NCBI GenBank assembly: GCA_017557405.1
Contig: JAFYYV010000028.1
Location: 124,001-188,000 of the forward strand
From: Prevotella sp.
Lineage (GTDB): Bacteria > Bacteroidota > Bacteroidia > Bacteroidales > Bacteroidaceae
Length of the DNA stretch: 64,000 nucleotides
Direction: 5' to 3'
Position 1 is the first letter of the stretch, and each line of letters starts with the position of its first letter. Positions 1 to 64,000 of the stretch are shown here, piece by piece. The position numbers and the translations under genes are program-made. Under the pieces are notes generated by a model. That model was not told the DNA's origin. It was given only the letters and a program-made list of their open reading frames with translations, and did not search any database.

Positions 1-917
1 ACGATGCCCTCCACCTGATCGGTCACAAACACCTGGTTGCAATAGAGTTGGATCTTGTTCTTCTGCAGGTCGATGTTCGACTGAATGCGTGGGAAATAGA
101 GGATACCCGTGAGGTTGAAAGGATAGTCGACGTTCAGGTGAATCCAGAACAACGGCTCGTCCTGCATGGGGTAGAGGGTCTTGTAGAACTGCTTGTAGTC
201 CTCATCCTTCAGCGTAGAAGGAGTCTTTGTCCACAACGGCTCCACATTGTTGATGATATTGTCCTCATCTGTGTCCTGCATCTTGCCGTCTTTCCATTCC
301 TGTTTCTTACCAAAGCTGATGGGCACAGCCATGAACTTGCAATATTTGTTCAGCAGGTCCTGAATCTTCTGCTTCTCAAGGAATTCCTTGCAATCATCGG
401 CGATGTGTAGGATGATGTCAGTACCGCGGTCCTCCTTCTTGTCGTCCTCGATGGTGAATTCAGGACTTCCGTCGCATGTCCAGCGAACGGCCTTGGCGCC
501 TTCCTGATAACTCTTCGTGACAATCTCCACTTTCTCGCTCACCATGAAGGCCGAGTAGAAACCCAAACCGAAATGACCGATGATGGCGTTGGCCGAATCC
601 TTGTATTTGTCAAGGAAATCCGTCACACCCGAGAAGGCGATTTGGTTGATGTACTTGTCGATTTCCTCCTCAGTCATACCGATGCCTCGGTCGCTGAAAG
701 TCAGCGTCTTCTTCTTTTCGTTGAGGCTCACGCGGACGGTCAAGTCGCCCAGTTCGCCCTTGAAGTCGCCGCGGTCGGCAAGGGTTTTCATCTTCTGAGT
801 GGCATCAACAGCGTTCGACACCATCTCGCGAAGGAATATTTCGTGATCGCTATAGAGAAACTTTTTGATGACGGGGAAGATGTTCTCGGTCGTAACCCCG
901 ATGTTACCTTTTTGCAT
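1..917 (-). CDS. htpG: Chaperone protein HtpG (Hsp90), N-terminal part only
   Basis: Partial gene: the reading frame is open through the left edge, so only the first 305 or so residues are present. The protein begins MQKGNIGVTTENIFPVIKKF and carries the GHKL ATPase signatures of Hsp90: the N box EMVSNAVDA, the G1 box SDRGIGM, and the glycine-rich lid segment GHFGLGFYSAFMV. HtpG is the cytosolic ATP-dependent chaperone that holds and remodels client proteins. The start is set by the only ATG in front of the conserved N-terminal strap. It lies 65 bp from the 3' end of the next minus-strand gene. Family assignment is certain from sequence; regulation cannot be read from the visible part. Confidence 0.97.
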   Translation of the reverse strand, partial: MQKGNIGVTTENIFPVIKKFLYSDHEIFLREMVSNAVDATQKMKTLADRGDFKGELGDLTVRVSLNEKKKTLTFSDRGIGMTEEEIDKYINQIAFSGVTDFLDKYKDSANAIIGHFGLGFYSAFMVSEKVEIVTKSYQEGAKAVRWTCDGSPEFTIEDDKKEDRGTDIILHIADDCKEFLEKQKIQDLLNKYCKFMAVPISFGKKQEWKDGKMQDTDEDNIINNVEPLWTKTPSTLKDEDYKQFYKTLYPMQDEPLFWIHLNVDYPFNLTGILYFPRIQSNIDLQKNKIQLYCNQVFVTDQVEGI

Positions 918-981
918 AATGCTGTCAGTTTTGATTTTATTGTCTGCCAACGATTATGCAAATAGCGTGCCAAAAATTATA

Positions 982-2178
982 TTAGAAATTCAATTTCTTT
1001 CTGATTTTTGAATCGACGGCATCTTTGTGGAGGAAGATGTAGGTGGTGTTCAGGGCGATATAATTTTTCGACATGTACCAGATACCGTGATAGTCGCCTG
1101 TGTCGCCCCACGAGTTTTTCACCATGTAGTATTCGCGTCCGTTCTGGTCGTGGGCCAATCCGTAGATGAGCATCACGTGGTCGTAGGTCGACTGCCACAG
1201 GTCGAATCGTTCTTGGCGCAGTTCCTGGGTGGGTGTCATCTCGGGCGTCTTTGCACCCAGTTTCTTGATGGCGTTGGCCTTCTCCTGGCGAGTCAGTTGC
1301 AACCATCGGGCAGCATCGCTACCTGTGAGGTCCTGCACTTGCTTCACATCGCAGGCGAGGGCGAGTCCTTGTCGGGTGAAACCATCTTCGCTCACATCGC
1401 CGCCCCAAGCCACCGTATAGCCGTTTTTCAAAGCGTGGTCGATAGTGCTCATCATCTCTTCCATCGGCACATTCTGACTCAGGCAAGGACGCCATTTGTA
1501 GGGTGCTTCGATGACAAAGGGTTCGTAGAACGGATGATGCGTAAAGCTGGTGATACTCACGTAGTTATCCTTCTTGATGCCCAGCATCTGAGCGAACGAC
1601 AGAGGTGTGTATTCCTTCCCTTCATAGATGAACGTCTCGGGGCATTTTCCCAGATAGGCATCAAGGATTCCCTGCATACCCGAGCGCCATTGTGTGGTGA
1701 GTTGTTTGCTGGTACTTTTTGCGATGGATTGCACATAAGGTTCCAACGCGCTGAAGAACTCGGTGAAGTCGGCCAATGTGTCGCCGATGAGTTCGCCAGG
1801 ATGAGCCATTGCCGTCTCTGGGCAGATGCCCCATCGGTTGATGACGGCAAACACGTCGTCTGCCGAGCCACCCTCCGAGAAGCGGCTGTGGCCATGCATG
1901 CGCACGTGGTGTTCGGCGCAATCCATATAGTCTTTGTTGGCCACGAACATCTCGCTCAGGTCGTAGGTCTTTCCTTTCGTGCGAAGCAGTTCGCTCTCCA
2001 CGAATCCGATGGTGGCATAATCCCAGCAGGTGCCACTTCGGTTTTGGTTCTTCACGGGTGTGATGGGATTCTTGCAGATGGTGGTGAACACGAGTTCGTC
2101 ATCGCCCGCATTGGCTGTTTGGGCGTATGTGGTGGAACAAATGGATGATAGCGCGAGGCAAAGGATGAACGTTTTCAT
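982..2178 (-). CDS. Secreted C1-family cysteine peptidase (bleomycin hydrolase-like)
   Basis: 398 residues. The N-terminus MKTFILCLALSSICSTTYAQ is a clear signal peptide, which is why the start was placed here and not at the ATG 18 codons upstream. Papain-type catalytic residues are in order: Cys51 in SGTCWDYA preceded by the oxyanion Gln in PVKNQNRSG, a His in YDHVMLIYG, and an Asn in MVKNSWG. Layout and length fit the C1B peptidase/aminopeptidase C group seen in Bacteroidetes, here exported to the periplasm or beyond. It probably trims peptides; the exact substrate cannot be told. No partner gene is linked: htpG follows downstream on the same strand after 64 bp and the MFS gene diverges upstream. 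Confidence 0.85.
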   Translation of the reverse strand: MKTFILCLALSSICSTTYAQTANAGDDELVFTTICKNPITPVKNQNRSGTCWDYATIGFVESELLRTKGKTYDLSEMFVANKDYMDCAEHHVRMHGHSRFSEGGSADDVFAVINRWGICPETAMAHPGELIGDTLADFTEFFSALEPYVQSIAKSTSKQLTTQWRSGMQGILDAYLGKCPETFIYEGKEYTPLSFAQMLGIKKDNYVSITSFTHHPFYEPFVIEAPYKWRPCLSQNVPMEEMMSTIDHALKNGYTVAWGGDVSEDGFTRQGLALACDVKQVQDLTGSDAARWLQLTRQEKANAIKKLGAKTPEMTPTQELRQERFDLWQSTYDHVMLIYGLAHDQNGREYYMVKNSWGDTGDYHGIWYMSKNYIALNTTYIFLHKDAVDSKIRKKLNF

Positions 2179-2267
2179 GCGTAGATGTTTTAGTTGTTGT
2201 CGATATTTTGCAAATATACGAATTATTTTCAATACGCCTTGTCATGAACGAAAAAAAGATACGTAAA

Positions 2268-2299
2268 TTTGTCTGATTGCCACGAAATGATTACTTTTG
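2268..2299 (+). promoter_or_regulatory. Bacteroidetes-type promoter of the MFS gene
   Basis: A -33 element TTTG (2268-2271) and a -7 element TACTTTTG (2292-2299, consensus TAnnTTTG) are 20 bp apart. Transcription would begin a few bases downstream, which rules out the ATGs at 2269 and 2287 as starts and supports 2320. Confidence 0.7.
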
Positions 2300-2319
2300 C
2301 GCTCGGAAAAAGGGAAAAG

Positions 2320-3519
2320 ATGGATAGCAAAGACAAGCTTTGGAATGCGAATTACTGGAAGGTGATGACGGCGAACTTCTCGATGTGGTTTGCCTTCTAC
2401 CTGCTGACGCCCTTGCTGCCGCTCTATCTGAGCGACAACTTCAATGCTTCGAAAGACGTCATCGGGTTGGTGCTGTCGGGTTACACGCTCACGGCTCTCT
2501 TCGTACGTCCTTTCAGCGGCTATCTGGCCGACAGCTTCCCTCGCAAGCGTGTGTTGCTCGTGGGTTTCTTCTTCTATTTCCTGTTCTTCGGCACCTATCT
2601 GTTGGCAAGCACGATGCTCCTGTTTGCCATTGTCCGAACGTTGCACGGAGTGCCTTTTGGCGCCACAACGGTAGCCAGCAGCACGATTGTGATTGATGTG
2701 GTGCCCTCCAGCCGTCGCAACGAGGGTATCGGCTATTTCGGCTTGGGCAACAACCTCGCCACCGCCATCGCCCCCACGGTGGGCATCTTCGTCTATAAAT
2801 ACGTCAACGACTTCGATGTGCTTTTCTGGTTGGCCTTTGCTTTTGCGGGCATCGGATTCGCCATCGACTCCACGCTCAAAACGTCCAATCGGCAGGAGTT
2901 GAAAGACAGGAAAACCCTCTCGTTGGATCGTTTCTTCCTGACCAAAGGTTGGCTGATTGGAGCCAACATGATTTGTTTCGGTACGTGTTATGGAGTCTTG
3001 AGCAACTATCTGGCCATCTATGGCAAAGAGAAGTTGGGTATCACCAGCGGCACCGGCACCTTCTTCCTGTTGCTTTCGTTAGGGCTCATCCTCTCGCGAT
3101 TGCAGGGGGCAAGTGCCTTGCGCAAAGGTCGCCTGACGCAGAATGCCGCCTCGGGCATCGTGATTTCCACCATTGGATACACCTTATTTATATTGGTGCC
3201 CCACGAGGTGGGTTATTATGGTTCGGCTCTGCTCATTGGATTGGGCAACGGACATTTGTGGCCGGCCATGCAGAACATGATGATAGGTGTGGCCAACAAC
3301 AACGAACGAGGAACCGCCAACTCCACCTTGCTCACCTGTTGGGACCTCGGCATTGGTTTGGGTGTGTTGCTGGGAGGCTTCTTGGCCGAGCATTTCGGCT
3401 ATTCATCGGCCTTTTGGACGGTGGTAGGCATTCATGTCTGCGGCCTATTGCTTTTCTTCTTTAGAACAAAGGGGTTTTTCAAGGAAAAAAAGCCTCACCC
3501 CCGACCCCTCCCCAAGTAG
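2320..3519 (+). CDS. MFS transporter
   Basis: 399 residues with about 12 hydrophobic segments starting at residue 13 (WKVMTANFSMWFAFYLLTPL). The loop between helices 2 and 3 has the MFS signature GYLADSFPRKRVLL. Inner-membrane secondary transporter; the drug/sugar efflux-like subgroup is plausible but the substrate cannot be inferred. The start at 2320 was chosen because the promoter overlaps the earlier in-frame ATGs. The last residues, KKPHPRPLPK, are encoded by a dispersed GC-rich palindromic repeat that runs into the gene's 3' end, so the native C-terminus has probably been replaced or extended. A bidirectional terminator follows at 3600. Confidence 0.85.
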   Translation: MDSKDKLWNANYWKVMTANFSMWFAFYLLTPLLPLYLSDNFNASKDVIGLVLSGYTLTALFVRPFSGYLADSFPRKRVLLVGFFFYFLFFGTYLLASTMLLFAIVRTLHGVPFGATTVASSTIVIDVVPSSRRNEGIGYFGLGNNLATAIAPTVGIFVYKYVNDFDVLFWLAFAFAGIGFAIDSTLKTSNRQELKDRKTLSLDRFFLTKGWLIGANMICFGTCYGVLSNYLAIYGKEKLGITSGTGTFFLLLSLGLILSRLQGASALRKGRLTQNAASGIVISTIGYTLFILVPHEVGYYGSALLIGLGNGHLWPAMQNMMIGVANNNERGTANSTLLTCWDLGIGLGVLLGGFLAEHFGYSSAFWTVVGIHVCGLLLFFFRTKGFFKEKKPHPRPLPK

Positions 3520-3529
3520 GGAGGGGAGA
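3492..3529. repeat. Dispersed GC-rich palindromic repeat (left-end type)
   Basis: CCTCACCCCCGACCCCTCCC followed by its near-complement AGGGAGGGGAG. The same words recur at 32605-32642 inside mtaB and, in degenerate form, at 6727-6757, 12270-12346 and 60265-60302. It overlaps the 3' end of the MFS gene. It behaves like a REP/MITE-type repeat. Confidence 0.7.
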
Positions 3530-3599
3530 TTTAAAACCCTAAACATTCGGAGTGGTCTCAGTAGCCTTCCCCCAAAGAGGGAATGTTTGGATAGAAAAA

Positions 3600-3631
3600 T
3601 CGCCCTGCTACTCGATGGAGCGGCAGGGCGA
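3600..3631. terminator. Bidirectional terminator between MFS gene and the pepD pair
   Basis: Perfect 9-bp stem TCGCCCTGC / GCAGGGCGA with a 14-nt loop. An A-run on the left gives a T-run for minus-strand transcripts, so it chiefly ends the pepD-lipoprotein transcript while also stopping MFS read-through. Confidence 0.7.
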
Positions 3632-3699
3632 ATTATTATTTGAGGAGATATAAGGCAAAGAGTAGCAAGGCTTATGTCACTTTAACTTCCCTTCACTTC

Positions 3700-3773
3700 C
3701 TACTCCTCACCCTTTTGGGGGAAAGGCTACGGGTAGGCGAGCCTTGCTCGGGAATGGCTCGGGAGGGGGCTTC
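3700..3773. repeat. Dispersed GC-rich palindromic repeat (right-end type)
   Basis: Contains GGAAAGGCTACGGGTAGGCG, then GCTCGGGAATG and a closing GGGAGGGGGC. Copies of these words are at 7555-7591 (inverted), 8547-8570 (inverted, partial) and 32701-32752 inside mtaB. It ends exactly at the stop codon of the minus-strand lipoprotein. Confidence 0.65.
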
Positions 3774-4148
3774 CTAGTCGTTTTTAAACGACAATATCCT
3801 CGTCAGCTGGTCATCAAGATAGAAAGTCTGTTTCACCTTTTTCTCACCCGTCCTGTAGCTCACGTGGATGAAATGCTTCTTGCGCGAGTCTTGACCCTCC
3901 GCATATTTGATGCCCTTCTTGAACACGCTCGTGGTGTCGTTGATTTCACGCATCGCCTTCACGATGGAGTCGTTGACATAGAACGTCGAGTCGAGTTCTG
4001 AGAAGTCGATGTATTTGTAATTGGGCTCCACCAGATTCTCTTTCAGGAATTCTTTCACCAGTCTCTCGGCATCGTTCTTCGAACCTCCGCAGCTGGCAAT
4101 GGCCATCACCACCACGAAGGCGATGATGGCAGTCATGATTCGTCTCAT
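3774..4148 (-). CDS. Small putative lipoprotein, function unknown
   Basis: 124 residues. The N-terminus MRRIMTAIIAFVVVMAIASC is a lipoprotein signal with Cys20 as the lipidated residue. The rest is a charged small domain (residues 25-124) rich in Lys/Asp that I do not recognise. It overlaps the stop of pepD by 4 bp (ATGA), so it is translated from the same message as the dipeptidase; whether the two act together is not known. Its 3' end abuts a dispersed repeat. Likely inner- or outer-membrane anchored on the periplasmic side. Confidence 0.75.
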   Translation of the reverse strand: MRRIMTAIIAFVVVMAIASCGGSKNDAERLVKEFLKENLVEPNYKYIDFSELDSTFYVNDSIVKAMREINDTTSVFKKGIKYAEGQDSRKKHFIHVSYRTGEKKVKQTFYLDDQLTRILSFKND

Positions 4149-5602
4149 TGCTGTGGGATGTTTTTAAGGATTTCGAGCAGATGATCCCAAACCATTTGCA
4201 CGGTGGGAATGTGCAGACGCTCGTCGGGCGAGTGAACACCGCGTAGGGTAGGACCGAAGCTCACCATGTCGAGATTAGGATATTTCTCCGAGAAGAGTCC
4301 GCATTCCAAACCGGCATGAATGCCCAGCACCTTCGGCTCTTTGCCAAAGAGTTTCACGTAGGTCTCCACCGTGAGGGCGGTCAGCTTGCTGTCGGCGCGC
4401 ATCTTCCAAGCAGGATAGCCATCGCCCTGCACCACCTCGGCGCCAGCCAGTTGGAACACGGCCTTGATGGTGGCAGCCTGGTTGTCGAGGGCGCTCATCA
4501 CATTCGAGCGTTGCGAGCAGACAATCTTGGCGTCGCTCTCGCTGGTCACGATGCTGGCCACATTGTTCGAAGTCTCCACGAGCCACGCGATTTCCTCATC
4601 CTGGCACATTGCGAACACACCGTTGTCGACGGCTTGCATGGCCTGCACCAGACGGGTGCTCACCTCCAAGGGCAGCACGGGGGCGGCATCTGTGCTTTCC
4701 ATGTTGAACTGCATGGTCTTCTCGGTCACGTGGTACTCCTCTTCAACCTCCGATACGAAAATGTTCCAATCGGCACGCACAGCCTCCTTCTTCTCGAAAG
4801 GCACCGCAAATACAATCACACCATCACGCGGAATGGCGTTGTGCAACTTGCCGGCATCGAACGAGACGAGGCGCAATCCGTAGCGCTCCTGAGTCTGATA
4901 GAGGAAGCGAGCCAGCACCTTCAACGCGTTCGCACGCTTCTTGTTGATGTCGTCGCCCGAGTGTCCACCCACCAGGCCTTTCAGCGAGGCTTTCACAAAG
5001 AACCAATCCTTCGGAGCTGCCTCACGCTCGAACTTGAAGGTGGCAGTGGTGTTCCTTCCACCAGCACAACTCACGAAAATCTGACCTTCGTCCTCCGAGT
5101 CGAGGTTGATGAGCATGTCGCCCGTCATGAATCCGGCCTTCATGCCCTCGGCGCCCGTCAAGCCTGTCTCCTCATCGCGCGTGAAGACACACTCCAGCGG
5201 ACCGTGCTCGATGTCGTCCGAGTCGAGGATAGCCAGTTCAATGGCGCATCCGATACCATCGTCGGCGCCCAGCGTGGTGCCTTTGGCCTTCAGCCATTCG
5301 CCGTCCACATAGGTCTGAATGGCATCGCGGTCGAAGTCGAAATCCACATCGACCAACTTCTCGCACACCATATCCATGTGGCTCTGCAATATCACGGTGG
5401 CGCGGTTTTCCATGCCTTTCGTGGCAGGTTTGAAAATCAGCACGTTGCCAGTTTCGTCAACTTTGGTGGCCAATCCGCGGCTCTCACCGAACTCTTTCAG
5501 ATACGCAATCATCTTCTCTTCACGCTTCGAAGGACGTGGAATCTCATTGATTTTTGCGAATTGCTCGAACACGCGAGCAGGTTTTAATACGTTTTTATTC
5601 AT
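4145..5602 (-). CDS. pepD: Aminoacyl-histidine dipeptidase (cytosol non-specific dipeptidase)
   Basis: 485 residues, the normal length for PepD of the M20C family. Metal-site motifs are present in order: QSHMDMV (His and Asp), TTLGADDGIG (bridging Asp), RDEETGLTGA (catalytic Glu and metal Glu), NLDSEDEG, and the C-terminal ligand region HAGLECGLF. The enzyme hydrolyses dipeptides such as those with C-terminal histidine and acts in the cytosol with two divalent metals. It is the first gene of a two-gene unit with the overlapping lipoprotein. Divergent from the small membrane protein gene at 5671. Confidence 0.95.
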   Translation of the reverse strand: MNKNVLKPARVFEQFAKINEIPRPSKREEKMIAYLKEFGESRGLATKVDETGNVLIFKPATKGMENRATVILQSHMDMVCEKLVDVDFDFDRDAIQTYVDGEWLKAKGTTLGADDGIGCAIELAILDSDDIEHGPLECVFTRDEETGLTGAEGMKAGFMTGDMLINLDSEDEGQIFVSCAGGRNTTATFKFEREAAPKDWFFVKASLKGLVGGHSGDDINKKRANALKVLARFLYQTQERYGLRLVSFDAGKLHNAIPRDGVIVFAVPFEKKEAVRADWNIFVSEVEEEYHVTEKTMQFNMESTDAAPVLPLEVSTRLVQAMQAVDNGVFAMCQDEEIAWLVETSNNVASIVTSESDAKIVCSQRSNVMSALDNQAATIKAVFQLAGAEVVQGDGYPAWKMRADSKLTALTVETYVKLFGKEPKVLGIHAGLECGLFSEKYPNLDMVSFGPTLRGVHSPDERLHIPTVQMVWDHLLEILKNIPQQ

Positions 5603-5642
5603 TTATTTATGTGTTTTATTGTGATATTCTGAAATATTTAAT

Positions 5643-5650
5643 TAACTTTG
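5643..5650 (+). promoter_or_regulatory. -7 box of the small membrane protein/OmpH unit
   Basis: TAACTTTG matches the Bacteroidetes -7 consensus TAnnTTTG. ATTG (5618-5621) lies 21 bp upstream as a weak -33 element. Confidence 0.5.
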
Positions 5651-5670
5651 CAGTCGCAAAAATAGTAAAA

Positions 5671-5865
5671 ATGATTCAAACTCTGCTGATAAGCGTGTTA
5701 ATAATTGCTATTTGCATAGCATTATTCTGCGTGAAACTGATTTTCAAAAAGGATGGCCGCTTCTCCTCGATGCATATCCACGACAGCGAGGCCATGAAGG
5801 AGCGCGGCATTCATTGCGTGATGGATCAGGACCGCGAGGCACGCGAGAAAGGCAAAGCGTATTGA
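5671..5865 (+). CDS. Small conserved single-pass membrane protein
   Basis: 64 residues. One hydrophobic helix (residues 2-24, QTLLISVLIIAICIALFCVK) followed by a short charged tail with MHIHDSEAMKERGI and QDREAREKGKAY. The start at 5671 lies 20 nt behind a TAACTTTG -7 box; the longer upstream reading frame overlaps the pepD start region and the promoter. I recognise this kind of protein as common in Bacteroidales but know no function for it. It precedes the OmpH-like gene by 49 bp on the same strand and may share its transcript. Confidence 0.7.
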   Translation: MIQTLLISVLIIAICIALFCVKLIFKKDGRFSSMHIHDSEAMKERGIHCVMDQDREAREKGKAY

Positions 5866-5914
5866 ACCTGAAGCAACATTTCGAATAATCAAAACAAAAA
5901 CAAATAATTAGAAA

Positions 5915-6556
5915 ATGAACAAGAAAAACCTTTTCCGCACTTTGGCCGTTGCCGCCGTTGCTACAGTGGCCATCTCTTCGTGTGACAAGTCGGCTCCCAA
6001 GATGGATCAGAAGTCGAAACCCGCCGAGCAGGCCGCTCCTGCCGAACTGAAAATTGCCTTCGTCGAGGTGGACAGCATCATGACGCAGTACAAGTTCTGT
6101 AAGGACTACTCGCAGATCCTGCAGAAGAAGGGCCAGAACATCCAGAACACCCTGGCCAACAAGCAGCGCTCGCTCGAGCAGGCTGCCGCCAACTTCCAGC
6201 AGAAACTCCAGCAGAACGCCTACACACGTGAGCAGGCCGAGGGTATCCAGGCAAGTCTCCAGAAGCAGAGCGTCGACCTGCAGAACCTCAACCAGCGCCT
6301 GAGCAACGAGTTCCAGGCCGAGACCGACAAATACAATCTTGCCCTGCGCGACTCCATCCAGCATTTCCTGGCCAAGTACAACAAGGACAAGAAGTTCAGC
6401 CTCATTCTCAGCAAGGCTGGCGACAACATCCTCTTTGCCGACAAGGCTTTCGACATCACCAACGAGGTGATTGCCGGACTTAACAAGGCTTACAAGCCCG
6501 CTGGCGATGCTGCCAAGACCGAGAAGAAGGAAGCCGCTCCTGCTGCCAAGAAATAA
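5915..6556 (+). CDS. OmpH/Skp-family periplasmic chaperone-like lipoprotein
   Basis: 213 residues. The N-terminal segment MNKKNLFRTLAVAAVATVAI ends in SSC, a lipobox. Residues about 45-195 form the Skp/OmpH fold: the start motif LKIAFVEVDSIMTQY, long glutamine-rich coiled-coil arms (residues 75-145), and the closing strand KKFSLILSKAGDNILFADKA. Skp proteins bind unfolded outer-membrane proteins in the periplasm; a lipid-anchored version is usual in Bacteroidetes. The tail is Ala/Lys-rich and low complexity. No BamA gene is adjacent, so the exact client set is inference. Confidence 0.85.
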   Translation: MNKKNLFRTLAVAAVATVAISSCDKSAPKMDQKSKPAEQAAPAELKIAFVEVDSIMTQYKFCKDYSQILQKKGQNIQNTLANKQRSLEQAAANFQQKLQQNAYTREQAEGIQASLQKQSVDLQNLNQRLSNEFQAETDKYNLALRDSIQHFLAKYNKDKKFSLILSKAGDNILFADKAFDITNEVIAGLNKAYKPAGDAAKTEKKEAAPAAKK

Positions 6557-6649
6557 AACAACCCAATCAATAAGGCAATAATATAGCAGTTGACCTACAA
6601 GAGCACTGAAAGTGCTACAGAACACAGGCAGGGGTTTAGTGATTCGCAC

Positions 6650-6699
6650 TTCACCACCTGCCTGTAATCTTAACACCCCTTCGGGGCTTAGGTGGTGAA
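6650..6699. repeat. Inverted repeat downstream of the OmpH gene
   Basis: TTCACCACCT (6650-6659) pairs with AGGTGGTGAA (6690-6699), enclosing a small GC-rich hairpin CACCCCTTCGGGGC. A smaller palindrome AGCACT-GAA-AGTGCT is just upstream at 6602. It may act as terminator for the OmpH transcript, although there is no T-run. Confidence 0.5.
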
Positions 6700-6787
6700 A
6701 TACTCTATATTAGTGCAGCCATTCAACATCCCCTCTACGGGAGGGGCTTGGGGAGGCTCTTTTTTATTTTCCACCACCTTGACCTTT

Positions 6788-7435
6788 ATGACAAAGAAAG
6801 AACGCTACGCCTACATCCTCGACTATTTCCGCGAGCACATGCCCGTCGTGACCACCGAACTCGAGTTCTCGAGCGCCTTCCAGCTGTTGTGCGCCACGCT
6901 ACTCAGCGCCCAGTGCACCGACAAGCGCATCAATCAGGTCACCCCCGCGCTCTTCGCCCGTTATCCGTCGGCGAAGGAGATGGCACAAGCCGAACCCGAG
7001 GAGGTCTTCGAGTATGTGAAGAGCGTCAGCTACCCAAACGCCAAGTCCAAGCATCTGGTCGAGATGGCTCGCATGCTCGTGAGCGATTTCGGAGGCGAGG
7101 TGCCCAGCGACCTCGATGACCTTGTCAAGTTGCCTGGGGTGGGGCGCAAGACCGCCAATGTCATGCAAGCCGTGTGGTTCGGACGTGCCGCGATGGCCGT
7201 CGATACCCATGTGTTCCGCGTGAGCCACCGCCTCGGTTTGGTGCCCGCATCCGCCAACACACCCTTGAAGGTCGAGCAGCACCTCATGCGCAACATCCCT
7301 GCCAACGACATCCCCGATGCCCACCACTGGCTCCTCCTTCATGGCCGCTACGTCTGCACCAGCCGCAAACCCCATTGCGAGAAATGCCAATTCGCGGGCA
7401 TTTGCCCAACGGGCAAAGCCCGAAGTGAAAAGTGA
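6788..7435 (+). CDS. nth: Endonuclease III (DNA glycosylase/AP lyase)
   Basis: 215 residues, typical for Nth. The helix-hairpin-helix LPGVGRKTANVM, the catalytic Lys in LLSAQCTDKRINQ and the catalytic Asp in MAVDTHVFRV are all present. The C-terminal iron-sulfur site reads C-x6-C-x2-C-x5-C (CTSRKPHCEKCQFAGIC). The enzyme removes oxidised pyrimidines and cleaves abasic sites. I start at 6788 because residues of the longer frame (PSTGGAWGGS) are encoded by a dispersed GC-rich repeat. The final residues RSEK are encoded by an 8-bp microrepeat that continues past the stop. Confidence 0.95.
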   Translation: MTKKERYAYILDYFREHMPVVTTELEFSSAFQLLCATLLSAQCTDKRINQVTPALFARYPSAKEMAQAEPEEVFEYVKSVSYPNAKSKHLVEMARMLVSDFGGEVPSDLDDLVKLPGVGRKTANVMQAVWFGRAAMAVDTHVFRVSHRLGLVPASANTPLKVEQHLMRNIPANDIPDAHHWLLLHGRYVCTSRKPHCEKCQFAGICPTGKARSEK

Positions 7436-7530
7436 AAAGTGAAAAGTGAATAGTGAAAAGTGAATTAAGGGAGTTAGAAGTAGTTAGAAGTAGTTAGAAG
7501 TAGTTAGAAGTAGTTAGAAGTAGTTAGAAG
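7424..7530. repeat. Two adjoining short tandem repeats behind nth
   Basis: First an 8-bp unit AAGTGAAA repeated about five times (7424-7465), overlapping the nth stop codon. Then a perfect 10-bp unit TAGTTAGAAG in six copies (7471-7530, the first copy with one change). There are no spacers and no inverted structure, so this is not a CRISPR array. Confidence 0.8.
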
Positions 7531-7554
7531 CCATTACCCAAGCTATTGTCTGCA

Positions 7555-7591
7555 CCATTCCCGAGCAAGCTCGCCTACCCGTAGCCTTTCT
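7555..7591. repeat. Dispersed GC-rich repeat, inverted copy
   Basis: CATTCCCGAGCAAGCTCGCC followed by TACCCGTAGCCTTTC is the reverse complement of the 3725-3756 element. Another partial copy lies at 8547-8570. Confidence 0.65.
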
Positions 7592-7621
7592 GTCTCCTGC
7601 ACTCCTAATCAAAATTTTTCA

Positions 7622-7651
7622 TTGTCAATTGTCAATTGTGAATTGTGAATT
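7622..7651. repeat. Heptanucleotide microrepeat GTCAATT/GTGAATT
   Basis: Four 7-bp units directly in front of the DUF2461 start codon. The same unit recurs inside the primase-like gene (20441-20475) and before leuB (60221-60245). Confidence 0.7.
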
Positions 7652-7652
7652 T

Positions 7653-8396
7653 ATGGATTCTCTTTCTATCCTCTCCTTCCTCCGCCAGATAGCCGCTCAC
7701 AACAACCGCGAGTGGTTCCAGGCTCATCGCGACGAATACGAAGCTGTGCGCAAAAGCTTCAACGAAGGCATCGCAAAGGCCATCACCGCCATCACCGAGT
7801 TCGACGACGAAGTGGCACACCTGCAAGTGAAAGACTGCGTCTATCGCTTCAACCGCGACACCCGTTTCTCACCCGACAAGTCGCCCTACAAACGCCATCT
7901 CGGAGCCTACATCTGCATGAAGGGAAAGAAGGCGCTGCGTGGCGGCTACTACATCCACCTCGAGCCCGGCAACTGCATGTTGGCCGTCGGTAGCTATTGG
8001 CTCCCCACCAACATCCTCACCGCCTGTCGCAACGAGATTATGGGCAACACCGCCCAGTGGTTGGCAGCCGTGGAGAATCCCGCCTTCGTCGAGATGTTCG
8101 GCAAACCAGGTGAAGGCCAGTGGCCCGAGTATTCGGCCAACGAAGTAGGGGAGGGCACACCCGACACCGCCACCGAAAAAGGTTTTGGTCTCACCATGCT
8201 CAAGTCGTGTCCCGTCGGCTTCCCCCGCGACTACGAGTACATCCAATACCTTCGCATGAAAGACTATTGCTGCTGGCACCACGTCCCCGACACCTTCTTC
8301 GAGGGCGACCAATGGATACCCGAGGCCATGCACATCTTCCGCGTCGCCAAACCCATGATGGACTTCATGAATTCTGTCATCGACGATTACGAATGA
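7653..8396 (+). CDS. DUF2461 family protein
   Basis: 247 residues. Recognised by the family's conserved pattern: LSFLRQIAAHNNREWFQAHR at the N-terminus, then YRFNRDTRFSPDKSPYKRHL, GGYYIHLEPGNCMLAVGSYW and a C-terminal LRMKDYCCWHHVPDTFF. The biochemical role of this widespread cytosolic family is not established. The start at 7653 was preferred over an ATG 8 codons upstream because those extra residues (SIVNCEF) are encoded by a heptamer repeat. A bidirectional terminator follows at 8577. Confidence 0.85.
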   Translation: MDSLSILSFLRQIAAHNNREWFQAHRDEYEAVRKSFNEGIAKAITAITEFDDEVAHLQVKDCVYRFNRDTRFSPDKSPYKRHLGAYICMKGKKALRGGYYIHLEPGNCMLAVGSYWLPTNILTACRNEIMGNTAQWLAAVENPAFVEMFGKPGEGQWPEYSANEVGEGTPDTATEKGFGLTMLKSCPVGFPRDYEYIQYLRMKDYCCWHHVPDTFFEGDQWIPEAMHIFRVAKPMMDFMNSVIDDYE

Positions 8397-8457
8397 AAAG
8401 GCAAAGCCTTAGATATTGAGATAAAAGATAATAGATAAAACAGCCACCGAACGTAGC

Positions 8458-8545
8458 ACATTGACCATTGACCATTGAACATTGAAAGTTTCGATTACGC
8501 GAGAGCAGAGCCAAATTACATTTGAGCTTTGCCGAGCATGAGGAA
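8458..8545. repeat. Heptamer microrepeat plus ~50-bp dispersed repeat
   Basis: TTGACCA-type heptamers (8460-8483) are followed by TCGATTACGCGAGAGCAGAG and GCTTTGCCGAGCATGAG (8490-8545). The second part has copies at 8870-8912 (inverted, inside the acetyltransferase remnant) and 10969-11016. Confidence 0.6.
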
Positions 8546-8576
8546 CCATTCCCGAGCAAGCTCGAGCGGAGCATTG

Positions 8577-8612
8577 AAAGAGATCACCGAAATCATTCGA
8601 TGACCTCTTTTT
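8577..8612. terminator. Bidirectional terminator
   Basis: AAGAGATCA / TGACCTCTTT arms enclose an inner CGAA...TTCG pair, with A-rich and T-rich flanks. It separates the converging DUF2461 gene and the minus-strand redox operon. Confidence 0.55.
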
Positions 8613-8618
8613 AATTCT

Positions 8619-8948
8619 TTAATTTTTTAATTTTTTAATTCCGCTAAGCAAGGCAACTTGCGACGCCCAGGCTGGTGGTGATACCGTAGATGACTCAGGA
8701 ATGCCCGGAATCAAGTCTTCTATCGTCTTCCTGTAGTCATCATCCTCTACGGTCATGGTTTGCAGCTTTGCACAAAGATGCTTGGCCCTGAAGTAACTTG
8801 CCAGACATTCCTCGCTCGTGAAGTCATAGAACTCCTCACTCCGCATCTTTTCAAATTGAGTTTTACTCTTATTCAGTCGCGACTCGGCAGAGCTCAAACA
8901 AGTTTGGCTTTGCTCTCGCTGCTTCTTCATTTCTGTTTTCATACTCAT
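8619..8948 (-). pseudogene. Truncated sugar O-acetyltransferase (N-terminal remnant)
   Basis: 109 residues. The middle part (about residues 33-92: EKMRSEEFYDFTSEECLASY through EDLIPGIPESSTVSPP) resembles the N-terminal Mac domain of maltose/nodulation-type O-acetyltransferases, which normally leads into a left-handed beta-helix of 100 or so residues. Here the catalytic part is missing: the frame runs into an unrelated tail and stops. The first 30 residues are encoded by a dispersed repeat (inverted copy at 8870-8912). The start overlaps the stop of the preceding ABM gene by one base. I judge it a decayed gene; it may still be translated. Assignment rests on motif memory only. Confidence 0.5.
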
Positions 8949-9349
8949 TACTTCCTGATGAACTGATTCTCCGATTCGGGTGTTTCTGCAGCAGTATAGC
9001 GTTCCACCGTCATGTGGAGGTCGTACTTCTCGCGAAGCTTGGCGATGGTGTCCATCATGGGCGTCGCATGATGCTTGTCGATGGCTTCCTGATTGGCCCA
9101 GCTGTCGATGAGCAGGATGGTCTCAGGGGCATCCAACGACTGGTAATACTCATACCTCAGATTGCCCTCCTCGGCTCTGATAGCGTCAACGGTGCCGCTG
9201 GAAACCATCTCCTCAGCGAACTTCCTGGCATTCCCGTCCGTGCCTGTGTACCTCAGATTGACTGTTATCGACATACTCTTCTCCTCTTTATCTCCGCAGC
9301 ATCCTATTAGAAGCAAGAGAACGGATAGTATCACTGCGATTTGTTTCAT
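8948..9349 (-). CDS. Antibiotic biosynthesis monooxygenase-fold lipoprotein
   Basis: 133 residues. Lipoprotein signal MKQIAVILSVLLLLIGC with Cys17. The remainder (28-120) fits the ABM ferredoxin-like fold: MSITVNLRYTGTDGNARKFA, EEGNLRYEYYQSLD, ETILLIDSWANQEAIDKHHA, as in YgiN-like quinol monooxygenases. Its role here is probably redox or quinone chemistry on the outer face of the membrane. It follows the flavoprotein gene by 3 bp in the same direction and is followed by the acetyltransferase remnant, so it is the third gene of a four-gene unit. Confidence 0.8.
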   Translation of the reverse strand: MKQIAVILSVLLLLIGCCGDKEEKSMSITVNLRYTGTDGNARKFAEEMVSSGTVDAIRAEEGNLRYEYYQSLDAPETILLIDSWANQEAIDKHHATPMMDTIAKLREKYDLHMTVERYTAAETPESENQFIRK

Positions 9350-9352
9350 ACT

Positions 9353-9868
9353 TTACAGTTTCTCCACCAATTCCTGAACTTTGCTCAGTGTCGCGGCAGT
9401 CTTCTGCTCGTCGATCTTTGCGCTGACGTAGCCCATATTCTCCACGCCCCAGTAGTTGCAGATGTCGCGCACTTCAGCGATAGCGCCATCATAGACATTA
9501 GGCGAATAGGATGACATCAGCAGGGCAATCTTCTTCACCTTCGCGGGTTTGTTCACGCAGTACATGCGTTGGATGGGAAGCTGTATCTGGGCACAGAGCG
9601 TGAAGTAGTAGATGGGGGCTGCCAATACCAGCACCTCGGCTTCTGCCATCAGCGGGTAGAGTTCCTGCATGTCGTCCTTCTGGATGCAGGCGCCATTGCC
9701 CTTATTATGACAGTACTCGCAAGCCAGACAGCCTGCAATCTTTTTTCTCGACACGTTGACCAACGTTACCTGGTGACCTGCTGCCTCGGCAGCTTTCTTG
9801 TACTCTTCCGCCATCCAAGCGGTGTTTCCTTTGGCTCTCGGAGAGCCTTGTAAAATCAGGATATTCAT
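9353..9868 (-). CDS. Iron-sulfur flavoprotein (NADPH-dependent FMN reductase family)
   Basis: 171 residues with the flavodoxin-like fold. The N-terminal MNILILQGSPRAKGNT is the FMN phosphate loop. A compact cysteine set C-x2-C-x2-C-x7-C (CLACEYCHNKGNGAC) is the [4Fe-4S] motif of Isf-type iron-sulfur flavoproteins. AAPIYYFTLCAQIQLPIQRM matches the family's substrate-binding helix. It likely passes electrons in the cytosol; partner unknown. It lies 16 bp behind the DUF362 gene and 3 bp before the ABM gene. Confidence 0.88.
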   Translation of the reverse strand: MNILILQGSPRAKGNTAWMAEEYKKAAEAAGHQVTLVNVSRKKIAGCLACEYCHNKGNGACIQKDDMQELYPLMAEAEVLVLAAPIYYFTLCAQIQLPIQRMYCVNKPAKVKKIALLMSSYSPNVYDGAIAEVRDICNYWGVENMGYVSAKIDEQKTAATLSKVQELVEKL

Positions 9869-9884
9869 AATTATTTAGGTTTGT

Positions 9885-10910
9885 TCATTTGTCGATATTT
9901 ACCAACGTGTATTGGCGGCTGCCAAGACCAATCTTCTCGGCATGCTCGATGGTATGAACTCCATGCTGCTGGTCGATACGGTTCAACAGATCGGTGGGGT
10001 CGTTCTTCGCTGTCACTTTCTGTTGGTTGATGATGTCGATGCAGGCTTGGTCGAGAGCCACGGGATCGGTACTGGCCAGAATGCCGTAGTCCTCCAGTTT
10101 CACAGGTTCGGGATGGTCCACGCAATCGCAGTCAATCGACATGTTGTTCATCACCGAGATGTAGATGATGCCCTGTTTCTTCTCAAAGTAGTTCACCACA
10201 GCCTGAGCAGCAGCTGCCATACTCTCGAGGAAACCATCCTGATTGCCGATGTACTCAGGTGTCCACAGCTTCTCCATGTCGAGCTTTTCCATCTTACCGG
10301 CCGAGTGGATATAGGCCTTGCCGTTCTGGCTGCCACAGCCGATGGAGAGGTTCTTCAACGCACCACCATAGCCACCCATGGGATGTCCCTTGAAGTGGTT
10401 CAGGGCAATCATGAAGTCGTAGTTGGCCATGTGCGTTCCCACGATGTCGTACTTCAGGTGTGTCGAATCCTGTACGGGAATCCGCATCTCGCCCTCCTCG
10501 TCCATAATGTCAACCTTGAACGTAGGCGTAAAGCCATGCCGCTCGATGACCTTCCAGTGGTTGGCAGAGTTGTTGCGGTCGTCCTGCACATCCTCAGGCG
10601 CGTTGCCGTAGGCGGTGTTGCATTCCACGATGGTGCCGTCCACCTCCGCAATCAGGTTCTTGATGAGTTCGGGCTTCAGGTAGTTGGGGTTGCTGCCCTC
10701 GCCAGTGCTCATCTTGACAGCCACGCGCCCTTGGGCTTCCACACCCAGGGCTTTGTAGATTTTCACCAATGACTCAGGCGAAATCTCCCTGGTCAAATAA
10801 ACTGTAGGGGCATTCTTGTTTTCCATTGCTTCCTTTTTTGTGTTGTTTTTTTGTGTACATGCAACCGCCATCATCAGCAGTGCCGACATTGCTAATACTA
10901 TCTTCTTCAT
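9885..10910 (-). CDS. DUF362 domain lipoprotein
   Basis: 341 residues. Lipoprotein signal MKKIVLAMSALLMMAVAC (Cys18). The DUF362 core spans about residues 36-310, with VAVKMSTGEGSNPNYLKPEL, FMIALNHFKGHPMGGYGGAL and the C-terminal GILASTDPVALDQACIDII. Many DUF362 proteins also carry ferredoxin clusters; this one has only a few cysteines (DCDCVDH) and no 4Fe-4S pair. First gene of the redox operon with the iron-sulfur flavoprotein and ABM protein, which suggests electron transfer, but no reaction can be assigned. Promoter-like TATATTTG boxes lie upstream on the minus strand. Confidence 0.85.
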   Translation of the reverse strand: MKKIVLAMSALLMMAVACTQKNNTKKEAMENKNAPTVYLTREISPESLVKIYKALGVEAQGRVAVKMSTGEGSNPNYLKPELIKNLIAEVDGTIVECNTAYGNAPEDVQDDRNNSANHWKVIERHGFTPTFKVDIMDEEGEMRIPVQDSTHLKYDIVGTHMANYDFMIALNHFKGHPMGGYGGALKNLSIGCGSQNGKAYIHSAGKMEKLDMEKLWTPEYIGNQDGFLESMAAAAQAVVNYFEKKQGIIYISVMNNMSIDCDCVDHPEPVKLEDYGILASTDPVALDQACIDIINQQKVTAKNDPTDLLNRIDQQHGVHTIEHAEKIGLGSRQYTLVNIDK

Positions 10911-10953
10911 GCTATTTACTTTTTGGGGTTTGCAAAAGGTTATTAACTGGACT

Positions 10954-10987
10954 CAAATATATAAAATTTCGATTAAGCGAGAGCAAA
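10954..10987 (-). promoter_or_regulatory. Promoter of the DUF362 redox operon
   Basis: On the minus strand a -7 box TATATTTG (10954-10961) has TTTG (10984-10987) 22 bp upstream. A second TATATTTG box lies at 11038-11045. Confidence 0.5.
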
Positions 10988-11016
10988 GAAGTTTGTTTCA
11001 TTTGCCGAGCGTGAGT
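10969..11016. repeat. ~50-bp dispersed repeat
   Basis: TCGATTAAGCGAGAGCAAAG ... TTTGCCGAGCGTGAG. Related copies lie at 8490-8545 and, inverted, at 8870-8912. Confidence 0.6.
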
Positions 11017-11049
11017 AGCTTCGTGCAGAAATCTGCACAAATATACAAA

Positions 11050-11080
11050 AAAATCCTCCATATTATTGCGATATAGAGGA
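11050..11080 (-). terminator. Terminator of the GH2 gene
   Basis: On the minus strand TCCTCTATAT pairs with ATATGGAGGA across a CGCAATA loop with one mismatch, followed by a run of seven T. Confidence 0.7.
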
Positions 11081-11094
11081 GTCTTTTTGATTTT

Positions 11095-14000
11095 TTATGA
11101 GAATTGTCGTTCTTGGGAACGAACGACGGTTGTCATGAACTCTATCTCCACGATGCGTAGTTCATGGTTGGCTTCCCCACCATTCTTGGCTTTGAAGAGG
11201 TCGAGCTCGCCAGCGGCAGGCTCAGCCACCTCTACGATACCACCGAAGGCATCCTTGTCCTTGCCAGCTCCTTTCAGACGGATGGTTATCTCGTCGGTCT
11301 TGACAAGTTTGGTAGGCTTCAGGTGGATGTAGCCAAGGCTGCGCTCAGTTTCTCCACTCCATATAAGCGTCTTACCAGCATAGATTTCAATGGGATAACT
11401 ACGAAGTCGCCAGCCAGTGAGCTTCAGGCAGACGTCGTCTACGATGGTTTCCTTTGCGAGTTTGTAGGTAATCCACGCGGTGGAGAGGCGACCGTCATTT
11501 TTCCATTCCGAGAGTTCATTGTCGTCGTAGCTACGCCATGCATGTTCTGAGTCATAACCTGCGTTGGCAGAAACGATGCCTATGCTTTGAGCCTGCTCTG
11601 TGTAGGAAGCAGTCAACGGAGTCTCACCACGATCCAAACGGCTCTTAAGCGTCAGTTGCGGCAAATCACTCTCAACTCTCACCTCCGAGCTCTGCACTTT
11701 AATAAAGGCAGGTTTTATGCCCTCTGCGTATGCTGAAAGATGAATCTCTCCTGCGTTCGGGGTCGTACGGACGAGCACGCGGTTCACACCACACTCAACG
11801 GGAAGATTCATTGCGCCCACATAGTTGTCGGAGATGTTCTTCGTGGCAGCGGCGTCGAGAAGACCTTCCGACCGATTCTCGTCTGGGCGTTGCATATCAC
11901 TGTTCTGACGGGTGGCGATGCCCCCTATCCACTTGGCTTCGCCTGACAGCTCGAAATGAATCATGCGGTCATCGAGCGGACAGCGGTGGCCTTCCCTGTC
12001 GAGCACCTCCACTTGGAAAAGCACCATGTCGGCACCATCGGCCTTCGTTCCCTGAGGGTTCTCAATGGCGGTGAGTCTCAGCTGATAAGGTTCGCCCGCG
12101 GTCTCCAGCTTATAGCGACTTCCATCATTAGCTACAGCCTCCAGCGTGCCAGGCTCGAAAGGAACATCGTCGAAGGTGAAGAGATAGCGGTAGCTCTGAC
12201 GACCCTTGCCCAAGGAACGGCCATTCAGGAACAGTTCCACCTCGTCGCCAGTACTTACGACATAAACGGGAAGCCCCTTTCCTGCCTCCCCCAGATTGGG
12301 GAGGAGTTTTACCTTCTGTGGACTTTCCCCCTGTTGGGGGGATAAGAGAGTGGCTCTGTTCCAATGCCCGATGATATACGTCTTTGCCTCTTCGGGTTCC
12401 ACCCAGCCCGACCACATCACCTGATGGGCATAGAATGCATCCTTGGGGATGCGCATGGCATCGACGACACCACTGGTGCGATAGTTCGACTCACCACGAT
12501 GGTGGGTGTTCGTGTCGGAGAAGACAATCTTCACACCACCCGATGAGACTCGGGTGCCTGTACCCGGACGCTCACGCCAATAGTCGTACCAGCGGCGCAC
12601 CATCTCGATGGCCAGCTGGTCCATGTTGTGATTGTACTCGGTAGCAGGATTGCCACGATAAAGCGGACCTTCACCCTCTTTGTGATAAGGATAGCTCCAT
12701 TCGTCCCAGTATTTGCGCAAACCCTCGTCGCGACAGTACTCCATCGCCCACATGGGGTGCTTCTTCGACTTGTTGATATACAGCATCTCGCCACCATACT
12801 CCGCCTCGTCGATGTCGAGCATCTCACGACTGCCTATGGCGCGTCCGCCATGCGGGTCGTACTCATCGCGTATGTCCTTCATCACCAGCATGTGCTCGCG
12901 ACTGATGCTCTCGTTGCCGCATTCGTAGAAGAGTATCGAGGGGTTGTTACGGTTGTAGATGATGGCATCGCGCATCAACTCCGTGCGTTGTGCCCAGCGA
13001 GCGCCCTCCACATCCTTCTCGGCATCACCAGCAGGCATTGCTTGGATGAGCCCTACACGGTCGCACGACTCGACGTCCTGCTTCCAAGGTGTGACATGCA
13101 TCCAGCGCACCACGTTGCCACCCGACTCCACCATCAGCCCGTTCGAGTAGTCGCTCAGCCACGCAGGAACACTCAGCCCCACCCCAGGCCACTCGTTCGA
13201 CGTGCGTTGGGCATAACCGTGTACCATCAGGCAGCGGTCGTTCAGCCAAATCTTGCCCTCGCCGAAGCGAGTCTTGCGGAAGCCCGTGCGGGTTACGACC
13301 CGGTCGCTTCCGGCGTCATCGAGTGTTTCTCTCAGATAGGTTTCCACCGTATACAGATAACCGTAACCCCACGACCAGAAATGAAGCCCACGAAGCTCTT
13401 TTTCGGCCTTGGCAATAATGGTCTCTCCTGGTTGCAACGTCAACTTCTCGCTACCGTTGAATCCGGCTATCTTGTTGCCATCTTTGTCTTTCACAACGAC
13501 CGTCAGGAAGAATGTACGAGGCTTGTTGTCTTCATTTTTCACTTCAGATTCAACGTGAATCGTGGCTTTGCGGTTGGGAATGTCAAAGTCGGTGGCATAG
13601 ACATAAGTGCCCGTGGTGCCGAGATCGGAGTACAGCGGCAGCGTCTGGTAGAGCCTGTCCGTCACGTGCAGCCACACGTTCTTCGGAATACCACCGTAGT
13701 TGGTGTTGAAATTGCGGTCGTTCCACTGGTAGCGACTGTCGTGACGGCGCGAGCGATACGTCCAGCTGTTGTCACAGCGCACAGCCAGCACGTTCCTGCC
13801 CTTCGTGATGTAGGGCGTCAAGTCAAAGCCGCAGGCCATCACCCCATTCTCGCTGAAGCCCACGTGATGACCGTTCAGATAAACGTCCGCTCCCTGGCGT
13901 ACGCCCTCAAACTCGATGAAGTATTTAGCGGTGAGAGGTGAGGGGTGAGAGGTGAGAGAAAACACTTTCCTATACCAACAGATGGTGTCCGTCAGGTCGA

Positions 14001-14214
14001 CAATGTCCTTGCGGAAAGCCTCGTCGCCATTGAAGGCATAAGGCAGCGTCACTCGTTGCCACCGACTATCGTCGAACTCTACTTCTGCAGCCTCCGGCAC
14101 ATCGCCAACACACAGTCGCCAGTCGGCATTGAAATTAATACGTTCCCTACCTGTCGCAGCCAGAGGCATCATGAGTGTCATCAGGGCTACCCATATCGTC
14201 ATTTTTAGTCTCAT
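11095..14214 (-). CDS. Glycoside hydrolase family 2 protein (beta-galactosidase-like)
   Basis: 1039 residues. A signal-like N-terminus (MRLKMTIWVALMTLMMPLAA) is followed by the GH2 jelly-roll domain (INFNADWRLCVGDVPEA, YFIEFEGVRQGADVYLNGHH), an Ig-like domain, the TIM barrel (NRNNPSILFYECGNES holding the acid/base Glu; WAMEYC the probable nucleophile), and C-terminal DUF4982/Ig-like domains (VELFLNGRSLGKG). It cleaves beta-linked sugars from polysaccharides in the periplasm; specificity cannot be read. I start at 14214 as the signal peptide begins there; an ATG 7 codons upstream is possible. Three repeat-derived stretches interrupt the protein in frame (13931-13957, 12270-12346, 11666-11682). 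No SusC/D genes are near. Confidence 0.88.
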   Translation of the reverse strand: MRLKMTIWVALMTLMMPLAATGRERINFNADWRLCVGDVPEAAEVEFDDSRWQRVTLPYAFNGDEAFRKDIVDLTDTICWYRKVFSLTSHPSPLTAKYFIEFEGVRQGADVYLNGHHVGFSENGVMACGFDLTPYITKGRNVLAVRCDNSWTYRSRRHDSRYQWNDRNFNTNYGGIPKNVWLHVTDRLYQTLPLYSDLGTTGTYVYATDFDIPNRKATIHVESEVKNEDNKPRTFFLTVVVKDKDGNKIAGFNGSEKLTLQPGETIIAKAEKELRGLHFWSWGYGYLYTVETYLRETLDDAGSDRVVTRTGFRKTRFGEGKIWLNDRCLMVHGYAQRTSNEWPGVGLSVPAWLSDYSNGLMVESGGNVVRWMHVTPWKQDVESCDRVGLIQAMPAGDAEKDVEGARWAQRTELMRDAIIYNRNNPSILFYECGNESISREHMLVMKDIRDEYDPHGGRAIGSREMLDIDEAEYGGEMLYINKSKKHPMWAMEYCRDEGLRKYWDEWSYPYHKEGEGPLYRGNPATEYNHNMDQLAIEMVRRWYDYWRERPGTGTRVSSGGVKIVFSDTNTHHRGESNYRTSGVVDAMRIPKDAFYAHQVMWSGWVEPEEAKTYIIGHWNRATLLSPQQGESPQKVKLLPNLGEAGKGLPVYVVSTGDEVELFLNGRSLGKGRQSYRYLFTFDDVPFEPGTLEAVANDGSRYKLETAGEPYQLRLTAIENPQGTKADGADMVLFQVEVLDREGHRCPLDDRMIHFELSGEAKWIGGIATRQNSDMQRPDENRSEGLLDAAATKNISDNYVGAMNLPVECGVNRVLVRTTPNAGEIHLSAYAEGIKPAFIKVQSSEVRVESDLPQLTLKSRLDRGETPLTASYTEQAQSIGIVSANAGYDSEHAWRSYDDNELSEWKNDGRLSTAWITYKLAKETIVDDVCLKLTGWRLRSYPIEIYAGKTLIWSGETERSLGYIHLKPTKLVKTDEITIRLKGAGKDKDAFGGIVEVAEPAAGELDLFKAKNGGEANHELRIVEIEFMTTVVRSQERQFS
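12270..12346. repeat. GC-rich dispersed repeat inside the GH2 coding sequence
   Basis: Palindromic words CCTCCCCCAGATTGGGGAGG and TTTCCCCCTGTTGGGGGGAT encode the insert LLSPQQGESPQKVKLLPNLG in the minus-strand protein, between two conserved strands (HWNRAT and VYVVSTGDEVELF). Confidence 0.65.
13931..13957. repeat. GTGAGAG heptamer microrepeat inside the GH2 coding sequence
   Basis: Units GTGAGAG/GTGAGGG repeat four times. On the minus strand they encode SLTSHPSPLT between YRKVF and AKYFIEFEG, which should be neighbouring strands. Confidence 0.65.
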
Positions 14215-14252
14215 AGGTCTTCTTTCATCTTTCACATCGCACAGTTTCTTTG

Positions 14253-14260
14253 CAAAGATA
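14253..14260 (-). promoter_or_regulatory. -7 box of the GH2 gene
   Basis: TATCTTTG on the minus strand, 38 bp before the chosen start. No clear -33 element at the expected distance. Confidence 0.45.
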
Positions 14261-14302
14261 CAAAAAAAGTCGGTTCAGCGAGCACAATTGCCAAACATTT
14301 AC

Positions 14303-14310
14303 TATATTTG
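14303..14310 (+). promoter_or_regulatory. -7 box of the EamA gene
   Basis: TATATTTG, 27 bp before the ATG at 14338; no clear -33 element. Confidence 0.45.
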
Positions 14311-14337
14311 CATCATAATTTTAAAGCAGCTCGGAAT

Positions 14338-14754
14338 ATGTGGAAAGTCTATGCCTTGTTGTCAGCCCTGTTTGCTGCGCTGACAGCCATTTTCGCCAAG
14401 GTGGGCGTGAAGGATGTGAACTCCGACCTCGCCACCGCCATCCGCACAAGCGTCATACTCGTTCTCACGTGGGGCATCGTGTTGTTCGGACGACACGTCA
14501 GCGAAATCCGTGATGTCGGCAAAAACACCTGGCTATTCCTCGTGCTCTCAGGCGTCGCCACAGGCCTCTCGTGGCTGTTCTACTTCAAGGCCATCCAGTT
14601 GGGCGATGTCGCCCGAGTAGCCCCCATCGACAAGCTCAGCGTCGTCATCACCATCCTCCTCGCCTTCATCTTCCTCCACGAGCAAGTGAACCTGCGGGTG
14701 GTCATTGGCGCCCTGCTCATCACCGCCGGAAGCGTCCTGATGCTCATGAAATAA
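14338..14754 (+). CDS. EamA-family single-domain membrane transporter
   Basis: 138 residues with about five hydrophobic segments (starting WKVYALLSALFAALTAIFAK). The EamA pattern is seen in LSGVATGLSWLFYFKAIQLG, VAPIDKLSVVITILLAFIFL and the closing LITAGSVLMLMK. Half-size EamA proteins work as dimers in the inner membrane; the substrate is unknown. The start at 14338 follows a TATATTTG box; the longer frame would begin inside the promoter. Convergent with the BspA-like gene; a terminator lies at 14796. Confidence 0.85.
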   Translation: MWKVYALLSALFAALTAIFAKVGVKDVNSDLATAIRTSVILVLTWGIVLFGRHVSEIRDVGKNTWLFLVLSGVATGLSWLFYFKAIQLGDVARVAPIDKLSVVITILLAFIFLHEQVNLRVVIGALLITAGSVLMLMK

Positions 14755-14798
14755 GACTCCCCCACTCTTTTATCTCTTATCTCTCTATCTAAAAAAGA

Positions 14799-14833
14799 GC
14801 CACCAACTCTCCCGAGTCAGTGGCCGTTTTTTT
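14799..14833. terminator. Bidirectional terminator between EamA and BspA-like genes
   Basis: GCCAC / GTGGC with inner ACTC / GAGT, flanked by six A on the left and seven T on the right. Confidence 0.7.
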
Positions 14834-14853
14834 ATTTATATCTTCACAATGCC

Positions 14854-16569
14854 TCACCTACCCAATATGATGTTCACCAACGTGGTTACATCGTTGATGT
14901 TAACTTGGCCGTCGCCATCCATGTCACCCACTTGGGAAAGGTTGATGGTCGTGGTGGCGATGTCTGAATCCGTATAGCCGTCGCGAGTTGCCTTCACGCT
15001 TACTGTGAACGATGTGCCGAGAGAGATGACTCCATCTGTGCTTTCACCCGTAGAACCTGCAGGAGTGATGGTATAGACGTACGTCACGCCTTCCGTCTCG
15101 CATGTGCAGCGCACCTTGCCGTTTGCGTAGGTGATAGTGGGCGTGGCGCATTTATTGGCAAATTCAATGATCTCTTTGAACTCCTTCCAATAGTCAGCCG
15201 CCTCATAGAGGGTTTTGCTGCCTGCAGGCACGTAAAGCGTGGCATTGGCGCGGTTGGAGAAAGTTTCACTATAATCAATTGAAAGAGGTGTTTCTATATC
15301 TACTTTTACGGAGGTCAGGTTAGAACAGCCATAAAACGCATAACCACCGATGCTCGTCACGCTCGAGGGGATAGTCACGGAGGTCAGGTTGGAGCAATCT
15401 TGGAAAGCGTCGCTTCCGATGCTAGTAATATTCGAGGGGATGATGAATGAGGTTAGACTGGCGCAATGATAAAAAGCCCAATCGCCGATGGAAGTTACAC
15501 TAGAAGGGATGGTGATCTCGGTCATGCTTGTGCATTCAGCGAACGTGGCAAGACCAATGCTTGTCACATACTCAGGGATGGTGACCGAGGTCAAACTAGA
15601 GCAACCATAGAAAGCTTGCTTTCCAATACTGGTCACGCTGGTGGGGATGTCAATGGAGGTGAGGGCAGAGCAACCATAGAAAGCATAGTTTCCAATGCTG
15701 ATCACACTGGTGGGGATGTCAATGAAGGTGAGACTGGAGCAGCCAGAGAAAGCACTCTCTTCAATGCTGGTCACAGAATTGGGGATGGTCGTATTCTGGC
15801 AACCAGTTATTAGAGTATTGGTTTCCGTTTCAATAATACCATTACAATTATCACGCGAATCATATTTCGTATTCCCCGATTCCACACTGATAGAGATAAG
15901 TCCATTGCAAGCAACAAAAACACCCTTTCCAATGATGGTCACAGAATTGGGGATGGTCACAGAGGTAAGACCGGAGCAATTAGAGAAAGCATAGTTTCCA
16001 ATGCTGGTCACGCTGGTGGGGATGTCAATGGAGGTGAGGGCAGAGCAACCATAGAAAGCATCCTCTCCTATGCTGGTCACGGAGTTTGGAATGGAGATGG
16101 AGGTGAGACTGGAGCAGCCAAAAAACACATAGGATCCAATTCTCGAAACACTTGAAGGAATAGAGATGGAGATGAGGCTAGAGCAATCGTTAAAAGACCA
16201 ATCACCAATGCTTGTCACACTCGACGGGATGGTGACATTGGTCAGGCCTTTGCAACCTAGAAAAGCCCCATAGCCGATACTCGTCACACTCGACGGGATG
16301 GTTATAGACGTGAGACCGGAGCAACCATCGAAAGCCTCATATCCTATACTCGTCACATTACATGTCTCTCCTTCATATTCAATCGTTTTAGGAATGACAA
16401 TATCGCCAGTATAAGTGTTGATACTGTTAGAATAATTTGCTCTCACCTCTGCCGTTTGGTCATCGGTGTTGATGTAGTATTTGATATCATCAACAACGGC
16501 TACACCTGTATATGCACTTGACATCATTGGCAGGAACAACAAAACGATGAGTAATATTTGTTTTTTCAT
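14854..16569 (-). CDS. BspA-like leucine-rich repeat surface protein with dockerin tail
   Basis: 571 residues. Signal peptide MKKQILLIVLLFLPMMSSAY, then about 14 LRR_5 (Treponema pallidum/BspA-type) repeats of 23 residues with the pattern VTSIGxxAFxGCSxLTSITI between residues 75 and 420. One repeat is interrupted by about 45 residues. Then a short linker, an Ig-like domain (TPTITYANGKVRCTCETEGV), and a C-terminal dockerin-like calcium loop MDGDGQVNINDVTTLVNIIL. Such proteins are secreted adhesins or ligand binders in oral and gut Bacteroidetes. The near-identical repeats mean copy number may vary between strains. A consensus promoter lies upstream on the minus strand. Confidence 0.92.
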   Translation of the reverse strand: MKKQILLIVLLFLPMMSSAYTGVAVVDDIKYYINTDDQTAEVRANYSNSINTYTGDIVIPKTIEYEGETCNVTSIGYEAFDGCSGLTSITIPSSVTSIGYGAFLGCKGLTNVTIPSSVTSIGDWSFNDCSSLISISIPSSVSRIGSYVFFGCSSLTSISIPNSVTSIGEDAFYGCSALTSIDIPTSVTSIGNYAFSNCSGLTSVTIPNSVTIIGKGVFVACNGLISISVESGNTKYDSRDNCNGIIETETNTLITGCQNTTIPNSVTSIEESAFSGCSSLTFIDIPTSVISIGNYAFYGCSALTSIDIPTSVTSIGKQAFYGCSSLTSVTIPEYVTSIGLATFAECTSMTEITIPSSVTSIGDWAFYHCASLTSFIIPSNITSIGSDAFQDCSNLTSVTIPSSVTSIGGYAFYGCSNLTSVKVDIETPLSIDYSETFSNRANATLYVPAGSKTLYEAADYWKEFKEIIEFANKCATPTITYANGKVRCTCETEGVTYVYTITPAGSTGESTDGVISLGTSFTVSVKATRDGYTDSDIATTTINLSQVGDMDGDGQVNINDVTTLVNIILGR

Positions 16570-16619
16570 ATTCATATATTATTAAATTGTTGTTTCGGAA
16601 AGAATTAGTAGTTTGGTTG

Positions 16620-16651
16620 CAAATATAGAGGATTTTCGGGAAACTTCCAAA
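16620..16651 (-). promoter_or_regulatory. Promoter of the BspA-like gene
   Basis: On the minus strand TTTG (16648-16651), 20 bp, then TATATTTG (16620-16627); both boxes match consensus. Confidence 0.7.
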
Positions 16652-16735
16652 CAATCGGCCGAAAATGTTGCATAAGCGTTGTTGTCGGTTTCGTCGATTT
16701 TTCTTCATTTCGGCATAAAAAATAATGTTTTTTCT

Positions 16736-16766
16736 TTTGCTCTTCTCTCGTTTTTTTGTACCTTTG
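16736..16766 (+). promoter_or_regulatory. Promoter of the first leader RNA in the primase module
   Basis: TTTG (16736-16739), 19 bp, then TACCTTTG (16759-16766). The 326-bp gap between the BspA-like gene and the next gene holds this promoter, the BspA promoter, and the leader described next. Confidence 0.7.
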
Positions 16767-16779
16767 CAAAACAAAGGAG

Positions 16780-16851
16780 ATGGTTTTGCGAGCACGGCCT
16801 GCACCACCCTTGACTTTGATTCGCCTTCGAGGAGGCGGGTCGTTTTTTTGA
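16780..16851 (+). promoter_or_regulatory. Leader micro-ORF overlapping a terminator-like hairpin
   Basis: Just behind the promoter, an ATG preceded by AAAGGAG opens a 23-codon frame beginning MVLRARPAPPLTL and ending RGGGSFF. Its last third overlaps a hairpin, GATTCGCC (16818-16825) with GGCGGGTC (16834-16841), followed by TCGTTTTTTT. The gene at 16896 begins 44 bp after the T-run. This layout is that of a leader that could stop transcription before the downstream gene. Whether the peptide is made is unknown. Confidence 0.5.
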
Positions 16852-16895
16852 CTGGTAGCCTAACGATTTATTAACTATATATATTCACTTTTTTT

Positions 16896-17636
16896 ATGAC
16901 ACAGATGATTTTTAACCAGGAGAATGGAGAGGACCCTTTGCAAGGGTCGAAGGCCTTTGGGGCTGAGTTGATGAACTGGCTGGGCGGCGTCCAGCAGATG
17001 ATGACGGAGTATGAGCAGCTGAAGCAGCGTGTGGCAGCGCTGGAGAGGGAGAACGCGGCTTTGACGGACACGCTTGAGCAATGGAAGAACAACGACGAGT
17101 GGTCGAACCGTGTGACTTATGAGAATGTGGTGGAACAGATTGCGTCGCTTGAGGACACCGCCCAGCGCGACAATGCCCGCAGACTGATTGAGCCGCTGCT
17201 GAAGCGCGGACAGGTCAACCAGCTGCGCAAGGACATCAAGCGCCGCGTGAAGGAGTTGAACGAGGAGGGCGATGGTTTCAGCGACAAGGAGGTGGCTCAG
17301 GTGCTGGAGGCGTGCGTGGGCAAAGGCTTGGTGGTCGACGCCAAATGGAAGTGGGTTGGCGTGTATTGGTATCTGCGCTGGACGTGCAACTATCCTGTCG
17401 ACGCCAAGGAGTTCTGTGCGAAGATCAAGAGCCTCGACTTGGACATCCCTGCCGAGTATGAATGCAGCTATGAGAGCATCAGGAAGATTTGCACGCTCTC
17501 GTTCATGGACTACGACCCGAGGCGCATGGAGTATGTACGGGTCAGCAAAAACGACCAGAACATGTTTTCCCAATGCAGGGAAATCGTGTTGAAAATAGCA
17601 ACCGAACTGGGAAAAACACGCCTCGCGCAAGAGTGA
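16896..17636 (+). CDS. Hypothetical protein with coiled coil
   Basis: 246 residues, not recognised. A heptad segment (about residues 33-68: YEQLKQRVAALERENAALTD) predicts a coiled coil. The middle has a charged helical region (LIEPLLKRGQVNQLRKDIKR) and the C-terminal half contains a Trp/Tyr-rich stretch (WKWVGVYWYLRWTCNYPVDA). No signal peptide or membrane segment; likely cytosolic. It heads the accessory module with the DUF3987-like and primase-like genes and is separated from the upstream promoter by a leader with terminator-like hairpin. A strong terminator closes it, so it is its own transcription unit. Confidence 0.7.
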   Translation: MTQMIFNQENGEDPLQGSKAFGAELMNWLGGVQQMMTEYEQLKQRVAALERENAALTDTLEQWKNNDEWSNRVTYENVVEQIASLEDTAQRDNARRLIEPLLKRGQVNQLRKDIKRRVKELNEEGDGFSDKEVAQVLEACVGKGLVVDAKWKWVGVYWYLRWTCNYPVDAKEFCAKIKSLDLDIPAEYECSYESIRKICTLSFMDYDPRRMEYVRVSKNDQNMFSQCREIVLKIATELGKTRLAQE

Positions 17637-17668
17637 GTTTCCCAATTCCTTCCCAAATCCTTCCCAAA

Positions 17669-17698
17669 ACGTTCCAGGCCATCTGGGACGTTTTTTTT
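17669..17698 (+). terminator. Rho-independent terminator
   Basis: AACGTTCCAG (17669-17678) pairs with CTGGGACGTT (17683-17692) across a 4-nt loop, then eight T. Confidence 0.85.
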
Positions 17699-17703
17699 AT
17701 GCT

Positions 17704-17711
17704 TATCTTTG
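17704..17711 (+). promoter_or_regulatory. -7 box of the second leader RNA
   Basis: TATCTTTG directly behind the preceding terminator; the -33 position falls in that terminator's T-run. Confidence 0.5.
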
Positions 17712-17767
17712 CCATAGAATTCGATACCCACGACGCTAACTGAGCACGGGTCGCGGGGACGGACAAG

Positions 17768-17821
17768 ATGAAAACGCAACCGCTATGTCAGATGTCCGTT
17801 GTGCGAGCGGGTATTTTTTAA
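17768..17821 (+). promoter_or_regulatory. Second leader micro-ORF with terminator-like end
   Basis: A 17-codon frame (MKTQPLCQMSVVRAGIF) begins about 55 nt behind the -7 box. Its end overlaps CCGTT / AGCGG, a small hairpin followed by GTATTTTTT. The coding sequence at 17835 starts 13 bp later. The arrangement mirrors the leader at 16780: promoter, micro-ORF ending Arg-x-Gly-x(n)-Phe, hairpin with T-run, then a hypothetical gene. Confidence 0.45.
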
Positions 17822-17834
17822 TACCTATAATAAA

Positions 17835-18221
17835 ATGACAAACAAAAGAAATGCCAACCTCGAAGGTTGGAACCGCAACACAGAGTTGGGCTGTGACGTA
17901 AAGACAATCCTGCGCAACGACAGGCACATGAAAACCGGCAAGGCTTACCAGGGCGTGCTCACACGCGACTCGGACGCCGACCTCGACGAGTTCCTCTGCA
18001 TCGACGCTCACTTCACGTTCGTGGAGACTGCTCCGCAGATCACCAAGCGCAATCCGCGCGTCTTCGATGGCGAGTTCGTAACGATCACCCGTCACGACGA
18101 CGGCACCCTGCGCCCGAACCTCAAGCCCATGAAGGTGGACCGCCTCTTCAGCGTCGACGACTATTCCATCCGTGTGATGTTCGAACTGCGCAGAGCATTG
18201 AAAGGCCTCGTAGAGAGATAA
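17835..18221 (+). CDS. Hypothetical protein
   Basis: 128 residues, not recognised. It is polar and without signal peptide or membrane helix. Visible features: a basic N-terminus (MTNKRNANLEGWNRNTELG), a central acidic stretch (TRDSDADLDEF), and a C-terminal helix VDDYSIRVMFELRRALKGLV. The start at 17835 was chosen because the longer frame begins within the leader hairpin. It lies in the module with DUF3987-like and primase-like genes and has its own promoter and leader. Function cannot be proposed from sequence. Confidence 0.7.
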   Translation: MTNKRNANLEGWNRNTELGCDVKTILRNDRHMKTGKAYQGVLTRDSDADLDEFLCIDAHFTFVETAPQITKRNPRVFDGEFVTITRHDDGTLRPNLKPMKVDRLFSVDDYSIRVMFELRRALKGLVER

Positions 18222-18237
18222 GTGTTTACGACCGAGT

Positions 18238-18396
18238 GTTTCAGTTGTTTCAGTTTCAGTTATGTTTTTGAGGTTCAGTTATGTTTCAAACCCCCTTTCT
18301 AAGATTGTATAACTAATTAATAATCAATATGTTATATAAGAAGGTGGTGGAATACATACCCTCAAAAAACTAACTGAAACAACTGAAACTGAAACA
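18238..18396. repeat. Long inverted repeat of iteron-like CAGTT words
   Basis: Left arm 18238-18273 is built from GTTTCAGTT/TTCAGTTA words and ends TTTTTGAGG. Right arm 18359-18396 begins CCTCAAAAAAC and continues with AACTGAAAC words. The arms are near-complementary over some 35 bp and enclose an 85-bp AT-rich centre. A further GTTCAGTTATGTTTC copy lies just inside the left arm. It fills the gap between the hypothetical gene and the DUF3987-like gene. Confidence 0.7.
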
Positions 18397-18435
18397 AAGT
18401 AGTTATTAAATTTTCATCTAAAAAGCAGTATATCA

Positions 18436-19743
18436 ATGAAATACGACATTTCAAAACCAACAGCACCAAAGATGCCACGCCTCGGAAAAGGCACAGAGTG
18501 CATCAAAATTCTGCTCACGCAGGTGTCAAAAGACATGTATGAACCTTTGATTCCGATGTTTTTCCCTATACTTGGCGCACATGTAAGCGGCTCCGAATTT
18601 CAGTATCCCGACCTCACTTGGAAGGAACTGTGTGGTATGATGGCAAATTTGGTGGCCGATAGTGGCTGTAACAAGGGCCAACTGTCACTTTTAGTAGAGG
18701 CAATTTGCAGGGATTTTCGTCAGCACGACGAGGCAGAATTGAAGAAACTCGTTGAATGGTCGAAACAGGTAAAGACGAAATCGGCCAACAAGGAGAAACC
18801 CGCCCGTCCGGATGTCGCCATCTGGTTTCCTCCTTCCGACATCACCAACGCGGCTTACATACAAAACTCTATGGGCTGTGAAGCACTTGGCGCTCGCACA
18901 CAATACCTTAATATGCCTGAGGTGGAGATGGCCGACAAGATGTGTGGCGGTCACAAGCAGGTTACGCAGATGCTACGCAATATCTACGATCGCCAGCGTG
19001 CAGGAGCCTTGAGAGCAACGGCTGATGGTATCACGGGTAACCCGATTCTTCGTACCAACCTGACAATATCGAGCACTCCCTATGCTACGCGCAAGTTCTA
19101 TAAGAACGAGCTGTTCAACGGTACATTTGGTCGTATGGTCTTTTCCTACAAGGCACGTACCAGCCGCGACGGACGCATTCCCCGACAAGGCAGATATACC
19201 AACGAGTTTTACAAAAAACTGGATGAATATCTGATGCGGCTCGATGCTTGCAAGGGCAGGTTCATCATCCGTCCGCTGAACAGGCTTGTGGACAAGTTGG
19301 CACAGGACATGGCTTCGCTTGCCGACCTGGCAGACGACGATGTGCTCTGGGACGTTTCGAAGCGTGCGCTGGTCAGCGCGTGGAAGGCTGGCTGCGTACT
19401 GTGGATTCTTAACAATCAGACGTGGACGAAGTCGATTACTGACCTTGTGGAATGGCTTGTCTATCACGACATCTGGAGTAAGATGCAGATATTTGCAGAC
19501 TTGCTTAATGGGGGTGATACTAGCACCACTGAGGCAAGTAAGACTGGCCCGAAGAATATGCTTGACAATCTGCGCGATACGTTCAACGAGGCCGAGCTAG
19601 AGGCTCTTCGTGTAAGTATCGAAAAGCCGAAGGATGGCACTAATCGACAATTGCGCGTATGGATGAGCCGCGGCTTTATCACCTACTCGGCTGAGACAGG
19701 TCTTTATACCAAAACGGAAAAATATCTGAAAGGCAATGGATAA
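18436..19743 (+). CDS. DUF3987-like protein of a primase-associated module
   Basis: 435 residues. The central region (residues 25-330) resembles the DUF3987 proteins that in Bacteroidales precede a CHC2/Toprim primase and an HU-like gene: YEPLIPMFFPILGAHVSGSE, WFPPSDITNAAYIQNSMG, PEVEMADKMCGGHKQVTQML. I see no Walker A motif, so it is probably not itself an ATPase. The C-terminus (residues 370-435) is a winged-helix-like segment (LRVWMSRGFITYSAETGLYT). It overlaps the primase-like gene by 8 bp, so the two are translated together. Role in DNA replication of a mobile or defence element is inference from context; family call is from memory. Confidence 0.55.
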   Translation: MKYDISKPTAPKMPRLGKGTECIKILLTQVSKDMYEPLIPMFFPILGAHVSGSEFQYPDLTWKELCGMMANLVADSGCNKGQLSLLVEAICRDFRQHDEAELKKLVEWSKQVKTKSANKEKPARPDVAIWFPPSDITNAAYIQNSMGCEALGARTQYLNMPEVEMADKMCGGHKQVTQMLRNIYDRQRAGALRATADGITGNPILRTNLTISSTPYATRKFYKNELFNGTFGRMVFSYKARTSRDGRIPRQGRYTNEFYKKLDEYLMRLDACKGRFIIRPLNRLVDKLAQDMASLADLADDDVLWDVSKRALVSAWKAGCVLWILNNQTWTKSITDLVEWLVYHDIWSKMQIFADLLNGGDTSTTEASKTGPKNMLDNLRDTFNEAELEALRVSIEKPKDGTNRQLRVWMSRGFITYSAETGLYTKTEKYLKGNG

Positions 19744-20623
19744 GTTTGAACTTCAAAAGCTCCGCGACCTCCCCATAGAGGGGGTCGCAGAGCGACTTGG
19801 ATTGCATGTCGTGCGGCACAAGAGCCTCTGCCCATTCCACAACGACCATCATGCCTCGCTGTCGTTCAACGTCCGTCGAAACTCCTACCGCTGCTTCGTG
19901 TGCGATGCCCACGGGGGCACCATCGACCTCGTGATGCGACATTTGAACAAGGATTTCCTCGAGGCGTGCCGTTGGTTGGCTGACGAGCATTGCATCATCC
20001 TGACGGAGTACAAACCTTTGGAGACGAAGCCGCCCAAGCCGTTCGATGCACAGCGCTACGCCCGCTATTTCGAGCGTCCATGGCTCTCTCCGGAAGCCTG
20101 CAAGTTCCTCTTCGAGCAACGGCAATTAAACCCCGCTGTGGTCAAATATTGCCGCCTGAACTCCTTCCGCGACTGGTTGCAGATTCCCTATTTCAATCAG
20201 CAGGGGGAACTCGTCGGCATCCAGCAAAGATACATGGGGCACGACCCTGAGCAACCTCGCTTCCGCTTTCCACAAGGGGCGGAGTGCAACATCTACAATC
20301 TGCCTGTGTTGAACCGCCTCCACGAAGGCGACGAGCTATGGATAACCGAAGGCTGCAGCGACTGCTGGGCGATGCTCTCAGCTGGTCACAAGGCGATTGC
20401 CATTCCCTCGGCCACGTTGCTGAAACCAAAGGACGTAAATCAATTGTCAATTGTCAATTCTCAATTGTCAATTAGCTTCCACATGTTTCCCGACCGCGAC
20501 GAGCCAGGCGAACGACTCTTCCTCCAGTTGAAGCAGGTTTTGCCCTCTCTCGAGCACCACCAACTGCCCCCGGATTGCAAGGATTTCAGCGAGTATTATT
20601 TGCGAGAAAAACAGCAAGAATAA
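19736..20623 (+). CDS. CHC2 zinc finger/Toprim primase-like protein
   Basis: 295 residues, half the length of DnaG. The N-terminus carries a primase zinc site: CPFHNDHHASLSF, then CFVCDAHGG, within residues 32-62. Residues 190-285 form a Toprim domain: ELWITEGCSDCWAMLSAGHK with the conserved Glu, and FPDRDEPGERLF with the DxD. Between these two motifs lies NQLSIVNSQLSIS, encoded by a heptamer microrepeat. There is no helicase domain. It overlaps the DUF3987-like gene and precedes the HU-like and smalltalk genes. Likely a nucleic-acid primase or related nucleotidyl enzyme of a mobile or defence module; activity untested. Confidence 0.8.
   Translation: MDKFELQKLRDLPIEGVAERLGLHVVRHKSLCPFHNDHHASLSFNVRRNSYRCFVCDAHGGTIDLVMRHLNKDFLEACRWLADEHCIILTEYKPLETKPPKPFDAQRYARYFERPWLSPEACKFLFEQRQLNPAVVKYCRLNSFRDWLQIPYFNQQGELVGIQQRYMGHDPEQPRFRFPQGAECNIYNLPVLNRLHEGDELWITEGCSDCWAMLSAGHKAIAIPSATLLKPKDVNQLSIVNSQLSISFHMFPDRDEPGERLFLQLKQVLPSLEHHQLPPDCKDFSEYYLREKQQE
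20441..20475. repeat. GTCAATT heptamer microrepeat inside the primase-like gene
   Basis: Five 7-bp units (35 bp) of the same kind as at 7622-7651. The reading frame continues through it. Confidence 0.75.
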
Positions 20624-20658
20624 TATTAAAGAAATACTTTAAAAAAAATGCTTAAATA

Positions 20659-20690
20659 CTTGCGTATATGGAATTTATTTTGTAATTTTG
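20659..20690 (+). promoter_or_regulatory. Promoter of the HU-like gene
   Basis: CTTG (20659-20662), 20 bp, then TAATTTTG (20683-20690). A 104-nt leader follows. Confidence 0.5.
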
Positions 20691-20794
20691 TATGCAGAAG
20701 GATGAAGGATTATTTGCCAAGCGCGCAGGCTGATATCTGCAATCCTCAGAGAGTAACTAAAACTAAATTAATTCACTAAAAAAACTAAAAGACT

Positions 20795-21244
20795 ATGGCA
20801 ATTCTTTACAGAGTTTATCAAGACACTCGCGAAAACGCACTGACCTCAGGCCAGTGGTTCGCACGCGCTATCCACACCCAGGCCGTGAACCTGCAGCAAA
20901 TGGCCAAGGAGATCGAGGAGAACGTCTCCGTGAAGTATTCTGACGTGAGCGCCGTGCTCATCGAGTTGGTGAACGTCATGAACCGCCACCTCAACGCCTC
21001 CGAGCGCGTCGTGTTGGATGGTTTCGGCTCGTTCAAAATCGGTCTGAAGACCAAAGGTTCGCTTCGCAAGGAGGACTTCTCCGCTTCGAAGAACATCGTG
21101 GGCTCGCGCATGAACTTCCAGCCCGAGTGGAAGGTGACCAAGGAGGGAAATCGCATCAAGAAGTTCCTCAGCGACGTCACCGTCAAGAACATTGCTGACC
21201 TCCTTCCTGCAGAGGAAGAGGAGGAAGGCGGAAGTGGCGGCTAA
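20795..21244 (+). CDS. HU/IHF-like DNA-binding protein (HU-HIG type)
   Basis: 149 residues. Pattern of the Bacteroidales HU-like proteins: MAILYRVYQDTRENALTSGQ, then the HU helices (VNLQQMAKEIEENVSVKYSD), the turn VVLDGFGSFKIGL at residues 75-88, and a basic C-terminal section ending in an acidic Glu/Gly tail (EEEEEGGSGG). It is longer than canonical HU (90 residues) and has the variant N-terminus found in proteins next to smalltalk genes. It likely bends or coats DNA. It has its own promoter and is followed by the smalltalk gene. Confidence 0.88.
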   Translation: MAILYRVYQDTRENALTSGQWFARAIHTQAVNLQQMAKEIEENVSVKYSDVSAVLIELVNVMNRHLNASERVVLDGFGSFKIGLKTKGSLRKEDFSASKNIVGSRMNFQPEWKVTKEGNRIKKFLSDVTVKNIADLLPAEEEEEGGSGG

Positions 21245-21254
21245 AGGCCACATC

Positions 21255-21323
21255 TAAGCGCCTCAGGTGATACATCTGGGGCGCTCACATGCCACATCTG
21301 AGAGCGTTAGATGATACATGTGC
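21255..21323. repeat. Degenerate 22-23-bp tandem repeat with hairpin
   Basis: Three units start GCGCCTCAGG, GCGCTCACAT and GCGTTAGATG and share ATACATCTG/CCACATCTGA words. The first forms a hairpin AGCGCCTCAG / CTGGGGCGCT that may end the HU transcript. Related units, in inverted orientation, are at 42065-42174. Confidence 0.55.
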
Positions 21324-21424
21324 CAAAAAGGTCAAAAAAAGGCTAAATGTCCACCTCTGAACTACTTAAAAACTAATCAAATTATGAACTCAAAAACTTA
21401 AAAACTCACTAAAAACTAAAGCGT

Positions 21425-21520
21425 ATGAAAAAGGATACTTGGAAATTCATTATTCAAACTGTCATCGCCATCTTGACCGCTATCGCCACCAGCTTGGGCG
21501 TTGCCAGCTGTTTGGCGTAG
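21425..21520 (+). CDS. Smalltalk-type micro-protein
   Basis: 31 residues, beginning MKKDTWKFIIQTVIAILTAI and ending in a Cys-Leu-Ala tail after SLGVAS. I recognise it as a member of the tiny Bacteroidetes family named smalltalk: an MKK-x-TWK start, one hydrophobic helix of about 20 residues, and a conserved Cys near the end. Members typically sit just downstream of an HU-like DNA-binding gene, as here (180 bp). The function is unknown; a single-pass membrane or lipoprotein-like peptide is plausible. A strong terminator follows 22 bp later. Confidence 0.8.
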   Translation: MKKDTWKFIIQTVIAILTAIATSLGVASCLA

Positions 21521-21542
21521 CTAAATGAAAAAGGAAAAATGA

Positions 21543-21582
21543 AAAATGGCCATTGGACTCGTGAGAGTTCGGTGGCCATTTT
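21543..21582. terminator. Bidirectional terminator ending the accessory module
   Basis: AAAATGGCCA / TGGCCATTTT perfect 10-bp stem, with ACTC-GTGA-GAGT at the tip. It separates the smalltalk gene from the converging deacylase gene. Confidence 0.85.
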
Positions 21583-21588
21583 AATTCT

Positions 21589-22854
21589 TTACAATTCAAT
21601 GGGATAGCTGACGACGAATTCGGTGAGGTCGGCTTTGGTGAGGTGGGCTTTGATGTTGAAGCCGATGGTGAGGCCGCGGAGGGCTGGGAAGGTGTAGTGG
21701 ACGCCGATGCGCTCGTAGTAGGGCTTTTCGATTTCCTTGGCGTTGACGCCCATGTGGCGGTAGAGGTAGTAGCCCAGGGACATGGCGGCCGACCAGTTCT
21801 GGTAGTAGACGTGGTGCTTGAAGGCGAGGCCTACCGACCAGGGGCTGTGCTTGACGTCGCTGCCGGCTTGCTGGTCGATGGCTTCCACTCGGTCGGCATA
21901 GGTGCCATAGAAGAGGTCGGCTCCGACGCCCGACGCCCATCGGCGGGCATAGCGGTACATGAGGTCGGCTTGTGCGGAGTAGGCGGTGTAGAAGTGGAAG
22001 CGGTTGGTGCGGTAGCTGGCGGAGTCGGGGTGGGTGTGGAACTGCGTGAGCTGCCAATCTTCGTTGAGCGTTTTTCCTCCCACGCCGAGCGTGAGGTTGG
22101 CATAGAGGCGTTTCTGGAAGGGTTTGCGGATGATGTTGGCTTGTCGGTCGGCCACGGAAGGATAGTAGGGCATGTAGCGCAGGGCGACCACAGGGCCGAG
22201 GAAGTTGGCTCCTTTGTTGGGGCGGTTGAGGGCTCCGTTGCTATGGTGGAAGAACTCGACGCCAGCCGAGATGCCCCACTGGTGGGCGAAGCGGTAGGTG
22301 GCATGAGCGCCTCCGGTGAAATAGACGTGGAAGCGCGAGCCTATGAGCTCGTTGTCGATGTTATCGGGGTTGTTGTATTTGTGTTTTCCCCAGCTGATGC
22401 CCGTTCCGAGCATGTAGTCGAACATCCAATGGCGGTCGCGGTAGAGGGGGCGTGTGAAGGTGGCGTAGGCGGTGGTGATGTTGCCCAGACGTGAGTCGTA
22501 GTCGACCTCTTGCGCCATTCCCCAGGCGGGGTCGGGCGAACGATGCATGGTAACGTCGTTGCGGCTGAACTTCAATCCGAAGCCGAAGATGGGGTAGTTG
22601 TAGTCGCTGGCGAAGGCGTTGGAGTCGCGGGGTGTGGCGGAGTAATTGACCTCGGCAGCAAGGGAGAACGACTGCTTGTTGCGTTGCCACTTGCGTTGCC
22701 AGCTGTCCATGACGACGAGTCGGGCGGGTATGGCGCTCAGGCTGAAGCCCACGTGGCGGGAGGAGTCGTTTTCCTGGGTTGAAAAAGAAAGGTCTGCCGC
22801 ATAGGTTTTTATGCAGCAGACCAACGTCATATATATAATAAGGTGTCGTCTCAT
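21589..22854 (-). CDS. Outer-membrane acyloxyacyl hydrolase / PagL-like lipid A 3-O-deacylase
   Basis: 421 residues. Signal peptide MRRHLIIYMTLVCCIKTYAA, then a beta-barrel-like alternating sequence. Residues about 215-245 contain GISAGVEFFHHSNGALNRPN followed by KGANFLGP, the PagL pattern with the catalytic His-x-Ser. PagL removes the 3-linked acyl chain of lipid A in the outer membrane. The protein is over twice the length of Pseudomonas PagL and has a second barrel-like half (residues 260-421), as seen in other Bacteroidetes homologues. The start codon overlaps the pheS stop (TGATG), so both come from one message; the longer frame reads back into pheS. Confidence 0.75.
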   Translation of the reverse strand: MRRHLIIYMTLVCCIKTYAADLSFSTQENDSSRHVGFSLSAIPARLVVMDSWQRKWQRNKQSFSLAAEVNYSATPRDSNAFASDYNYPIFGFGLKFSRNDVTMHRSPDPAWGMAQEVDYDSRLGNITTAYATFTRPLYRDRHWMFDYMLGTGISWGKHKYNNPDNIDNELIGSRFHVYFTGGAHATYRFAHQWGISAGVEFFHHSNGALNRPNKGANFLGPVVALRYMPYYPSVADRQANIIRKPFQKRLYANLTLGVGGKTLNEDWQLTQFHTHPDSASYRTNRFHFYTAYSAQADLMYRYARRWASGVGADLFYGTYADRVEAIDQQAGSDVKHSPWSVGLAFKHHVYYQNWSAAMSLGYYLYRHMGVNAKEIEKPYYERIGVHYTFPALRGLTIGFNIKAHLTKADLTEFVVSYPIEL

Positions 22855-23891
22855 CAGTTGGCGGCTTCGAACTCGCGCAGGAAACGGGTGTCGTTCTCGG
22901 AGAACATGCGCAAATCGGCCACACGGTACTTGAGGTTTGTGATGCGCTCCACGCCCATGCCGAATGCATAGCCAGAGTAGACGGTGCTGTCGATGCCACA
23001 GGCCTCGAGCACGTTGGGGTCGACCATTCCGCATCCCAGGATCTCGACCCATCCGGTGTGCTTGCAGAAGCCACAGCCCTTGCCACCACAGATGTGGCAG
23101 GAGATGTCCATCTCGGCGCTGGGTTCGGTGAAGGGGAAGTAGCTGGGGCGGAGACGAATCTTGGTCTCGGGTCCGAACATCTCACGGGCGAACGAGAGCA
23201 GCACCTGCTTCAGGTCGGTGAACGAGACGTTCTTGTCGACATAGAGTCCTTCGACCTGATGGAAGAAGCAGTGGGCACGAGCTGAGATGGCCTCGTTGCG
23301 ATAGACGCGACCCGGGCAGATGACGCGGATGGGCGGCTGGTGGGTCTCCATGTAGTGAGCCTGGTCGTTCGAGGTGTGGGAGCGCAGGATGACGTTCTTG
23401 GCCACCTCGTCGGGGTTGGTCTCGATGAAGAAGGTGTCTTGCATGTCGCGTGCGGGGTGGTCGGCGGCGAAGTTCAACTTGGTGAACACGTGGAGGTCGT
23501 CGTCGATTTCGGGACCTTCGGCCAAGGTGAATCCCATGCGCTGGAAGATGTCCACAATCTCGTTCTTCACGATGTTGAGCGGATGGCGTGTTCCGAGTGG
23601 GATGGGGTAGGGAGTGCGAGTGAGGTCGATGTCGTCGCTGACGGTGTCGGCAGCCTCAAACTGCTCCTTGAGCTCGTTGATCTTATCGAAAGCCTTCTGC
23701 TTCAGTTCGTTGATCTTGATTCCAATGGTTTTCTTCTCCTCGGCGGCCACATTGCGGAAGTCGGCCATGAGGGCGTTGATCTCGCCTTTCTTGCTGAGAT
23801 ATTTCAAGCGCAATTGTTCGATTTCCTCGGCATTCTGGGCGGTGAGGGTGCTTACTTCTTTGAGAAGTTCGTCTATTTTGTCTAATAACAT
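22854..23891 (-). CDS. pheS: Phenylalanine--tRNA ligase alpha subunit
   Basis: 345 residues, standard length. N-terminal coiled-coil arm (residues 1-85) followed by the class II core: HPLNIVKNEIVDIFQRMGF, the motif 2 stretch SHTSNDQAHYMETHQPPIRV, FHQVEGLYVDKNVSF, and motif 3 GYAFGMGVERITNLKY. A CHICGGKGCGFCKHTGW zinc-like cysteine cluster is inserted in the core as in other Bacteroidetes. Charges tRNA-Phe in the cytosol together with PheT, which is not in this window. It is transcribed with the PagL-like gene. Confidence 0.97.
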   Translation of the reverse strand: MLLDKIDELLKEVSTLTAQNAEEIEQLRLKYLSKKGEINALMADFRNVAAEEKKTIGIKINELKQKAFDKINELKEQFEAADTVSDDIDLTRTPYPIPLGTRHPLNIVKNEIVDIFQRMGFTLAEGPEIDDDLHVFTKLNFAADHPARDMQDTFFIETNPDEVAKNVILRSHTSNDQAHYMETHQPPIRVICPGRVYRNEAISARAHCFFHQVEGLYVDKNVSFTDLKQVLLSFAREMFGPETKIRLRPSYFPFTEPSAEMDISCHICGGKGCGFCKHTGWVEILGCGMVDPNVLEACGIDSTVYSGYAFGMGVERITNLKYRVADLRMFSENDTRFLREFEAAN

Positions 23892-23917
23892 ATCTGTGGA
23901 TGTTTACAAATTTTCTG

Positions 23918-23925
23918 CAAAGGTA
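23918..23925 (-). promoter_or_regulatory. -7 box of pheS
   Basis: TACCTTTG on the minus strand, 26 bp before the ATG. Confidence 0.45.
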
Positions 23926-23968
23926 ACATTTTTACATGGAAAAACGGAAATATATCGAAATAAAGTTG

Positions 23969-23976
23969 TAATTTTG
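23969..23976 (+). promoter_or_regulatory. -7 box of the DUF4348-like/murB unit
   Basis: TAATTTTG, 42 bp before the ATG at 24019. Confidence 0.45.
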
Positions 23977-24018
23977 CACAAATTTGAGAGCCAACAAAGC
24001 GAAAAGTTCTAATTTGTG

Positions 24019-24858
24019 ATGAAAAAATATGCTTTTTTCCTAATGTGGAGCGTTGTTCTGACGCCTTTGTTTTTCACGACGACAGGGTGCGACAACAAGA
24101 AGGCCACAGCTGATGACGACTTGTCCATGCTGGTGGACTCGGATTCGATAGCTGCGGAGGAAGAGCAGGCGGTGATGCCCAAGGGGGCCGATGAACTTTT
24201 CGACGATTTCTTCTTCAATTTCGCCGGCAACAAACGTCTTCAGTTCAAGCGCATTCAGTTTCCGCTTCCCGTGTATAAGAATGGCGAGAAGGTGAAACAG
24301 CTGACGCAGAACCAATGGGAGATGGAATACTTCTTCATGAAGGACGGCTACTACACCCTGATTTTCGACAATGCCGAGCAGATGGAGATTGTGAACGACA
24401 CGTCGGTGGTTCACGTGGTGCTGGAGAAAATCTTCCTTGACGAGAAGAACGTGAAGCAGTATGTGTTTGACAATGTGGGCGGCGAGTGGATGCTGACAGC
24501 CATTCACACCAACGAGATGTATCAGAACAAGAACGCCTCGTTCCTGGACTTCTACCAGAAATTCGCCACCGACAGCGCCTTCCAAGCCCAGAGCATCAAC
24601 GAGTTTGTGACCTTCACGGCGCCCGATCCCGACGACGATTTCAGTACCATCACGGGCACCATCACGCCCGAGCAGTGGCCGATGTTCAAGCCGGGATTGA
24701 TTCCCGAGGGGGTCATCTACAACGTCATCTACGGCCAGCAATACGCGTCGGACAACCAGAAGTTCTTTGTTGTCAGGGGCGTGGCCAACGGTTTGGAGAT
24801 TCAGATGACGTTCAGGAAGAAGGGATTGAATTGGAAACTTGTGAAATTTAACTCGTAA
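24019..24858 (+). CDS. DUF4348-like lipoprotein
   Basis: 279 residues. Lipoprotein signal MKKYAFFLMWSVVLTPLFFT ending in TTGC. After an acidic linker, two similar alpha/beta segments (residues 55-160 and 165-279: ADELFDDFFFNFAGNKRLQF and FYQKFATDSAFQAQSINEFV) suggest a duplicated NTF2-like fold, the layout of DUF4348. It is placed in the periplasm, lipid anchored. The gene ends 3 bp before murB and likely shares its transcript, hinting at the cell envelope, but no role is known. Confidence 0.7.
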   Translation: MKKYAFFLMWSVVLTPLFFTTTGCDNKKATADDDLSMLVDSDSIAAEEEQAVMPKGADELFDDFFFNFAGNKRLQFKRIQFPLPVYKNGEKVKQLTQNQWEMEYFFMKDGYYTLIFDNAEQMEIVNDTSVVHVVLEKIFLDEKNVKQYVFDNVGGEWMLTAIHTNEMYQNKNASFLDFYQKFATDSAFQAQSINEFVTFTAPDPDDDFSTITGTITPEQWPMFKPGLIPEGVIYNVIYGQQYASDNQKFFVVRGVANGLEIQMTFRKKGLNWKLVKFNS

Positions 24859-24861
24859 ACC

Positions 24862-25884
24862 ATGATAAAAGACTTTCGCGATTACAACTTGTTGCCACAC
24901 AATACGTTTGGCATTGACGCCCGCTGCCGTCGGTTCGTGGAGTTCGAATCCATCGAGGAGGCTCGGCAGGTGGCCACGATGTTGGACGAGGAGGACCGCC
25001 CCTTGCTGATTGTGGGCGGAGGAAGCAATCTGTTGCTCACGGGCGACTACGAGGGTACGGTGGTTCATTCGGGCATCAAGGGCATCAGCGAGACGCGCGT
25101 CGGGCAAACGGGGCGTGTCAGGTTGACCTGCGGTAGTGGCGAAATCTGGGACGACGTGGTGGCCTATTGCGCGGAGCACGGTTATCATGGTGCTGAGAAT
25201 CTCTCGTTGATTCCGGGCGAGGTGGGTGCCAGCGCCGTTCAGAACATTGGCGCTTATGGTGCTGAGGTGGCCGACATCATCGAGGAGGTGGTGGCGGTGG
25301 AGATTGGCTCAGGACAGCTTCGCAGGTTTGCGGCTTCCGAATGCGGCTATGCCTATCGGAAGAGCCGATTCAAGAACGAGTGGAAAGACCAATATCTGAT
25401 TGTCGAGGTTTCGTATTTGTTGAAAACCGAGGGCGAGCTGAACCTCGAATATGGCAACATCCGTTCGGAGTTGGAGCGCAAGGGGATTGAGACGCCCACC
25501 TTGGAGCAGCTTCGGCAAGTGGTCATCGATATCCGCAACGAGAAACTTCCCGACCCCAAAGTGGAGGGCAACGCGGGTAGTTTCTTCATGAACCCGGTTG
25601 TTTCAGCCGAAAAATATCAGGAGTTGGCAGCCTTGTATCCCAATATGCCACATTATGACGTGGACGCCGAGCACGTGAAGATTCCCGCAGGCTGGATGAT
25701 TGACCAATGCGGATGGAAAGGCAGGACGATGGGACGCGCGGGTGTCCACAGCCGTCAGGCGTTGGTGCTGGTGAACAAGGGTGGTGCAACGGGCGATGAG
25801 ATTGTCAGGTTGTGCAAACAGATACAACAGGATGTGCTCGAACGTTTTGGAATCGAAATTCATCCAGAAGTGAACATTGTATAA
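24862..25884 (+). CDS. murB: UDP-N-acetylmuramate dehydrogenase
   Basis: 340 residues. FAD-binding motifs LLIVGGGSNLLL and LSLIPGEVGASAVQNIGAYG are present; the catalytic region has YAYRKSRFKNE (Arg/Tyr-type site) and EGNAGSFFMNPVVS with the proton-donor Ser; the C-terminal domain has AGWMIDQCGWKGRTMGRAGV. Reduces UDP-GlcNAc-enolpyruvate to UDP-MurNAc with NADPH, the second step of peptidoglycan precursor synthesis in the cytosol. Follows the DUF4348-like gene by 3 bp. Confidence 0.96.
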   Translation: MIKDFRDYNLLPHNTFGIDARCRRFVEFESIEEARQVATMLDEEDRPLLIVGGGSNLLLTGDYEGTVVHSGIKGISETRVGQTGRVRLTCGSGEIWDDVVAYCAEHGYHGAENLSLIPGEVGASAVQNIGAYGAEVADIIEEVVAVEIGSGQLRRFAASECGYAYRKSRFKNEWKDQYLIVEVSYLLKTEGELNLEYGNIRSELERKGIETPTLEQLRQVVIDIRNEKLPDPKVEGNAGSFFMNPVVSAEKYQELAALYPNMPHYDVDAEHVKIPAGWMIDQCGWKGRTMGRAGVHSRQALVLVNKGGATGDEIVRLCKQIQQDVLERFGIEIHPEVNIV

Positions 25885-25998
25885 CCCTTTAAACCCCTCA
25901 CTCCCCTTTATACCCTTTAAACCCTTTTATATATATGCCCTTCCACTCCTCTTTATACCCTTTAAACCCTTTATATCTCCCCTTTAAACCCTTAAAAA
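25885..25998. repeat. CCCTTTAAACCC-type low-complexity repeat
   Basis: The whole gap between murB and the MBL gene is made of words such as CCCTTTAAACCC and TTTATACCC repeated about six times. No gene, no clear hairpin. Confidence 0.7.
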
Positions 25999-25999
25999 A

Positions 26000-26764
26000 A
26001 TGATTCGTTTTACATTCTTAGGCACGGGCACTTCGGGCGGCGTTCCTTCGCTGGGATGCCATTGTGAGGTGTGTCGGAGCACCAATCCGCGCGACAAACG
26101 GTTGCGTAGTGCGGGGTTGCTGGAGACCGACACCACAAGGCTGCTCATCGATTGCGGTCCTGACATTCGACAGCAACTCATGCCTTTGCCCTTCATCAAA
26201 CCCGATGGGGTGCTGCTCACGCATATCCACTACGACCACGTGGCGGGTATCGACGACCTGCGGGCGTTCTGCGTGTTTGGCGACATCGACATCTATGCCG
26301 ATGCACCAACGGAAAAGGCCTTGCGGCAAACGATGCCCTATTGTTTTCTCGAACATCTTTATCCTGGGGTTCCTCTGTTGAAATTGCACACAATGGAACC
26401 GCATAAGATCTTGCGTATTGGTGATGTGGAGTGCCTTCCGATTCAGGTGATGCACGGCCGTCTTCCCATTCTGGGCTTCCGATTCGGCAAGTTCGCCTAT
26501 ATCACCGACATGAAAACCATCGCTGACGAGGAGATGAAATATTTGGAGGGCGTGGAGACGTTGGTGGTGAATGCGTTGCGATTCGAGAAGGTTCACCATT
26601 CACACATGTTGGTCGATGAGGCCATCGAGTTCTCGAGAAGGGTGGGGGCTCGGCAGACCTATTTCACACACCTCACTCATCGCATCGGTTTTCACGACGA
26701 TGCCAACCGTAGGCTTCCCGCTGGATTTTTCTTCGCTTATGATGGTTTGACCATCGAGATTTGA
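26000..26764 (+). CDS. MBL-fold metallo-hydrolase (PhnP-like)
   Basis: 254 residues. The metal motif THIHYDHVAGIDDLR (HxHxDH) is at residues 74-88. A second His region is HGRLPILGFRFGKFAYITD, with the Asp ligand in YITD, and a C-terminal HSHM/HLTHRIG. The N-terminal FLGTGTSGGVPSLGCHCEVC with three cysteines is the zinc-binding start seen in PhnP-like cyclic phosphodiesterases. Cytosolic phosphodiesterase is likely; the natural substrate in Bacteroidetes is unknown. No phn genes nearby. Confidence 0.85.
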   Translation: MIRFTFLGTGTSGGVPSLGCHCEVCRSTNPRDKRLRSAGLLETDTTRLLIDCGPDIRQQLMPLPFIKPDGVLLTHIHYDHVAGIDDLRAFCVFGDIDIYADAPTEKALRQTMPYCFLEHLYPGVPLLKLHTMEPHKILRIGDVECLPIQVMHGRLPILGFRFGKFAYITDMKTIADEEMKYLEGVETLVVNALRFEKVHHSHMLVDEAIEFSRRVGARQTYFTHLTHRIGFHDDANRRLPAGFFFAYDGLTIEI

Positions 26765-26832
26765 TGAAAAAATGTGGCAATTTTGCCCATTTTGGTTAAT
26801 GATTGTTATAAATTCGCATATTTTTGTACGAT

Positions 26833-27026
26833 TTTGTTGCAGTTTCGTAGAAAAGTTATATCTTTGCACGTGTGTTTTTCATAGTATTAGATTTAAGGTT
26901 AACAAAGGTTGGGGTACAGCGGTACTCCATTTTTTTTTGCCATTTGTCAAAAAACAACAATGCTGATACATTGATTTCAAGATAATAAAAAACGCTGGGA
27001 CTTTCGGTCTCAGCGTCTTTTTGTTC
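26833..27026 (+). ncRNA. Candidate small RNA with own promoter and two terminators
   Basis: TTTG (26833-26836) and TATCTTTG (26859-26866) form a promoter (22-bp spacing). No convincing ORF follows. A first terminator GGGGTAC / GTACTCC with nine T spans 26911-26939, and a second, AACGCTGGGAC / GTCTCAGCGTC with five T, spans 26990-27022. Transcripts of about 65 and 150 nt are predicted. The converging minus-strand gene ends at 27045, and a third copy of CAGCGTCTTTTTGTT lies at 27046. It may instead be a decayed leader; no Rfam family recognised. Confidence 0.45.
26990..27022. terminator. Strong hairpin terminator
   Basis: AACGCTGGGAC / GTCTCAGCGTC with loop TTTCG and a T-run. Confidence 0.7.
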
Positions 27027-27044
27027 GTTAGTTACCTTTCGAGG

Positions 27045-27320
27045 TCAGCGTCTTTTTGTTTTGCCTTTGAATTTCCTGTATAGCTTCCATCCCAGAATCA
27101 ACCCGTCGAGCACTCCAGCACCCGTGCTCATGAGGCCGGTGATGCGTTTGGTCGGAGTCATGAGACCCACTGCTTCAGGTCGATGAAACAGGCTGTTCCA
27201 ATGGGTTCGGATTTGTTTGTCGTCTTTCCGAATCTCCTTTATCAGCGAATCTTTCCGTGCGCGAATCTCCTCAAGTGACTTGTAGGGTGAGGGTGTCGTG
27301 ATGTCAAGTTGGTTGTCCAT
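27045..27320 (-). CDS. Small protein of a YqjD/YqjE-like envelope cluster
   Basis: 91 residues. N-terminal charged helix (YKSLEEIRARKDSLIKEIRK), a central loop with HRPEAVGLMTPTKR, and a C-terminal weakly hydrophobic segment GAGVLDGLILGWKLYRKFKG. Third gene in a run with a holin-like protein and a YtxH-like protein, an order that recalls the E. coli yqjD-yqjE-yqjK cluster. Probably associated with the inner membrane; function unknown. Confidence 0.75.
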   Translation of the reverse strand: MDNQLDITTPSPYKSLEEIRARKDSLIKEIRKDDKQIRTHWNSLFHRPEAVGLMTPTKRITGLMSTGAGVLDGLILGWKLYRKFKGKTKRR

Positions 27321-27327
27321 GCGAAAA

Positions 27328-27675
27328 TCACTCCATTAACAGGCTTGCCAGGAATTTGACTACAGGTTTCTCAATCCACTTCTTGCGGAATACCACGAAG
27401 AGGATGAAAACAAGGAAATAGAAGATGGCCACGATGCTGAACGCCCACACGCCACCAACGGCGGGCATGAGTGCGTGGGCGACGGCAAACGAGAGGTAGA
27501 TCAGTATGAGAACGACCAGGAACGAGAGCACAAGCGTGAGGGTGATGACGGTAATGAGCCTCACCACCTTCTCGATGACATCCAACTTCACGTATTCCGT
27601 CTGAAGTCCGATGTAATGCTTGACGACTTCGGCCAACTCGCCTATCGTCTCAATGTTATTGTCGTTCGAGAACAT
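27328..27675 (-). CDS. Phage holin-like (YqjE-type) membrane protein
   Basis: 115 residues. An amphipathic N-terminal helix (ETIGELAEVVKHYIGLQTEY) is followed by two transmembrane helices (VITLTLVLSFLVVLILIYLS and WAFSIVAIFYFLVFILFVVF). This is the pattern of the actinobacterial holin-X/YqjE family, which is not limited to phages. It lies 7 bp upstream of the 91-residue protein gene and behind the YtxH-like gene. Inner membrane; role in envelope stress is inferred from the cluster type only. Confidence 0.8.
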   Translation of the reverse strand: MFSNDNNIETIGELAEVVKHYIGLQTEYVKLDVIEKVVRLITVITLTLVLSFLVVLILIYLSFAVAHALMPAVGGVWAFSIVAIFYFLVFILFVVFRKKWIEKPVVKFLASLLME

Positions 27676-27689
27676 GCTGGAAATTTACG

Positions 27690-27760
27690 GGTGATGGCTA
27701 ATGGGTGATGGCTGATAGCTAACACCCAAAAGCGTAGCGTGCTAACACCTAACACCAAAA
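27690..27760. repeat. GGTGATGGCT/AACACC repeat
   Basis: GGGTGATGGCTAATGGGTGA and GCTAACACCTAACACC words; an inverted relative fills 28722-28803. Confidence 0.6.
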
Positions 27761-27763
27761 TCG

Positions 27764-27982
27764 TTATTCAACAACTTCGGCTGCTGCTTCCTTGATGTCG
27801 TCGACGAGGTCGTCAACTTCCTTGCGGCTCAGTTTGATGTTGTGCTTCTTGCAGAAATCATCAACTGCATCGTTGATTCTGGTACGTGTGTCGGTTCCCT
27901 TTTCAGGAGCCATCAGCAAACCAAATGCTGCTCCGGCGATTGCGCCACCTAAGAAAGCGCTGATATAACTGAAAGTCTTCAT
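27764..27982 (-). CDS. YtxH-like protein
   Basis: 72 residues. Hydrophobic Gly-rich start ISAFLGGAIAGAAFGLLMAP followed by EKGTDTRTRI is the YtxH hallmark; the C-terminal half is a charged helix (KEVDDLVDDIKEAAAEVVE). Such proteins are inner-membrane anchored and often stress-induced. First gene of the cluster with the holin-like and 91-residue proteins. Confidence 0.88.
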   Translation of the reverse strand: MKTFSYISAFLGGAIAGAAFGLLMAPEKGTDTRTRINDAVDDFCKKHNIKLSRKEVDDLVDDIKEAAAEVVE

Positions 27983-28199
27983 ACGGTATAATTTTATTAA
28001 TGTGAAACAAATTGATAGGCAAATGTAGCAATTCTTTGTTGATTTTCAAAGGAAAATGCTGTTATTTTTTGTCAAAAAGGTTCTGTTAGGGACATTTAAC
28101 AAACTTTATGTGGCTTTTTCTGTGTTTTTTGTTAGATATTTCGTAATTTCGCACAATTAATTATTGATTATAAGTTTAATTGCAATAAAAGGAAAAATT

Positions 28200-28706
28200 A
28201 TGAAGAAATCAATTGTTTTGTGCGCCACATTGTGTGCTGCATTAGTGATGACAGGTTGCAAATCCAAGGAGAGCGCCTATCGTAAGGCTTATGACAAGGC
28301 TAAGGCAGCAGAGGCCGAGGCTGCTCAAAATTACAGCAACAAAGAGACTGACATCCCCGAGACTCCTGTTGTGACCCCATTGGTGGAGAAACCCGTCACA
28401 CAGACAACGGTTGTTGATAACAGCGATAACGTGGTAGTTCGCAATGAAAGCGTATCACTCGTCAACGGTTCGGGTTTGAAGGCCTACAGCGTTGTCGTCG
28501 GCTCGTTCTCTTTGTCGGCTAACGCCGAAGGTTTGCAGAACCGCCTGAAGGCTGCTGGATACGACGCCCAGATCGCTCGCAACAATGCCGCCAAGCCCAT
28601 GTATCGTGTCATTGCCACCACTTTCAACGACAAGGCCGATGCTGTTCGCTCGCGCGATGCTTTCCGCAGCACATATCCTGACGCTTGGTTGCTTTATAAC
28701 AAGTAA
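28200..28706 (+). CDS. SPOR-domain lipoprotein
   Basis: 168 residues. Lipoprotein signal MKKSIVLCATLCAALVMTGC (Cys20). A charged linker and a Val/Thr/Pro-rich stretch are followed by a SPOR domain at residues 95-165: LKAYSVVVGSFSLSANAEGL, RLKAAGYDAQIARNNAAKPM, YRVIATTFNDKADAVRSRDA. SPOR domains bind denuded peptidoglycan at division sites. The start at 28200 gives the lipoprotein signal; the longer frame adds unlikely residues. Periplasmic side of the envelope. Confidence 0.9.
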   Translation: MKKSIVLCATLCAALVMTGCKSKESAYRKAYDKAKAAEAEAAQNYSNKETDIPETPVVTPLVEKPVTQTTVVDNSDNVVVRNESVSLVNGSGLKAYSVVVGSFSLSANAEGLQNRLKAAGYDAQIARNNAAKPMYRVIATTFNDKADAVRSRDAFRSTYPDAWLLYNK

Positions 28707-28721
28707 TCCTTGCTTCGCTTA

Positions 28722-28803
28722 TAGGTGTTGGGTGTTAGCTCGATAAGCTTTTGGCTGATACTTGACTATTCACCAACACCCGTCACCCATCACCTATCAC
28801 CAA
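28722..28803. repeat. Repeat relative of 27690-27760, inverted
   Basis: GGTGTTGGGTGTTAGC ... CACCCGTCACCCATCACCTATCACC, ending right at the ruvX start codon. It could supply spurious upstream codons to ruvX (HQHPSPITYHQ). Confidence 0.6.
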
Positions 28804-29226
28804 ATGCGAATACTTTCGATTGACTACGGCAAGAAACGCACTGGTATAGCAGTCACCGATCCGCTTCAGATTGTTCCTGGCGGATTGGCGACTGTTTCTA
28901 CGTCTGAACTGTATGACTTTTTGTTGGATTACATCAGTCGTGAACAGGTCGAGCGGATTGTCATCGGTGAGCCACGCCAAACCAACGGACAGCCAAGTGA
29001 GAATATGGCTCGCGTGCAGCAGTTCGTCAATCGTTGGCGGAAACACCAGCAGATTCCCATCGAATACTACGACGAGCGCTTCACCTCGGTCCTCGCACAT
29101 CAAACCATGATAGACGCGGGATTGAAGAAGAAGGCACGCCAGAACAAAGAGTTGGTCGACGAGATTAGTGCCACCATCATCTTGCGTGACTATCTTGAAT
29201 CCAGAAAGTCGCATCCTAACGTTTAA
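28804..29226 (+). CDS. ruvX: Holliday junction resolvase-like / pre-16S rRNA nuclease YqgF
   Basis: 140 residues, normal for the family. RNase H-like motifs: MRILSIDYGKKRTGIAVTD at the N-terminus, IVIGEPRQTNGQPSENMARV, and YDERFTSVLAHQ with the catalytic Asp-Glu. Acts in 16S rRNA 5'-end maturation; a role in recombination was proposed earlier. The start at 28804 was chosen because upstream in-frame codons are repeat sequence. Followed by def after 24 bp. Confidence 0.93.
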   Translation: MRILSIDYGKKRTGIAVTDPLQIVPGGLATVSTSELYDFLLDYISREQVERIVIGEPRQTNGQPSENMARVQQFVNRWRKHQQIPIEYYDERFTSVLAHQTMIDAGLKKKARQNKELVDEISATIILRDYLESRKSHPNV

Positions 29227-29250
29227 TAATTTGAACATTCAAACATCTCA

Positions 29251-29814
29251 ATGATTTTACCTATTTATATATACGGCCAGCCTGTGCTCAGAAAGGTTTC
29301 AGAGGATATCACAGCCGATTATCCCAACTTGAAACAACTGATTGCCGACATGTTCGAGACATTGACGGCTTCGGAAGGTGTGGGGCTGGCGGCTCCTCAG
29401 ATTGGTCTTAACATCCGCGTTTCGGTCATCGACCTCGATGTGTTGAGCGAGGACCTTCCCGAATACAAGGATTTCAAGAAGGCTTACATCAACCCTCATA
29501 TCATAGAAATTGACGAGTCGGCTCCCACGAAGACGATGGAGGAAGGATGCTTGTCGTTGCCGGGTATCCACGAGAATGTCACCCGTTCTACACGCATCCG
29601 CGTGAAATACATGGACGAGGACTTCCAAGAGCACGACGAGTGGGTTGAGGGCTATCTGGCTCGCGTGATGCAACATGAGTTCGACCATCTTGACGCCAAG
29701 ATGTTCATCGACCATATTTCCCCTTTGCGCAAACAACTGATCAAGAGCAAACTGAAATCCTTGTTGCAAGGACGTTATCGTTGTTCCTACCGCACGAAGC
29801 CAGTGAGGAGGTAG
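29251..29814 (+). CDS. def: Peptide deformylase
   Basis: 187 residues. All three metal motifs are present: [11 protein letters not shown] (residues 45-55), [10 protein letters not shown] with the Cys ligand, and [13 protein letters not shown] with HExxH-type ligands. Removes the formyl group from nascent proteins at the ribosome exit. Lies between ruvX and the TPR protein gene on the same strand. Confidence 0.97.
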
Positions 29815-29834
29815 GATGGAATAATTCACCTGTT

Positions 29835-31874
29835 ATGAACCGAATGGAACACAAAGAAACAAATGCGCTGACGGTGTTTCGCTCTTGGCGTGGGTGTTTC
29901 TCTGTGTTCTTTTTTTTGTTTTTCTTCTCGTTGAGCCATCCTCTTTGCGTTCATGCGCAATTCCGTACCGACCGGTTGATTATTTCCGGACAGATTGCCT
30001 ACGATAACCAGGACTACGTGGTGGCGATGCAGCATTTCAATCATGCGCTTTCTGGAAAACCCTATCTTTACGAACCTTGGTATTATCGCGGACTTTGCAA
30101 ATTGCAACTCGACGATTTTGTGGGTGCCGAGAGCGATTTCAACAAGGCCATCGAACTGAATCCTTACGTCCATCAGATATTCAGCGCCCGGGCAGAAAGC
30201 CGTATCCGTCAGCAGAAATATGCGGAGGCCATTGAGGATTACGATCGTGCCTTGAAGCTGTATCCCGACCAGAAGGGCTATTGGTATAATCGTGCCTATT
30301 GCCGTTTCTTCATGAAGGATTTGAAGCAGACACACGAGGACCTCGAATATATCGTGAAGCGTTGGCCTGATTTGAACAACGCCTATTCCTTGCAAACGGA
30401 GGCCTATCTGAGTGAGAACGATACGGTGATGGCTTCGAGATGGCTCGACAAGACGTTGGAGCATAATCCTTATGATGGAAACGCATGGTCAATCCGTGCT
30501 CGTCTCAATATGCAACGTAAGAACTGGCGTGAGGCCGACGAGGCTTTCACAAAGGCTATTCACTACCAGCCGCGTGTGGTCAACCACTACATGTATCGAG
30601 CTATGACGCGCGTGAATCTCAACAAGTTGCGTCAGGCGATGGAGGACTACGACAAGGCCATCGATATGGACCCCAACAATTTCCTGTCGCATTACAACCG
30701 AGGATTGTTGCGTCAACAATTGGGTGATGACAACCGTGCCATCGAGGACTTCAACTTCGTGCTTCGCTATGAACCCAACAACATTCAGGCTCTTTACAAT
30801 CGTGCCTTGTTGCTGGATAGGACGGGCAACTATCGGGCGGCCATCATCGACTATTCGCGTGTGATTGAGAAGTTCCCGAACTTCTGGACAGGATTGATGA
30901 GCCGTGCCGCTTGCTATCGTAAGTTGGGTATGACGGCACAGGCCGAGATGGATGAGTTCCGTGTCCTAAAGGCCCAAATGGACAAGCATCTGGGTATTCA
31001 GCAGCGATGGAGCAAGAACAAACTGCGCGAGGTGCGCAAGATGAGTGATATTGATGTCGAGAAATACGACCAATGGGTGGTGGTCGATGAGGATATTGTG
31101 ACGCCCCAATTCAAGAACGATTATCGAGGTGCCGTTCAGAATCGTAATGTCAACAACGAACTCCTGCCTATGTTCTTGTTGTCGTTCATGCCTTATCAAG
31201 GGGGTATGAACAACTATCACATCATCGTGAACGAACTGGAGGATTTTAATAACAGCCGCCATCCGCTTAGGAAGATTTATGTCACATGCCGTCCTGCTTC
31301 CATCAGCGAGGAGATGACCAATGCTTTCTTCCAAACCATCGACTCGTTGACCGCTGCCATCGGAGCCTCACGCGATGTGAACAAGGCCGCCAGCTTGTTG
31401 TTGCAACGGGCGGTGGCTCATTCCACAACTCACAATTTCGCCGAGGCCATGAACGACCTTGATGACTATCTGGCCATCGACTCCACTTCGATGTTGGCCC
31501 AGTGGCAACGTGCGGTGTGTGGGGTGATGATGAGCGAGTTGGAGGGGCAACCTGCGGCTGAGGAACAACTGAAGATTGCTCGTGCTGCGGATGATCTCAA
31601 GAAGGCTTTGGCGATGAGTCCTGACAATGCATATCTTCTTTATAATCAGGCAACTATGCTTTCTATGCAAAAGAATTACGCGAGGGCTATTGATTTGTTT
31701 AGTGAGGCCATACGCCACAATCCGAATCTGCCCGAAGCCTATTACAATCGTGGGTTGACGCGCATTCTTGCTGGTCAGAAAAATGAAGGTCTGAAGGATT
31801 TGAGTCAGGCGGGTGAGTTGGGATTGTACGATGCCTATAGCGTCATGAAACGCTATACGAATGATAAGAAATGA
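29835..31874 (+). CDS. Secreted tetratricopeptide-repeat protein
   Basis: 679 residues. Signal peptide within the first 43 residues (CFSVFFFLFFFSLSHPLCVH, cleaved after HAQ). TPR units run from about residue 48 to 380 (for example YRGLCKLQLDDFVGAESDFN, YEPNNIQALYNRALLLDRTG) and again from 510 to 665 (PEAYYNRGLTRILAGQKNEG), with a linker rich in Asn/Tyr between. TPR arrays bind protein partners; here on the periplasmic side. The start at 29835 lies behind the def stop; a nearby ATG at 29844 is equally possible. Function unknown. Confidence 0.85.
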   Translation: MNRMEHKETNALTVFRSWRGCFSVFFFLFFFSLSHPLCVHAQFRTDRLIISGQIAYDNQDYVVAMQHFNHALSGKPYLYEPWYYRGLCKLQLDDFVGAESDFNKAIELNPYVHQIFSARAESRIRQQKYAEAIEDYDRALKLYPDQKGYWYNRAYCRFFMKDLKQTHEDLEYIVKRWPDLNNAYSLQTEAYLSENDTVMASRWLDKTLEHNPYDGNAWSIRARLNMQRKNWREADEAFTKAIHYQPRVVNHYMYRAMTRVNLNKLRQAMEDYDKAIDMDPNNFLSHYNRGLLRQQLGDDNRAIEDFNFVLRYEPNNIQALYNRALLLDRTGNYRAAIIDYSRVIEKFPNFWTGLMSRAACYRKLGMTAQAEMDEFRVLKAQMDKHLGIQQRWSKNKLREVRKMSDIDVEKYDQWVVVDEDIVTPQFKNDYRGAVQNRNVNNELLPMFLLSFMPYQGGMNNYHIIVNELEDFNNSRHPLRKIYVTCRPASISEEMTNAFFQTIDSLTAAIGASRDVNKAASLLLQRAVAHSTTHNFAEAMNDLDDYLAIDSTSMLAQWQRAVCGVMMSELEGQPAAEEQLKIARAADDLKKALAMSPDNAYLLYNQATMLSMQKNYARAIDLFSEAIRHNPNLPEAYYNRGLTRILAGQKNEGLKDLSQAGELGLYDAYSVMKRYTNDKK

Positions 31875-31877
31875 ACC

Positions 31878-32099
31878 TCAATAACGGCTTTCTTTTTTGG
31901 TGATGATGATGTAGCTGACAACACCTGCCACCACAAATCCCAACCCGGTGAAAAGCACGGCGTTGATGTGGCTCCAACCAAACACATAACTGGCAACCAA
32001 CACTATCACTCCGATATAGACGAGTGGAAGACCTGCCACACGACTTAACATCTTGACCACGCGCTTGATGGTTTTATTGCTATTGGATGGGTTGCTCAT
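31878..32099 (-). CDS. Small two-helix membrane protein
   Basis: 73 residues. Basic N-terminus (NSNKTIKRVVKMLSRVAG) then two hydrophobic helices (LPLVYIGVIVLVASYVFGW and AVLFTGLGFVVAGVVSYIII) and a short charged end KKESRY. Not recognised beyond that. It converges on the TPR gene with 3 bp between stops and is divergent from mtaB. Confidence 0.75.
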   Translation of the reverse strand: MSNPSNSNKTIKRVVKMLSRVAGLPLVYIGVIVLVASYVFGWSHINAVLFTGLGFVVAGVVSYIIITKKESRY

Positions 32100-32185
32100 G
32101 TTTTTGAAGTTTTCTAGTGCTATGTATTTGTGCGCAAAGATACAACAATTTTGTCAAAAACTTCGTTTGTTACACCGATTATTCG

Positions 32186-32193
32186 TAATTTTG
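32186..32193 (+). promoter_or_regulatory. -7 box of mtaB
   Basis: TAATTTTG, 29 bp before the chosen ATG. A TTTG at 32166-32169 is only 16 bp upstream, closer than usual. Confidence 0.45.
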
Positions 32194-32222
32194 CAATAGA
32201 AAATGAAAAAGTGCATTTGGCT

Positions 32223-33719
32223 ATGATCGATTCGTCAGCCTTTCAAGGCAAGACTGCAGCTTACTACACGTTGGGTTGCAAACTCAATTTCTCTGAGACA
32301 TCCACCTTCGGGAAGATGTTGCAAGAGATGGGTGTGCGAACTGCCAGTAAGGGTGAGCATGCTGATATTTGCCTAATCAACACTTGTTCGGTGACTGAGG
32401 TGGCCGACCATAAATGCCGACAGGCCATTCACCGCATGGTGCGCCAACATCCGGGTGCTTTCGTGGTGGTGACGGGCTGTTATGCACAATTGGAGGCTGA
32501 GAAGGTAAGCCGAATCGAGGGCGTTGATTTGGTGTTGGGCTCCAACGAAAAAGCCAGTCTTATCCAGTTCTTGAGCGAAGCGTGGAGTAGGAAGGAAAAG
32601 AGTCGCCTCACCCCCGCCCCCTCCCCAACTAGGGAGGGGAGTAACACTCGAGAACAGAAAGAAGCGACTAATCAGGTGGTTTCGAAAGCCTCCCCCAGTC
32701 GGGAAAGGCTACGGGTAGGCGCTTCAGCGGGAATGAGGTTGGAGGGGGCTCAAAGCTTGCACGAGTATCATGCTGTTGAAAAGACGCGCGATATTACCTC
32801 GTTTACACCCTCATGTTCACGTGGTAACAGGACGCGATATTTCTTGAAGGTTCAGGATGGTTGCAATTATTTCTGTACGTATTGCACCATTCCGTTTGCT
32901 CGTGGTTTCTCGCGTAATCCATCTATTGCATCATTGGTGGAGCAAGCCGAGCAGGCAGCACGTGAAGGTGGAAAGGAAATTGTACTCACGGGTGTGAACA
33001 TCGGTGATTTCGGACGCACTACGGGTGAGCGTTTCCTGGATTTGGTGAAGGCCCTTGATCAAGTCGAGGGTATCAGCCGCTTCCGTATCAGTAGTTTGGA
33101 ACCCGATTTGCTCGACGATGAGTTGATTGACTATTGTGCACAAAGTCGTGCGTTTATGCCACATTTTCACATCCCTCTGCAGAGTGGCAGCGATGAGGTG
33201 TTGAAGTTGATGCATCGCCGTTATGACAAGGCGTTGTTTGCCCACAAGATAAACCTCATCAAAGAGCGTATGCCGCAAGCATTCATCGGTGTGGACGTGA
33301 TGGTGGGCACACGAGGTGAACGCCCTGAGTTGTTCGAGGAGTGTTTCGATTTCCTGAATGGTTTGGATGTCACCCAACTGCATGTGTTTCCCTATTCCGA
33401 ACGACCTGGTACAGCCGCTTTGCGCATCCCATACAAAGTGCCCGACAAGGAAAAGAAATTGCGTTCGAAACGTTTGTTGGAACTCTCTGACCAGAAGACG
33501 CAGGCTTTCTATCAGGCACATATAGGGAGTGAGGCGGAGGTGTTGTTCGAAAAGGCATCACGTGGGCGGGCCATGCATGGTTTTACGAAGAATTATGTAC
33601 GTGTGGAACTCCCGCCATCGATGGCTCGTGAGGAATATGACAACCAGTTGTTGAATGTTCGTTTGGGTGATTTCAATCATGACAAGACGGCTTTGATGGT
33701 TACGGAATTTTTGGATTGA
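32223..33719 (+). CDS. mtaB: tRNA (t6A37)-methylthiotransferase MtaB, carrying an in-frame repeat insertion
   Basis: 498 residues. N-terminal MTTase domain with TLGCKLNFSETSTF, NTCSVTEVADHKC and VVVTGCYAQLEAEK giving the three auxiliary-cluster cysteines; radical SAM motif CNYFCTYCTIPFARG; C-terminal TRAM-like region. It adds a methylthio group to t6A37 of tRNAs. MtaB proteins are normally about 430-450 residues; the surplus is residues about 126-177 (SRLTPAPSPTREG through MRLEGAQSL), encoded by a dispersed GC-rich repeat (32605-32752) that keeps the frame. The insert lies between the two domains, so the enzyme may remain active. Start set at 32223, behind the -7 box. Confidence 0.93.
   Translation: MIDSSAFQGKTAAYYTLGCKLNFSETSTFGKMLQEMGVRTASKGEHADICLINTCSVTEVADHKCRQAIHRMVRQHPGAFVVVTGCYAQLEAEKVSRIEGVDLVLGSNEKASLIQFLSEAWSRKEKSRLTPAPSPTREGSNTREQKEATNQVVSKASPSRERLRVGASAGMRLEGAQSLHEYHAVEKTRDITSFTPSCSRGNRTRYFLKVQDGCNYFCTYCTIPFARGFSRNPSIASLVEQAEQAAREGGKEIVLTGVNIGDFGRTTGERFLDLVKALDQVEGISRFRISSLEPDLLDDELIDYCAQSRAFMPHFHIPLQSGSDEVLKLMHRRYDKALFAHKINLIKERMPQAFIGVDVMVGTRGERPELFEECFDFLNGLDVTQLHVFPYSERPGTAALRIPYKVPDKEKKLRSKRLLELSDQKTQAFYQAHIGSEAEVLFEKASRGRAMHGFTKNYVRVELPPSMAREEYDNQLLNVRLGDFNHDKTALMVTEFLD
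32605..32752. repeat. Complete dispersed repeat element inside mtaB
   Basis: Left end CCTCACCCCCGCCCCCTCCC with AGGGAGGGGAG; right end AGCCTCCCCCAGTCGGGAAA, GGCTACGGGTAGGCG and GGAGGGGGCTC. The same two ends lie 170 bp apart around the terminator at 3600. About 147 bp, a multiple of three. Confidence 0.75.
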
Positions 33720-33746
33720 GCCTTCTGTTTTAGTGAGATTAGGAAG

Positions 33747-34772
33747 ATGGAGAAGATTGCTATTGTGATATTGAATTGGAATGGAAGAAAGATGTTGGAA
33801 CAATATCTTTCGGGGGTTATCATGTACTCGCGTGATGATGCGACCATTTACGTGGCTGATAACAATTCCACAGACGACTCAATGGCATATCTGGAGCAAT
33901 ATGCGTCAGAGGTGAAAACCATCAAACTTGATCAGAACTATGGTTTCGCAGGAGGCTATAATCGGGCGTTGAAGCAAATAGATGCCGAATACTATGTGTT
34001 GTTGAATAGCGATGTTGAGGTCACTCACCATTGGTTGTCGCCTTTGGTGGAATATATGGATGCTCACAAAGAGGTGGCGGCTTGCCAACCGAAGTTGTTG
34101 TCGTATGTTGACAAGGACAAATTCGAATATGCTGGTGCTTCAGGTGGATTCATCGACCGATTTGGTTATCCTTTCTGTCGCGGCAGACTCTTTGAGACGG
34201 TTGAAGCCGATAATGGGCAATACGACCAAGTGGAGCAGGTCTTATGGGCAACAGGAGCGTGTTTGTTCATTCGGAGTGCTGATTATTGGAAGGCAGATGG
34301 ACTTGATGAACGTTTCTTCGCCCATAACGAGGAGATAGACCTTTGTTGGCGACTCAACATCATGGGGCGTCGGGTGGTGTGTCTCACGAATAGTGTGGTT
34401 TATCATCTGGGTGGAGGCACGTTGCCAAAAGGGAATCCGATGAAGACATTCCTGAATTTCCGCAACAATCTGACTATGCTTTACAAATGTCTGCCAGATA
34501 ACGAACTACGTCATGTGATGCGTTGGAGATGGTTCTTGGATTATCTGGCAGCCACGAAGATGCTGTTGTTGGAAATGAATATGGGCGAGTGCAAGGCTGT
34601 GTTGAAAGCCCGACGTGCATTCAAGAAATGGCTTCCTCAATTCAAGGAGGATCGTGAGCGAATACAGGCTTCACGAGTATTGGCAACAGTTCCTGAACGC
34701 AAACCTTTCTCGTTGCTTTGGCAGTATTATGTGAAAGGGCGTAAGCGGTATGCTGATTTGCCCAAGTCATAG
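33747..34772 (+). CDS. Glycosyltransferase family 2 protein
   Basis: 341 residues. GT-A fold: IAIVILNWNGRKMLEQYLSG at the N-terminus, ADNNSTDDSMAYLEQY, and YYVLLNSDVEVTHHWLSPL with the metal-binding region at residues 85-100; later DGLDERFFAHNEEIDLCWRL, the acceptor-site ED-like motif. Resembles rhamnosyltransferase-type enzymes that add sugars to surface polysaccharide. The sugar cannot be told. 27 bp behind mtaB on the same strand; its stop is immediately next to the stop of the converging helicase gene. Confidence 0.9.
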   Translation: MEKIAIVILNWNGRKMLEQYLSGVIMYSRDDATIYVADNNSTDDSMAYLEQYASEVKTIKLDQNYGFAGGYNRALKQIDAEYYVLLNSDVEVTHHWLSPLVEYMDAHKEVAACQPKLLSYVDKDKFEYAGASGGFIDRFGYPFCRGRLFETVEADNGQYDQVEQVLWATGACLFIRSADYWKADGLDERFFAHNEEIDLCWRLNIMGRRVVCLTNSVVYHLGGGTLPKGNPMKTFLNFRNNLTMLYKCLPDNELRHVMRWRWFLDYLAATKMLLLEMNMGECKAVLKARRAFKKWLPQFKEDRERIQASRVLATVPERKPFSLLWQYYVKGRKRYADLPKS

Positions 34773-36113
34773 TTATTTCTCCGTATGTTTCTTGTTTGGA
34801 TTGGGCCTCTTACCCGGTTTGTGGCTGTGTTTGTTGGCACTTCCTTTTGCTGATTGGTTTTTGCCTTTATTGCCAGATCGGTTTTTCTTCCCATAACGAC
34901 GATTCCCTTTTTTCGATGGCTTTCGTGTTGATGTGTATTCAGGTGTCTCACCAAGTCCTTCGGGAAGAGGATTCTTTGTGATGGTTCGTTCGAGGAAAGC
35001 TTCTATTTGCATGAAATAGTAGATGTCCTCCTGACTGATGAATGTGACGGCTCGTCCATCGCGATCAGCTCGTGCTGTACGTCCGATGCGGTGCACATAA
35101 TCCTCACTATCGTGAGGCACATCGTAGTTGATGACCATAGAAATATCATCGATATCAATACCGCGCGAGAGAATGTCAGTTGCCACCAACACATCAATCT
35201 GTCCGCTTTTGAATCGGAACATCATCTCATCTCGCTCTGCCTGGGTCAAGTCGCTATGCATCTCACCGCTGTTGATCTTCATGCGAAGCAAAGCCCTGTT
35301 CACATCCTTCACCTTGTTGATCTTGCCAGCAAAGATGATGACGCGTTTCAAATCGTTGTTCTTGAACATGGAGCGGATGATGCCCAACTTCTGTGGTTCG
35401 TAGCAGACATAAGCCGATTGTTGAATCTTCTCGGCTGGTTTGCTAACAGCGATTTTCACTTCCACAGGATTCTTCAGCAACGTCTTGGCCAATTGCTCAA
35501 TCTTGTCGGGCATCGTAGCCGAGAACATGATGGTTTGGCAAGTCGGGGGAAGGTGTTTTGCGATTTTCAAGATATCCTCATGAAAACCCATATCAAGCAT
35601 GCGGTCGGCCTCGTCGAGTACGAAGAACGATACTTTGCTCATATCGACATTGCCCATCGTGATGTGTGAGATGAATCTTCCTGGGGTTGCTATGATGATA
35701 TCTGCTCCCTTTTTGAGCGCATTGACTTCTTGGTTGTATCTTCCTCCGTCATTTCCTCCATAAACAGCCACGCTGCTGACACCGTTCAAATAATAACCAA
35801 AACCTTGCATGGCTTGGTCGATTTGTTGAGCCAATTCGCGTGTGGGTGACATGATGATGCAATTGATGGCATCGTGTGGGAAGGTTATGTGTCGGCGATC
35901 AGGGAAATATGCTTCGCCATTATCAAGCATCGAGAGAATGGGGAGCAGGTAGGCGGCAGTCTTGCCTGTACCCGTTTGAGCAACTCCCATCACGTCTCTT
36001 CCTTTCAATATCTGAGGTATACATTTCTCTTGTACTGGAGTGCATTCCTCGAAATGCATGTCGTCTAATGCATCCAATACGTTGTCGTTTATATTTAGTT
36101 CGTCAAAAAACAT
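34773..36113 (-). CDS. DEAD-box ATP-dependent RNA helicase (RhlE-like)
   Basis: 446 residues. Complete motif set: Q motif (CTPVQEKCIPQIL), motif I AQTGTGKTAAYLLP, Ia PTRELAQQ, II VLDEADRMLDMG, III SATMP, V TDILSRGIDID, VI HRIGRTARADRDG. The last 60 residues are a basic, low-complexity tail (KPSKKGNRRYGKKNRSGNKG), typical of RNA-binding extensions. Unwinds RNA duplexes in ribosome assembly or mRNA decay. Followed 43 bp upstream in gene order by the LptF/G gene on the same strand. Confidence 0.95.
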   Translation of the reverse strand: MFFDELNINDNVLDALDDMHFEECTPVQEKCIPQILKGRDVMGVAQTGTGKTAAYLLPILSMLDNGEAYFPDRRHITFPHDAINCIIMSPTRELAQQIDQAMQGFGYYLNGVSSVAVYGGNDGGRYNQEVNALKKGADIIIATPGRFISHITMGNVDMSKVSFFVLDEADRMLDMGFHEDILKIAKHLPPTCQTIMFSATMPDKIEQLAKTLLKNPVEVKIAVSKPAEKIQQSAYVCYEPQKLGIIRSMFKNNDLKRVIIFAGKINKVKDVNRALLRMKINSGEMHSDLTQAERDEMMFRFKSGQIDVLVATDILSRGIDIDDISMVINYDVPHDSEDYVHRIGRTARADRDGRAVTFISQEDIYYFMQIEAFLERTITKNPLPEGLGETPEYTSTRKPSKKGNRRYGKKNRSGNKGKNQSAKGSANKHSHKPGKRPNPNKKHTEK

Positions 36114-36156
36114 GAATCTTTTTACCTTATATCTTTATAAATCCCTTTTCCTTTTA

Positions 36157-37428
36157 TCAATTGGGAGCCTTACGATAGCAGAAGTATGCGATGACTGTGA
36201 AGATGATGTTTGGAATCCACGCGGCCAACATAGGAGGCGTATCCGCATTGATGGCAAATGTGGCGGATACGGTTTGTAGCATGATGTATGCGAAACTCAA
36301 TGCCAAACCGATACCGAGATACAATCCCATTCCTCCTTTTCGTTTGCGTGATGACAATGAAAGGCCTATGGTGGTCAAGATGAATGAAGCGAATGAAGAG
36401 GCTATTCGCTTGTGATATTCCACCTGATATTGCACGACATTCCCACTACCTCGGTCGATTTGTTTGGAGATGTACTCTCGTAATTCAGGACTCGTAAACG
36501 TCTCCTGCTGCCCTTTAGAATAAACCAAATCGGTAGGCTCCATCATGATGGTGGTGTCTTTGCGGGCTCCGCTGGTGATATGCTCGCGCAATCCCCTCAA
36601 ATCGCGGATTTTCCAGTTGCGTGCCGTCCAGTGGTTCTTCGAGTCGGATATGGTGTCGTATTGGATTTCGTAGGCCGTCATGTGGCTGACAAGCTTCTTG
36701 TTTTCGTATTTGTCGAGCAAGAAACCATATCCCTTTTTGGTCGTGTTGTCGTAATGCTGGATATACGCGATGATACCTTTTCCCACTTGTAATTGCACAT
36801 TATCGGCAGCAAGGTTCTTCTTCTTGTTTTTATACAGAGCCTCGAAATTCTGCCTGATGACCGTTCCATGTGGAATCACATAGGCACTCAGATAGTACGA
36901 GAGGAGTGAGATGAATACACATGAAATCATATACGGGCGCATCAATCGTTTGAATGATACACCTGCTGCCAACATCGCGATAATCTCGGAGTTTCCTGCC
37001 AGTTTCGAAGTGAAGAATATCACCGCGATGAACACGAACAACGGGCTGAACAGATTGGCGAAATAGGGGACGAAGTTCATGTAGTAATCCATCACTATCG
37101 CTCGTAAAGGCGCATGATATTGCGTGAATTTCGCCAAGTTCTCATTGACGTCGAACACAATGGAAATCGAGATGATGAGAACGATAGAGTAGATGTAAGT
37201 GCCAATGAATTTGAAGATGATGTATCTGTCGAGGCGTTTGATGTACCTGAATGGGTTCAGATATTTCATCCACCTTAGATGATGGCCTAACCATGCAAAG
37301 GCCACAAACAGCCAATTGAAATGGCTGCGAAGCCATTTCATTGCACGGAACAACCAATCAGTCTTGCGTCTGATCCAACGTCCGACCTTTAGTCTTTTGC
37401 GGTGTTTCCTGATTCTGCTATAGTCCAT
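36157..37428 (-). CDS. LptF/LptG family lipopolysaccharide permease
   Basis: 423 residues. Six hydrophobic segments: one near residue 75 (FIGTYIYSIVLIISISIVFD), two around 115-145, one near 165 and two at the C-terminus (residues 345-420). Between them is a periplasmic jelly-roll-like domain (residues 195-330). The YjgP/YjgQ motif FFTSKLAGNSEIIAMLAAGV is present. With LptB it extracts lipopolysaccharide from the inner membrane. Single copy here; the partner permease is not in the window. 6 bp upstream lies tgt, so tgt-lptF/G are co-transcribed. Confidence 0.92.
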   Translation of the reverse strand: MDYSRIRKHRKRLKVGRWIRRKTDWLFRAMKWLRSHFNWLFVAFAWLGHHLRWMKYLNPFRYIKRLDRYIIFKFIGTYIYSIVLIISISIVFDVNENLAKFTQYHAPLRAIVMDYYMNFVPYFANLFSPLFVFIAVIFFTSKLAGNSEIIAMLAAGVSFKRLMRPYMISCVFISLLSYYLSAYVIPHGTVIRQNFEALYKNKKKNLAADNVQLQVGKGIIAYIQHYDNTTKKGYGFLLDKYENKKLVSHMTAYEIQYDTISDSKNHWTARNWKIRDLRGLREHITSGARKDTTIMMEPTDLVYSKGQQETFTSPELREYISKQIDRGSGNVVQYQVEYHKRIASSFASFILTTIGLSLSSRKRKGGMGLYLGIGLALSFAYIMLQTVSATFAINADTPPMLAAWIPNIIFTVIAYFCYRKAPN

Positions 37429-37434
37429 TTCTCT

Positions 37435-38562
37435 TTAGATTCTCTTGCCCAGTTGTTCGATGATGGATTTCTTCCAAACCACGAAGTCGCCGTTGATGAT
37501 ATGTTGCCGAGCATCGCCGACAAGTCTCAAGTAGAAAGCCAGGTTGTGGATGCTGGCAATCTGGAGGGCAAGCAGTTCTTGCGCTTTGAAAAGATGGTGG
37601 AGGTAGGCCTTTGTGTATATCTGGTCGACCTCACATCCATTAGGATCGATGGGAGTGAAGTCTTTCTCCCATTTCTTGTTGCGCATGTTCATTGTTCCTT
37701 CATACGTGAAGAGCATTCCATTACGACCGTTTCTGGTCGGCATCACACAATCGAACATGTCAACACCTCGCTCGATGGCTTCCAAGATGTTCTGCGGAGT
37801 ACCGACTCCCATCAGATAGCGAGGCTTGTCTTTGGGGAGTATCTCGTTGACCACTTCAATCATGTCGTACATCACTTCAGTGGGTTCTCCAACGGCAAGT
37901 CCTCCGATGGCGTTTCCATCAGCACCTTTGTCGGCAACGTGTTTCGCCGCTTCCTGTCTCAAGTCTTTGAAGGTGCAGCCTTGCACAATGGGGAACAGGC
38001 TCTGCTGATAACCATAATAGGGTTCGGTTTCATTGAAACGCTTGATGCATCGGTCGAGCCATTTCTGCGTCAGTTCAAGACTTCGCTTGGCGTATCCGTA
38101 ATCGCTTTGTCCGGGAGGGCATTCATCAAACGCCATCATGATGTCGGCACCGATGGCTCGTTGGGTATCCATCACGTTCTCTGGTGTGAAGAAATGCTTC
38201 GAACCATCGATGTGTGAGCGGAACTCGCAACCATCCTCTCTCAACTTTCGAATACCCGTCAGCGAGAACACCTGGAAACCACCCGAGTCGGTCAATATAG
38301 GACGATCCCAACTGTTGAACTTGTGCAATCCTCCAGCAGCCTTCAACACATCGAGCCCTGGCCTCAGATAGAGGTGGTAGGTGTTGCCCAAGATGATTTG
38401 TGCCTTCACCTGTTGGCGCAATTCGTTGAAATGCACTCCTTTGACAGAGCCGCATGTGCCCACAGGCATGAAGATGGGTGTTTGAATCTCTCCATGCGCC
38501 GTGTTGATGATTCCGGCTCGTGCATCAGAAGCGTTATCAGTGTGTATCAGTTGGAATGTCAT
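37435..38562 (-). CDS. tgt: tRNA-guanine transglycosylase (queuine/preQ1), zinc cysteines not conserved
   Basis: 375 residues. Catalytic motifs are intact: DSGGFQVFSLTGIR (Asp), MAFDECPPGQSDY, and IVQGCTFKDLRQEA, GGLAVGEPTEVMYDM. The C-terminal region reads PIDPNGCEVDQIYTKAYLHH, where E. coli has the CxCxxC zinc ligands; only one Cys remains, while the fourth-ligand His in ASIHNL is kept. Exchanges guanine-34 for a queuosine precursor in tRNAs. Bacteroidetes homologues may generally lack this zinc site. The start overlaps the lon 3' end by 26 bp. Confidence 0.94.
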   Translation of the reverse strand: MTFQLIHTDNASDARAGIINTAHGEIQTPIFMPVGTCGSVKGVHFNELRQQVKAQIILGNTYHLYLRPGLDVLKAAGGLHKFNSWDRPILTDSGGFQVFSLTGIRKLREDGCEFRSHIDGSKHFFTPENVMDTQRAIGADIMMAFDECPPGQSDYGYAKRSLELTQKWLDRCIKRFNETEPYYGYQQSLFPIVQGCTFKDLRQEAAKHVADKGADGNAIGGLAVGEPTEVMYDMIEVVNEILPKDKPRYLMGVGTPQNILEAIERGVDMFDCVMPTRNGRNGMLFTYEGTMNMRNKKWEKDFTPIDPNGCEVDQIYTKAYLHHLFKAQELLALQIASIHNLAFYLRLVGDARQHIINGDFVVWKKSIIEQLGKRI

Positions 38563-41008
38563 CTTTCTCGATCTTGAATTCTATTGGGTTGTCCACCATT
38601 TCATCGGTAAGGGCATATTGCCACACGTCTTGCACGTTCTCCACATAATGGAAGGTGACGCCTTTCAGATAGATGGAAGGAATCTCGTCGATGTCTTTCT
38701 TGTTGTCCTTGCACATCAGGATGTCGGTGATTCCAGCACGTTTGGCAGCCAGAATCTTCTCTTTGATACCACCCACAGGCAACACTTTTCCACGCAGGGT
38801 TATCTCACCAGTCATAGCCGTGTTCTTGCGAACCTTGCGTTGTGTGAGGGCTGAGGCGATGGAGGTGGCGATTGTAATACCAGCCGATGGGCCGTCTTTG
38901 GGCGTTGCACCTTCTGGTACGTGAATGTGAATGTTCCAGTTGTCGAAGATTCGATAATCAATACCTAGCGTATCGATATGTGCTTTCACATATTCGAGGG
39001 CAATGACGGCCGATTCCTTCATCACTTCACCCAAGTTTCCGGTAAGAGTCAACTTGCCAGCCTTGCCTTTACTGAGCGAGGTCTCAATGAACAGAATCTC
39101 ACCACCTACGCTCGTCCACGCCAATCCTGTGACGACACCAGCATAGTTGTTGCCCTGATAGATGTCGCGATAGAAAGGTGGTTTGCCCAGCAGGTCTTCT
39201 ATCTGAGCGGGTGTGATCTTCTGATAAGCCAATTTGCCGTCGTGGGCTTTGATGAAAGCCATCTTGCGAAGCGCCTTGTTGATTTGTTTTTCCAATTGTC
39301 GGACACCACTTTCGCGAGTATATTGCTCGATGATTTTCTCGATGGCGGCCTTGTTGAAGGTAGGCATCGGCTTTGTGGTGTTGAGTCCTGTGTTGGCCAA
39401 CTCACGTGGAATGAGGTGGCGTTTGGCGATTTCGGTCTTCTCCTCCGTGATGTAACCACTCACTTCGATAACCTCCATACGGTCGAGCAGAGGACGTGGA
39501 ATGGTGTTCAAATCGTTGGCGGTTGCGATGAAAAGAACCTTCGAGAGGTCGTAATCGACATCAAGGAAATTGTCGTGGAAAGCGTTGTTCTGCTCGGGAT
39601 CGAGCACTTCAAGCATAGCCGACGACGGATCACCATTGATGGTGTTCTGTGTGATTTTGTCAATCTCGTCGAGAATGAAGACAGGATTGCTGGAACCAGC
39701 CTTCTGGATGTTCTTGATGATACGTCCAGGCATAGCTCCCACGTAGGTACGACGATGGCCGCGAATCTCGCTTTCATCGTGCAATCCGCCAAGACTCATG
39801 CGCACATATTTGCGTTTCATCGCTTTTGCAATACTCTTTCCAAGCGAGGTCTTACCCACACCTGGAGGGCCATAGAGGCAGAGAATGGGCGATTTCAGAT
39901 CACCACGCAATTGAAGGACGGCCATGTATTCCAATATGCGCTCCTTCACTTTCTCCATTCCATAGTGGTCGTGGTCAAGAATCTTTTGCGCACGCTTCAG
40001 GTTGAGGTCATCTTGCGTGTATTCACCCCAAGGAAGACTCACCATCGTCTGCAAATAGTTCAATTGCACACTATACTCAGGGCTTTGCGGATTGAGCATG
40101 TCCAGCTTGTCCAACTCTTTGGTGAACACCTTTTCAACCTCGTCTGGCCAGTTTTTATCATCGGCCTTCATGAGCAGTTCGAGGCGTTCAGGGCTTCCTT
40201 CTCCGTTGCCCAACTCCTCCTTGAGGTTCTTGATTTGCTGTTGAAGGAAGTATTCGCGCTGCTGCTCATCAATCTCCTCACGCGTCTTGGTGCGGATGTC
40301 CTGTTTCAGTTGCAACAGTTGGCTCTCCTTGTTCAGCACCTTCAACGTGCTGATAACACGCTCCATCAACGAGTTGGCGGCCAACATTTGCATCTTGTCG
40401 ATGATGTTGAAAGGCATGTTCGAGCAAACGAAATGCAAAGCCAACACGTTGTTTTGGATGTTGTTCAACGCATATTGCGTCTCATCGGGGATTTCCTCGT
40501 TCAGTTTGATGTAATCAATCGTTGTAGAACGCAGGTCTTCCACAGCCGTCTTGAAAGCCTTATCATTTGGTTGGGGCATCTCCTCGTAGCAGGGAGTCAC
40601 GTTGCCCATCAAGTAGGGTCTCTTTTTCAAAACCGATGTCAGATGGCAACGCCCCAATCCTTGTACGATGACCGTCAGGTTGTTGCTTGAGCCAGGCATT
40701 TCGAGCACCCTCACGAGTTTGGCGTAAACGCCGTATTCAAAGAGGTCGTTGGTGGAAGGAACTTCGATGTCGGGGTTGTACTGGCAGAAGATGGCAAATA
40801 GTATTTTGTCGTTCTTCTTCAGCCTTTCCACAAGGTTGATGCTGGCGTCCCTGCCCACCAAAATGGGGGTGATGACACCAGGAAAGAGCACCATGTTGCG
40901 TGTGGCCAATATGGGCACATTGTTCTCGGGTGCTTCTTCGAAAAGTGATTTGATGTCGCCATCAAAATCGGCGATCATTTGTATGGATGTATTCGTTTTT
41001 TTACTCAT
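38537..41008 (-). CDS. lon: ATP-dependent protease La
   Basis: 823 residues. N-terminal LON substrate domain (residues 30-220), a coiled coil (225-290), AAA+ domain with [20 protein letters not shown] and [10 protein letters not shown], and a protease domain with the Ser-Lys dyad: [19 protein letters not shown] and [12 protein letters not shown]. Degrades misfolded and regulatory proteins in the cytosol. The ATG at 41008 is preferred over a TTG 6 codons upstream. Its 3' end overlaps the tgt start by 26 bp, an unusually long overlap that couples the protease to the tRNA modification gene. Confidence 0.96.
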
Positions 41009-41172
41009 TTTTGTCTTTGTAGTCAAAATTAGATGGCAAAGTTACTACAATAAATTGAGATAACTTCATTCGTGTTCGAGTTTTTTGCATTTATTAATGT
41101 GTAAAATGGCAAAACCGACGAAATAAAATGGCTCATAGGCACGTTGTTTATATCAAACAGCATTCAATTTTC

Positions 41173-41892
41173 ATGTCAGGCGACTCGTTTTCATTCAAGA
41201 GGTTTGTGGTGCGCCAAGACCGTTGCGCCATGAAGGTGGGCACCGATGGTGTCTTGCTGGGGGCGTGGGCTCGCGGCGGCTCTCGCATACTCGATATTGG
41301 AAGCGGAACGGGGGTGGTGGCTTTGATGATGGCTCAGCGTTTCGAAGAGGCTCGCGTTTGTGGGGTGGAGATTGATGAAGATGCCGCCCGGCAAGCCCAA
41401 GAGAACGTTGAGACGAGCGAGTTTGCCAATCGTGTTCAAATCGAAACCGTTTCCTTGCAATCGTATGTCGAGCGAGTGGGGCAGGAGGGGGCAGCGATGT
41501 TCGATTCCATCGTGTCGAATCCACCATTTTTCGAGAATAGTTTGACCAATCCTGATCAAAGTAGAACGTTGGCTCGACATGCTTCAACGCTCACTTATGC
41601 CGAACTCTTCGAAGCTGTTCGGCAATTGTTGACGCCCGAAGGCGAATTTAGTGCTATCATTCCCGATGATTGCTTGCAACGATTCATTTCCGAGGGTTGT
41701 CTGGCTGGGTTGTTCCTCACTCGCAAATGTGCGGTGAAAATGGTGCCTCGCAAACAGCCGAAGCGCTATTTGTTGGCTTTTTCCAAACGAATGCCTGAGA
41801 AGTTGGAGACGGAAGAGGCGACGTTGATGAATGCCGATGGAAGCAGAAGCGAGTGGTATTCAAGGCTTACCAGCGACTTTTATCTGCATTGA
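41173..41892 (+). CDS. trmN6: tRNA1(Val) (adenine37-N6)-methyltransferase-like protein
   Basis: 239 residues. SAM motif ILDIGSGTGVVALMMAQR and the N6-adenine motif DSIVSNPPFFENSL. The N-terminus FSFKRFVVRQDRCAMKVGTD matches the YfiC/TrmN6 family. Methylates adenine-37 of tRNA-Val in E. coli; specificity in Bacteroidetes is inferred. The start at 41173 follows the homologous N-terminus; 15 upstream codons look spurious. Divergent from lon. Confidence 0.85.
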   Translation: MSGDSFSFKRFVVRQDRCAMKVGTDGVLLGAWARGGSRILDIGSGTGVVALMMAQRFEEARVCGVEIDEDAARQAQENVETSEFANRVQIETVSLQSYVERVGQEGAAMFDSIVSNPPFFENSLTNPDQSRTLARHASTLTYAELFEAVRQLLTPEGEFSAIIPDDCLQRFISEGCLAGLFLTRKCAVKMVPRKQPKRYLLAFSKRMPEKLETEEATLMNADGSRSEWYSRLTSDFYLH

Positions 41893-42333
41893 GAAATGGT
41901 TTTTGTTTGCGTTGAAAACGGTTCAAATTTGCGTTGCAAAGCTGTTTTTGTTTATGAAAATATTTGAAGAAAAATCTTCAACTAAAACCTTCAATCTAGA
42001 GCGAAAATAACCGTAAAATCGTTGGAAAAATCGTCTTCCGTCTTCATTTCAAGTCTTCGGTTTTGTCAGATGTGGCCTTTGACACGCTCATAGCATAGCT
42101 TTGACACGCTTACATGTGGCATCTGACGGCCTCAAAGCATAGCTCTGACAAGCTCATTGCATAGCTTTGACAGACCAGAATAATGTAAAGAAAACGGAAG
42201 TCTTTGATTCTCAACGCATTCCGAAAACGCTCATTTTTCGCGTATTTGCAAGCGATTGGTTTTTATTTCAAAACGATGGCCTTCTCGTGGCACCAGAATT
42301 CAGAATTTTCTTGACAATCTCAAGAGGCGCCAA
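41893..42333. other. Gene-free stretch between trmN6 and the lipid kinase
   Basis: 441 bp with no convincing gene. It holds the 22-bp tandem repeats described separately (42065-42174). The rest shows CTTCAA/GAAGAT-type words and no promoter-like pair. Confidence 0.6.
42065..42174. repeat. Five degenerate 22-bp tandem repeats
   Basis: Units such as CTCATAGCATAGCTTTGACA, CTTACATGTGGCATCTGACG, CTCAAAGCATAGCTCTGACA and CTCATTGCATAGCTTTGACA follow one another at 22-bp spacing. CATGTGGCATCTGA also appears (inverted) in the repeat behind the HU-like gene at 21255-21323. Confidence 0.75.
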
Positions 42334-43359
42334 CTATAGGTTCAACTTTCGTTGCAACACTTTGCTGAGCGCCATGATGTGGCGTCTTTGCTTGGTGAGG
42401 TCTTCGCGAACCACGTTGATTTCGTTGAACAACTCGGCGGCTGCGCTTTGCATCATGTTGGGTTTGCGCTGGCTTTTGTCAGCATCAGGATTCACCACCA
42501 CCTTGATGCCTTTCTCTTTCAGTTCGATATCGACATCGGCTCCCGACATGATGGGGTCGCCATCGAAATGAATCACGCCCTCCGTCTTGCGGCGAATGTG
42601 GAGCTTCTTGCACTTGAAAGTCTTGATTTTCGAGCTTTTGTCGAGCGTTTTGTTGAACATGTCGATGCTGATTTGCGGAGCATCGAGCATATCGAAAGGT
42701 TCCATGATAATCACATCGAGCAATCCGTCGCTCATCGAAGCCTGCGGCGCGATGTAGGCGTTGTTGCCGTATTGCGAGGCGTTTGCACACGAAATGAGGA
42801 AAGCCTTGTGGCGAGTCACACCGTTTTCGTCTTGTATCTCGTAGGTCTCAGGCTCGTATTTCAATCCTTCGCGCAACACATTCTCCACGTAGGTGATAGG
42901 GCCGCGCTTGCCAGCTTCAGCGAATTTCATGCTCACGTGGGCGTCAAACCCCATTCCGCAAGTGCAGAAAAACGGATAGCCGTTGATGATTCCATAATCG
43001 AGATCGTGGATTTCACATCGGTTGATGATTTCAATGGATTTGCGGAAGTTCATGGGAAGCATCAGATGGCGAGCCAATCCGTTGCCTGATCCGCAAGGAA
43101 TGATGCCAAGAGCCGTGTTGGAATGCACGATGGCGCGAGCCACTTCGTTCACAGTTCCATCTCCACCGATGGCAACTACGATGTCGACACCTTCATCTTT
43201 GGCTCGTGAGGCTATTTCACTGGCGTGGCCGGCATATTCGGTCATCGCCAACGTATATTCGAATTTATCCTTATCGAGAGTCTTCTCAATCAGCTCAGGG
43301 ATTCCCGCCTTGTTTGATGTTCCCGATATGGGGTTCATGATGAAAACAATTCTTTTCAT
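42334..43359 (-). CDS. Diacylglycerol kinase-family lipid kinase
   Basis: 341 residues. N-terminal catalytic domain: MKRIVFIMNPISGTSNKAGI, VVAIGGDGTVNEVARAIVHS (the GGDG motif), LGIIPCGSGNGLARHLMLPM. The C-terminal beta domain has CGMGFDAHVSMKFAEAGKRG and ICHFDGDP-like EGVIHFDGDPIMSG. Phosphorylates a lipid alcohol at the inner membrane. It is divergent from the serine palmitoyltransferase gene with 159 bp between starts, so a sphingoid base or ceramide is a fair substrate guess. A TAATTTTG box lies only 4 bp from the ATG on the minus strand. Confidence 0.9.
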   Translation of the reverse strand: MKRIVFIMNPISGTSNKAGIPELIEKTLDKDKFEYTLAMTEYAGHASEIASRAKDEGVDIVVAIGGDGTVNEVARAIVHSNTALGIIPCGSGNGLARHLMLPMNFRKSIEIINRCEIHDLDYGIINGYPFFCTCGMGFDAHVSMKFAEAGKRGPITYVENVLREGLKYEPETYEIQDENGVTRHKAFLISCANASQYGNNAYIAPQASMSDGLLDVIIMEPFDMLDAPQISIDMFNKTLDKSSKIKTFKCKKLHIRRKTEGVIHFDGDPIMSGADVDIELKEKGIKVVVNPDADKSQRKPNMMQSAAAELFNEINVVREDLTKQRRHIMALSKVLQRKLNL

Positions 43360-43465
43360 GCTGCAAAATTACGAAAAACCTCATTAAATAGACGTCTTTG
43401 GATAAATAAATTTCGCAAAAAGCAATATTTCTTAAAAAAATAAACGATAATTACATTTATTTTTG

Positions 43466-43473
43466 TAACTTTG
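43466..43473 (+). promoter_or_regulatory. -7 box of spt
   Basis: TAACTTTG, 45 bp before the ATG; no clear -33 element. Confidence 0.45.
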
Positions 43474-43518
43474 CACCCTGAATTATAACTGAAGTAGATT
43501 TTTACACCTATTTAAGTA

Positions 43519-44706
43519 ATGGGACAACTACAAGAAAGATATAAAAGCTATCGCGAACCACAGAAGTTTATGGAGCTGGGAGTTTATCCCTATTTCCGCG
43601 CCATCACAGGCAAACAAGGTACTGAGGTGGAGATGGAAGGCCATAAGGTTTTGATGTTTGGTTCGAATGCTTATACAGGTCTGACAGGAGACGAGCGAAT
43701 CATTAAAAAAGCCAAGGAGGCTCTCGACAGATATGGATCGGGATGTGCTGGAAGCCGTTTCCTGAATGGAACACTCGACATTCACGTTCAATTGGAGGAG
43801 GAGTTGGCGAAGTTTGTGCATAAAGATGCAAGCCTTTGCTTCTCCACAGGCTTTTCCGTAAATCAGGGCGTCATTCCCGCCGTGCTCGGAAAAGACGATT
43901 TCGTGATTTGCGATGATCGCGACCATGCAAGTATTGTTGACGGCCGCCGATTGGCTTTTGCCAAACAACTCCACTACAAGCACAACGATATGGCCGACCT
44001 GGAGCGTCTGCTTCAGAATCTTCCATACGAGGCCATCAAACTGATTGTCGTCGATGGCGTGTTCTCTATGGAGGGCGACCTGGCCAAACTGCCTGAGATT
44101 GTCGAGCTGAAGCACAAGTACAACTGCTCGATCATGGTCGATGAGGCTCACGGATTGGGCGTATTCGGAAAGCAAGGACGTGGTGTTTGCGATCATTTCG
44201 GATTGGCTGACGAGGTCGATCTCATCATGGGAACTTTCTCGAAGAGCTTGGCTTCCATTGGTGGATTCATCGCAGGCGATTTCGATACCATCAACTGGTT
44301 GCGCCATACGAGTCGCACCTATATCTTCAGCGCATCGAACACACCGGCCGCTACGGCCGCCGCTATGGAAGCTCTTCACATCATTCAGCAAGAGCCCGAG
44401 CGCATTGAGAAGCTTTGGAATGTCACTCGTTATGCGCTTCGTCGTTTCCGCGAGGAAGGTTTCGAGATTGGAGAGACCGAAAGCCCCATCATCCCGCTCT
44501 ATGTGCGCGATGTGGAGAAGACCTTCTTGGTCACAGCTTTGGCTTTCAACGCAGGCGTGTTCATCAATCCGGTGATTCCTCCCGCATGTGCTCCGCAAGA
44601 CACGCTCGTTCGTTTTGCCCTGATGGCAACCCACACGGAAGAGCAGGTGGAGAGAGGTGTACAGGCTTTGAAGAAGATCTTCGTAGAGCAAGGCATCATC
44701 AAGTAA
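43519..44706 (+). CDS. spt: Serine palmitoyltransferase (sphingolipid synthesis)
   Basis: 395 residues, alpha-oxoamine synthase family. PLP-binding Lys in [13 protein letters not shown]; substrate motifs [49 protein letters not shown] and [17 protein letters not shown]. The sequence is very close to what I remember of Bacteroides Spt, more than to KBL or BioF, and no biotin or threonine genes are nearby. It condenses serine with an acyl-CoA to form 3-ketosphinganine, the first step of Bacteroidetes sphingolipids. Divergent partner: the lipid kinase at 42334. Confidence 0.92.
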
Positions 44707-44729
44707 AGCAAAAAATATTGAACTGAAAA

Positions 44730-44761
44730 TTTGCAAGGCTCAGAAAAAGTATTTAACTTTG
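44730..44761 (+). promoter_or_regulatory. Promoter of tRNA-Pro
   Basis: TTTG (44730-44733), exactly 20 bp, TAACTTTG (44754-44761). Confidence 0.8.
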
Positions 44762-44802
44762 CAGCCGCAAAACGGGAATCTATTTCCTGACTCTTGCAAA
44801 AA

Positions 44803-44876
44803 CGGGGTGTAGCGCAGCCCGGTAGCGCTCCTGGTTTGGGACCAGGCGGCCGCAGGTTCGAATCCTGTCGCCCCGA
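44803..44876 (+). tRNA. tRNA-Pro (anticodon TGG)
   Basis: 74 nt cloverleaf without encoded CCA. The acceptor stem CGGGGTG / CGCCCCG is closed by discriminator A. The D arm GCGC/GCGC, the anticodon arm CCTGG-TTTGGGA-CCAGG with TGG at 44837-44839, and the T arm GCAGG-TTCGAAT-CCTGT are all paired. It has its own consensus promoter and a strong terminator 4 bp behind, so it is transcribed alone. Confidence 0.97.
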
Positions 44877-44879
44877 CGC

Positions 44880-44928
44880 AACGAAGCGGATTCTTTCATT
44901 CTTTGAGAGGTCCGCTTCGTTCGTTTTG
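44880..44928 (+). terminator. Terminator of tRNA-Pro
   Basis: AACGAAGCGGA / TCCGCTTCGTT, a perfect 11-bp stem with a 20-nt loop, followed by a T-rich tail. Confidence 0.85.
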
Positions 44929-44955
44929 TTTTTCTAAACGTTTTTATGAAAAACT

Positions 44956-44987
44956 TTTGGAGTATATCAGATTATTTCCTATCTTTG
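44956..44987 (+). promoter_or_regulatory. Promoter of the small overlapping gene pair
   Basis: TTTG (44956-44959), 20 bp, TATCTTTG (44980-44987). ATG follows at 45017. Confidence 0.75.
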
Positions 44988-45016
44988 TGGCGATAAATAG
45001 AAATAAGAGGACAATT

Positions 45017-45163
45017 ATGGCAACATCAAAAGAAGAAGCACTGGCACGTTTTCTGAAGGCTCGCCAACAGAAACGTGAGTGTATTGCTCGGCTTGAGAAA
45101 AGCATGAAAGAGACTTATGAACAGCGGACGGGAAAATCTGCTGACTATTTCTTCGCTTTATGA
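45017..45163 (+). CDS. Small charged protein, first gene of an overlapping pair
   Basis: 48 residues, helical and charged (MATSKEEALARFLKARQQKR, then LEKSMKETYEQRTGKSADYF). No known motif. Start is fixed by the promoter at 44956-44987; the longer frame begins inside the tRNA terminator. Its stop overlaps the next start (ATGA), so the two proteins are made in step. The size ratio, overlap and shared promoter resemble toxin-antitoxin pairs, but neither protein matches a family I can name with confidence. Confidence 0.7.
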   Translation: MATSKEEALARFLKARQQKRECIARLEKSMKETYEQRTGKSADYFFAL

Positions 45164-45663
45164 ATGCGCTATCAGTCAAAGCAATCAATGCATCATCACC
45201 ATATTTGGTGCAAGAAAGCAAGGAAGAAGGATTCTTTGAGTTCTTCACGGTTCATGATGTACATTATTCAGTTGGCTTCTTAGAAGATGATATCTTGATG
45301 CAAGAAGAAGCATATCAACTTATCATAGCTAATGTTAACCATCGGTCATCGCCTCGTGATGCAAAAGTACGTGATACTGTAATTGGCATTGTTGATGAGT
45401 TTTTCCGAATGAACAACACAACTTTGCTCTATATATGTGAGACTGGTGATGGTAAACAGTCCATGCGTAGTCGTCTTTTCGAATATTGGTTCTCATCGTA
45501 TAAGCGCAAGGCATACTTTACGATGTTGTCCTCTTCTATTGTTGATGCTGATGGTATTGTGAATTATGCTACTATCATTCTCCGTAATGATAATCCTCGC
45601 TTTGCCCAAGTTTTAGAAGAATATACAAAATCAATCCAATTGCTTAGTCAAAAACCAGAATAA
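45160..45663 (+). CDS. Hypothetical protein (possibly DUF6169-like), second gene of the pair
   Basis: 167 residues. An alpha/beta protein: FFEFFTVHDVHYSVGFLEDD at the N-terminus, a helical middle (VRDTVIGIVDEFFRMNNTTL), LLYICETGDGKQSMRSRLFE, then SYKRKAYFTMLSSSIVDADG and YATIILRNDNPRFAQVLEEY. It recalls the uncharacterised DUF6169 proteins of Bacteroides, but I am not sure. No signal or membrane segment. Base composition is visibly more AT-rich than in the flanking housekeeping genes. Confidence 0.65.
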   Translation: MNALSVKAINASSPYLVQESKEEGFFEFFTVHDVHYSVGFLEDDILMQEEAYQLIIANVNHRSSPRDAKVRDTVIGIVDEFFRMNNTTLLYICETGDGKQSMRSRLFEYWFSSYKRKAYFTMLSSSIVDADGIVNYATIILRNDNPRFAQVLEEYTKSIQLLSQKPE

Positions 45664-45764
45664 ATAACCCTTTGACAATATTTAGTACTATAATTAAAAA
45701 AAGTGCCTATGACAGAATAAAATGAATGATAAACATATAGGATGAAGCGTCCGCTTTGATTCTT

Positions 45765-45883
45765 GTTCACCAAAATTCGCCAAAATATTAGAACAACTCA
45801 GAGTAAAAGTACGGATGCTCACGCTGATGGCGTGGGCTTTTACCCGTTTAGAGTTGTTAGGTGTTTGGCGATACCTGGTGAAC
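45765..45883. repeat. 119-nt multi-segment hairpin (long inverted repeat)
   Basis: Five paired segments are nested in order: GTTCACCA (45765-45772)/TGGTGAAC (45876-45883), TCGCCAAA (45777-45784)/TTTGGCGA (45864-45871), AACAACTC (45792-45799)/GAGTTGTT (45851-45858), GTAAAAG (45803-45809)/CTTTTAC (45837-45843), and GCTCACGC (45817-45824)/GCGTGGGC (45830-45837). The 291-bp gap holding it (45664-45954) has no ORF. Confidence 0.8.
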
Positions 45884-45911
45884 GTAGACGAAGTAAGTAG
45901 TCCACGTTTTT
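45884..45911 (+). terminator. Terminator-like hairpin behind the large hairpin
   Basis: CGTAGAC (45883-45889) pairs with GTCCACG (45900-45906) with one mismatch, followed by seven T. Confidence 0.5.
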
Positions 45912-45954
45912 TTGTGCCCTTTTCATTGAAGTTAAACTAATACCCCCAAACAAC

Positions 45955-46566
45955 ATGAACCCTAATGATTTCACAATTCAATTAAGCAAAGTTCCCAATT
46001 GGAAGGCTAACAATTACAAGAAACTCATCAACGAACTTGATTCCATCCTAGGTGCACCTCTTGGCGATATTACTTTATCCGACCTAATGTTGCCAGAGTT
46101 TCAGCATCATGGCATTTATATTTTGCAGGAAGGAAACCGTTACAAAATGAATGTAACGGGCAACAAGAGTTATAATGATTATTGGTATGTGGGAAGGGCC
46201 GCAAGTCGATCTTTTACAGAACGCTTTGGCAGCCATTTGTCATCGAACATGGCGGGGTGGCAAAATGGCATATTCAAGAGAATTGTCTTAATTCTTTCTT
46301 CATGTAACACTCTAAAAGATTTTTCCAATTTGAAACCTAAAGTACAACAAAATCATCTGGATCGGGCCGTGCCCGTATTTCTTGATTTACGGCTCAAATA
46401 TGTTGCATTCGATAATTATAGAGATGCCTTTAAACGAAAAGACGCCATTGCTACTGCCGAGAAAGATTTGATTAATCAATTAAAACCTTACTTGAATTAT
46501 CCTACACGATTTGCCATGTATCATGGTACAAAGAACATCGTGCGAACTGGTAATAATACAAAATGA
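45955..46566 (+). CDS. GIY-YIG-like nuclease domain protein
   Basis: 203 residues. Residues about 62-150 carry the GIY-YIG pattern: HHGIYILQEGN (GIY), DYWYVGRAASRSFTERFGSH (YVG in place of YIG, with the following Arg and His), and TAEKDLINQLKPYLNYPTRF with a Glu in the position of the metal ligand. The N-terminus (residues 1-55) is a separate helical piece. It is AT-rich and sits alone behind a 119-nt hairpin. GIY-YIG enzymes cut DNA as homing, repair or restriction nucleases; which one applies here is not clear. Confidence 0.65.
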   Translation: MNPNDFTIQLSKVPNWKANNYKKLINELDSILGAPLGDITLSDLMLPEFQHHGIYILQEGNRYKMNVTGNKSYNDYWYVGRAASRSFTERFGSHLSSNMAGWQNGIFKRIVLILSSCNTLKDFSNLKPKVQQNHLDRAVPVFLDLRLKYVAFDNYRDAFKRKDAIATAEKDLINQLKPYLNYPTRFAMYHGTKNIVRTGNNTK

Positions 46567-46595
46567 ACAATTAATAAAAATCAATTAATTAAACT

Positions 46596-47096
46596 ATGAA
46601 ACAAAGAATTTTCATGATGCTGGCAGCAATGCTGCTGAGTATTGGTGCATTTGCACAAAGTGGTAATGAACCCTTGAAAGGGGATGTGAATGAAGACGGA
46701 AGAGTAGATGTTGCAGATATAGTTGCAATTGTCGACATCATTATGAAGGGTGGTTCAACGCCTCAACCAACAACTTATTATTGGTATGTTGGAACTGAAT
46801 TACCAGACGCAGTTGATACAAATAATATTAAATCGTCCGCAGCAGAAATCGGTTGGCATTATATGGATGTAAATACAGAAATATTGAATGTTGGTCAATG
46901 TGTTGTTGATGTATCATCAAATTGGTATATATTGATACCTGTTATTAATGATTCAGCATTTACAAAAGTGTTAAGCATGGGTGTTGATGTTACTTGGGGA
47001 TTTGAAGTTTCTTCAATAACAATTGCAGGACAACAATATACATTGTTCTACCAAATAGAACCTACTAAAAAATTTAAATATAATTTTTCAAAATAA
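46596..47096 (+). CDS. Secreted protein with N-terminal dockerin-like module
   Basis: 166 residues. Signal peptide MKQRIFMMLAAMLLSIGAFA (cleavage before QSGNE). A dockerin-type calcium loop and helix follow at residues 29-50 (GDVNEDGRVDVADIVAIVDI), then a short PQPT linker and an unrecognised, AT-rich, beta-rich domain (YYWYVGTELPDAVDTNN to the end). Single-repeat dockerins of this sort are common on Prevotella secreted proteins. The next gene encodes a cohesin-like domain. Confidence 0.75.
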   Translation: MKQRIFMMLAAMLLSIGAFAQSGNEPLKGDVNEDGRVDVADIVAIVDIIMKGGSTPQPTTYYWYVGTELPDAVDTNNIKSSAAEIGWHYMDVNTEILNVGQCVVDVSSNWYILIPVINDSAFTKVLSMGVDVTWGFEVSSITIAGQQYTLFYQIEPTKKFKYNFSK

Positions 47097-47166
47097 AATT
47101 ATTTAAAATGTAGATATTAATTGGAATGGTGCTAAACGAGGAATTTAGTGAAGAAAGAAATGCATT

Positions 47167-47757
47167 ATGAAACGAATATATAGCATCATCATTGCGCTAA
47201 TGGCGATATGTACAAGCGCGATGGGACAGACGGTCAGCGTGGCTTCCATAGAAACGGAGGCGGATACGCAGGCGGAACTGGTGGTGTCGCTCTCGGGTGT
47301 TGCTGCTGAGACGACCGCCCTGCAGTTTAATTTGCAGTTACCTAAGGGCATCACCCTCGACGAGACGGTCATTACGCAAGGCACAGCCGCGAGCAACCAT
47401 ACACTCGATATACGCCCCTTGGAAAGCGGCGAGCGCCTCTTTGTTTTCTACAATATGGACAAGGCGCTCATAGCCAATGGTGAACTCCTGCGCTTGCCTA
47501 TCACGACAGGTTCGGAGGCTGGTACATTGACGGGCAACATCAACCTCGTGCGCACGGCCACAACTGATGCCGTGAGCCACTCGGCAACAGGCGACTCTTT
47601 CACCATCAACATCAAGGACGAGACCGCCACACGGATAGAACATGTGCAGAAGCCGCAAGAAGTTGAATGGCACTCGCTCGATGGAATGAAATTCAACAAC
47701 CAACCCGCACAAAAGGGTGTTTATATCAAGAACGGACGGAAAGTAATAAAGAGATAA
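47167..47757 (+). CDS. Secreted cohesin-like domain protein with sorting-type C-terminus
   Basis: 196 residues. Signal peptide MKRIYSIIIALMAICTSAMG. Residues 22-150 resemble a cohesin-type beta-sandwich: AELVVSLSGVAAETTALQFN, LQLPKGITLDETV, ELLRLPITTGSEAGTLTGNI. The C-terminal 35 residues (SLDGMKFNNQPAQKGVYIKN, then a basic GRKVIKR end) look like the C-terminal sorting segments of Bacteroidetes secreted proteins. GC-richer than the dockerin gene just before it. Binding between the two products is a guess from domain types. Confidence 0.65.
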   Translation: MKRIYSIIIALMAICTSAMGQTVSVASIETEADTQAELVVSLSGVAAETTALQFNLQLPKGITLDETVITQGTAASNHTLDIRPLESGERLFVFYNMDKALIANGELLRLPITTGSEAGTLTGNINLVRTATTDAVSHSATGDSFTINIKDETATRIEHVQKPQEVEWHSLDGMKFNNQPAQKGVYIKNGRKVIKR

Positions 47758-47781
47758 CGATATTACTTGATGACAAAGAAG

Positions 47782-47826
47782 TGTCCGATGGGAAAATGTT
47801 GATGCGTTTTTCCATCGGGCATTTTA
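47782..47826. terminator. Terminator behind the cohesin-like gene
   Basis: TGTCCGATGGGAAAA pairs with TTTTTCCATCGGGCA across an 11-nt loop, then TTTTATTT. Confidence 0.75.
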
Positions 47827-47866
47827 TTTCTTTTCAACTGATTCTTGCAAAAACCGTTCGATTTAT

Positions 47867-47897
47867 TTTGTTATCATTTTGTTTTGCAGTAACTTTG
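47867..47897 (+). promoter_or_regulatory. Promoter of map-tsaD
   Basis: TTTG (47867-47870), 19 bp, TAACTTTG (47890-47897). Confidence 0.7.
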
Positions 47898-47919
47898 CAG
47901 GCAAATAATCTTGATAGAG

Positions 47920-48783
47920 ATGGGTTTCAAAAGAAAAAGAAGATGGCATTGCCTACCCGGACAGCAACCTACGGAGTTTGACAAGAAGGTGTTGTTTTGG
48001 GAAGACCGCGGGCGATTGGTGCCTACACGCGACCTGATCAAGACTCCCGAACAGATAGAAGGCATTCGGCGTGCTGGTGTTGTGAACACGGGTGTGCTGG
48101 ATGAAGTGGCCAAGCACATTCATGCAGGAATGTCAACGCTTGAGATTGACGACATCTGCATGGATTATTGCAAGCGTCACGGAGCCACTCCTGCTTGCTT
48201 GGGTTATGAAGGATTCCCGAAAAGTGTTTGCACCAGCATCAACGAAGTGGTTTGTCACGGAATTCCGAAAGCTACCGACATATTGCAGGAAGGCGACATC
48301 ATCAACGTGGATTTCACAACAATATTAGATGGTTATTATGCCGATGCCTCGCGTATGTTCATCATAGGCAAGACCACTCCCGAGAAGGAACAGTTGGTCC
48401 GCGTGGCAAAGGAGTGCTTGGAGATAGGTATGGAAGCCGCCAAACCTTGGAGTTTTGTGGGCGACATCGGCAATGCGATTGAAAAGCATTGCAAGCGTTA
48501 CCACTACGGCGTTGTACGTGATTTGTGTGGACACGGAGTGGGGTTGAAGTTCCATGAAGACCCTGAGGTGGCCCATTACGGAAAGAAAGGCACAGGTATG
48601 TTGCTGGTTCCTGGAATGGTTTTCACGATAGAACCGATGATCAACATGGGAACATGGAAGGTCTTCATCGATGGCGACGACCCATACGGATGGGAGGTGA
48701 TATCAGAAGACGAACTGCCGAGTGCCCAGTGGGAGCATACACTCTTGATGACTGAGCACGGAGTGGAAATCCTGACCTATTGA
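47920..48783 (+). CDS. map: Type I methionine aminopeptidase
   Basis: 287 residues. Metal ligands are in place: INVDFTTILDGYYADASRMF (two Asp), CGHGVGLKFHE (His), FTIEPMINMG (Glu), and SAQWEHTLLMTEHG (Glu). A basic N-terminal extension of about 40 residues (MGFKRKRRWHCLPGQQPTEF) precedes the catalytic domain, as in other Bacteroidetes Map. Removes the initiator Met from nascent chains in the cytosol. The ATG at 47920 is preferred over a TTG three codons upstream. 10 bp before tsaD, likely the same message. Confidence 0.96.
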   Translation: MGFKRKRRWHCLPGQQPTEFDKKVLFWEDRGRLVPTRDLIKTPEQIEGIRRAGVVNTGVLDEVAKHIHAGMSTLEIDDICMDYCKRHGATPACLGYEGFPKSVCTSINEVVCHGIPKATDILQEGDIINVDFTTILDGYYADASRMFIIGKTTPEKEQLVRVAKECLEIGMEAAKPWSFVGDIGNAIEKHCKRYHYGVVRDLCGHGVGLKFHEDPEVAHYGKKGTGMLLVPGMVFTIEPMINMGTWKVFIDGDDPYGWEVISEDELPSAQWEHTLLMTEHGVEILTY

Positions 48784-48793
48784 TTGGTGTGAC

Positions 48794-49819
48794 ATGAATG
48801 ATATATATATATTAGGTATAGAGTCGAGTTGTGATGATACGTCGGCAGCTGTGTTGCGCAACGGGGTGTTGCTCAGCAATGTGACGGCTTCTCAGGCGGT
48901 TCACGAGGCTTACGGTGGTGTGGTACCCGAATTGGCTTCGCGCGCTCATCAGCAGAACGTGGTGCCTGTGGTCGATCAAGCCATCCGACGTGCTGGCATC
49001 ACCAAAGAGCAATTGTCGGCTGTCGCATTTACTCGCGGACCTGGTTTGATGGGTTCGTTGTTGGTGGGTGTCAGCTTTGCCAAAGGCTTCGCTCGCTCTT
49101 TGGGTATCCCACTCATCGATGTGAACCACTTGCAAGGTCACGTGATGGCTCATTTCATCAAAGAGAGCGATGACGACCAGTCTGCTCCTCCTTTCCCATT
49201 CATTTGTCTGCTCGTGAGTGGAGGCAATTCGCAAATCGTGAAAGTGAACGCTTACAACGACATGCAAGTGTTGGGACAAACCATCGACGACGCTGCTGGT
49301 GAGGCCATCGACAAATGTTCGAAGGTGATGGGATTGGGTTATCCTGGTGGTCCTATCATCGACAAGTTGGCGCGTCAAGGAAACCCGCAAGCGTTCAAGT
49401 TTGCCGAACCGCATATTCCTGGTTATGATTATAGCTTCTCGGGGTTGAAGACTTCCTTCCTCTATAGCTTGCGGAAATGGATTCAAGACGACCCTGATTT
49501 CGTGGAGCATCACAAAGAGGATTTGGCTGCAAGCCTTGAATTCACCATCGTCGACATCTTGATGAAGAAACTGAAGTTGGCCGTGAAGGAGACGGGAATC
49601 AAGCATGTGGCTGTGGCAGGTGGCGTGTCGGCCAACAACGGATTGCGAAATGCGTTTCACGACCACGCTCGCCGATATGGTTGGACCATCTATATTCCCA
49701 AGTTCAGTTATACCACCGACAATGCCGCTATGATAGGCATCACAGGCTATTACAAGTACTTGGATGGTGACTTCTGTTCAATCGACAAACCAGCCTTCTC
49801 GAAGGTTACATTCAAATGA
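48794..49819 (+). CDS. tsaD: tRNA t6A37 threonylcarbamoyltransferase catalytic subunit
   Basis: 341 residues. ASKHA-fold motifs: ILGIESSCDDTSAAVLRNG, the metal-binding His pair in NHLQGHVMAHF, FICLLVSGGNSQIVKV, VAVAGGVSANNGLRNAF and YTTDNAAMIG. Transfers the threonylcarbamoyl group to A37 of ANN-decoding tRNAs. mtaB at 32223 acts later on the same base. Follows map by 10 bp. Confidence 0.97.
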   Translation: MNDIYILGIESSCDDTSAAVLRNGVLLSNVTASQAVHEAYGGVVPELASRAHQQNVVPVVDQAIRRAGITKEQLSAVAFTRGPGLMGSLLVGVSFAKGFARSLGIPLIDVNHLQGHVMAHFIKESDDDQSAPPFPFICLLVSGGNSQIVKVNAYNDMQVLGQTIDDAAGEAIDKCSKVMGLGYPGGPIIDKLARQGNPQAFKFAEPHIPGYDYSFSGLKTSFLYSLRKWIQDDPDFVEHHKEDLAASLEFTIVDILMKKLKLAVKETGIKHVAVAGGVSANNGLRNAFHDHARRYGWTIYIPKFSYTTDNAAMIGITGYYKYLDGDFCSIDKPAFSKVTFK

Positions 49820-49852
49820 TAGTTTTCAATTAGTTTTATATAAGAAATAGGT

Positions 49853-50368
49853 ATGAGTCTGGAGAATAAAATATTGAGTAAGGAAATACAGCAGTTCCTT
49901 TATGACAACGGCAAGACGTTGGGTACTGCCGAGAGTTGCACAGGTGGCCGCATCGCCGAGTCTATCATCGCCGTTCCTGGTGCATCGAACTATTTCAAGG
50001 GTGGCATCATTTCATATACCGACGACGTCAAGGAGACCCTCTTGAAGGTTGATCGTCAGACGTTGGAAGAGAAGACTGCCGTCTGCGAGGAGGTTGCCAT
50101 TCAGATGGTGAAAGGCGCTTGTGATGCCTTGAACGTTGATTTCGCCATCTCCGCAACAGGTTTTGCGGGTCCTGGTGGTGGAACCGCCTCGATTCCAGTG
50201 GGAACCATCTGGTTGGCATGTGGTAGCAAGGATTATGTGAAGACCATCAAGTTGACAGAAAACGAAGGTCGCGACATCAATTTGGCCGTTGCCACCACCA
50301 CCGCTCTGAAACTCTTCTTGGAGTATCTGAATGAGGTGATTATCCCTGTAGAAGAGGAGGAAAATTAA
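49853..50368 (+). CDS. CinA-family nicotinamide-nucleotide amidohydrolase
   Basis: 171 residues: only the CinA C-terminal (PncC) domain. Motifs LGTAESCTGGRIAESIIAVP, YFKGGIISYTDDVKETLL and SATGFAGPGGGTASIPVGTI are intact. It deamidates NMN to NaMN in pyridine nucleotide recycling. The N-terminal ADP-ribose pyrophosphatase domain of full CinA is absent, as in E. coli PncC/YgaD. 33 bp behind tsaD and before the ribosomal protein unit. Confidence 0.92.
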   Translation: MSLENKILSKEIQQFLYDNGKTLGTAESCTGGRIAESIIAVPGASNYFKGGIISYTDDVKETLLKVDRQTLEEKTAVCEEVAIQMVKGACDALNVDFAISATGFAGPGGGTASIPVGTIWLACGSKDYVKTIKLTENEGRDINLAVATTTALKLFLEYLNEVIIPVEEEEN

Positions 50369-50405
50369 AAAAATCCTTAATTATCAATATTCTTTTAAGA
50401 ATTAT

Positions 50406-50436
50406 TTTGTTTATTCGAGAAATAATTGTAATTTTG
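50406..50436 (+). promoter_or_regulatory. Promoter of rpmB-rpmG-DUF4295
   Basis: TTTG (50406-50409), 19 bp, TAATTTTG (50429-50436). Confidence 0.75.
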
Positions 50437-50488
50437 CACCCTGTTTGGAATAAGTATCAAAAAACGAAAACAAAAAATTAAGATAGCA

Positions 50489-50773
50489 ATGTCTAAGATT
50501 TGTCAGATTACAGGAAAGAAGGCACAGATAGGCAATCATGTGTCTCACTCAAAGCACCGCACGAAGAGAAGCTTTGACGTTAATCTGTTCAGCAAGAAAT
50601 TCTATTGGGTAGAAGAGGGTTGCTGGATTAGCCTGAAGATCAGCGCTGCTGGTCTCCGTTTGATTAACAAGGTCGGTCTTGATGCAGCCATTCGTCAGGC
50701 TGTAGACAAGGGATTCCTGACTTGGAAGGATCTCGAGAAGAAGGTGATCGGCTGGAACGACGTAGAGAATTAA
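50489..50773 (+). CDS. rpmB: Large ribosomal subunit protein bL28
   Basis: 94 residues. The N-terminal [20 protein letters not shown] and the basic stretch [20 protein letters not shown] are diagnostic for bL28; the C-terminal part [20 protein letters not shown] completes it. First gene of a three-gene ribosomal unit. Only one cysteine (Cys5) is in the N-terminal segment. Confidence 0.97.
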
Positions 50774-50794
50774 TTTTAGGAGGAACACAAGAAT

Positions 50795-50986
50795 ATGGCA
50801 AACAAGAAAGCAAAAGGCAACAGAGTCCAGGTGATTTTGGAATGCACCGAGATGAAGAACAGTGGACTGCCTGGCACAAGCCGCTATGTAACAACAAAGA
50901 ACCGTAAGAACACTCCTGAGCGTATGGAATTGAAGAAATACAATCCCATCCTTAAGAGAATGACTGTTCACAAGGAGATTAAGTAA
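50795..50986 (+). CDS. rpmG: Large ribosomal subunit protein bL33
   Basis: 63 residues: [20 protein letters not shown], then [20 protein letters not shown] and a closing [17 protein letters not shown]. It has a single Cys in place of the four zinc cysteines of C+ bL33, so it is the zinc-free form. 21 bp behind rpmB. Confidence 0.96.
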
Positions 50987-51010
50987 TTCATTTAACCGTA
51001 ACACAGGACT

Positions 51011-51169
51011 ATGGCAAAGAAAACCGTTGCTACCCTCCACGAAGGTTCGAAGGATGGTCGCGCTTACACAAAGGTAATCAAGATGGTGAAGAGCCCCAAG
51101 ACCGGTGCTTATGTTTTTGACGAGCAGATGGTTCCCAATGAGGCTGTTAAGGACTTCTTCAAGAATTAA
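51011..51169 (+). CDS. DUF4295 small basic protein
   Basis: 52 residues: MAKKTVATLHEGSKDGRAYT, then KVIKMVKSPKTGAYVFDEQM and a short tail ending DFFKN. This is the DUF4295 family, which in Bacteroidetes follows rpmB and rpmG in the same operon. Size, charge and position suggest a ribosome-associated protein; the role is not established. 24 bp behind rpmG, closed by a strong terminator. Confidence 0.92.
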   Translation: MAKKTVATLHEGSKDGRAYTKVIKMVKSPKTGAYVFDEQMVPNEAVKDFFKN

Positions 51170-51190
51170 TTTATTTCTTATATATAGAAG

Positions 51191-51222
51191 AGCCGTTGCA
51201 TGTGATTGCAACGGCTTTTTTA
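51191..51222 (+). terminator. Terminator of the ribosomal protein unit
   Basis: AGCCGTTGCA / TGCAACGGCT perfect 10-bp stem, 6-nt loop, then T-rich tail. Confidence 0.9.
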
Positions 51223-51258
51223 TTTCATATAGATTCTAGTTTTTGCAACGAATCTATC

Positions 51259-51762
51259 TTATTTCACAAAGAATCGTTTGTATTCACTTTCGAAGTTGGG
51301 TGTGAACACATCCTTCCCGATGTTGTCGAGAATCTCCTTCTTGCTCCAGAAACGTCCACCCGAGAGTTCTTCCTGGTTGGGTGCCACTTTCCCGTCATGT
51401 GTGCATCGGAAAGCATAAACCAATTCACGCTCTTGTTTGCTCTCATAGACATATTGTCCCAATGGCTCGGCATCGAAGTCGGTAATACCCAACTCTTCGT
51501 TCACCTCCCTTTCGAGTGCTTGTTCCACATGCTCGCCGAGATCGATGTGGCCTCCACAAGCCGTATCCCATTTGCCCGGCTGTATATCCTTCCATTCAGG
51601 TCGTTTCTGCAGGTAGAGTTCGCCACGACTATTGAAAAGATGCAGGTGGACGACGGGATGAAGGGCTTTCGAGCCGTTGTGTGCTTCTCCGCGTGTGATG
51701 CTTCCCAGAATGTTGCCAGCCTCGTCGACCAGCGGAAACAGTTCTTCTTGATTGTCTTTCAT
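51259..51762 (-). CDS. Nudix hydrolase
   Basis: 167 residues. The Nudix box is complete in GHIDLGEHVEQALEREVNEE followed by LGI (Gx5Ex7REUxEExGU). The N-terminal EELFPLVDEAGNILGSITRG and LHLFNSRGELYLQKRPEWK resemble the IPP isomerase-like/YfcD branch of Nudix proteins. Hydrolyses a nucleoside diphosphate derivative; substrate unknown. 9 bp downstream of ispE and probably on the same message. Confidence 0.92.
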   Translation of the reverse strand: MKDNQEELFPLVDEAGNILGSITRGEAHNGSKALHPVVHLHLFNSRGELYLQKRPEWKDIQPGKWDTACGGHIDLGEHVEQALEREVNEELGITDFDAEPLGQYVYESKQERELVYAFRCTHDGKVAPNQEELSGGRFWSKKEILDNIGKDVFTPNFESEYKRFFVK

Positions 51763-51771
51763 TCCTGTTGA

Positions 51772-52611
51772 TTATAGTTTCAAGGTGGTGTTGAACATGT
51801 TGGCGAACTCCGTTGCGATGCCTTCAGGCTTTTCTCGGAAGATTCCGAACATCGCGCTTCCGCTTCCACTCATTTGTGCATAGAGGGCGCCCATGTTGTA
51901 GAGTTTCTCCTTGATGTCGGCCAAGATGGGATGTTGTGCGAACGCAGGCGCCTCGAAGTCGTTGATGAGTTCCTCCCTCCACGTCTCTATGGGTTGTCTC
52001 ACGATGTCGCGACAACATTTTGCGGATTGTTTGGGAACGATTTGCTGGTAAGCCTCGCGGGTGGAAACGGCGATGTCGGGTTTCACAATGGCGATGTAAT
52101 AACCGTGAAGGTTGCCTTTCGGACCATCGGCTGGCGCGAGAATGTTTCCGATGCCGGTTGCATAGGAAGGCTCGGCGGTGATGAAAAAAGCGCAGTCGGC
52201 ACCCAACTGGGCGGCATAGCGTTCCATCTCGGCGATACCGATGTTCAACCTGAATCGCTCGTCGAGCAGACGAATCATGAAGGCGCCGTCGCTCGAGCCG
52301 CCACCCAATCCTGCTTGCGAAGGAATCTGCTTGTATAGATGGGCGTGCACGCGAGGGAGGTCGAAGTCGCGAGCCAGCAACTCATAAGCCCTTACCACCA
52401 GGTTCTTTTGCTCATCACATTCAACGGCGTTTCCGGTCACTTTCAGGTCGCAATTGACGTCAGACGGGAACTGCTCGTCCATGAGTTTCACATCGAGTGC
52501 GTCGCAAAGTGGGATAGGGTAGAACACAGTCTCCAAGTCGTGATAACCGTCGGGTCGTTCGGAGACAATGTTCAACCCGAGATTGATTTTTGCACAAGGG
52601 AATGTAATCAT
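51772..52611 (-). CDS. ispE: 4-diphosphocytidyl-2-C-methyl-D-erythritol kinase
   Basis: 279 residues, GHMP kinase fold. MITFPCAKINLGLNIVSERP at the N-terminus, the ATP loop QAGLGGGSSDGAFMIRLL at residues 95-112, and the C-terminal GALYAQMSGSGSAMFGIF. Phosphorylates CDP-ME in the MEP route to isoprenoids. The other MEP genes are not in the window. Divergent from dnaB; Nudix gene follows. Confidence 0.96.
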   Translation of the reverse strand: MITFPCAKINLGLNIVSERPDGYHDLETVFYPIPLCDALDVKLMDEQFPSDVNCDLKVTGNAVECDEQKNLVVRAYELLARDFDLPRVHAHLYKQIPSQAGLGGGSSDGAFMIRLLDERFRLNIGIAEMERYAAQLGADCAFFITAEPSYATGIGNILAPADGPKGNLHGYYIAIVKPDIAVSTREAYQQIVPKQSAKCCRDIVRQPIETWREELINDFEAPAFAQHPILADIKEKLYNMGALYAQMSGSGSAMFGIFREKPEGIATEFANMFNTTLKL

Positions 52612-52753
52612 GTCGTTGTTTCATTTGTTGGGGCAAACTTACACAAAATTCTTGAATTATGCAAACAATTTCCCGCATAATATAAGAAGATTTTCGGGGG
52701 CGACGACGCAATCTTTTTTGCTTTTCATTTTTTCATAAAAACATTCGAAATCA

Positions 52754-52785
52754 TTTGTGAGTCTCATCGGGATTTCGTATATTTG
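52754..52785 (+). promoter_or_regulatory. Promoter of dnaB
   Basis: TTTG (52754-52757), 20 bp, TATATTTG (52778-52785). The dnaB ATG is only 7 bp behind the box, so the mRNA should have almost no leader. Confidence 0.75.
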
Positions 52786-52792
52786 CAGCGCT

Positions 52793-54295
52793 ATGCCAGA
52801 AAACAAAGACCAAAATCAAGCAAAGAAACGGCGCTCGACGCCTATTGACCCGACCTATGGCCATCTGCAGCCACAAGCGTTGGATATCGAGCGTGTGGTG
52901 CTCGGAGCGTTAATGATTGACAAGGACGCCTTCTCGATGGTGTCCGAGATCATTCGTCCCGAGACCTTCTATGAACCACGCAACCAGAAGATCTTCACGG
53001 CCATTCGTACGTTGAACATGGACGATCGGCCCGTCGACTTCATGACCGTCACCGAAGAGTTGAAACGTGAAGGGACGCTCGAGGATGTGGGCGGTGTCGC
53101 CTATATCATGGAACTGACGTCGCATGTGGCTTCGTCAGCTCACATCGAGTATCACGCCCACATCTTGGCGAAGAAGTCGATGGCTCGCCAGTTGATCTCC
53201 TATGCCAGCCGCATCGAGACGATGGCCTTCGACGATACGGTTGATCCTGATGTGTTGATGCAAGAGGCCGAAGGTCAGTTGTTCGAATTGTCTCAGAAGA
53301 ACATGAAGAACGACTACACCCAGATCGACCCTGTGCTCGAAGAGGCGGTGAAGATATTGCAACAATCGGCTCAGAATGCGGGTGGATTGACGGGTATTCC
53401 TTCAGGTTACACCAAGCTCGACGACATCACGAGCGGATGGCAGAAGAGCGACCTTGTCATCATCGCCGGTCGTCCTGCTATGGGTAAGACGTCGTTCGCC
53501 CTCAGCATCGCCAAGAACATCGCCGTCGACTACAACGAACCCATCGCGTTCTTCTCGCTTGAGATGAACAACGTTCAATTGGTGAACCGTTTGATGTCGA
53601 ACGTTTGCGAGATTTCGGGTAGCAAGATCTTGAGCGGTCAGTTGTCGCCCGACGAATGGGTGCGCTTGGACAAGAACCTTCGCAAGTTGACGGGCAAACC
53701 TATTTATATAGACGACACGCCCGGTATGTCGATTTTCGAGTTGCGCACGAAAGCCCGCCGATTGGTTCGCGAGAAAGGAGTGAAGGTCATCATGATCGAC
53801 TATCTGCAGCTGATGAACGCCAACGGAATGCGTTTCGGCAACCGTCAGGAAGAGGTGTCGACCATCTCGCGCTCGTTGAAAGGCCTTGCGAAAGAGTTGA
53901 ACATCCCCGTGCTGGCATTGTCGCAATTGAGTCGTAACGTTGACAACCGTGAGGGCGTCGAGGGCAAGCGACCGCAACTGAGCGACCTTCGTGAGTCGGG
54001 AGCCATCGAGCAAGACGCCGATATGGTGTTGTTCGTGCATCGTCCCGAGTATTATCGCATCTTCCAAGACGAGAAGGGAAACGATTTGCACGGCAAAGCC
54101 CAGATCATCATTGCCAAGCATCGTAAGGGTGCAACGGGCGACGTGCTCCTTTCATTCAGGGGCGAATACACCCGTTTCGAAAACCCCGAAGATTCCTATA
54201 TGCCGCCATCGGGAGGTGGCGAGATCATCGGCAGCCGCATGAACGAGGGCGACGACCCGTTCGGAGGTGCATCGGCTGGTCCGCTTCCTTATTGA
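52793..54295 (+). CDS. dnaB: Replicative DNA helicase
   Basis: 500 residues. N-terminal DnaB domain (residues 20-125: PQALDIERVVLGALMIDKDA), then the RecA-like domain: Walker A VIIAGRPAMGKTSFALSIAK, Walker B VKVIMIDYLQLM, H4-type QLSDLRESGAIEQDADMVLF. A Gly-rich tail ends the protein. It is the hexameric fork helicase. Upstream in-frame ATG at 52757 lies in the promoter, so 52793 is taken as start. Confidence 0.97.
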   Translation: MPENKDQNQAKKRRSTPIDPTYGHLQPQALDIERVVLGALMIDKDAFSMVSEIIRPETFYEPRNQKIFTAIRTLNMDDRPVDFMTVTEELKREGTLEDVGGVAYIMELTSHVASSAHIEYHAHILAKKSMARQLISYASRIETMAFDDTVDPDVLMQEAEGQLFELSQKNMKNDYTQIDPVLEEAVKILQQSAQNAGGLTGIPSGYTKLDDITSGWQKSDLVIIAGRPAMGKTSFALSIAKNIAVDYNEPIAFFSLEMNNVQLVNRLMSNVCEISGSKILSGQLSPDEWVRLDKNLRKLTGKPIYIDDTPGMSIFELRTKARRLVREKGVKVIMIDYLQLMNANGMRFGNRQEEVSTISRSLKGLAKELNIPVLALSQLSRNVDNREGVEGKRPQLSDLRESGAIEQDADMVLFVHRPEYYRIFQDEKGNDLHGKAQIIIAKHRKGATGDVLLSFRGEYTRFENPEDSYMPPSGGGEIIGSRMNEGDDPFGGASAGPLPY

Positions 54296-54350
54296 AAATG
54301 AGGAATTTGTAACGGATTGTAAGTTTTTTAGTGAAAAAAATACGAAATTG

Positions 54351-54382
54351 TTTGTTTGTGTCGCAAAAAATATATAACTTTG
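54351..54382 (+). promoter_or_regulatory. Promoter of the leucine operon
   Basis: TTTG (54351-54354), exactly 20 bp, TAACTTTG (54375-54382). Confidence 0.8.
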
Positions 54383-54409
54383 CAGCCGAATTTAAAAAAA
54401 GACCGAGAT

Positions 54410-54496
54410 ATGCAAAAAGCAAATAGCCTACTAAACATTGCTATTATTGGTATTCGACTGCAAGATGTGGCCGGAAGTGATAAGACGTGTTTGTAG
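54410..54496 (+). CDS. Leucine operon leader peptide
   Basis: 28 codons starting MQKANSLLNIAIIGIRLQDV. It is rich in branched-chain residues: four Leu, four Ile, one Val. Two adjacent CTA Leu codons (54428-54433) are a codon little used in the neighbouring genes. It lies 27 nt behind the promoter box and is followed by the attenuator hairpin in front of leuA. When leucine or isoleucine is scarce, a ribosome stalled on these codons would favour the antiterminator. It is too short to be a functional protein by itself. Confidence 0.8.
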   Translation: MQKANSLLNIAIIGIRLQDVAGSDKTCL

Positions 54497-54560
54497 CTAT
54501 TAAGATGTGATAGATATACGAGGGCCTTTCTCACTTCCAGCAAGTGCGAAAGGCCTTTTG
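54473..54560 (+). promoter_or_regulatory. Transcription attenuator of the leucine operon
   Basis: Terminator: GGCCTTTC (54523-54530) pairs with GAAAGGCC (54548-54555), extended by CACTT/AAGTG, then TTTTGCTTT. Competing arm: GGAAGTGA (54473-54480), within the leader peptide frame, is a perfect complement of TCACTTCC (54531-54538) in the terminator's left arm and loop. Translation of the leader through to its stop would cover the competing arm and let the terminator form. leuA begins 28 bp later. Confidence 0.8.
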
Positions 54561-54587
54561 CTTTAATAACACCAAAAGATTAATTGA

Positions 54588-56090
54588 ATGACTGACAGAT
54601 TGTTTATTTTCGACACAACACTTCGCGACGGCGAACAGGTGCCAGGTTGCCAACTGAACACGGTGGAGAAGATCCAAGTGGCCAAGCAGTTGGAGTTGCT
54701 CGGCGTTGATGTGATTGAAGCAGGATTCCCTATCTCAAGTCCTGGTGATTTCAACTCGGTGATTGAGATCTCGAAGGCCGTTACGTGGCCGACGATTTGC
54801 GCGTTGACGCGCGCTGTACAGAAAGACATCGATGTGGCCGTCGATTCGTTGAAATATGCCAAACGCAAGCGCATCCATACGGGTATCGGCACGAGCGACG
54901 AGCACATCAAGTTCAAGTTCAACACCACCCGCGAAGAGATCATCGAACGTGCTGTCGCCGCCGTGAAATATGCGAAGAAGTTCGTGGAGGACGTCGAGTT
55001 CTATGCCGAGGACGCAGGTCGCACCGACAACGAATATCTTGCTCGTGTCGTTGAGGCGGTCATCAAAGCAGGTGCTACCGTTGTGAATATCCCCGATACC
55101 ACAGGTTATTGTTTGCCAAAGGAATACGGCGAGAAGATTAAATATTTGGTCGAACACGTGGACGGCATCCACAAGGCCGTTATTTCCACCCATTGCCACA
55201 ACGATTTGGGATTGGCCACCGCCAACACGTTCAGCGGAATTATGAACGGAGCGCGACAGGTGGAAGTGACCGTCAACGGAATCGGCGAGCGAGCCGGCAA
55301 CACGTCGCTCGAAGAGATTGCCATGATTCTGAAATGCCACAAGCAACTGGGCATCGACACCAACATCAACACGACGAAAATCTATCCCATCAGCCGCATG
55401 GTGTCGAGCCTGATGAACATGCCTGTCCAACCCAACAAGGCCATCGTCGGCCGCAATGCTTTCGCACACTCCAGCGGCATCCATCAGGACGGTGTACTGA
55501 AGAACGTGGGCACCTACGAGATTATCAACCCGAAGGACATTGGTCTTGACGACAACTCCATCGTGCTGACCGCCCGTAGCGGACGTGCCGCGTTGAAGTA
55601 TCGTTTGCATGTGAACGGTGTCGATTTCGACGACGAGGAGAAGCTCGAGAAGATATACCAGAAGTTCCTGAAGTTGGCCGACAAGAAGAAGGAGATCAAC
55701 GACGCCGACATTCTGATGCTGGCGGGTGCCGATACCTCCGACGCCCACGCGGTGAAGCTCGACTTCCTCCAGGTGACCACGGGTATGGGTGTTCGCTCCG
55801 TGGCCAGCATAGGACTCGACATCAGCGGACAGAAGTTCGAGGCCGCCTCGACGGGAAATGGTCCTGTTGACGCCGCCATCAACGCTCTGAAGAAGATCAT
55901 CATGAAGAAGATGACGCTGAAGGAGTTCACCATCCAAGCCATCTCGAAAGGCTCCGATGACGTTGGAAAAGTCCACATGCAAGTGGAGTACGACGGTGGG
56001 ATGTACTACGGCTTTGGCGCCAATACCGACATTGTGACGGCCAGCGTGGAGGCTTATATCGATTGTATCAACAAATTCAAAAAAGAATAA
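54588..56090 (+). CDS. leuA: 2-isopropylmalate synthase
   Basis: 500 residues. HMGL-like TIM barrel with [60 protein letters not shown] and the Ser/His of [11 protein letters not shown]-terminal LeuA dimer (leucine feedback) domain at residues 375-500 ([20 protein letters not shown]). Condenses acetyl-CoA with 2-oxoisovalerate, the committed step to leucine. First structural gene of the operon, behind the attenuator, 2 bp before leuC. Confidence 0.96.
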
Positions 56091-56092
56091 CC

Positions 56093-57475
56093 ATGAAAAC
56101 ATTGTTTGACAAGATTTGGGACAAGCATGTGGTGCAGATGGTGGACGATGGCCCCACCCAACTCTACATCGACCGCCTCTATTGCCACGAGGTGACCTCG
56201 CCACAGGCTTTCACGGGCATGAGGGAACGAGGCCTGAAGTGCTTCCGACCCCAGCAGATCTTCTGTATGCCCGACCATAACACGCCCACCCACGACCAAG
56301 ACAAACCTATCGTCGACCCTGTCTCCAAGAAGCAGGTCGATTTGTTGGCGCAGAATTGCAAGGACTTCGGTCTGACGCATTTCGCCATGAACACCCCCGA
56401 CAACGGCATCATTCACGTCGTAGGCCCCGAGAAAGGCTTGTCGTTGCCAGGAATGACCATCGTCTGTGGCGACTCCCACACGAGCACGCACGGCGCTATG
56501 GGGGCTGTGGCGTTCGGCATCGGCACGAGTGAGGTCGAGATGGTGATGGCTTCCCAATGCATTCTCCAGCAAAAACCCAAGACGATGCGCATCACGATAA
56601 ATGGTTCGCTTCGCAAGGGTGTGACCGCGAAGGACGTGGCGCTCTACCTGATGGCGCAACTCACCACCTCGGGTGCTACGGGGCATTTCGTCGAATACGC
56701 CGGACAGGCCGTCGAAGAGATGTCGATGGATGGCCGTCTCACCTTGTGCAACCTCTCGATTGAGATGGGCGCGCGTGGTGGATTGGTGGCGCCCGACGAG
56801 ACCACATTCGCCTACATCAAAGGTCGTGAATATGCACCGAAGGGTGAAGAGTGGGAGAGGGCTGTCGCCGAGTGGCGCGAGTTGAAGAGTGGCGACGATG
56901 CCGTGTTCGACAAGGAACTGTCGTTCGATGCTGCCGACATCGAACCCCGCATCACCTACGGCACCAATCCGGGAATGGGAATTGGCATCACCGAGCGTAT
57001 TCCACAAGCCTCCGCCGAGGATGCTGGAATGCAAAAGGCTCTTCGCTACATGGGATTCGAGCCCGGCGAATGCTTGTTGGGCCACCCCGTCGACTACGTC
57101 TTCCTCGGCGCATGCACCAATGGTCGCATCGAGGACTTCCGTGCCTTCGCCTCGCTTGTCAAAGGGAAACAGAAGGCCGCTGGCGTGACGGCTTGGCTCG
57201 TGCCTGGTTCGTGGTTGGTTGCCCGTCAGATTCGTGAAGAGGGAATCGACAAGATTGTCGAGGCTGCCGGCTTCGAGATTCGCCAACCCGGTTGCTCGGC
57301 TTGCCTGGCCATGAACGACGACAAGATTCCTGCTGGCAAATACTCCGTTTCCACTAGCAACCGCAACTTCGAAGGCCGACAAGGACCAGGCTCGCGCACC
57401 ATCCTGGCAAGTCCGCTTGTGGCTGCCGCCGCCGCCATTACAGGCGTCATCACCGACCCCAGAGAACTAATGTAA
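56093..57475 (+). CDS. leuC: 3-isopropylmalate dehydratase large subunit
   Basis: 461 residues. Aconitase family: [40 protein letters not shown], and iron-sulfur cysteines in [13 protein letters not shown] and [13 protein letters not shown]. Carries the catalytic [4Fe-4S] cluster that isomerises 2- to 3-isopropylmalate together with LeuD. The ATG at 56093, 2 bp behind leuA, is the natural start. The small subunit gene follows after an unrelated lipoprotein gene. Confidence 0.97.
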
Positions 57476-57482
57476 AACCGAT

Positions 57483-57977
57483 ATGAAGTTTCTATCAATC
57501 ATCTGTGCGATGTTCGGAGTGTTCTCCTCTTGCGCAACAACCGTAAAAGACAAGGATTGGCAACAGACCTCGAAGGTCGTCTATCGCCATTCCACCCCGA
57601 CCATCACGCCCGAGTACTACCGCTCCTTCAGCGTCACCATCGACCAGGAGGCCGCGGTGGTCGACATCCGCAATTACAGCTCCTCGTTGCTCACCAAGCG
57701 CATACCCCTCACCGCAGGGCAGTTCAAGGCGTTTGTCAGCAAGCTCCAGCAGGCGGGTGTGACGAAGCGGAAGGAGGTCGATTCGGCCGCTAGCGGATGC
57801 GAGTCTCAGTCGTTGAGCCTCTACAAGGGCGACAACGAGTATTTCTCCGCCTACGAGGCGTGTGGCGCCGGAACCCTGAAGGTGAAGGACGGCGACCTCG
57901 GCGACCTCGTCCGCGAACTCGTTCCCGACCTCGACACGCTGATTGAACAGACACTCCACAACGATCATGAGGAATAA
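57483..57977 (+). CDS. Putative lipoprotein lodged between leuC and leuD
   Basis: 164 residues. Short lipoprotein signal MKFLSIICAMFGVFSSC (Cys17). The rest is a beta-rich polar domain (YYRSFSVTIDQEAAVVDIRN, RIPLTAGQFKAFVSKLQQAG) with two further cysteines (SGCES, EACGAG) that I do not recognise. It is 7 bp behind leuC and 3 bp before leuD, so it is co-expressed with leucine synthesis, although a lipid-anchored envelope protein has no known part in that cytosolic pathway. Confidence 0.75.
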   Translation: MKFLSIICAMFGVFSSCATTVKDKDWQQTSKVVYRHSTPTITPEYYRSFSVTIDQEAAVVDIRNYSSSLLTKRIPLTAGQFKAFVSKLQQAGVTKRKEVDSAASGCESQSLSLYKGDNEYFSAYEACGAGTLKVKDGDLGDLVRELVPDLDTLIEQTLHNDHEE

Positions 57978-57980
57978 AGT

Positions 57981-58571
57981 ATGAAACAGAAATTCGATAT
58001 CATCACCAGCACCTGCGTGCCCCTTCCTTTGGAGAATGTGGACACCGACCAGATCATCCCCGCCCGCTTCCTGAAAGCCACCGACAAAGAGGGCATGGGC
58101 GACAATCTGTTCCGCGATTGGCGTTACAATCCCGATGGCTCCGTCAAGAAGGATTTTGTGTTGAACGACCCCTCCTATAGCGGCGTCATCCTTGTCGTCG
58201 GCAAGAATTTCGGAAGTGGTTCGAGCCGCGAGCATGCCGCGTGGGCGATTGCCGGCTACGGGTTCCGCGTGGTCATCAGCTCGTTCTTCGCCGACATCCA
58301 CAAGAACAACGAGCTCAACAACTTCGTCCTGCCTGTGGTGGTCAGCGAGCCGTTCCTGCAAGAGCTGTTCGACTCCATCGCCAAAGACCATCAGACGTTG
58401 GTAGAGGTCGATCTGCCCCGCCAGACGGTCACCAACAAGGCCACCGGACATAGTGAGCATTTCGACATCAACGGTTACAAGAAACATTGCCTGATGAACG
58501 GCCTCGACGATATAGATTATCTGGTGGCCAATCAAGACAAGACAGAAGCATGGGAGCAACGAAACAAATGA
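57981..58571 (+). CDS. leuD: 3-isopropylmalate dehydratase small subunit
   Basis: 196 residues, swivel domain of the aconitase family: LENVDTDQIIPARFLKATDK, VVGKNFGSGSSREHAAWAIA (substrate phosphate-like loop), and FRVVISSFFADIHKNNELNN. Works with LeuC. Its stop overlaps the next start (ATGA). Confidence 0.96.
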   Translation: MKQKFDIITSTCVPLPLENVDTDQIIPARFLKATDKEGMGDNLFRDWRYNPDGSVKKDFVLNDPSYSGVILVVGKNFGSGSSREHAAWAIAGYGFRVVISSFFADIHKNNELNNFVLPVVVSEPFLQELFDSIAKDHQTLVEVDLPRQTVTNKATGHSEHFDINGYKKHCLMNGLDDIDYLVANQDKTEAWEQRNK

Positions 58572-60175
58572 ATGCCAAGACGAATAAAGAGAGTGTTTTA
58601 AGTGCTGGCGACAGCATGACCGTAAAAGGGAGGATGAAGAAGCGTCCTTTCATAGAGATCATGGATTGCACGTTGCGCGATGGTGAGCAGACCAATGGTG
58701 TCTCGTTCCTGCCGCACGAGAAGTTGATGATTGCCCGCAAGCTCATGGGCGAGGTCAATGTCGACCGCATCGAGGTGGCCTCGGCGCGTGTCTCCGAGGG
58801 CGAGAAAGACGCCGTTCGCATGATCTGCCGCTATGCGGAAAGCATCGGCCGGTTGGATAGGGTGGAGGTGCTCGGCTTTGTCGACGGACATGTCTCCATC
58901 GACTGGATTCGCTCGTGTGGCGGACGCGTGGTCAACATGCTGGTGAAGGGTTCCAAGAAACATTGCACGGAGCAGTTGGGGAAGACTCCCGAGGAGCACA
59001 TCGCCGACATCCTGCAATGCGTGGAGTATGCCGACCAACAGGGCATCGCCGTCAACGTCTATCTCGAGGATTGGAGTTCGGGCATGCGCGACTCCCTCGA
59101 CTATGTCTATCAGCTGATGGACGCGTTGACAAAGACCTCCATTCGTCGCTTCATGCTCCCCGACACCCTGGGTATCATGCACCCCCTGCAATGCGTCGAG
59201 TACATGCGCAAGATGATGAAACGCTATCCCGATGTGCACTTCGACTTCCACGCCCACAACGACTACGACCTGGCTGTCTCCAACTCGTTGGCGGCCGTCC
59301 TGAGTGGTGCGCGCGGACTTCATGTAACAGTCAACGGATTGGGTGAACGTTGTGGAAACGCCCCGCTGGCCAGCGTGCAGGTCATCTTGAAAGACCATTT
59401 CAACGCCCGCACCAGCATCCGCGAGGAGCGGCTCAACGACATCAGTCGCATGGTGGCGGCCTATAGCGGCATTGGCATCGCTCCCAACGTGCCCATCGTG
59501 GGCGAGAGTGTCTTCACCCAGGTGGCGGGCGTTCATGCCGATGGCGACACCAAGAGCAACCTCTATCAGAATGAGCTGAAGCCCGAGCGTTTCGGACGCA
59601 AACGCGAGTATGCCCTTGGAAAGAACTCCGGTCGTGCCAACATCGCCAAGAACCTCAAGGAGCTGGGCTTGGAGCTCACGCCCGAGCAGACGAAGCGCGT
59701 CACGCAACGCATCACCGAGCTGGGCGACAAGAAGGAGATTGTCACGCAGGAGGACCTGCCCTACATCGTCAGCGACGTCCTGAAACACGACACGCCCGAC
59801 GATAAGGTGAAGCTCATCAGCTACGTCGTCTCCACTGCCTACGGTTTGAAGCCGGGCGCCAACGTGAAGGTCGAGATCAACGGCAAGCAATACGAGGCCG
59901 CTGCCACTGGCGACGGTCAGTACGACGCCCTCGTGAAGGCCCTGCGCTACATCTACAAGAAGTACCTCAACCGCACGTTCCCCATCCTCGCCAACTACGC
60001 CGTCTCCATCCCTCCCGGTGGTCGTACCGACGCCCTCGTGCAGACGGTCATCTCCTGGCATCACGGCGATGGACTCCTGCGCACCCGCGGCCTCGACGCC
60101 GACCAAACAGAAGCAGCCATCAAGGCCACCTTCAAAATGCTGAATATTGTTGAAAACGAGTTAACTACGAAGTAG
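58568..60175 (+). CDS. Second 2-isopropylmalate synthase-type enzyme (possible citramalate synthase)
   Basis: 535 residues. HMGL-like domain with MDCTLRDGEQTNGVSFLPHE, HFDFHAHNDYDLAVSNSLAA and NGLGERCGNAPLASVQ, then an extra C-terminal LeuA dimer-type domain (residues 405-535: LISYVVSTAYGLKPGANVKV). It differs from the leuA product of the same operon at the substrate region. Such paralogues are either (R)-citramalate synthases feeding isoleucine or second isopropylmalate synthases; the sequence alone does not decide. The ATG at 58568 overlaps the leuD stop; longer starts read back into leuD. Confidence 0.88.
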   Translation: MNAKTNKESVLSAGDSMTVKGRMKKRPFIEIMDCTLRDGEQTNGVSFLPHEKLMIARKLMGEVNVDRIEVASARVSEGEKDAVRMICRYAESIGRLDRVEVLGFVDGHVSIDWIRSCGGRVVNMLVKGSKKHCTEQLGKTPEEHIADILQCVEYADQQGIAVNVYLEDWSSGMRDSLDYVYQLMDALTKTSIRRFMLPDTLGIMHPLQCVEYMRKMMKRYPDVHFDFHAHNDYDLAVSNSLAAVLSGARGLHVTVNGLGERCGNAPLASVQVILKDHFNARTSIREERLNDISRMVAAYSGIGIAPNVPIVGESVFTQVAGVHADGDTKSNLYQNELKPERFGRKREYALGKNSGRANIAKNLKELGLELTPEQTKRVTQRITELGDKKEIVTQEDLPYIVSDVLKHDTPDDKVKLISYVVSTAYGLKPGANVKVEINGKQYEAAATGDGQYDALVKALRYIYKKYLNRTFPILANYAVSIPPGGRTDALVQTVISWHHGDGLLRTRGLDADQTEAAIKATFKMLNIVENELTTK

Positions 60176-60319
60176 TTAGAGGTAAGAGGTAAGAAGTAAG
60201 AGGTAAGAAACGTATGCAATTCACAATTCACAATTGACAATTGATTTACCAATTGGGCTATTTCTCTCCCCTCACCCTTTTGGGGGAGGTTGGGAGGGGG
60301 CCTTTAATTTCTTCATAAT
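60176..60319. repeat. Intergenic repeat cluster before leuB
   Basis: A GTAAGAGGTAAGAAGTAAGA octamer-like run (60178-60207), then ACAATTC/ACAATTG heptamers (60221-60245), then a GC-rich palindrome CCTCACCCTTTTGGGGGAGG (60265-60302). All three types recur elsewhere in the window. Confidence 0.7.
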
Positions 60320-61381
60320 ATGAACCTTCACATTGCCATTCTGCCCGGTGACGGAATCGGGCCCGAGATCATGAAGCAAGGCGTGGCCGTATTGGACGCC
60401 ATCGCCCGCAAGTTCAACCACCAGTTCACCTACGAGGAGGCCATCTGTGGTGCCCATGCCATCGACCTCGTCGGCGACCCCTATCCTGAGGCGACCCATC
60501 AGGTGTGCATGCGTGCCGATGCCGTGCTCTTCGCTGCCGTGGGCGACCTGCGCTTCGACAACGACCCCACGGCTCCCGTGCGCCCCGAGCAGGGATTGCT
60601 TGCCATGCGCAAGAAATTGGGTCTCTACGCCAACGTTCGTCCCGTCGCCACCTTCCCGTGCCTGCTCCACAAGTCGCCCCTGAAGGACGAGCTCTTGCGT
60701 GGTGCCGACTTCGTGGTCATCCGCGAGCTTACGGGAGGCATGTACTTCGGAGAGAAATACCAGGACAACGACCGCGCCTACGATACCGACATCTACACGC
60801 GTCCCGAGATAGAGCGCATCCTTCGTGTGGCGTTCAATATGGCTCGTCAGCGCCGCAAGCACCTCACCGTGGTCGACAAGGCCAACGTGCTGGCAAGCAG
60901 CCGTCTGTGGCGTCAGATTGCCAAGGAGATGGAACCCCAGTGGCCCGACGTGAAAACCGACTACATGTTCATCGACAACGCCTCCATGCGCGTGCTCACC
61001 GAACCCCGTTTCTTCGATGTCATCGTCACCGAGAACACCTTTGGCGACATCCTCACCGACGAGACCTCGTGCATCACCGGCTCCATGGGATTGCAACCCA
61101 GCAGCTCGCTCGGCGAGCACACACCCCTCTTCGAACCCGTCCACGGGTCGTGGCCGCAGGCAGCAGGTCAGAACCTCGCCAACCCCCTCGCGCAGATCCT
61201 CTCCGCCGCTATGCTCCTCGAGCACTTCGGACTCAACGACGAGGGCGCCCTCATCCGCCAAGCCGTCGATGCCAGCCTCGAGCAGAACGTCCGCACACCC
61301 GAAATCCAAGTCGAGGGCGGCCCTCACTACGGCACCCGTGAAGTAGGGGAGTGGATTGTCGATTACATCAACCAAGCATGA
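60320..61381 (+). CDS. leuB: 3-isopropylmalate dehydrogenase
   Basis: 353 residues. [20 protein letters not shown], the substrate arginines in [34 protein letters not shown], and the metal site [20 protein letters not shown] are all intact; NAD-binding [20 protein letters not shown] follows. Oxidises and decarboxylates 3-isopropylmalate, the last specific step to leucine. It is separated from the preceding gene by 144 bp of repeats but is in the same direction and probably still in the operon. Confidence 0.97.
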
Positions 61382-61403
61382 AGCAGAGAGGCTTCCCTAT
61401 CCT

Positions 61404-61436
61404 CCATCCGTGGCCGCCAAAGCCGCGGATTTTTCA
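61404..61436 (+). terminator. Terminator of the leucine operon
   Basis: ATCCGTGG (61406-61413) pairs with CCGCGGAT (61423-61430), one G-T pair, then TTTTTCATTTT. Confidence 0.75.
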
Positions 61437-61452
61437 TTTTCTGCACCATTCT

Positions 61453-61483
61453 TTTGCATTGTCATTTTTTCTTTTTATCTTTG
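61453..61483 (+). promoter_or_regulatory. Promoter of the exonuclease-RecQ gene
   Basis: TTTG (61453-61456), 19 bp, TATCTTTG (61476-61483). A 90-nt leader precedes the ATG. Confidence 0.75.
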
Positions 61484-61573
61484 CGCATTAGAAACCTAAA
61501 CTACAAAGAGTTGAGCAACATACGAATGAAGATGGATGATATAATAATGTAATTATATAAAACAATTGAAGAT

Positions 61574-64000
61574 ATGATTGCATTCATTGATACAGAGGTT
61601 AATCCCCAGACTAAGAAAGTGGCTGATTACGGAGCAGTAAGGGAGGATGGTGCAGTTTTGCACACTCATTCCAAAGCTGACTTTGATGCCTTTGTATCTT
61701 TGTGCGATACAGTGTGCGGCCATAATATCATTAGTCACGACCTGAAGTATACTGCATTGAGGGGCAATCCAACAATTGTTGATACATTAGTTTTATCACC
61801 CCTATTGTTCCCAAAACGACCTTATCACCATCTGGTGAAAGATGACAAATTGCAGGTAGACGAATTGAACAATCCTGTAAATGATTCTATGAAGGCACGT
61901 GATTTGTTGAATGACGAAATGGCCGCGTGGAACCAATTATCATCTGGCAAACAGGAAATCTACTATCAGTTGCTGCATGATTCATACCAATTTGAAGGTT
62001 TTTTCAAATACATAGAATATTCCTCGTCTACACAACAATCTTTGTTGGGGAGAATTTTGAGAGTTCAACCTAATTGGGCCAAATTAATCCTAAAAGAGTT
62101 CGAGGGCAAAATATGTAGTCATGCTGATTTTGACGCGTTGGTCAGATTGTATCCAATAGAATTGGCATACTGTTTGGCTGTAATAAGTGCTGACGACATA
62201 TTCTCTATCACTCCCGCTTGGGTGGTACGAAACTACCCCCAAGTAGTCAACGTAATGAACCTACTGTGTAACACTTCTTGTGGAGATTGTGATTATTGTC
62301 ATAGTCGCTTAGATGCTCACAGTGGACTAAAGGCTTTTTTCGGCTATGATGAGTTTCGCACTTTTGACGGAGTGCCAATGCAGCAACAAGCTGTTGAATC
62401 TGCTATCCGTGGAGAATCGTTACTAACGATATTTCCAACTGGTGGTGGCAAAAGTCTCACCTTCCAACTTCCAGCATTAATGGCTGGTCGAAACACTCAT
62501 GGGTTGACGGTTGTAATTTCACCTTTACAGTCGTTAATGAAAGATCAGGTTGACAACTTGGTGGCTCGTGGCATCAGTGATGCTGTCACTATTAATGGTC
62601 TGCTTGACCCAATAGAGAGATCTGTAGCAGTCAATCAAGTAGCGGAAGGAACGGCTAATATACTTTATATTGCCCCAGAGATGTTACGCAGTAAAACTAT
62701 TGAGAAACTGCTAATAAGTAGGAATATTGTTCGTTTTGTGATAGACGAGGCTCACTGCTTCTCAGCATGGGGGCATGATTTCCGTGTGGACTACTTGTAT
62801 ATCGGTGATTTCATTCGTCAGTTACAAGAGAAGAAAAATTTGGATCAACCTATTGCCGTTTCATGTTTTACCGCAACTGCAAAACAAAAGGTTGTCAGCG
62901 ATATTTGTGATTACTTCAGGGCAAAACTTGGTTTAGAACTAACCCTTTTTGCTGCCAATGCGGAAAGAAAGAATTTGCGCTACTCTGTACTCCACGCTGA
63001 CACTCCCGATGAGAAATACAACCTGTTGCGCTCTCTCATACTCGGACACAACTGCCCTTCGATTGTTTATGTTTCACGTACTCGACGCACTCGTGAATTA
63101 GCAAATCATTTGGTCAACGACGGTATACGAGCATTGCCATTTAATGGCAAGATGGAGGCCGCAGAAAAGGTGAAGAACCAGAATGCGTTTATGAATGGCG
63201 AAGCGCAAGTCATTGTGGCTACTTCTGCTTTCGGTATGGGAGTTGACAAAAAAGATGTGGGATTGGTAGTGCACTATAACATCAGCGACTCGTTGGAAAA
63301 CTACGTTCAGGAGGCTGGTCGCGCAGGGCGAGACCCACAAATGCAAGCAGAATGCTATGTCCTGTATGCAGATAACGACCTCGACAAGCATTTCATACTC
63401 CTCAACCAAACCAAACTTAGTATAAGTGAAATTCAACAGGTATGGAAAGCCATCAAGGATCTCACGGCTAAACGGGATCAGGTGAGTTGTTCGCCATTAG
63501 ACATTGCACGACAGGCCGGATGGGATGAAGATGTGGAAGATATTGAAACGCGAGTAAAGGCAGCAATTGCCGCACTAGAGGATGCAGGATTCGTACAGAG
63601 AGGCAGTAACACTCCACATATCTTTGCTACAGGAATTGCAGTGAAGAACATGGATGAGGCGCGTCGAAAATTGACTATCTCACCACTCTTTGATGAACAG
63701 TCGCGAGAGGAAGCAGCTCGTATTATCAAATCGCTTATCAGTGCACGTGCTACTGTTGAAGGTCGGGGAGCCGAAGCAGAGAGTCGTGTTGATTATCTGG
63801 CAGATGTTCTAGGAATGAGTAAGGCGACTGTAATCAGGAACATCAACCTGATGCGGCAAGATGGCTTATTGGCAGACAGTCGTGACATGCAAGCATGGAT
63901 TTCCAAGAGCACTTCCCTACGCAACCTTGACGTCATTTTAAAGTTAGAACAATTCCTTTTGCAACGATTTGGAGAAGAAGCACAAAGGATGAACTATAAG
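61574..64000 (+). CDS. DEDD exonuclease-RecQ helicase fusion (3' end cut by window)
   Basis: At least 809 residues, open at the right edge. N-terminal DnaQ-like exonuclease: MIAFIDTEVNP (Asp/Glu of motif I), CGHNIISHDLK (motif II), and NNPVNDSMKARDLL near residue 102 (motif III). A helical linker leads to a Cys cluster C232-x3-C-x2-C-x2-C242. Then RecQ: Walker A FPTGGGKSLTFQLP (near 289), VIDEAHCFSAWGHDFR (near 388), SCFTATAKQK, TSAFGMGVDKKDV and QEAGRAGRDPQ (near 581), followed by winged-helix segments. Order exonuclease then RecQ is like eukaryotic WRN. DNA repair or anti-phage role possible. It has its own promoter behind the leu terminator. Confidence 0.9.
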   Translation, partial: MIAFIDTEVNPQTKKVADYGAVREDGAVLHTHSKADFDAFVSLCDTVCGHNIISHDLKYTALRGNPTIVDTLVLSPLLFPKRPYHHLVKDDKLQVDELNNPVNDSMKARDLLNDEMAAWNQLSSGKQEIYYQLLHDSYQFEGFFKYIEYSSSTQQSLLGRILRVQPNWAKLILKEFEGKICSHADFDALVRLYPIELAYCLAVISADDIFSITPAWVVRNYPQVVNVMNLLCNTSCGDCDYCHSRLDAHSGLKAFFGYDEFRTFDGVPMQQQAVESAIRGESLLTIFPTGGGKSLTFQLPALMAGRNTHGLTVVISPLQSLMKDQVDNLVARGISDAVTINGLLDPIERSVAVNQVAEGTANILYIAPEMLRSKTIEKLLISRNIVRFVIDEAHCFSAWGHDFRVDYLYIGDFIRQLQEKKNLDQPIAVSCFTATAKQKVVSDICDYFRAKLGLELTLFAANAERKNLRYSVLHADTPDEKYNLLRSLILGHNCPSIVYVSRTRRTRELANHLVNDGIRALPFNGKMEAAEKVKNQNAFMNGEAQVIVATSAFGMGVDKKDVGLVVHYNISDSLENYVQEAGRAGRDPQMQAECYVLYADNDLDKHFILLNQTKLSISEIQQVWKAIKDLTAKRDQVSCSPLDIARQAGWDEDVEDIETRVKAAIAALEDAGFVQRGSNTPHIFATGIAVKNMDEARRKLTISPLFDEQSREEAARIIKSLISARATVEGRGAEAESRVDYLADVLGMSKATVIRNINLMRQDGLLADSRDMQAWISKSTSLRNLDVILKLEQFLLQRFGEEAQRMNYK

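Follow-up and report, generated by a model that had tools for sequence, protein, structure and literature searches.

The gene at the right-hand end of the window (the whole stretch of DNA that was analysed, 64,000 nucleotides, G000:C16:124001-188000 in the host assembly) encodes one polypeptide with the domain order DEDD exonuclease-like domain, Cys cluster, RecQ-type SF2 helicase, helical and winged-helix parts, and UvrD-type SF1 helicase. The most probable function (probability about 0.55) is that of an accessory helicase-nuclease with two motors that works on foreign DNA; this reading is based on the patchy distribution of the gene, its carriage on plasmids and the defence-type operon partners found in a subset of relatives.

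Gene extent and helicase domains

The gene occupies positions 61574..64000 of the window on the plus strand (residues 1-809 of 1568), and the frame is open, with no stop before the window end. Its end lies beyond the window at G000:C16:190280, which would be position 66280 in window numbering, giving a total of 1568 aa. A first reading of the window, made from the sequence only, had suspected that the C-terminus beyond 64000 might hold a deciding domain; extension of the contig revealed a UvrD-type SF1 helicase there. The architecture is fixed, as the alignment covers almost the full protein length in 70/70 intact genome loci. The motor motifs GGGKS, DEAH, and DEAQD were present in all 70 of these loci and the strict GxGSGKT in 68/70. 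Conservation is given below for 71 rows, comprising the window protein and 70 of the 80 genome loci; ten loci were left out as cut or broken.

The RecQ-type SF2 helicase core (62321..63409, plus strand; residues 250-612) contains the motifs FPTGGGKS, DEAHCFSAWGHDFR, FTATA, and QEAGRAGRD, of which DEAHCFSAWGHDFR is presumably the aromatic-rich loop of the RecQ core. Pfam DEAD and Helicase_C were matched above their cutoffs at residues 268-586, and the NCBIfam RecQ model was matched at residues 252-613 with 276.4 bits (cutoff 219.8), placing the core in the RecQ family and bearing out the full RecQ helicase of the sequence-only reading. The fold of the window part was predicted with AlphaFold (809 residues, mean pLDDT 76). 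When this model was compared with the PDB using Foldseek and VIA-align, only RecQ-family chains were found among the best 50 matches; matches in a viral structure library were mostly helicases. PHROGs matches of the whole protein were confined to the two helicase parts or to residues 961-1084, and residues 1-244 had no PHROGs match.

The RecQ-Ct zinc module is built on four Cys. No such four-Cys module was found after the helicase core, where only C594 and C639 occur within residues 590-720, and none of the 22 Pfam matches at E ≤ 1 was to an RQC or HRDC model (the HMMER filters discard most matches above about 0.1). The region between the helicases (63410..64000, plus strand; residues 613-809 in the window) appears helical and winged-helix-like; its winged-helix (HTH) matches at residues 733-770 are weak and below cutoffs. 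The UvrD-type SF1 helicase lies outside the window at residues ~1040-1460 and was recognized by Pfam UvrD-helicase (PF00580; 115.3 vs. cutoff 23) and UvrD_C (PF13361; 67.2 vs. cutoff 25.6) between residues 1047 and 1455. In a Foldseek search with the predicted structure of a homologue (L052) the top matches were PcrA and UvrD. A small beta-rich part is predicted at the C-terminus of the homologue model, after the UvrD helicase.

The exonuclease-like domain and the cysteine connector

The DEDD exonuclease-like domain (61574..61936, plus strand; residues 1-121) is supported by conserved motifs, a predicted DnaQ-like order of strands and helices, and hhalign similarity to a DnaQ profile. Its motifs, D6/E8 on the first strand, H50-N51, D56, D70-T71, YHxLxK (H85, K89), and NNPVND (N99, D104), are all invariant or nearly so across the 71 rows. 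The four putative metal-binding acids, D6, E8, D56, and D104, are identical in 71/71 intact rows, as well as in 19/19 rows consisting of the window protein and 18 loci from genomes of the same family. All four are also kept in five distant plasmid members (28-54% overall identity). In one divergent copy on a viral contig (L128) Cys replaces the last Asp. The predicted secondary structure consists of strands at residues 2-10, 15-23, and 28-31, a helix at 34-41, strands at 46-49 and 67-70, and helices at 71-78 and 101-121. This order is like that of DnaQ folds; D6/E8 fall on the first strand and D104 close to where the last helix begins. Within residues 1-150 the pLDDT is 83-94 in 13 of the 15 ten-residue blocks and falls to 70 and 46 in the blocks at 81-100.

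Profile comparison of residues 1-150 with hhalign gave 89.4% (E 2e-6, 50 columns) against a DnaQ/RNase_T profile of 15 DnaQ-type sequences and 83% (20 columns) against four PolB-type exonucleases; the profiles had been built without L189, a DnaQ-type row (out of 16) with a stop inside the excised stretch, and L222, a truncated PolB-type row (out of five). The known DnaQ-PolB relation reaches 82.6% on the same scale. The maximum was 3.1% for 23 neighbour families used as negatives, 0.87% (DnaQ) and 3.08% (PolB) for 60 column shuffles, and 0.33% (DnaQ) and 0.09% (PolB) for the reversed profile. The RNase D profile (13 sequences) gave 1.45%, a value equalled or beaten by 1/60 column shuffles, and this score is weak as a sole argument, since DnaQ and RNase D, both true members, reach only 11.8% with each other. 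The comparisons support a tie of residues 1-150 to the DnaQ/PolB exonucleases, and the RNase D class to which the exonuclease of WRN belongs was not matched. We observed that the DnaQ signal depends on the GHNII-HD motif region and on the strand that follows. Among the claims of the sequence-only reading, the DEDD exonuclease motifs at the N-terminus thus hold, and neither a lack of a DnaQ fold in residues 1-130 nor a loss of the DEDD residues in most homologues, both of which it had regarded as telling against them, was observed.

The fifth catalytic residue of DEDD exonucleases is replaced by Asn. At the DEDDh position, five residues before the last Asp, His is replaced by N99 in 71/71 rows, and at the DEDDy position, four residues before it, Tyr is replaced by Asn (position 100), again in 71/71 rows. 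Because of this replacement exonuclease activity is unproven and may be weak or dead. It might be that H85 and K89 of the YHxLxK motif, both invariant, stand in for the missing residue. Searches by sequence gave little for this domain: the N-terminal profile had five matches among PDB sequences, at E 0.24 or worse and none to an exonuclease, and Pfam recognized no domain at the N-terminus of the window protein. Among 31 N-termini, Pfam found DNA_pol_B_exo1 in six (best 5.5e-4) and RNase_T in one (0.065); these matches were discounted because a chance match to EBV-NA3 (1.7e-4) outscored them.

A helical connector (61937..62320, plus strand; residues 122-249), defined by conservation and predicted structure, joins the domain to the RecQ core. 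It carries a conserved Cys set in which C181, C236, and C239 are invariant in 71 rows and C242 is found in 70/71; together they probably form a zinc site. The sequence-only reading had described a CX3CX2CX2C cluster at residues 232-242. This motif is present in the window protein, but it does not stand as a unit, C232 being Arg in 25/71 rows, and the set is now C181/C236/C239/C242. The Cys set is absent from the distant member L134.

Distribution, mobility, and neighbouring genes

The gene was found in 21/101 genomes of the family (E ≤ 1e-100) and a match to the N-terminal profile in 15/395 genomes of the phylum, the own genome being included in both counts. All 15 phylum matches lie within open frames of 1575-1731 aa, three rows showing stop codons in the matched stretch, and no N-terminal domain was seen outside proteins of this size in the 395 phylum genomes. 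At least 577 relatives occur in GTDB genomes, and 80 were kept for analysis. They include Bacteroidales, Clostridia, Gracilibacteraceae, and Opitutales bins, which may contain foreign contigs. In the tree, three changes are needed to account for the four Bacillota rows, one of which pairs with an Opitutales row; this result comes from a quick method with long branches flagged and does not prove transfer. The gene has probably moved between lineages.

The N-terminal domain is matched by 25 plasmid records, from Rhizobium, Cereibacter, Paracoccus, Nostoc, Bacteroides, and others. Five plasmid copies were opened, and in each both helicases were present as judged by motifs and full-length alignment. 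The copy on an Aliarcobacter plasmid lies directly beside ParA/ParB and close to replication genes. No relative was found among 50,697 phage records, and the possibility of a phage gene was rejected on this ground. In IMG/VR, nine loci were found on eight contigs classed there as viral. Three of the IMG/VR contigs (L124, L125, and L128) have a common neighbour, recombinase-like as assigned from its sequence alone.

The window copy sits alone, after leuB. Of 17 other leuB-bearing genomes of the same genus, 14 were compared, and in 0/14 was the gene found beside leuB; more than 8 kb of downstream sequence was available in 11/14. Its absence from these flanks suggests that the window copy was inserted behind leuB, although the gene may instead have been lost from the other genomes. 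The host genome encodes two further RecQ proteins above the family cutoff, in frames of 730 and 649 aa. The gene is therefore an extra RecQ, and a housekeeping RecQ was rejected as its identity.

The neighbourhoods of 80 genome loci and eight viral-contig loci (1072 ORFs, crude ORF caller) were surveyed. The commonest neighbours were a Nudix protein, an SLFN-g3 helicase, and Vsr, seen at 16, 11, and 7 loci, respectively. PADLOC labelled the representatives PDC-S07 (Nudix), PDC-S41 (SLFN-g3), and Vsr; other labels were mREase_IV (DUF3427/PLD) and PDC-S26. We take PDC-S07 and the other PADLOC candidate families to be predictions. In passages of two publications, PDC-S07 is listed in survey tables or counted among defence systems (PMC11514479, PMC13356809). 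At the 70 intact loci, 41 close neighbours were found on the same strand between a 60 bp overlap and a 50 bp gap, comprising seven SLFN-g3 (PDC-S41), three Nudix (PDC-S07), two PD-DEXK (PDC-S26), two DUF5131, one DUF3427/PLD, one HTH, and 25 others. These 25 have no recurrent defence label, and one of them is another PLD/ResIII enzyme (L040). A 4-base overlap occurs in six of the Nudix or SLFN-g3 pairs, in both gene orders. The SLFN-g3 cases are not all independent because L062/L068 and L086/L087 are close relatives in the tree.

At E ≤ 1e-20, 93 same-strand neighbours matched 91 PADLOC families, as opposed to 27 for 93 control genes (drawn by seeded shuffle from 307 ORFs in 20 regions of six family genomes), the cases coming from more varied taxa than the controls. 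The neighbours were obtained from 148 genes, reduced to 144 by dropping four neighbours at loci where the gene itself is cut or broken (two of L101, one of L102, and one of L105); 95 of the 144 were on the same strand and the two largest (one of L029 and one of L069) were left out. Both totals are inflated, that of the neighbours by a single YhcG-type gene (25/91, nearly all PDC-S02 models) and that of the controls by AbiEii and PD-T4-6 models. Counted per family, PDC-S41 was matched by eight neighbours, PDC-S07 by six, mREase_IV by four, and PDC-S26 by three; no family was matched by more than two controls. Ordinary neighbours recur too, such as BipA/TypA (3/93) and AhpC-type proteins (2/93).

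Eight representative neighbour families were present at 31/80 loci (1,324 kb) of the set from which they had been chosen, a choice that favours a defence reading. In family genomes they were found at 5/21 loci (360 kb, own included) vs. 4/21 controls (455 kb), and a close same-strand partner, other than the gene's own fragment, at only 1/21 loci. An operon link with PADLOC candidate-defence genes thus exists, and is frequent, in one Bacteroidales set, a part of the family; for the rest no such link was seen. Defence genes near homologues, which the sequence-only reading had proposed to look for, were thus found as candidate partners in that set, with no enrichment in family genomes.

Possible function and known systems

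The question raised at the outset, whether the enzyme serves repair or defence, leans toward defence on the evidence of neighbouring genes in a part of the family. In the reading that we prefer, the enzyme would load at 3' ends or at gaps in DNA foreign to the host chromosome, such as phage or plasmid replication intermediates. Both motors would unwind DNA and remove bound proteins, and the N-terminal domain could degrade the freed 3' strand in the manner of a 3'-5' exonuclease. The polarity proposed here is drawn from general knowledge of the RecQ and UvrD helicase families. In part of the family operonic partners may cooperate, namely a Nudix hydrolase, a Schlafen-group-3 helicase, and a PLD/ResIII/DUF3427 enzyme.

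The strong patchiness of the gene (21/101 family genomes), its plasmid copies, and the two other RecQ proteins of the host speak against an accessory enzyme of DNA repair or recombination, which by analogy with SaDinG or MrfA/MrfB would resect ends or remove damaged strands at lesions or stalled forks. Operonic partners from candidate-defence families in the other subset argue in the same direction, and we regard a repair role, although it is the foremost alternative, as rather unlikely. It is favoured by the mostly solitary occurrence of the gene in family genomes, by RecQ, UvrD, and 3'-5' exonucleases being parts of repair, and by Nudix (MutT-like) and Vsr neighbours, which are equally compatible with it. 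In bacteria, SF2 helicases partnered by a DEDD exonuclease are also described as serving mitomycin C repair, in passages on SaDinG of Staphylococcus aureus, where the exonuclease is joined to the helicase (PMC12345164), and on MrfA/MrfB of Bacillus, where the exonuclease is a partner of the helicase (PMC11194089).

It is improbable that the gene serves mobile elements themselves, either by processing the intermediates that plasmids or integrated elements form during replication or transfer, or by fighting competing elements. The 25 plasmid records, the Aliarcobacter copy beside ParA/ParB, and the IMG/VR loci, three with a common recombinase-like neighbour, are consistent with such a role; most copies, however, are on genome contigs other than known plasmids, their neighbours are varied, and phage records gave no match. 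In addition, no conserved transfer or replication gene was recognized outside the viral contigs in the 40 most recurrent neighbour clusters and the 25 of 88 neighbour Pfam families listed. A double helicase that remodels DNA without digestion, with the N-terminal domain as a catalytically silent 3'-end-binding module, is very improbable. The invariant N99 and N100 in place of the DEDDh/DEDDy His/Tyr, the failure of Pfam to see the domain in the window protein, and the Cys for the last Asp in L128 could be explained in this way, but conservation of the four metal-binding acids in 71/71 rows and in five distant plasmid members is unexpected for a dead site.

The exonuclease of WRN is of the RNase D/DEDDy class, and WRN has RQC and HRDC domains and lacks a UvrD-type SF1 helicase. 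The protein described here resembles WRN in having an exonuclease domain N-terminal to a RecQ SF2 helicase, and its helicase part is similar to that of WRN both in sequence and in fold. It differs in that its exonuclease profile is DnaQ/PolB-like, the DEDDy Tyr is Asn, RQC and HRDC are missing from the Pfam matches, and UvrD is added. Orthology with WRN was rejected for these reasons (other exonuclease class, no RQC/HRDC match seen, UvrD at the C-terminus), and of the original description as WRN-like only the domain order stands.

In passages on SaDinG the acids are placed at D10/E12 on strand 1, D95 at a helix start, and H149 and D154 at a later helix start (PMC12345164). This placement on strand 1 and at helix starts agrees with that predicted for the exonuclease-like domain. 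According to the same passages, the helicase of SaDinG runs 5'-3' and its exonuclease keeps the His of DEDDh (H149), whereas the present protein has Asn and RecQ and UvrD motors.

A further resemblance is to DpdF of Dpd, whose models match the RecQ half, and to GajB of Gabija, whose models match the UvrD half. The NCBIfam DpdF model (NF041063) gave 204.8 bits, below its cutoff of 550. Among the best 25 of 73 PADLOC matches no model covered both helicase halves, and the top one (327 bits) covered the RecQ part only. Membership in Dpd, Gabija, or another PADLOC system was rejected, the matches among those listed being partial; among these PADLOC 2.0.0 matches there was no model of its own for an exonuclease-RecQ-UvrD system. 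All five plasmid copies opened were annotated "RecQ family ATP-dependent DNA helicase." This annotation hides the second motor and the nuclease-like domain; surveys of RecQ proteins or of defence may misfile many such genes (at least 577 relatives).

RecBCD, AddAB, and AdnAB combine motor units and a nuclease within one machine. The present protein likewise has motors with a putative nuclease, and the SF1 part of the homologue model matches chains of these enzymes, ranked below PcrA/UvrD. It differs in being a single polypeptide with one SF2 motor and a DnaQ-type nuclease domain, and the 22 Pfam matches of the full protein (E ≤ 1) include no PD-(D/E)XK nuclease domain; the likeness is one of working parts and not of membership. 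We tentatively suggest, at somewhat less than even odds, a widespread single-chain analogue of RecBCD type, in which a new DEDD subclass (Asn for His/Tyr) is combined with RecQ and UvrD as an interphylum immune module; with a Nudix protein, a Schlafen-group-3 helicase, or a DUF3427/PLD enzyme as optional partners it would make up a modular system against invaders.

In the literature covered (in the main open-access, by titles, beginnings of abstracts, and some passages) no exonuclease-RecQ-UvrD protein was described. Passages of one paper mention other polyvalent proteins that contain a UvrD helicase; RecQ-like helicases figure there in the reference list only (PMC5512222). If the proposed activity is true, one polypeptide combines motors of the SF2 and SF1 superfamilies with a 3'-5' exonuclease, and the way in which two such different motors and a nuclease share one DNA could be studied in a single enzyme. 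The invariant Asn at the position of the catalytic His/Tyr poses a clear biochemical question. We file the protein as kin of the known helicase-nuclease fusions, among which the exonuclease-RecQ-UvrD architecture is itself a new variant.

Leucine genes and an sRNA in the window

Within the leucine cluster, a forward-strand ORF encoding a lipoprotein-like protein of 164 aa (window 57483-57977) was located between the leuC-like and leuD-like genes, whose names were assigned by reading the translations. Such an insertion in a leucine biosynthetic operon is unusual. Two other forward-strand genes of the cluster (window 54588-56090 and 58487-60175) are isopropylmalate/citramalate-synthase-like, judged from sequence motifs. 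The FopS sRNA (Rfam RF04319) was detected on the same strand at window 26872-26940; its score of 76.2 bits exceeds the gathering threshold of 56.

Large helicase ORFs in the host genome

In the host assembly, the RecQ-UvrD gene is convergent with an ORF of 370 aa (L003:10310-11422, reverse strand; gap of about 28 bp), for which a Pfam search gave no match up to E 0.001. Downstream of the RecQ-UvrD gene, HNH-type, HU-like, and peptidase-like ORFs were found on the forward strand (L003:13026-15871); judged from translations only, this cluster reads like mobile-element remnants. The same genome carries a reverse-strand ORF of 1716 aa in another region (L270:4870-10020; G000:C47), with the helicase halves in the middle of the protein (DEAD, residues 735-911; Helicase_C, 1049-1151). 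The RecQ-family model scored below cutoff, and residues 436-496 gave a weak match, below its cutoff, to the restriction-endonuclease-like MTES_1575. The ORF is a candidate for a further large nuclease-helicase.

Carriage and neighbors of the RecQ-UvrD gene

An ORF of about 490 aa, labeled recombinase-like from its sequence only, is common to three IMG/VR contigs with the RecQ-UvrD gene (L124, L125, L128). This is a possible sign that the gene is carried by integrating elements.

Among the 80 genome loci with relatives (L028-L107), at two the RecQ-UvrD gene is directly followed by a forward-strand gene for a protein of 256-272 aa (L047:14719-15486 and L053:14664-15479); the L047 copy had no Pfam match. 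A Nudix protein (PADLOC label PDC-S07), an SLFN-g3 helicase (PDC-S41), and a DUF3427/PLD enzyme are recurrent neighbors across these loci, present singly or jointly and in either gene order. These three may constitute a modular system of their own.
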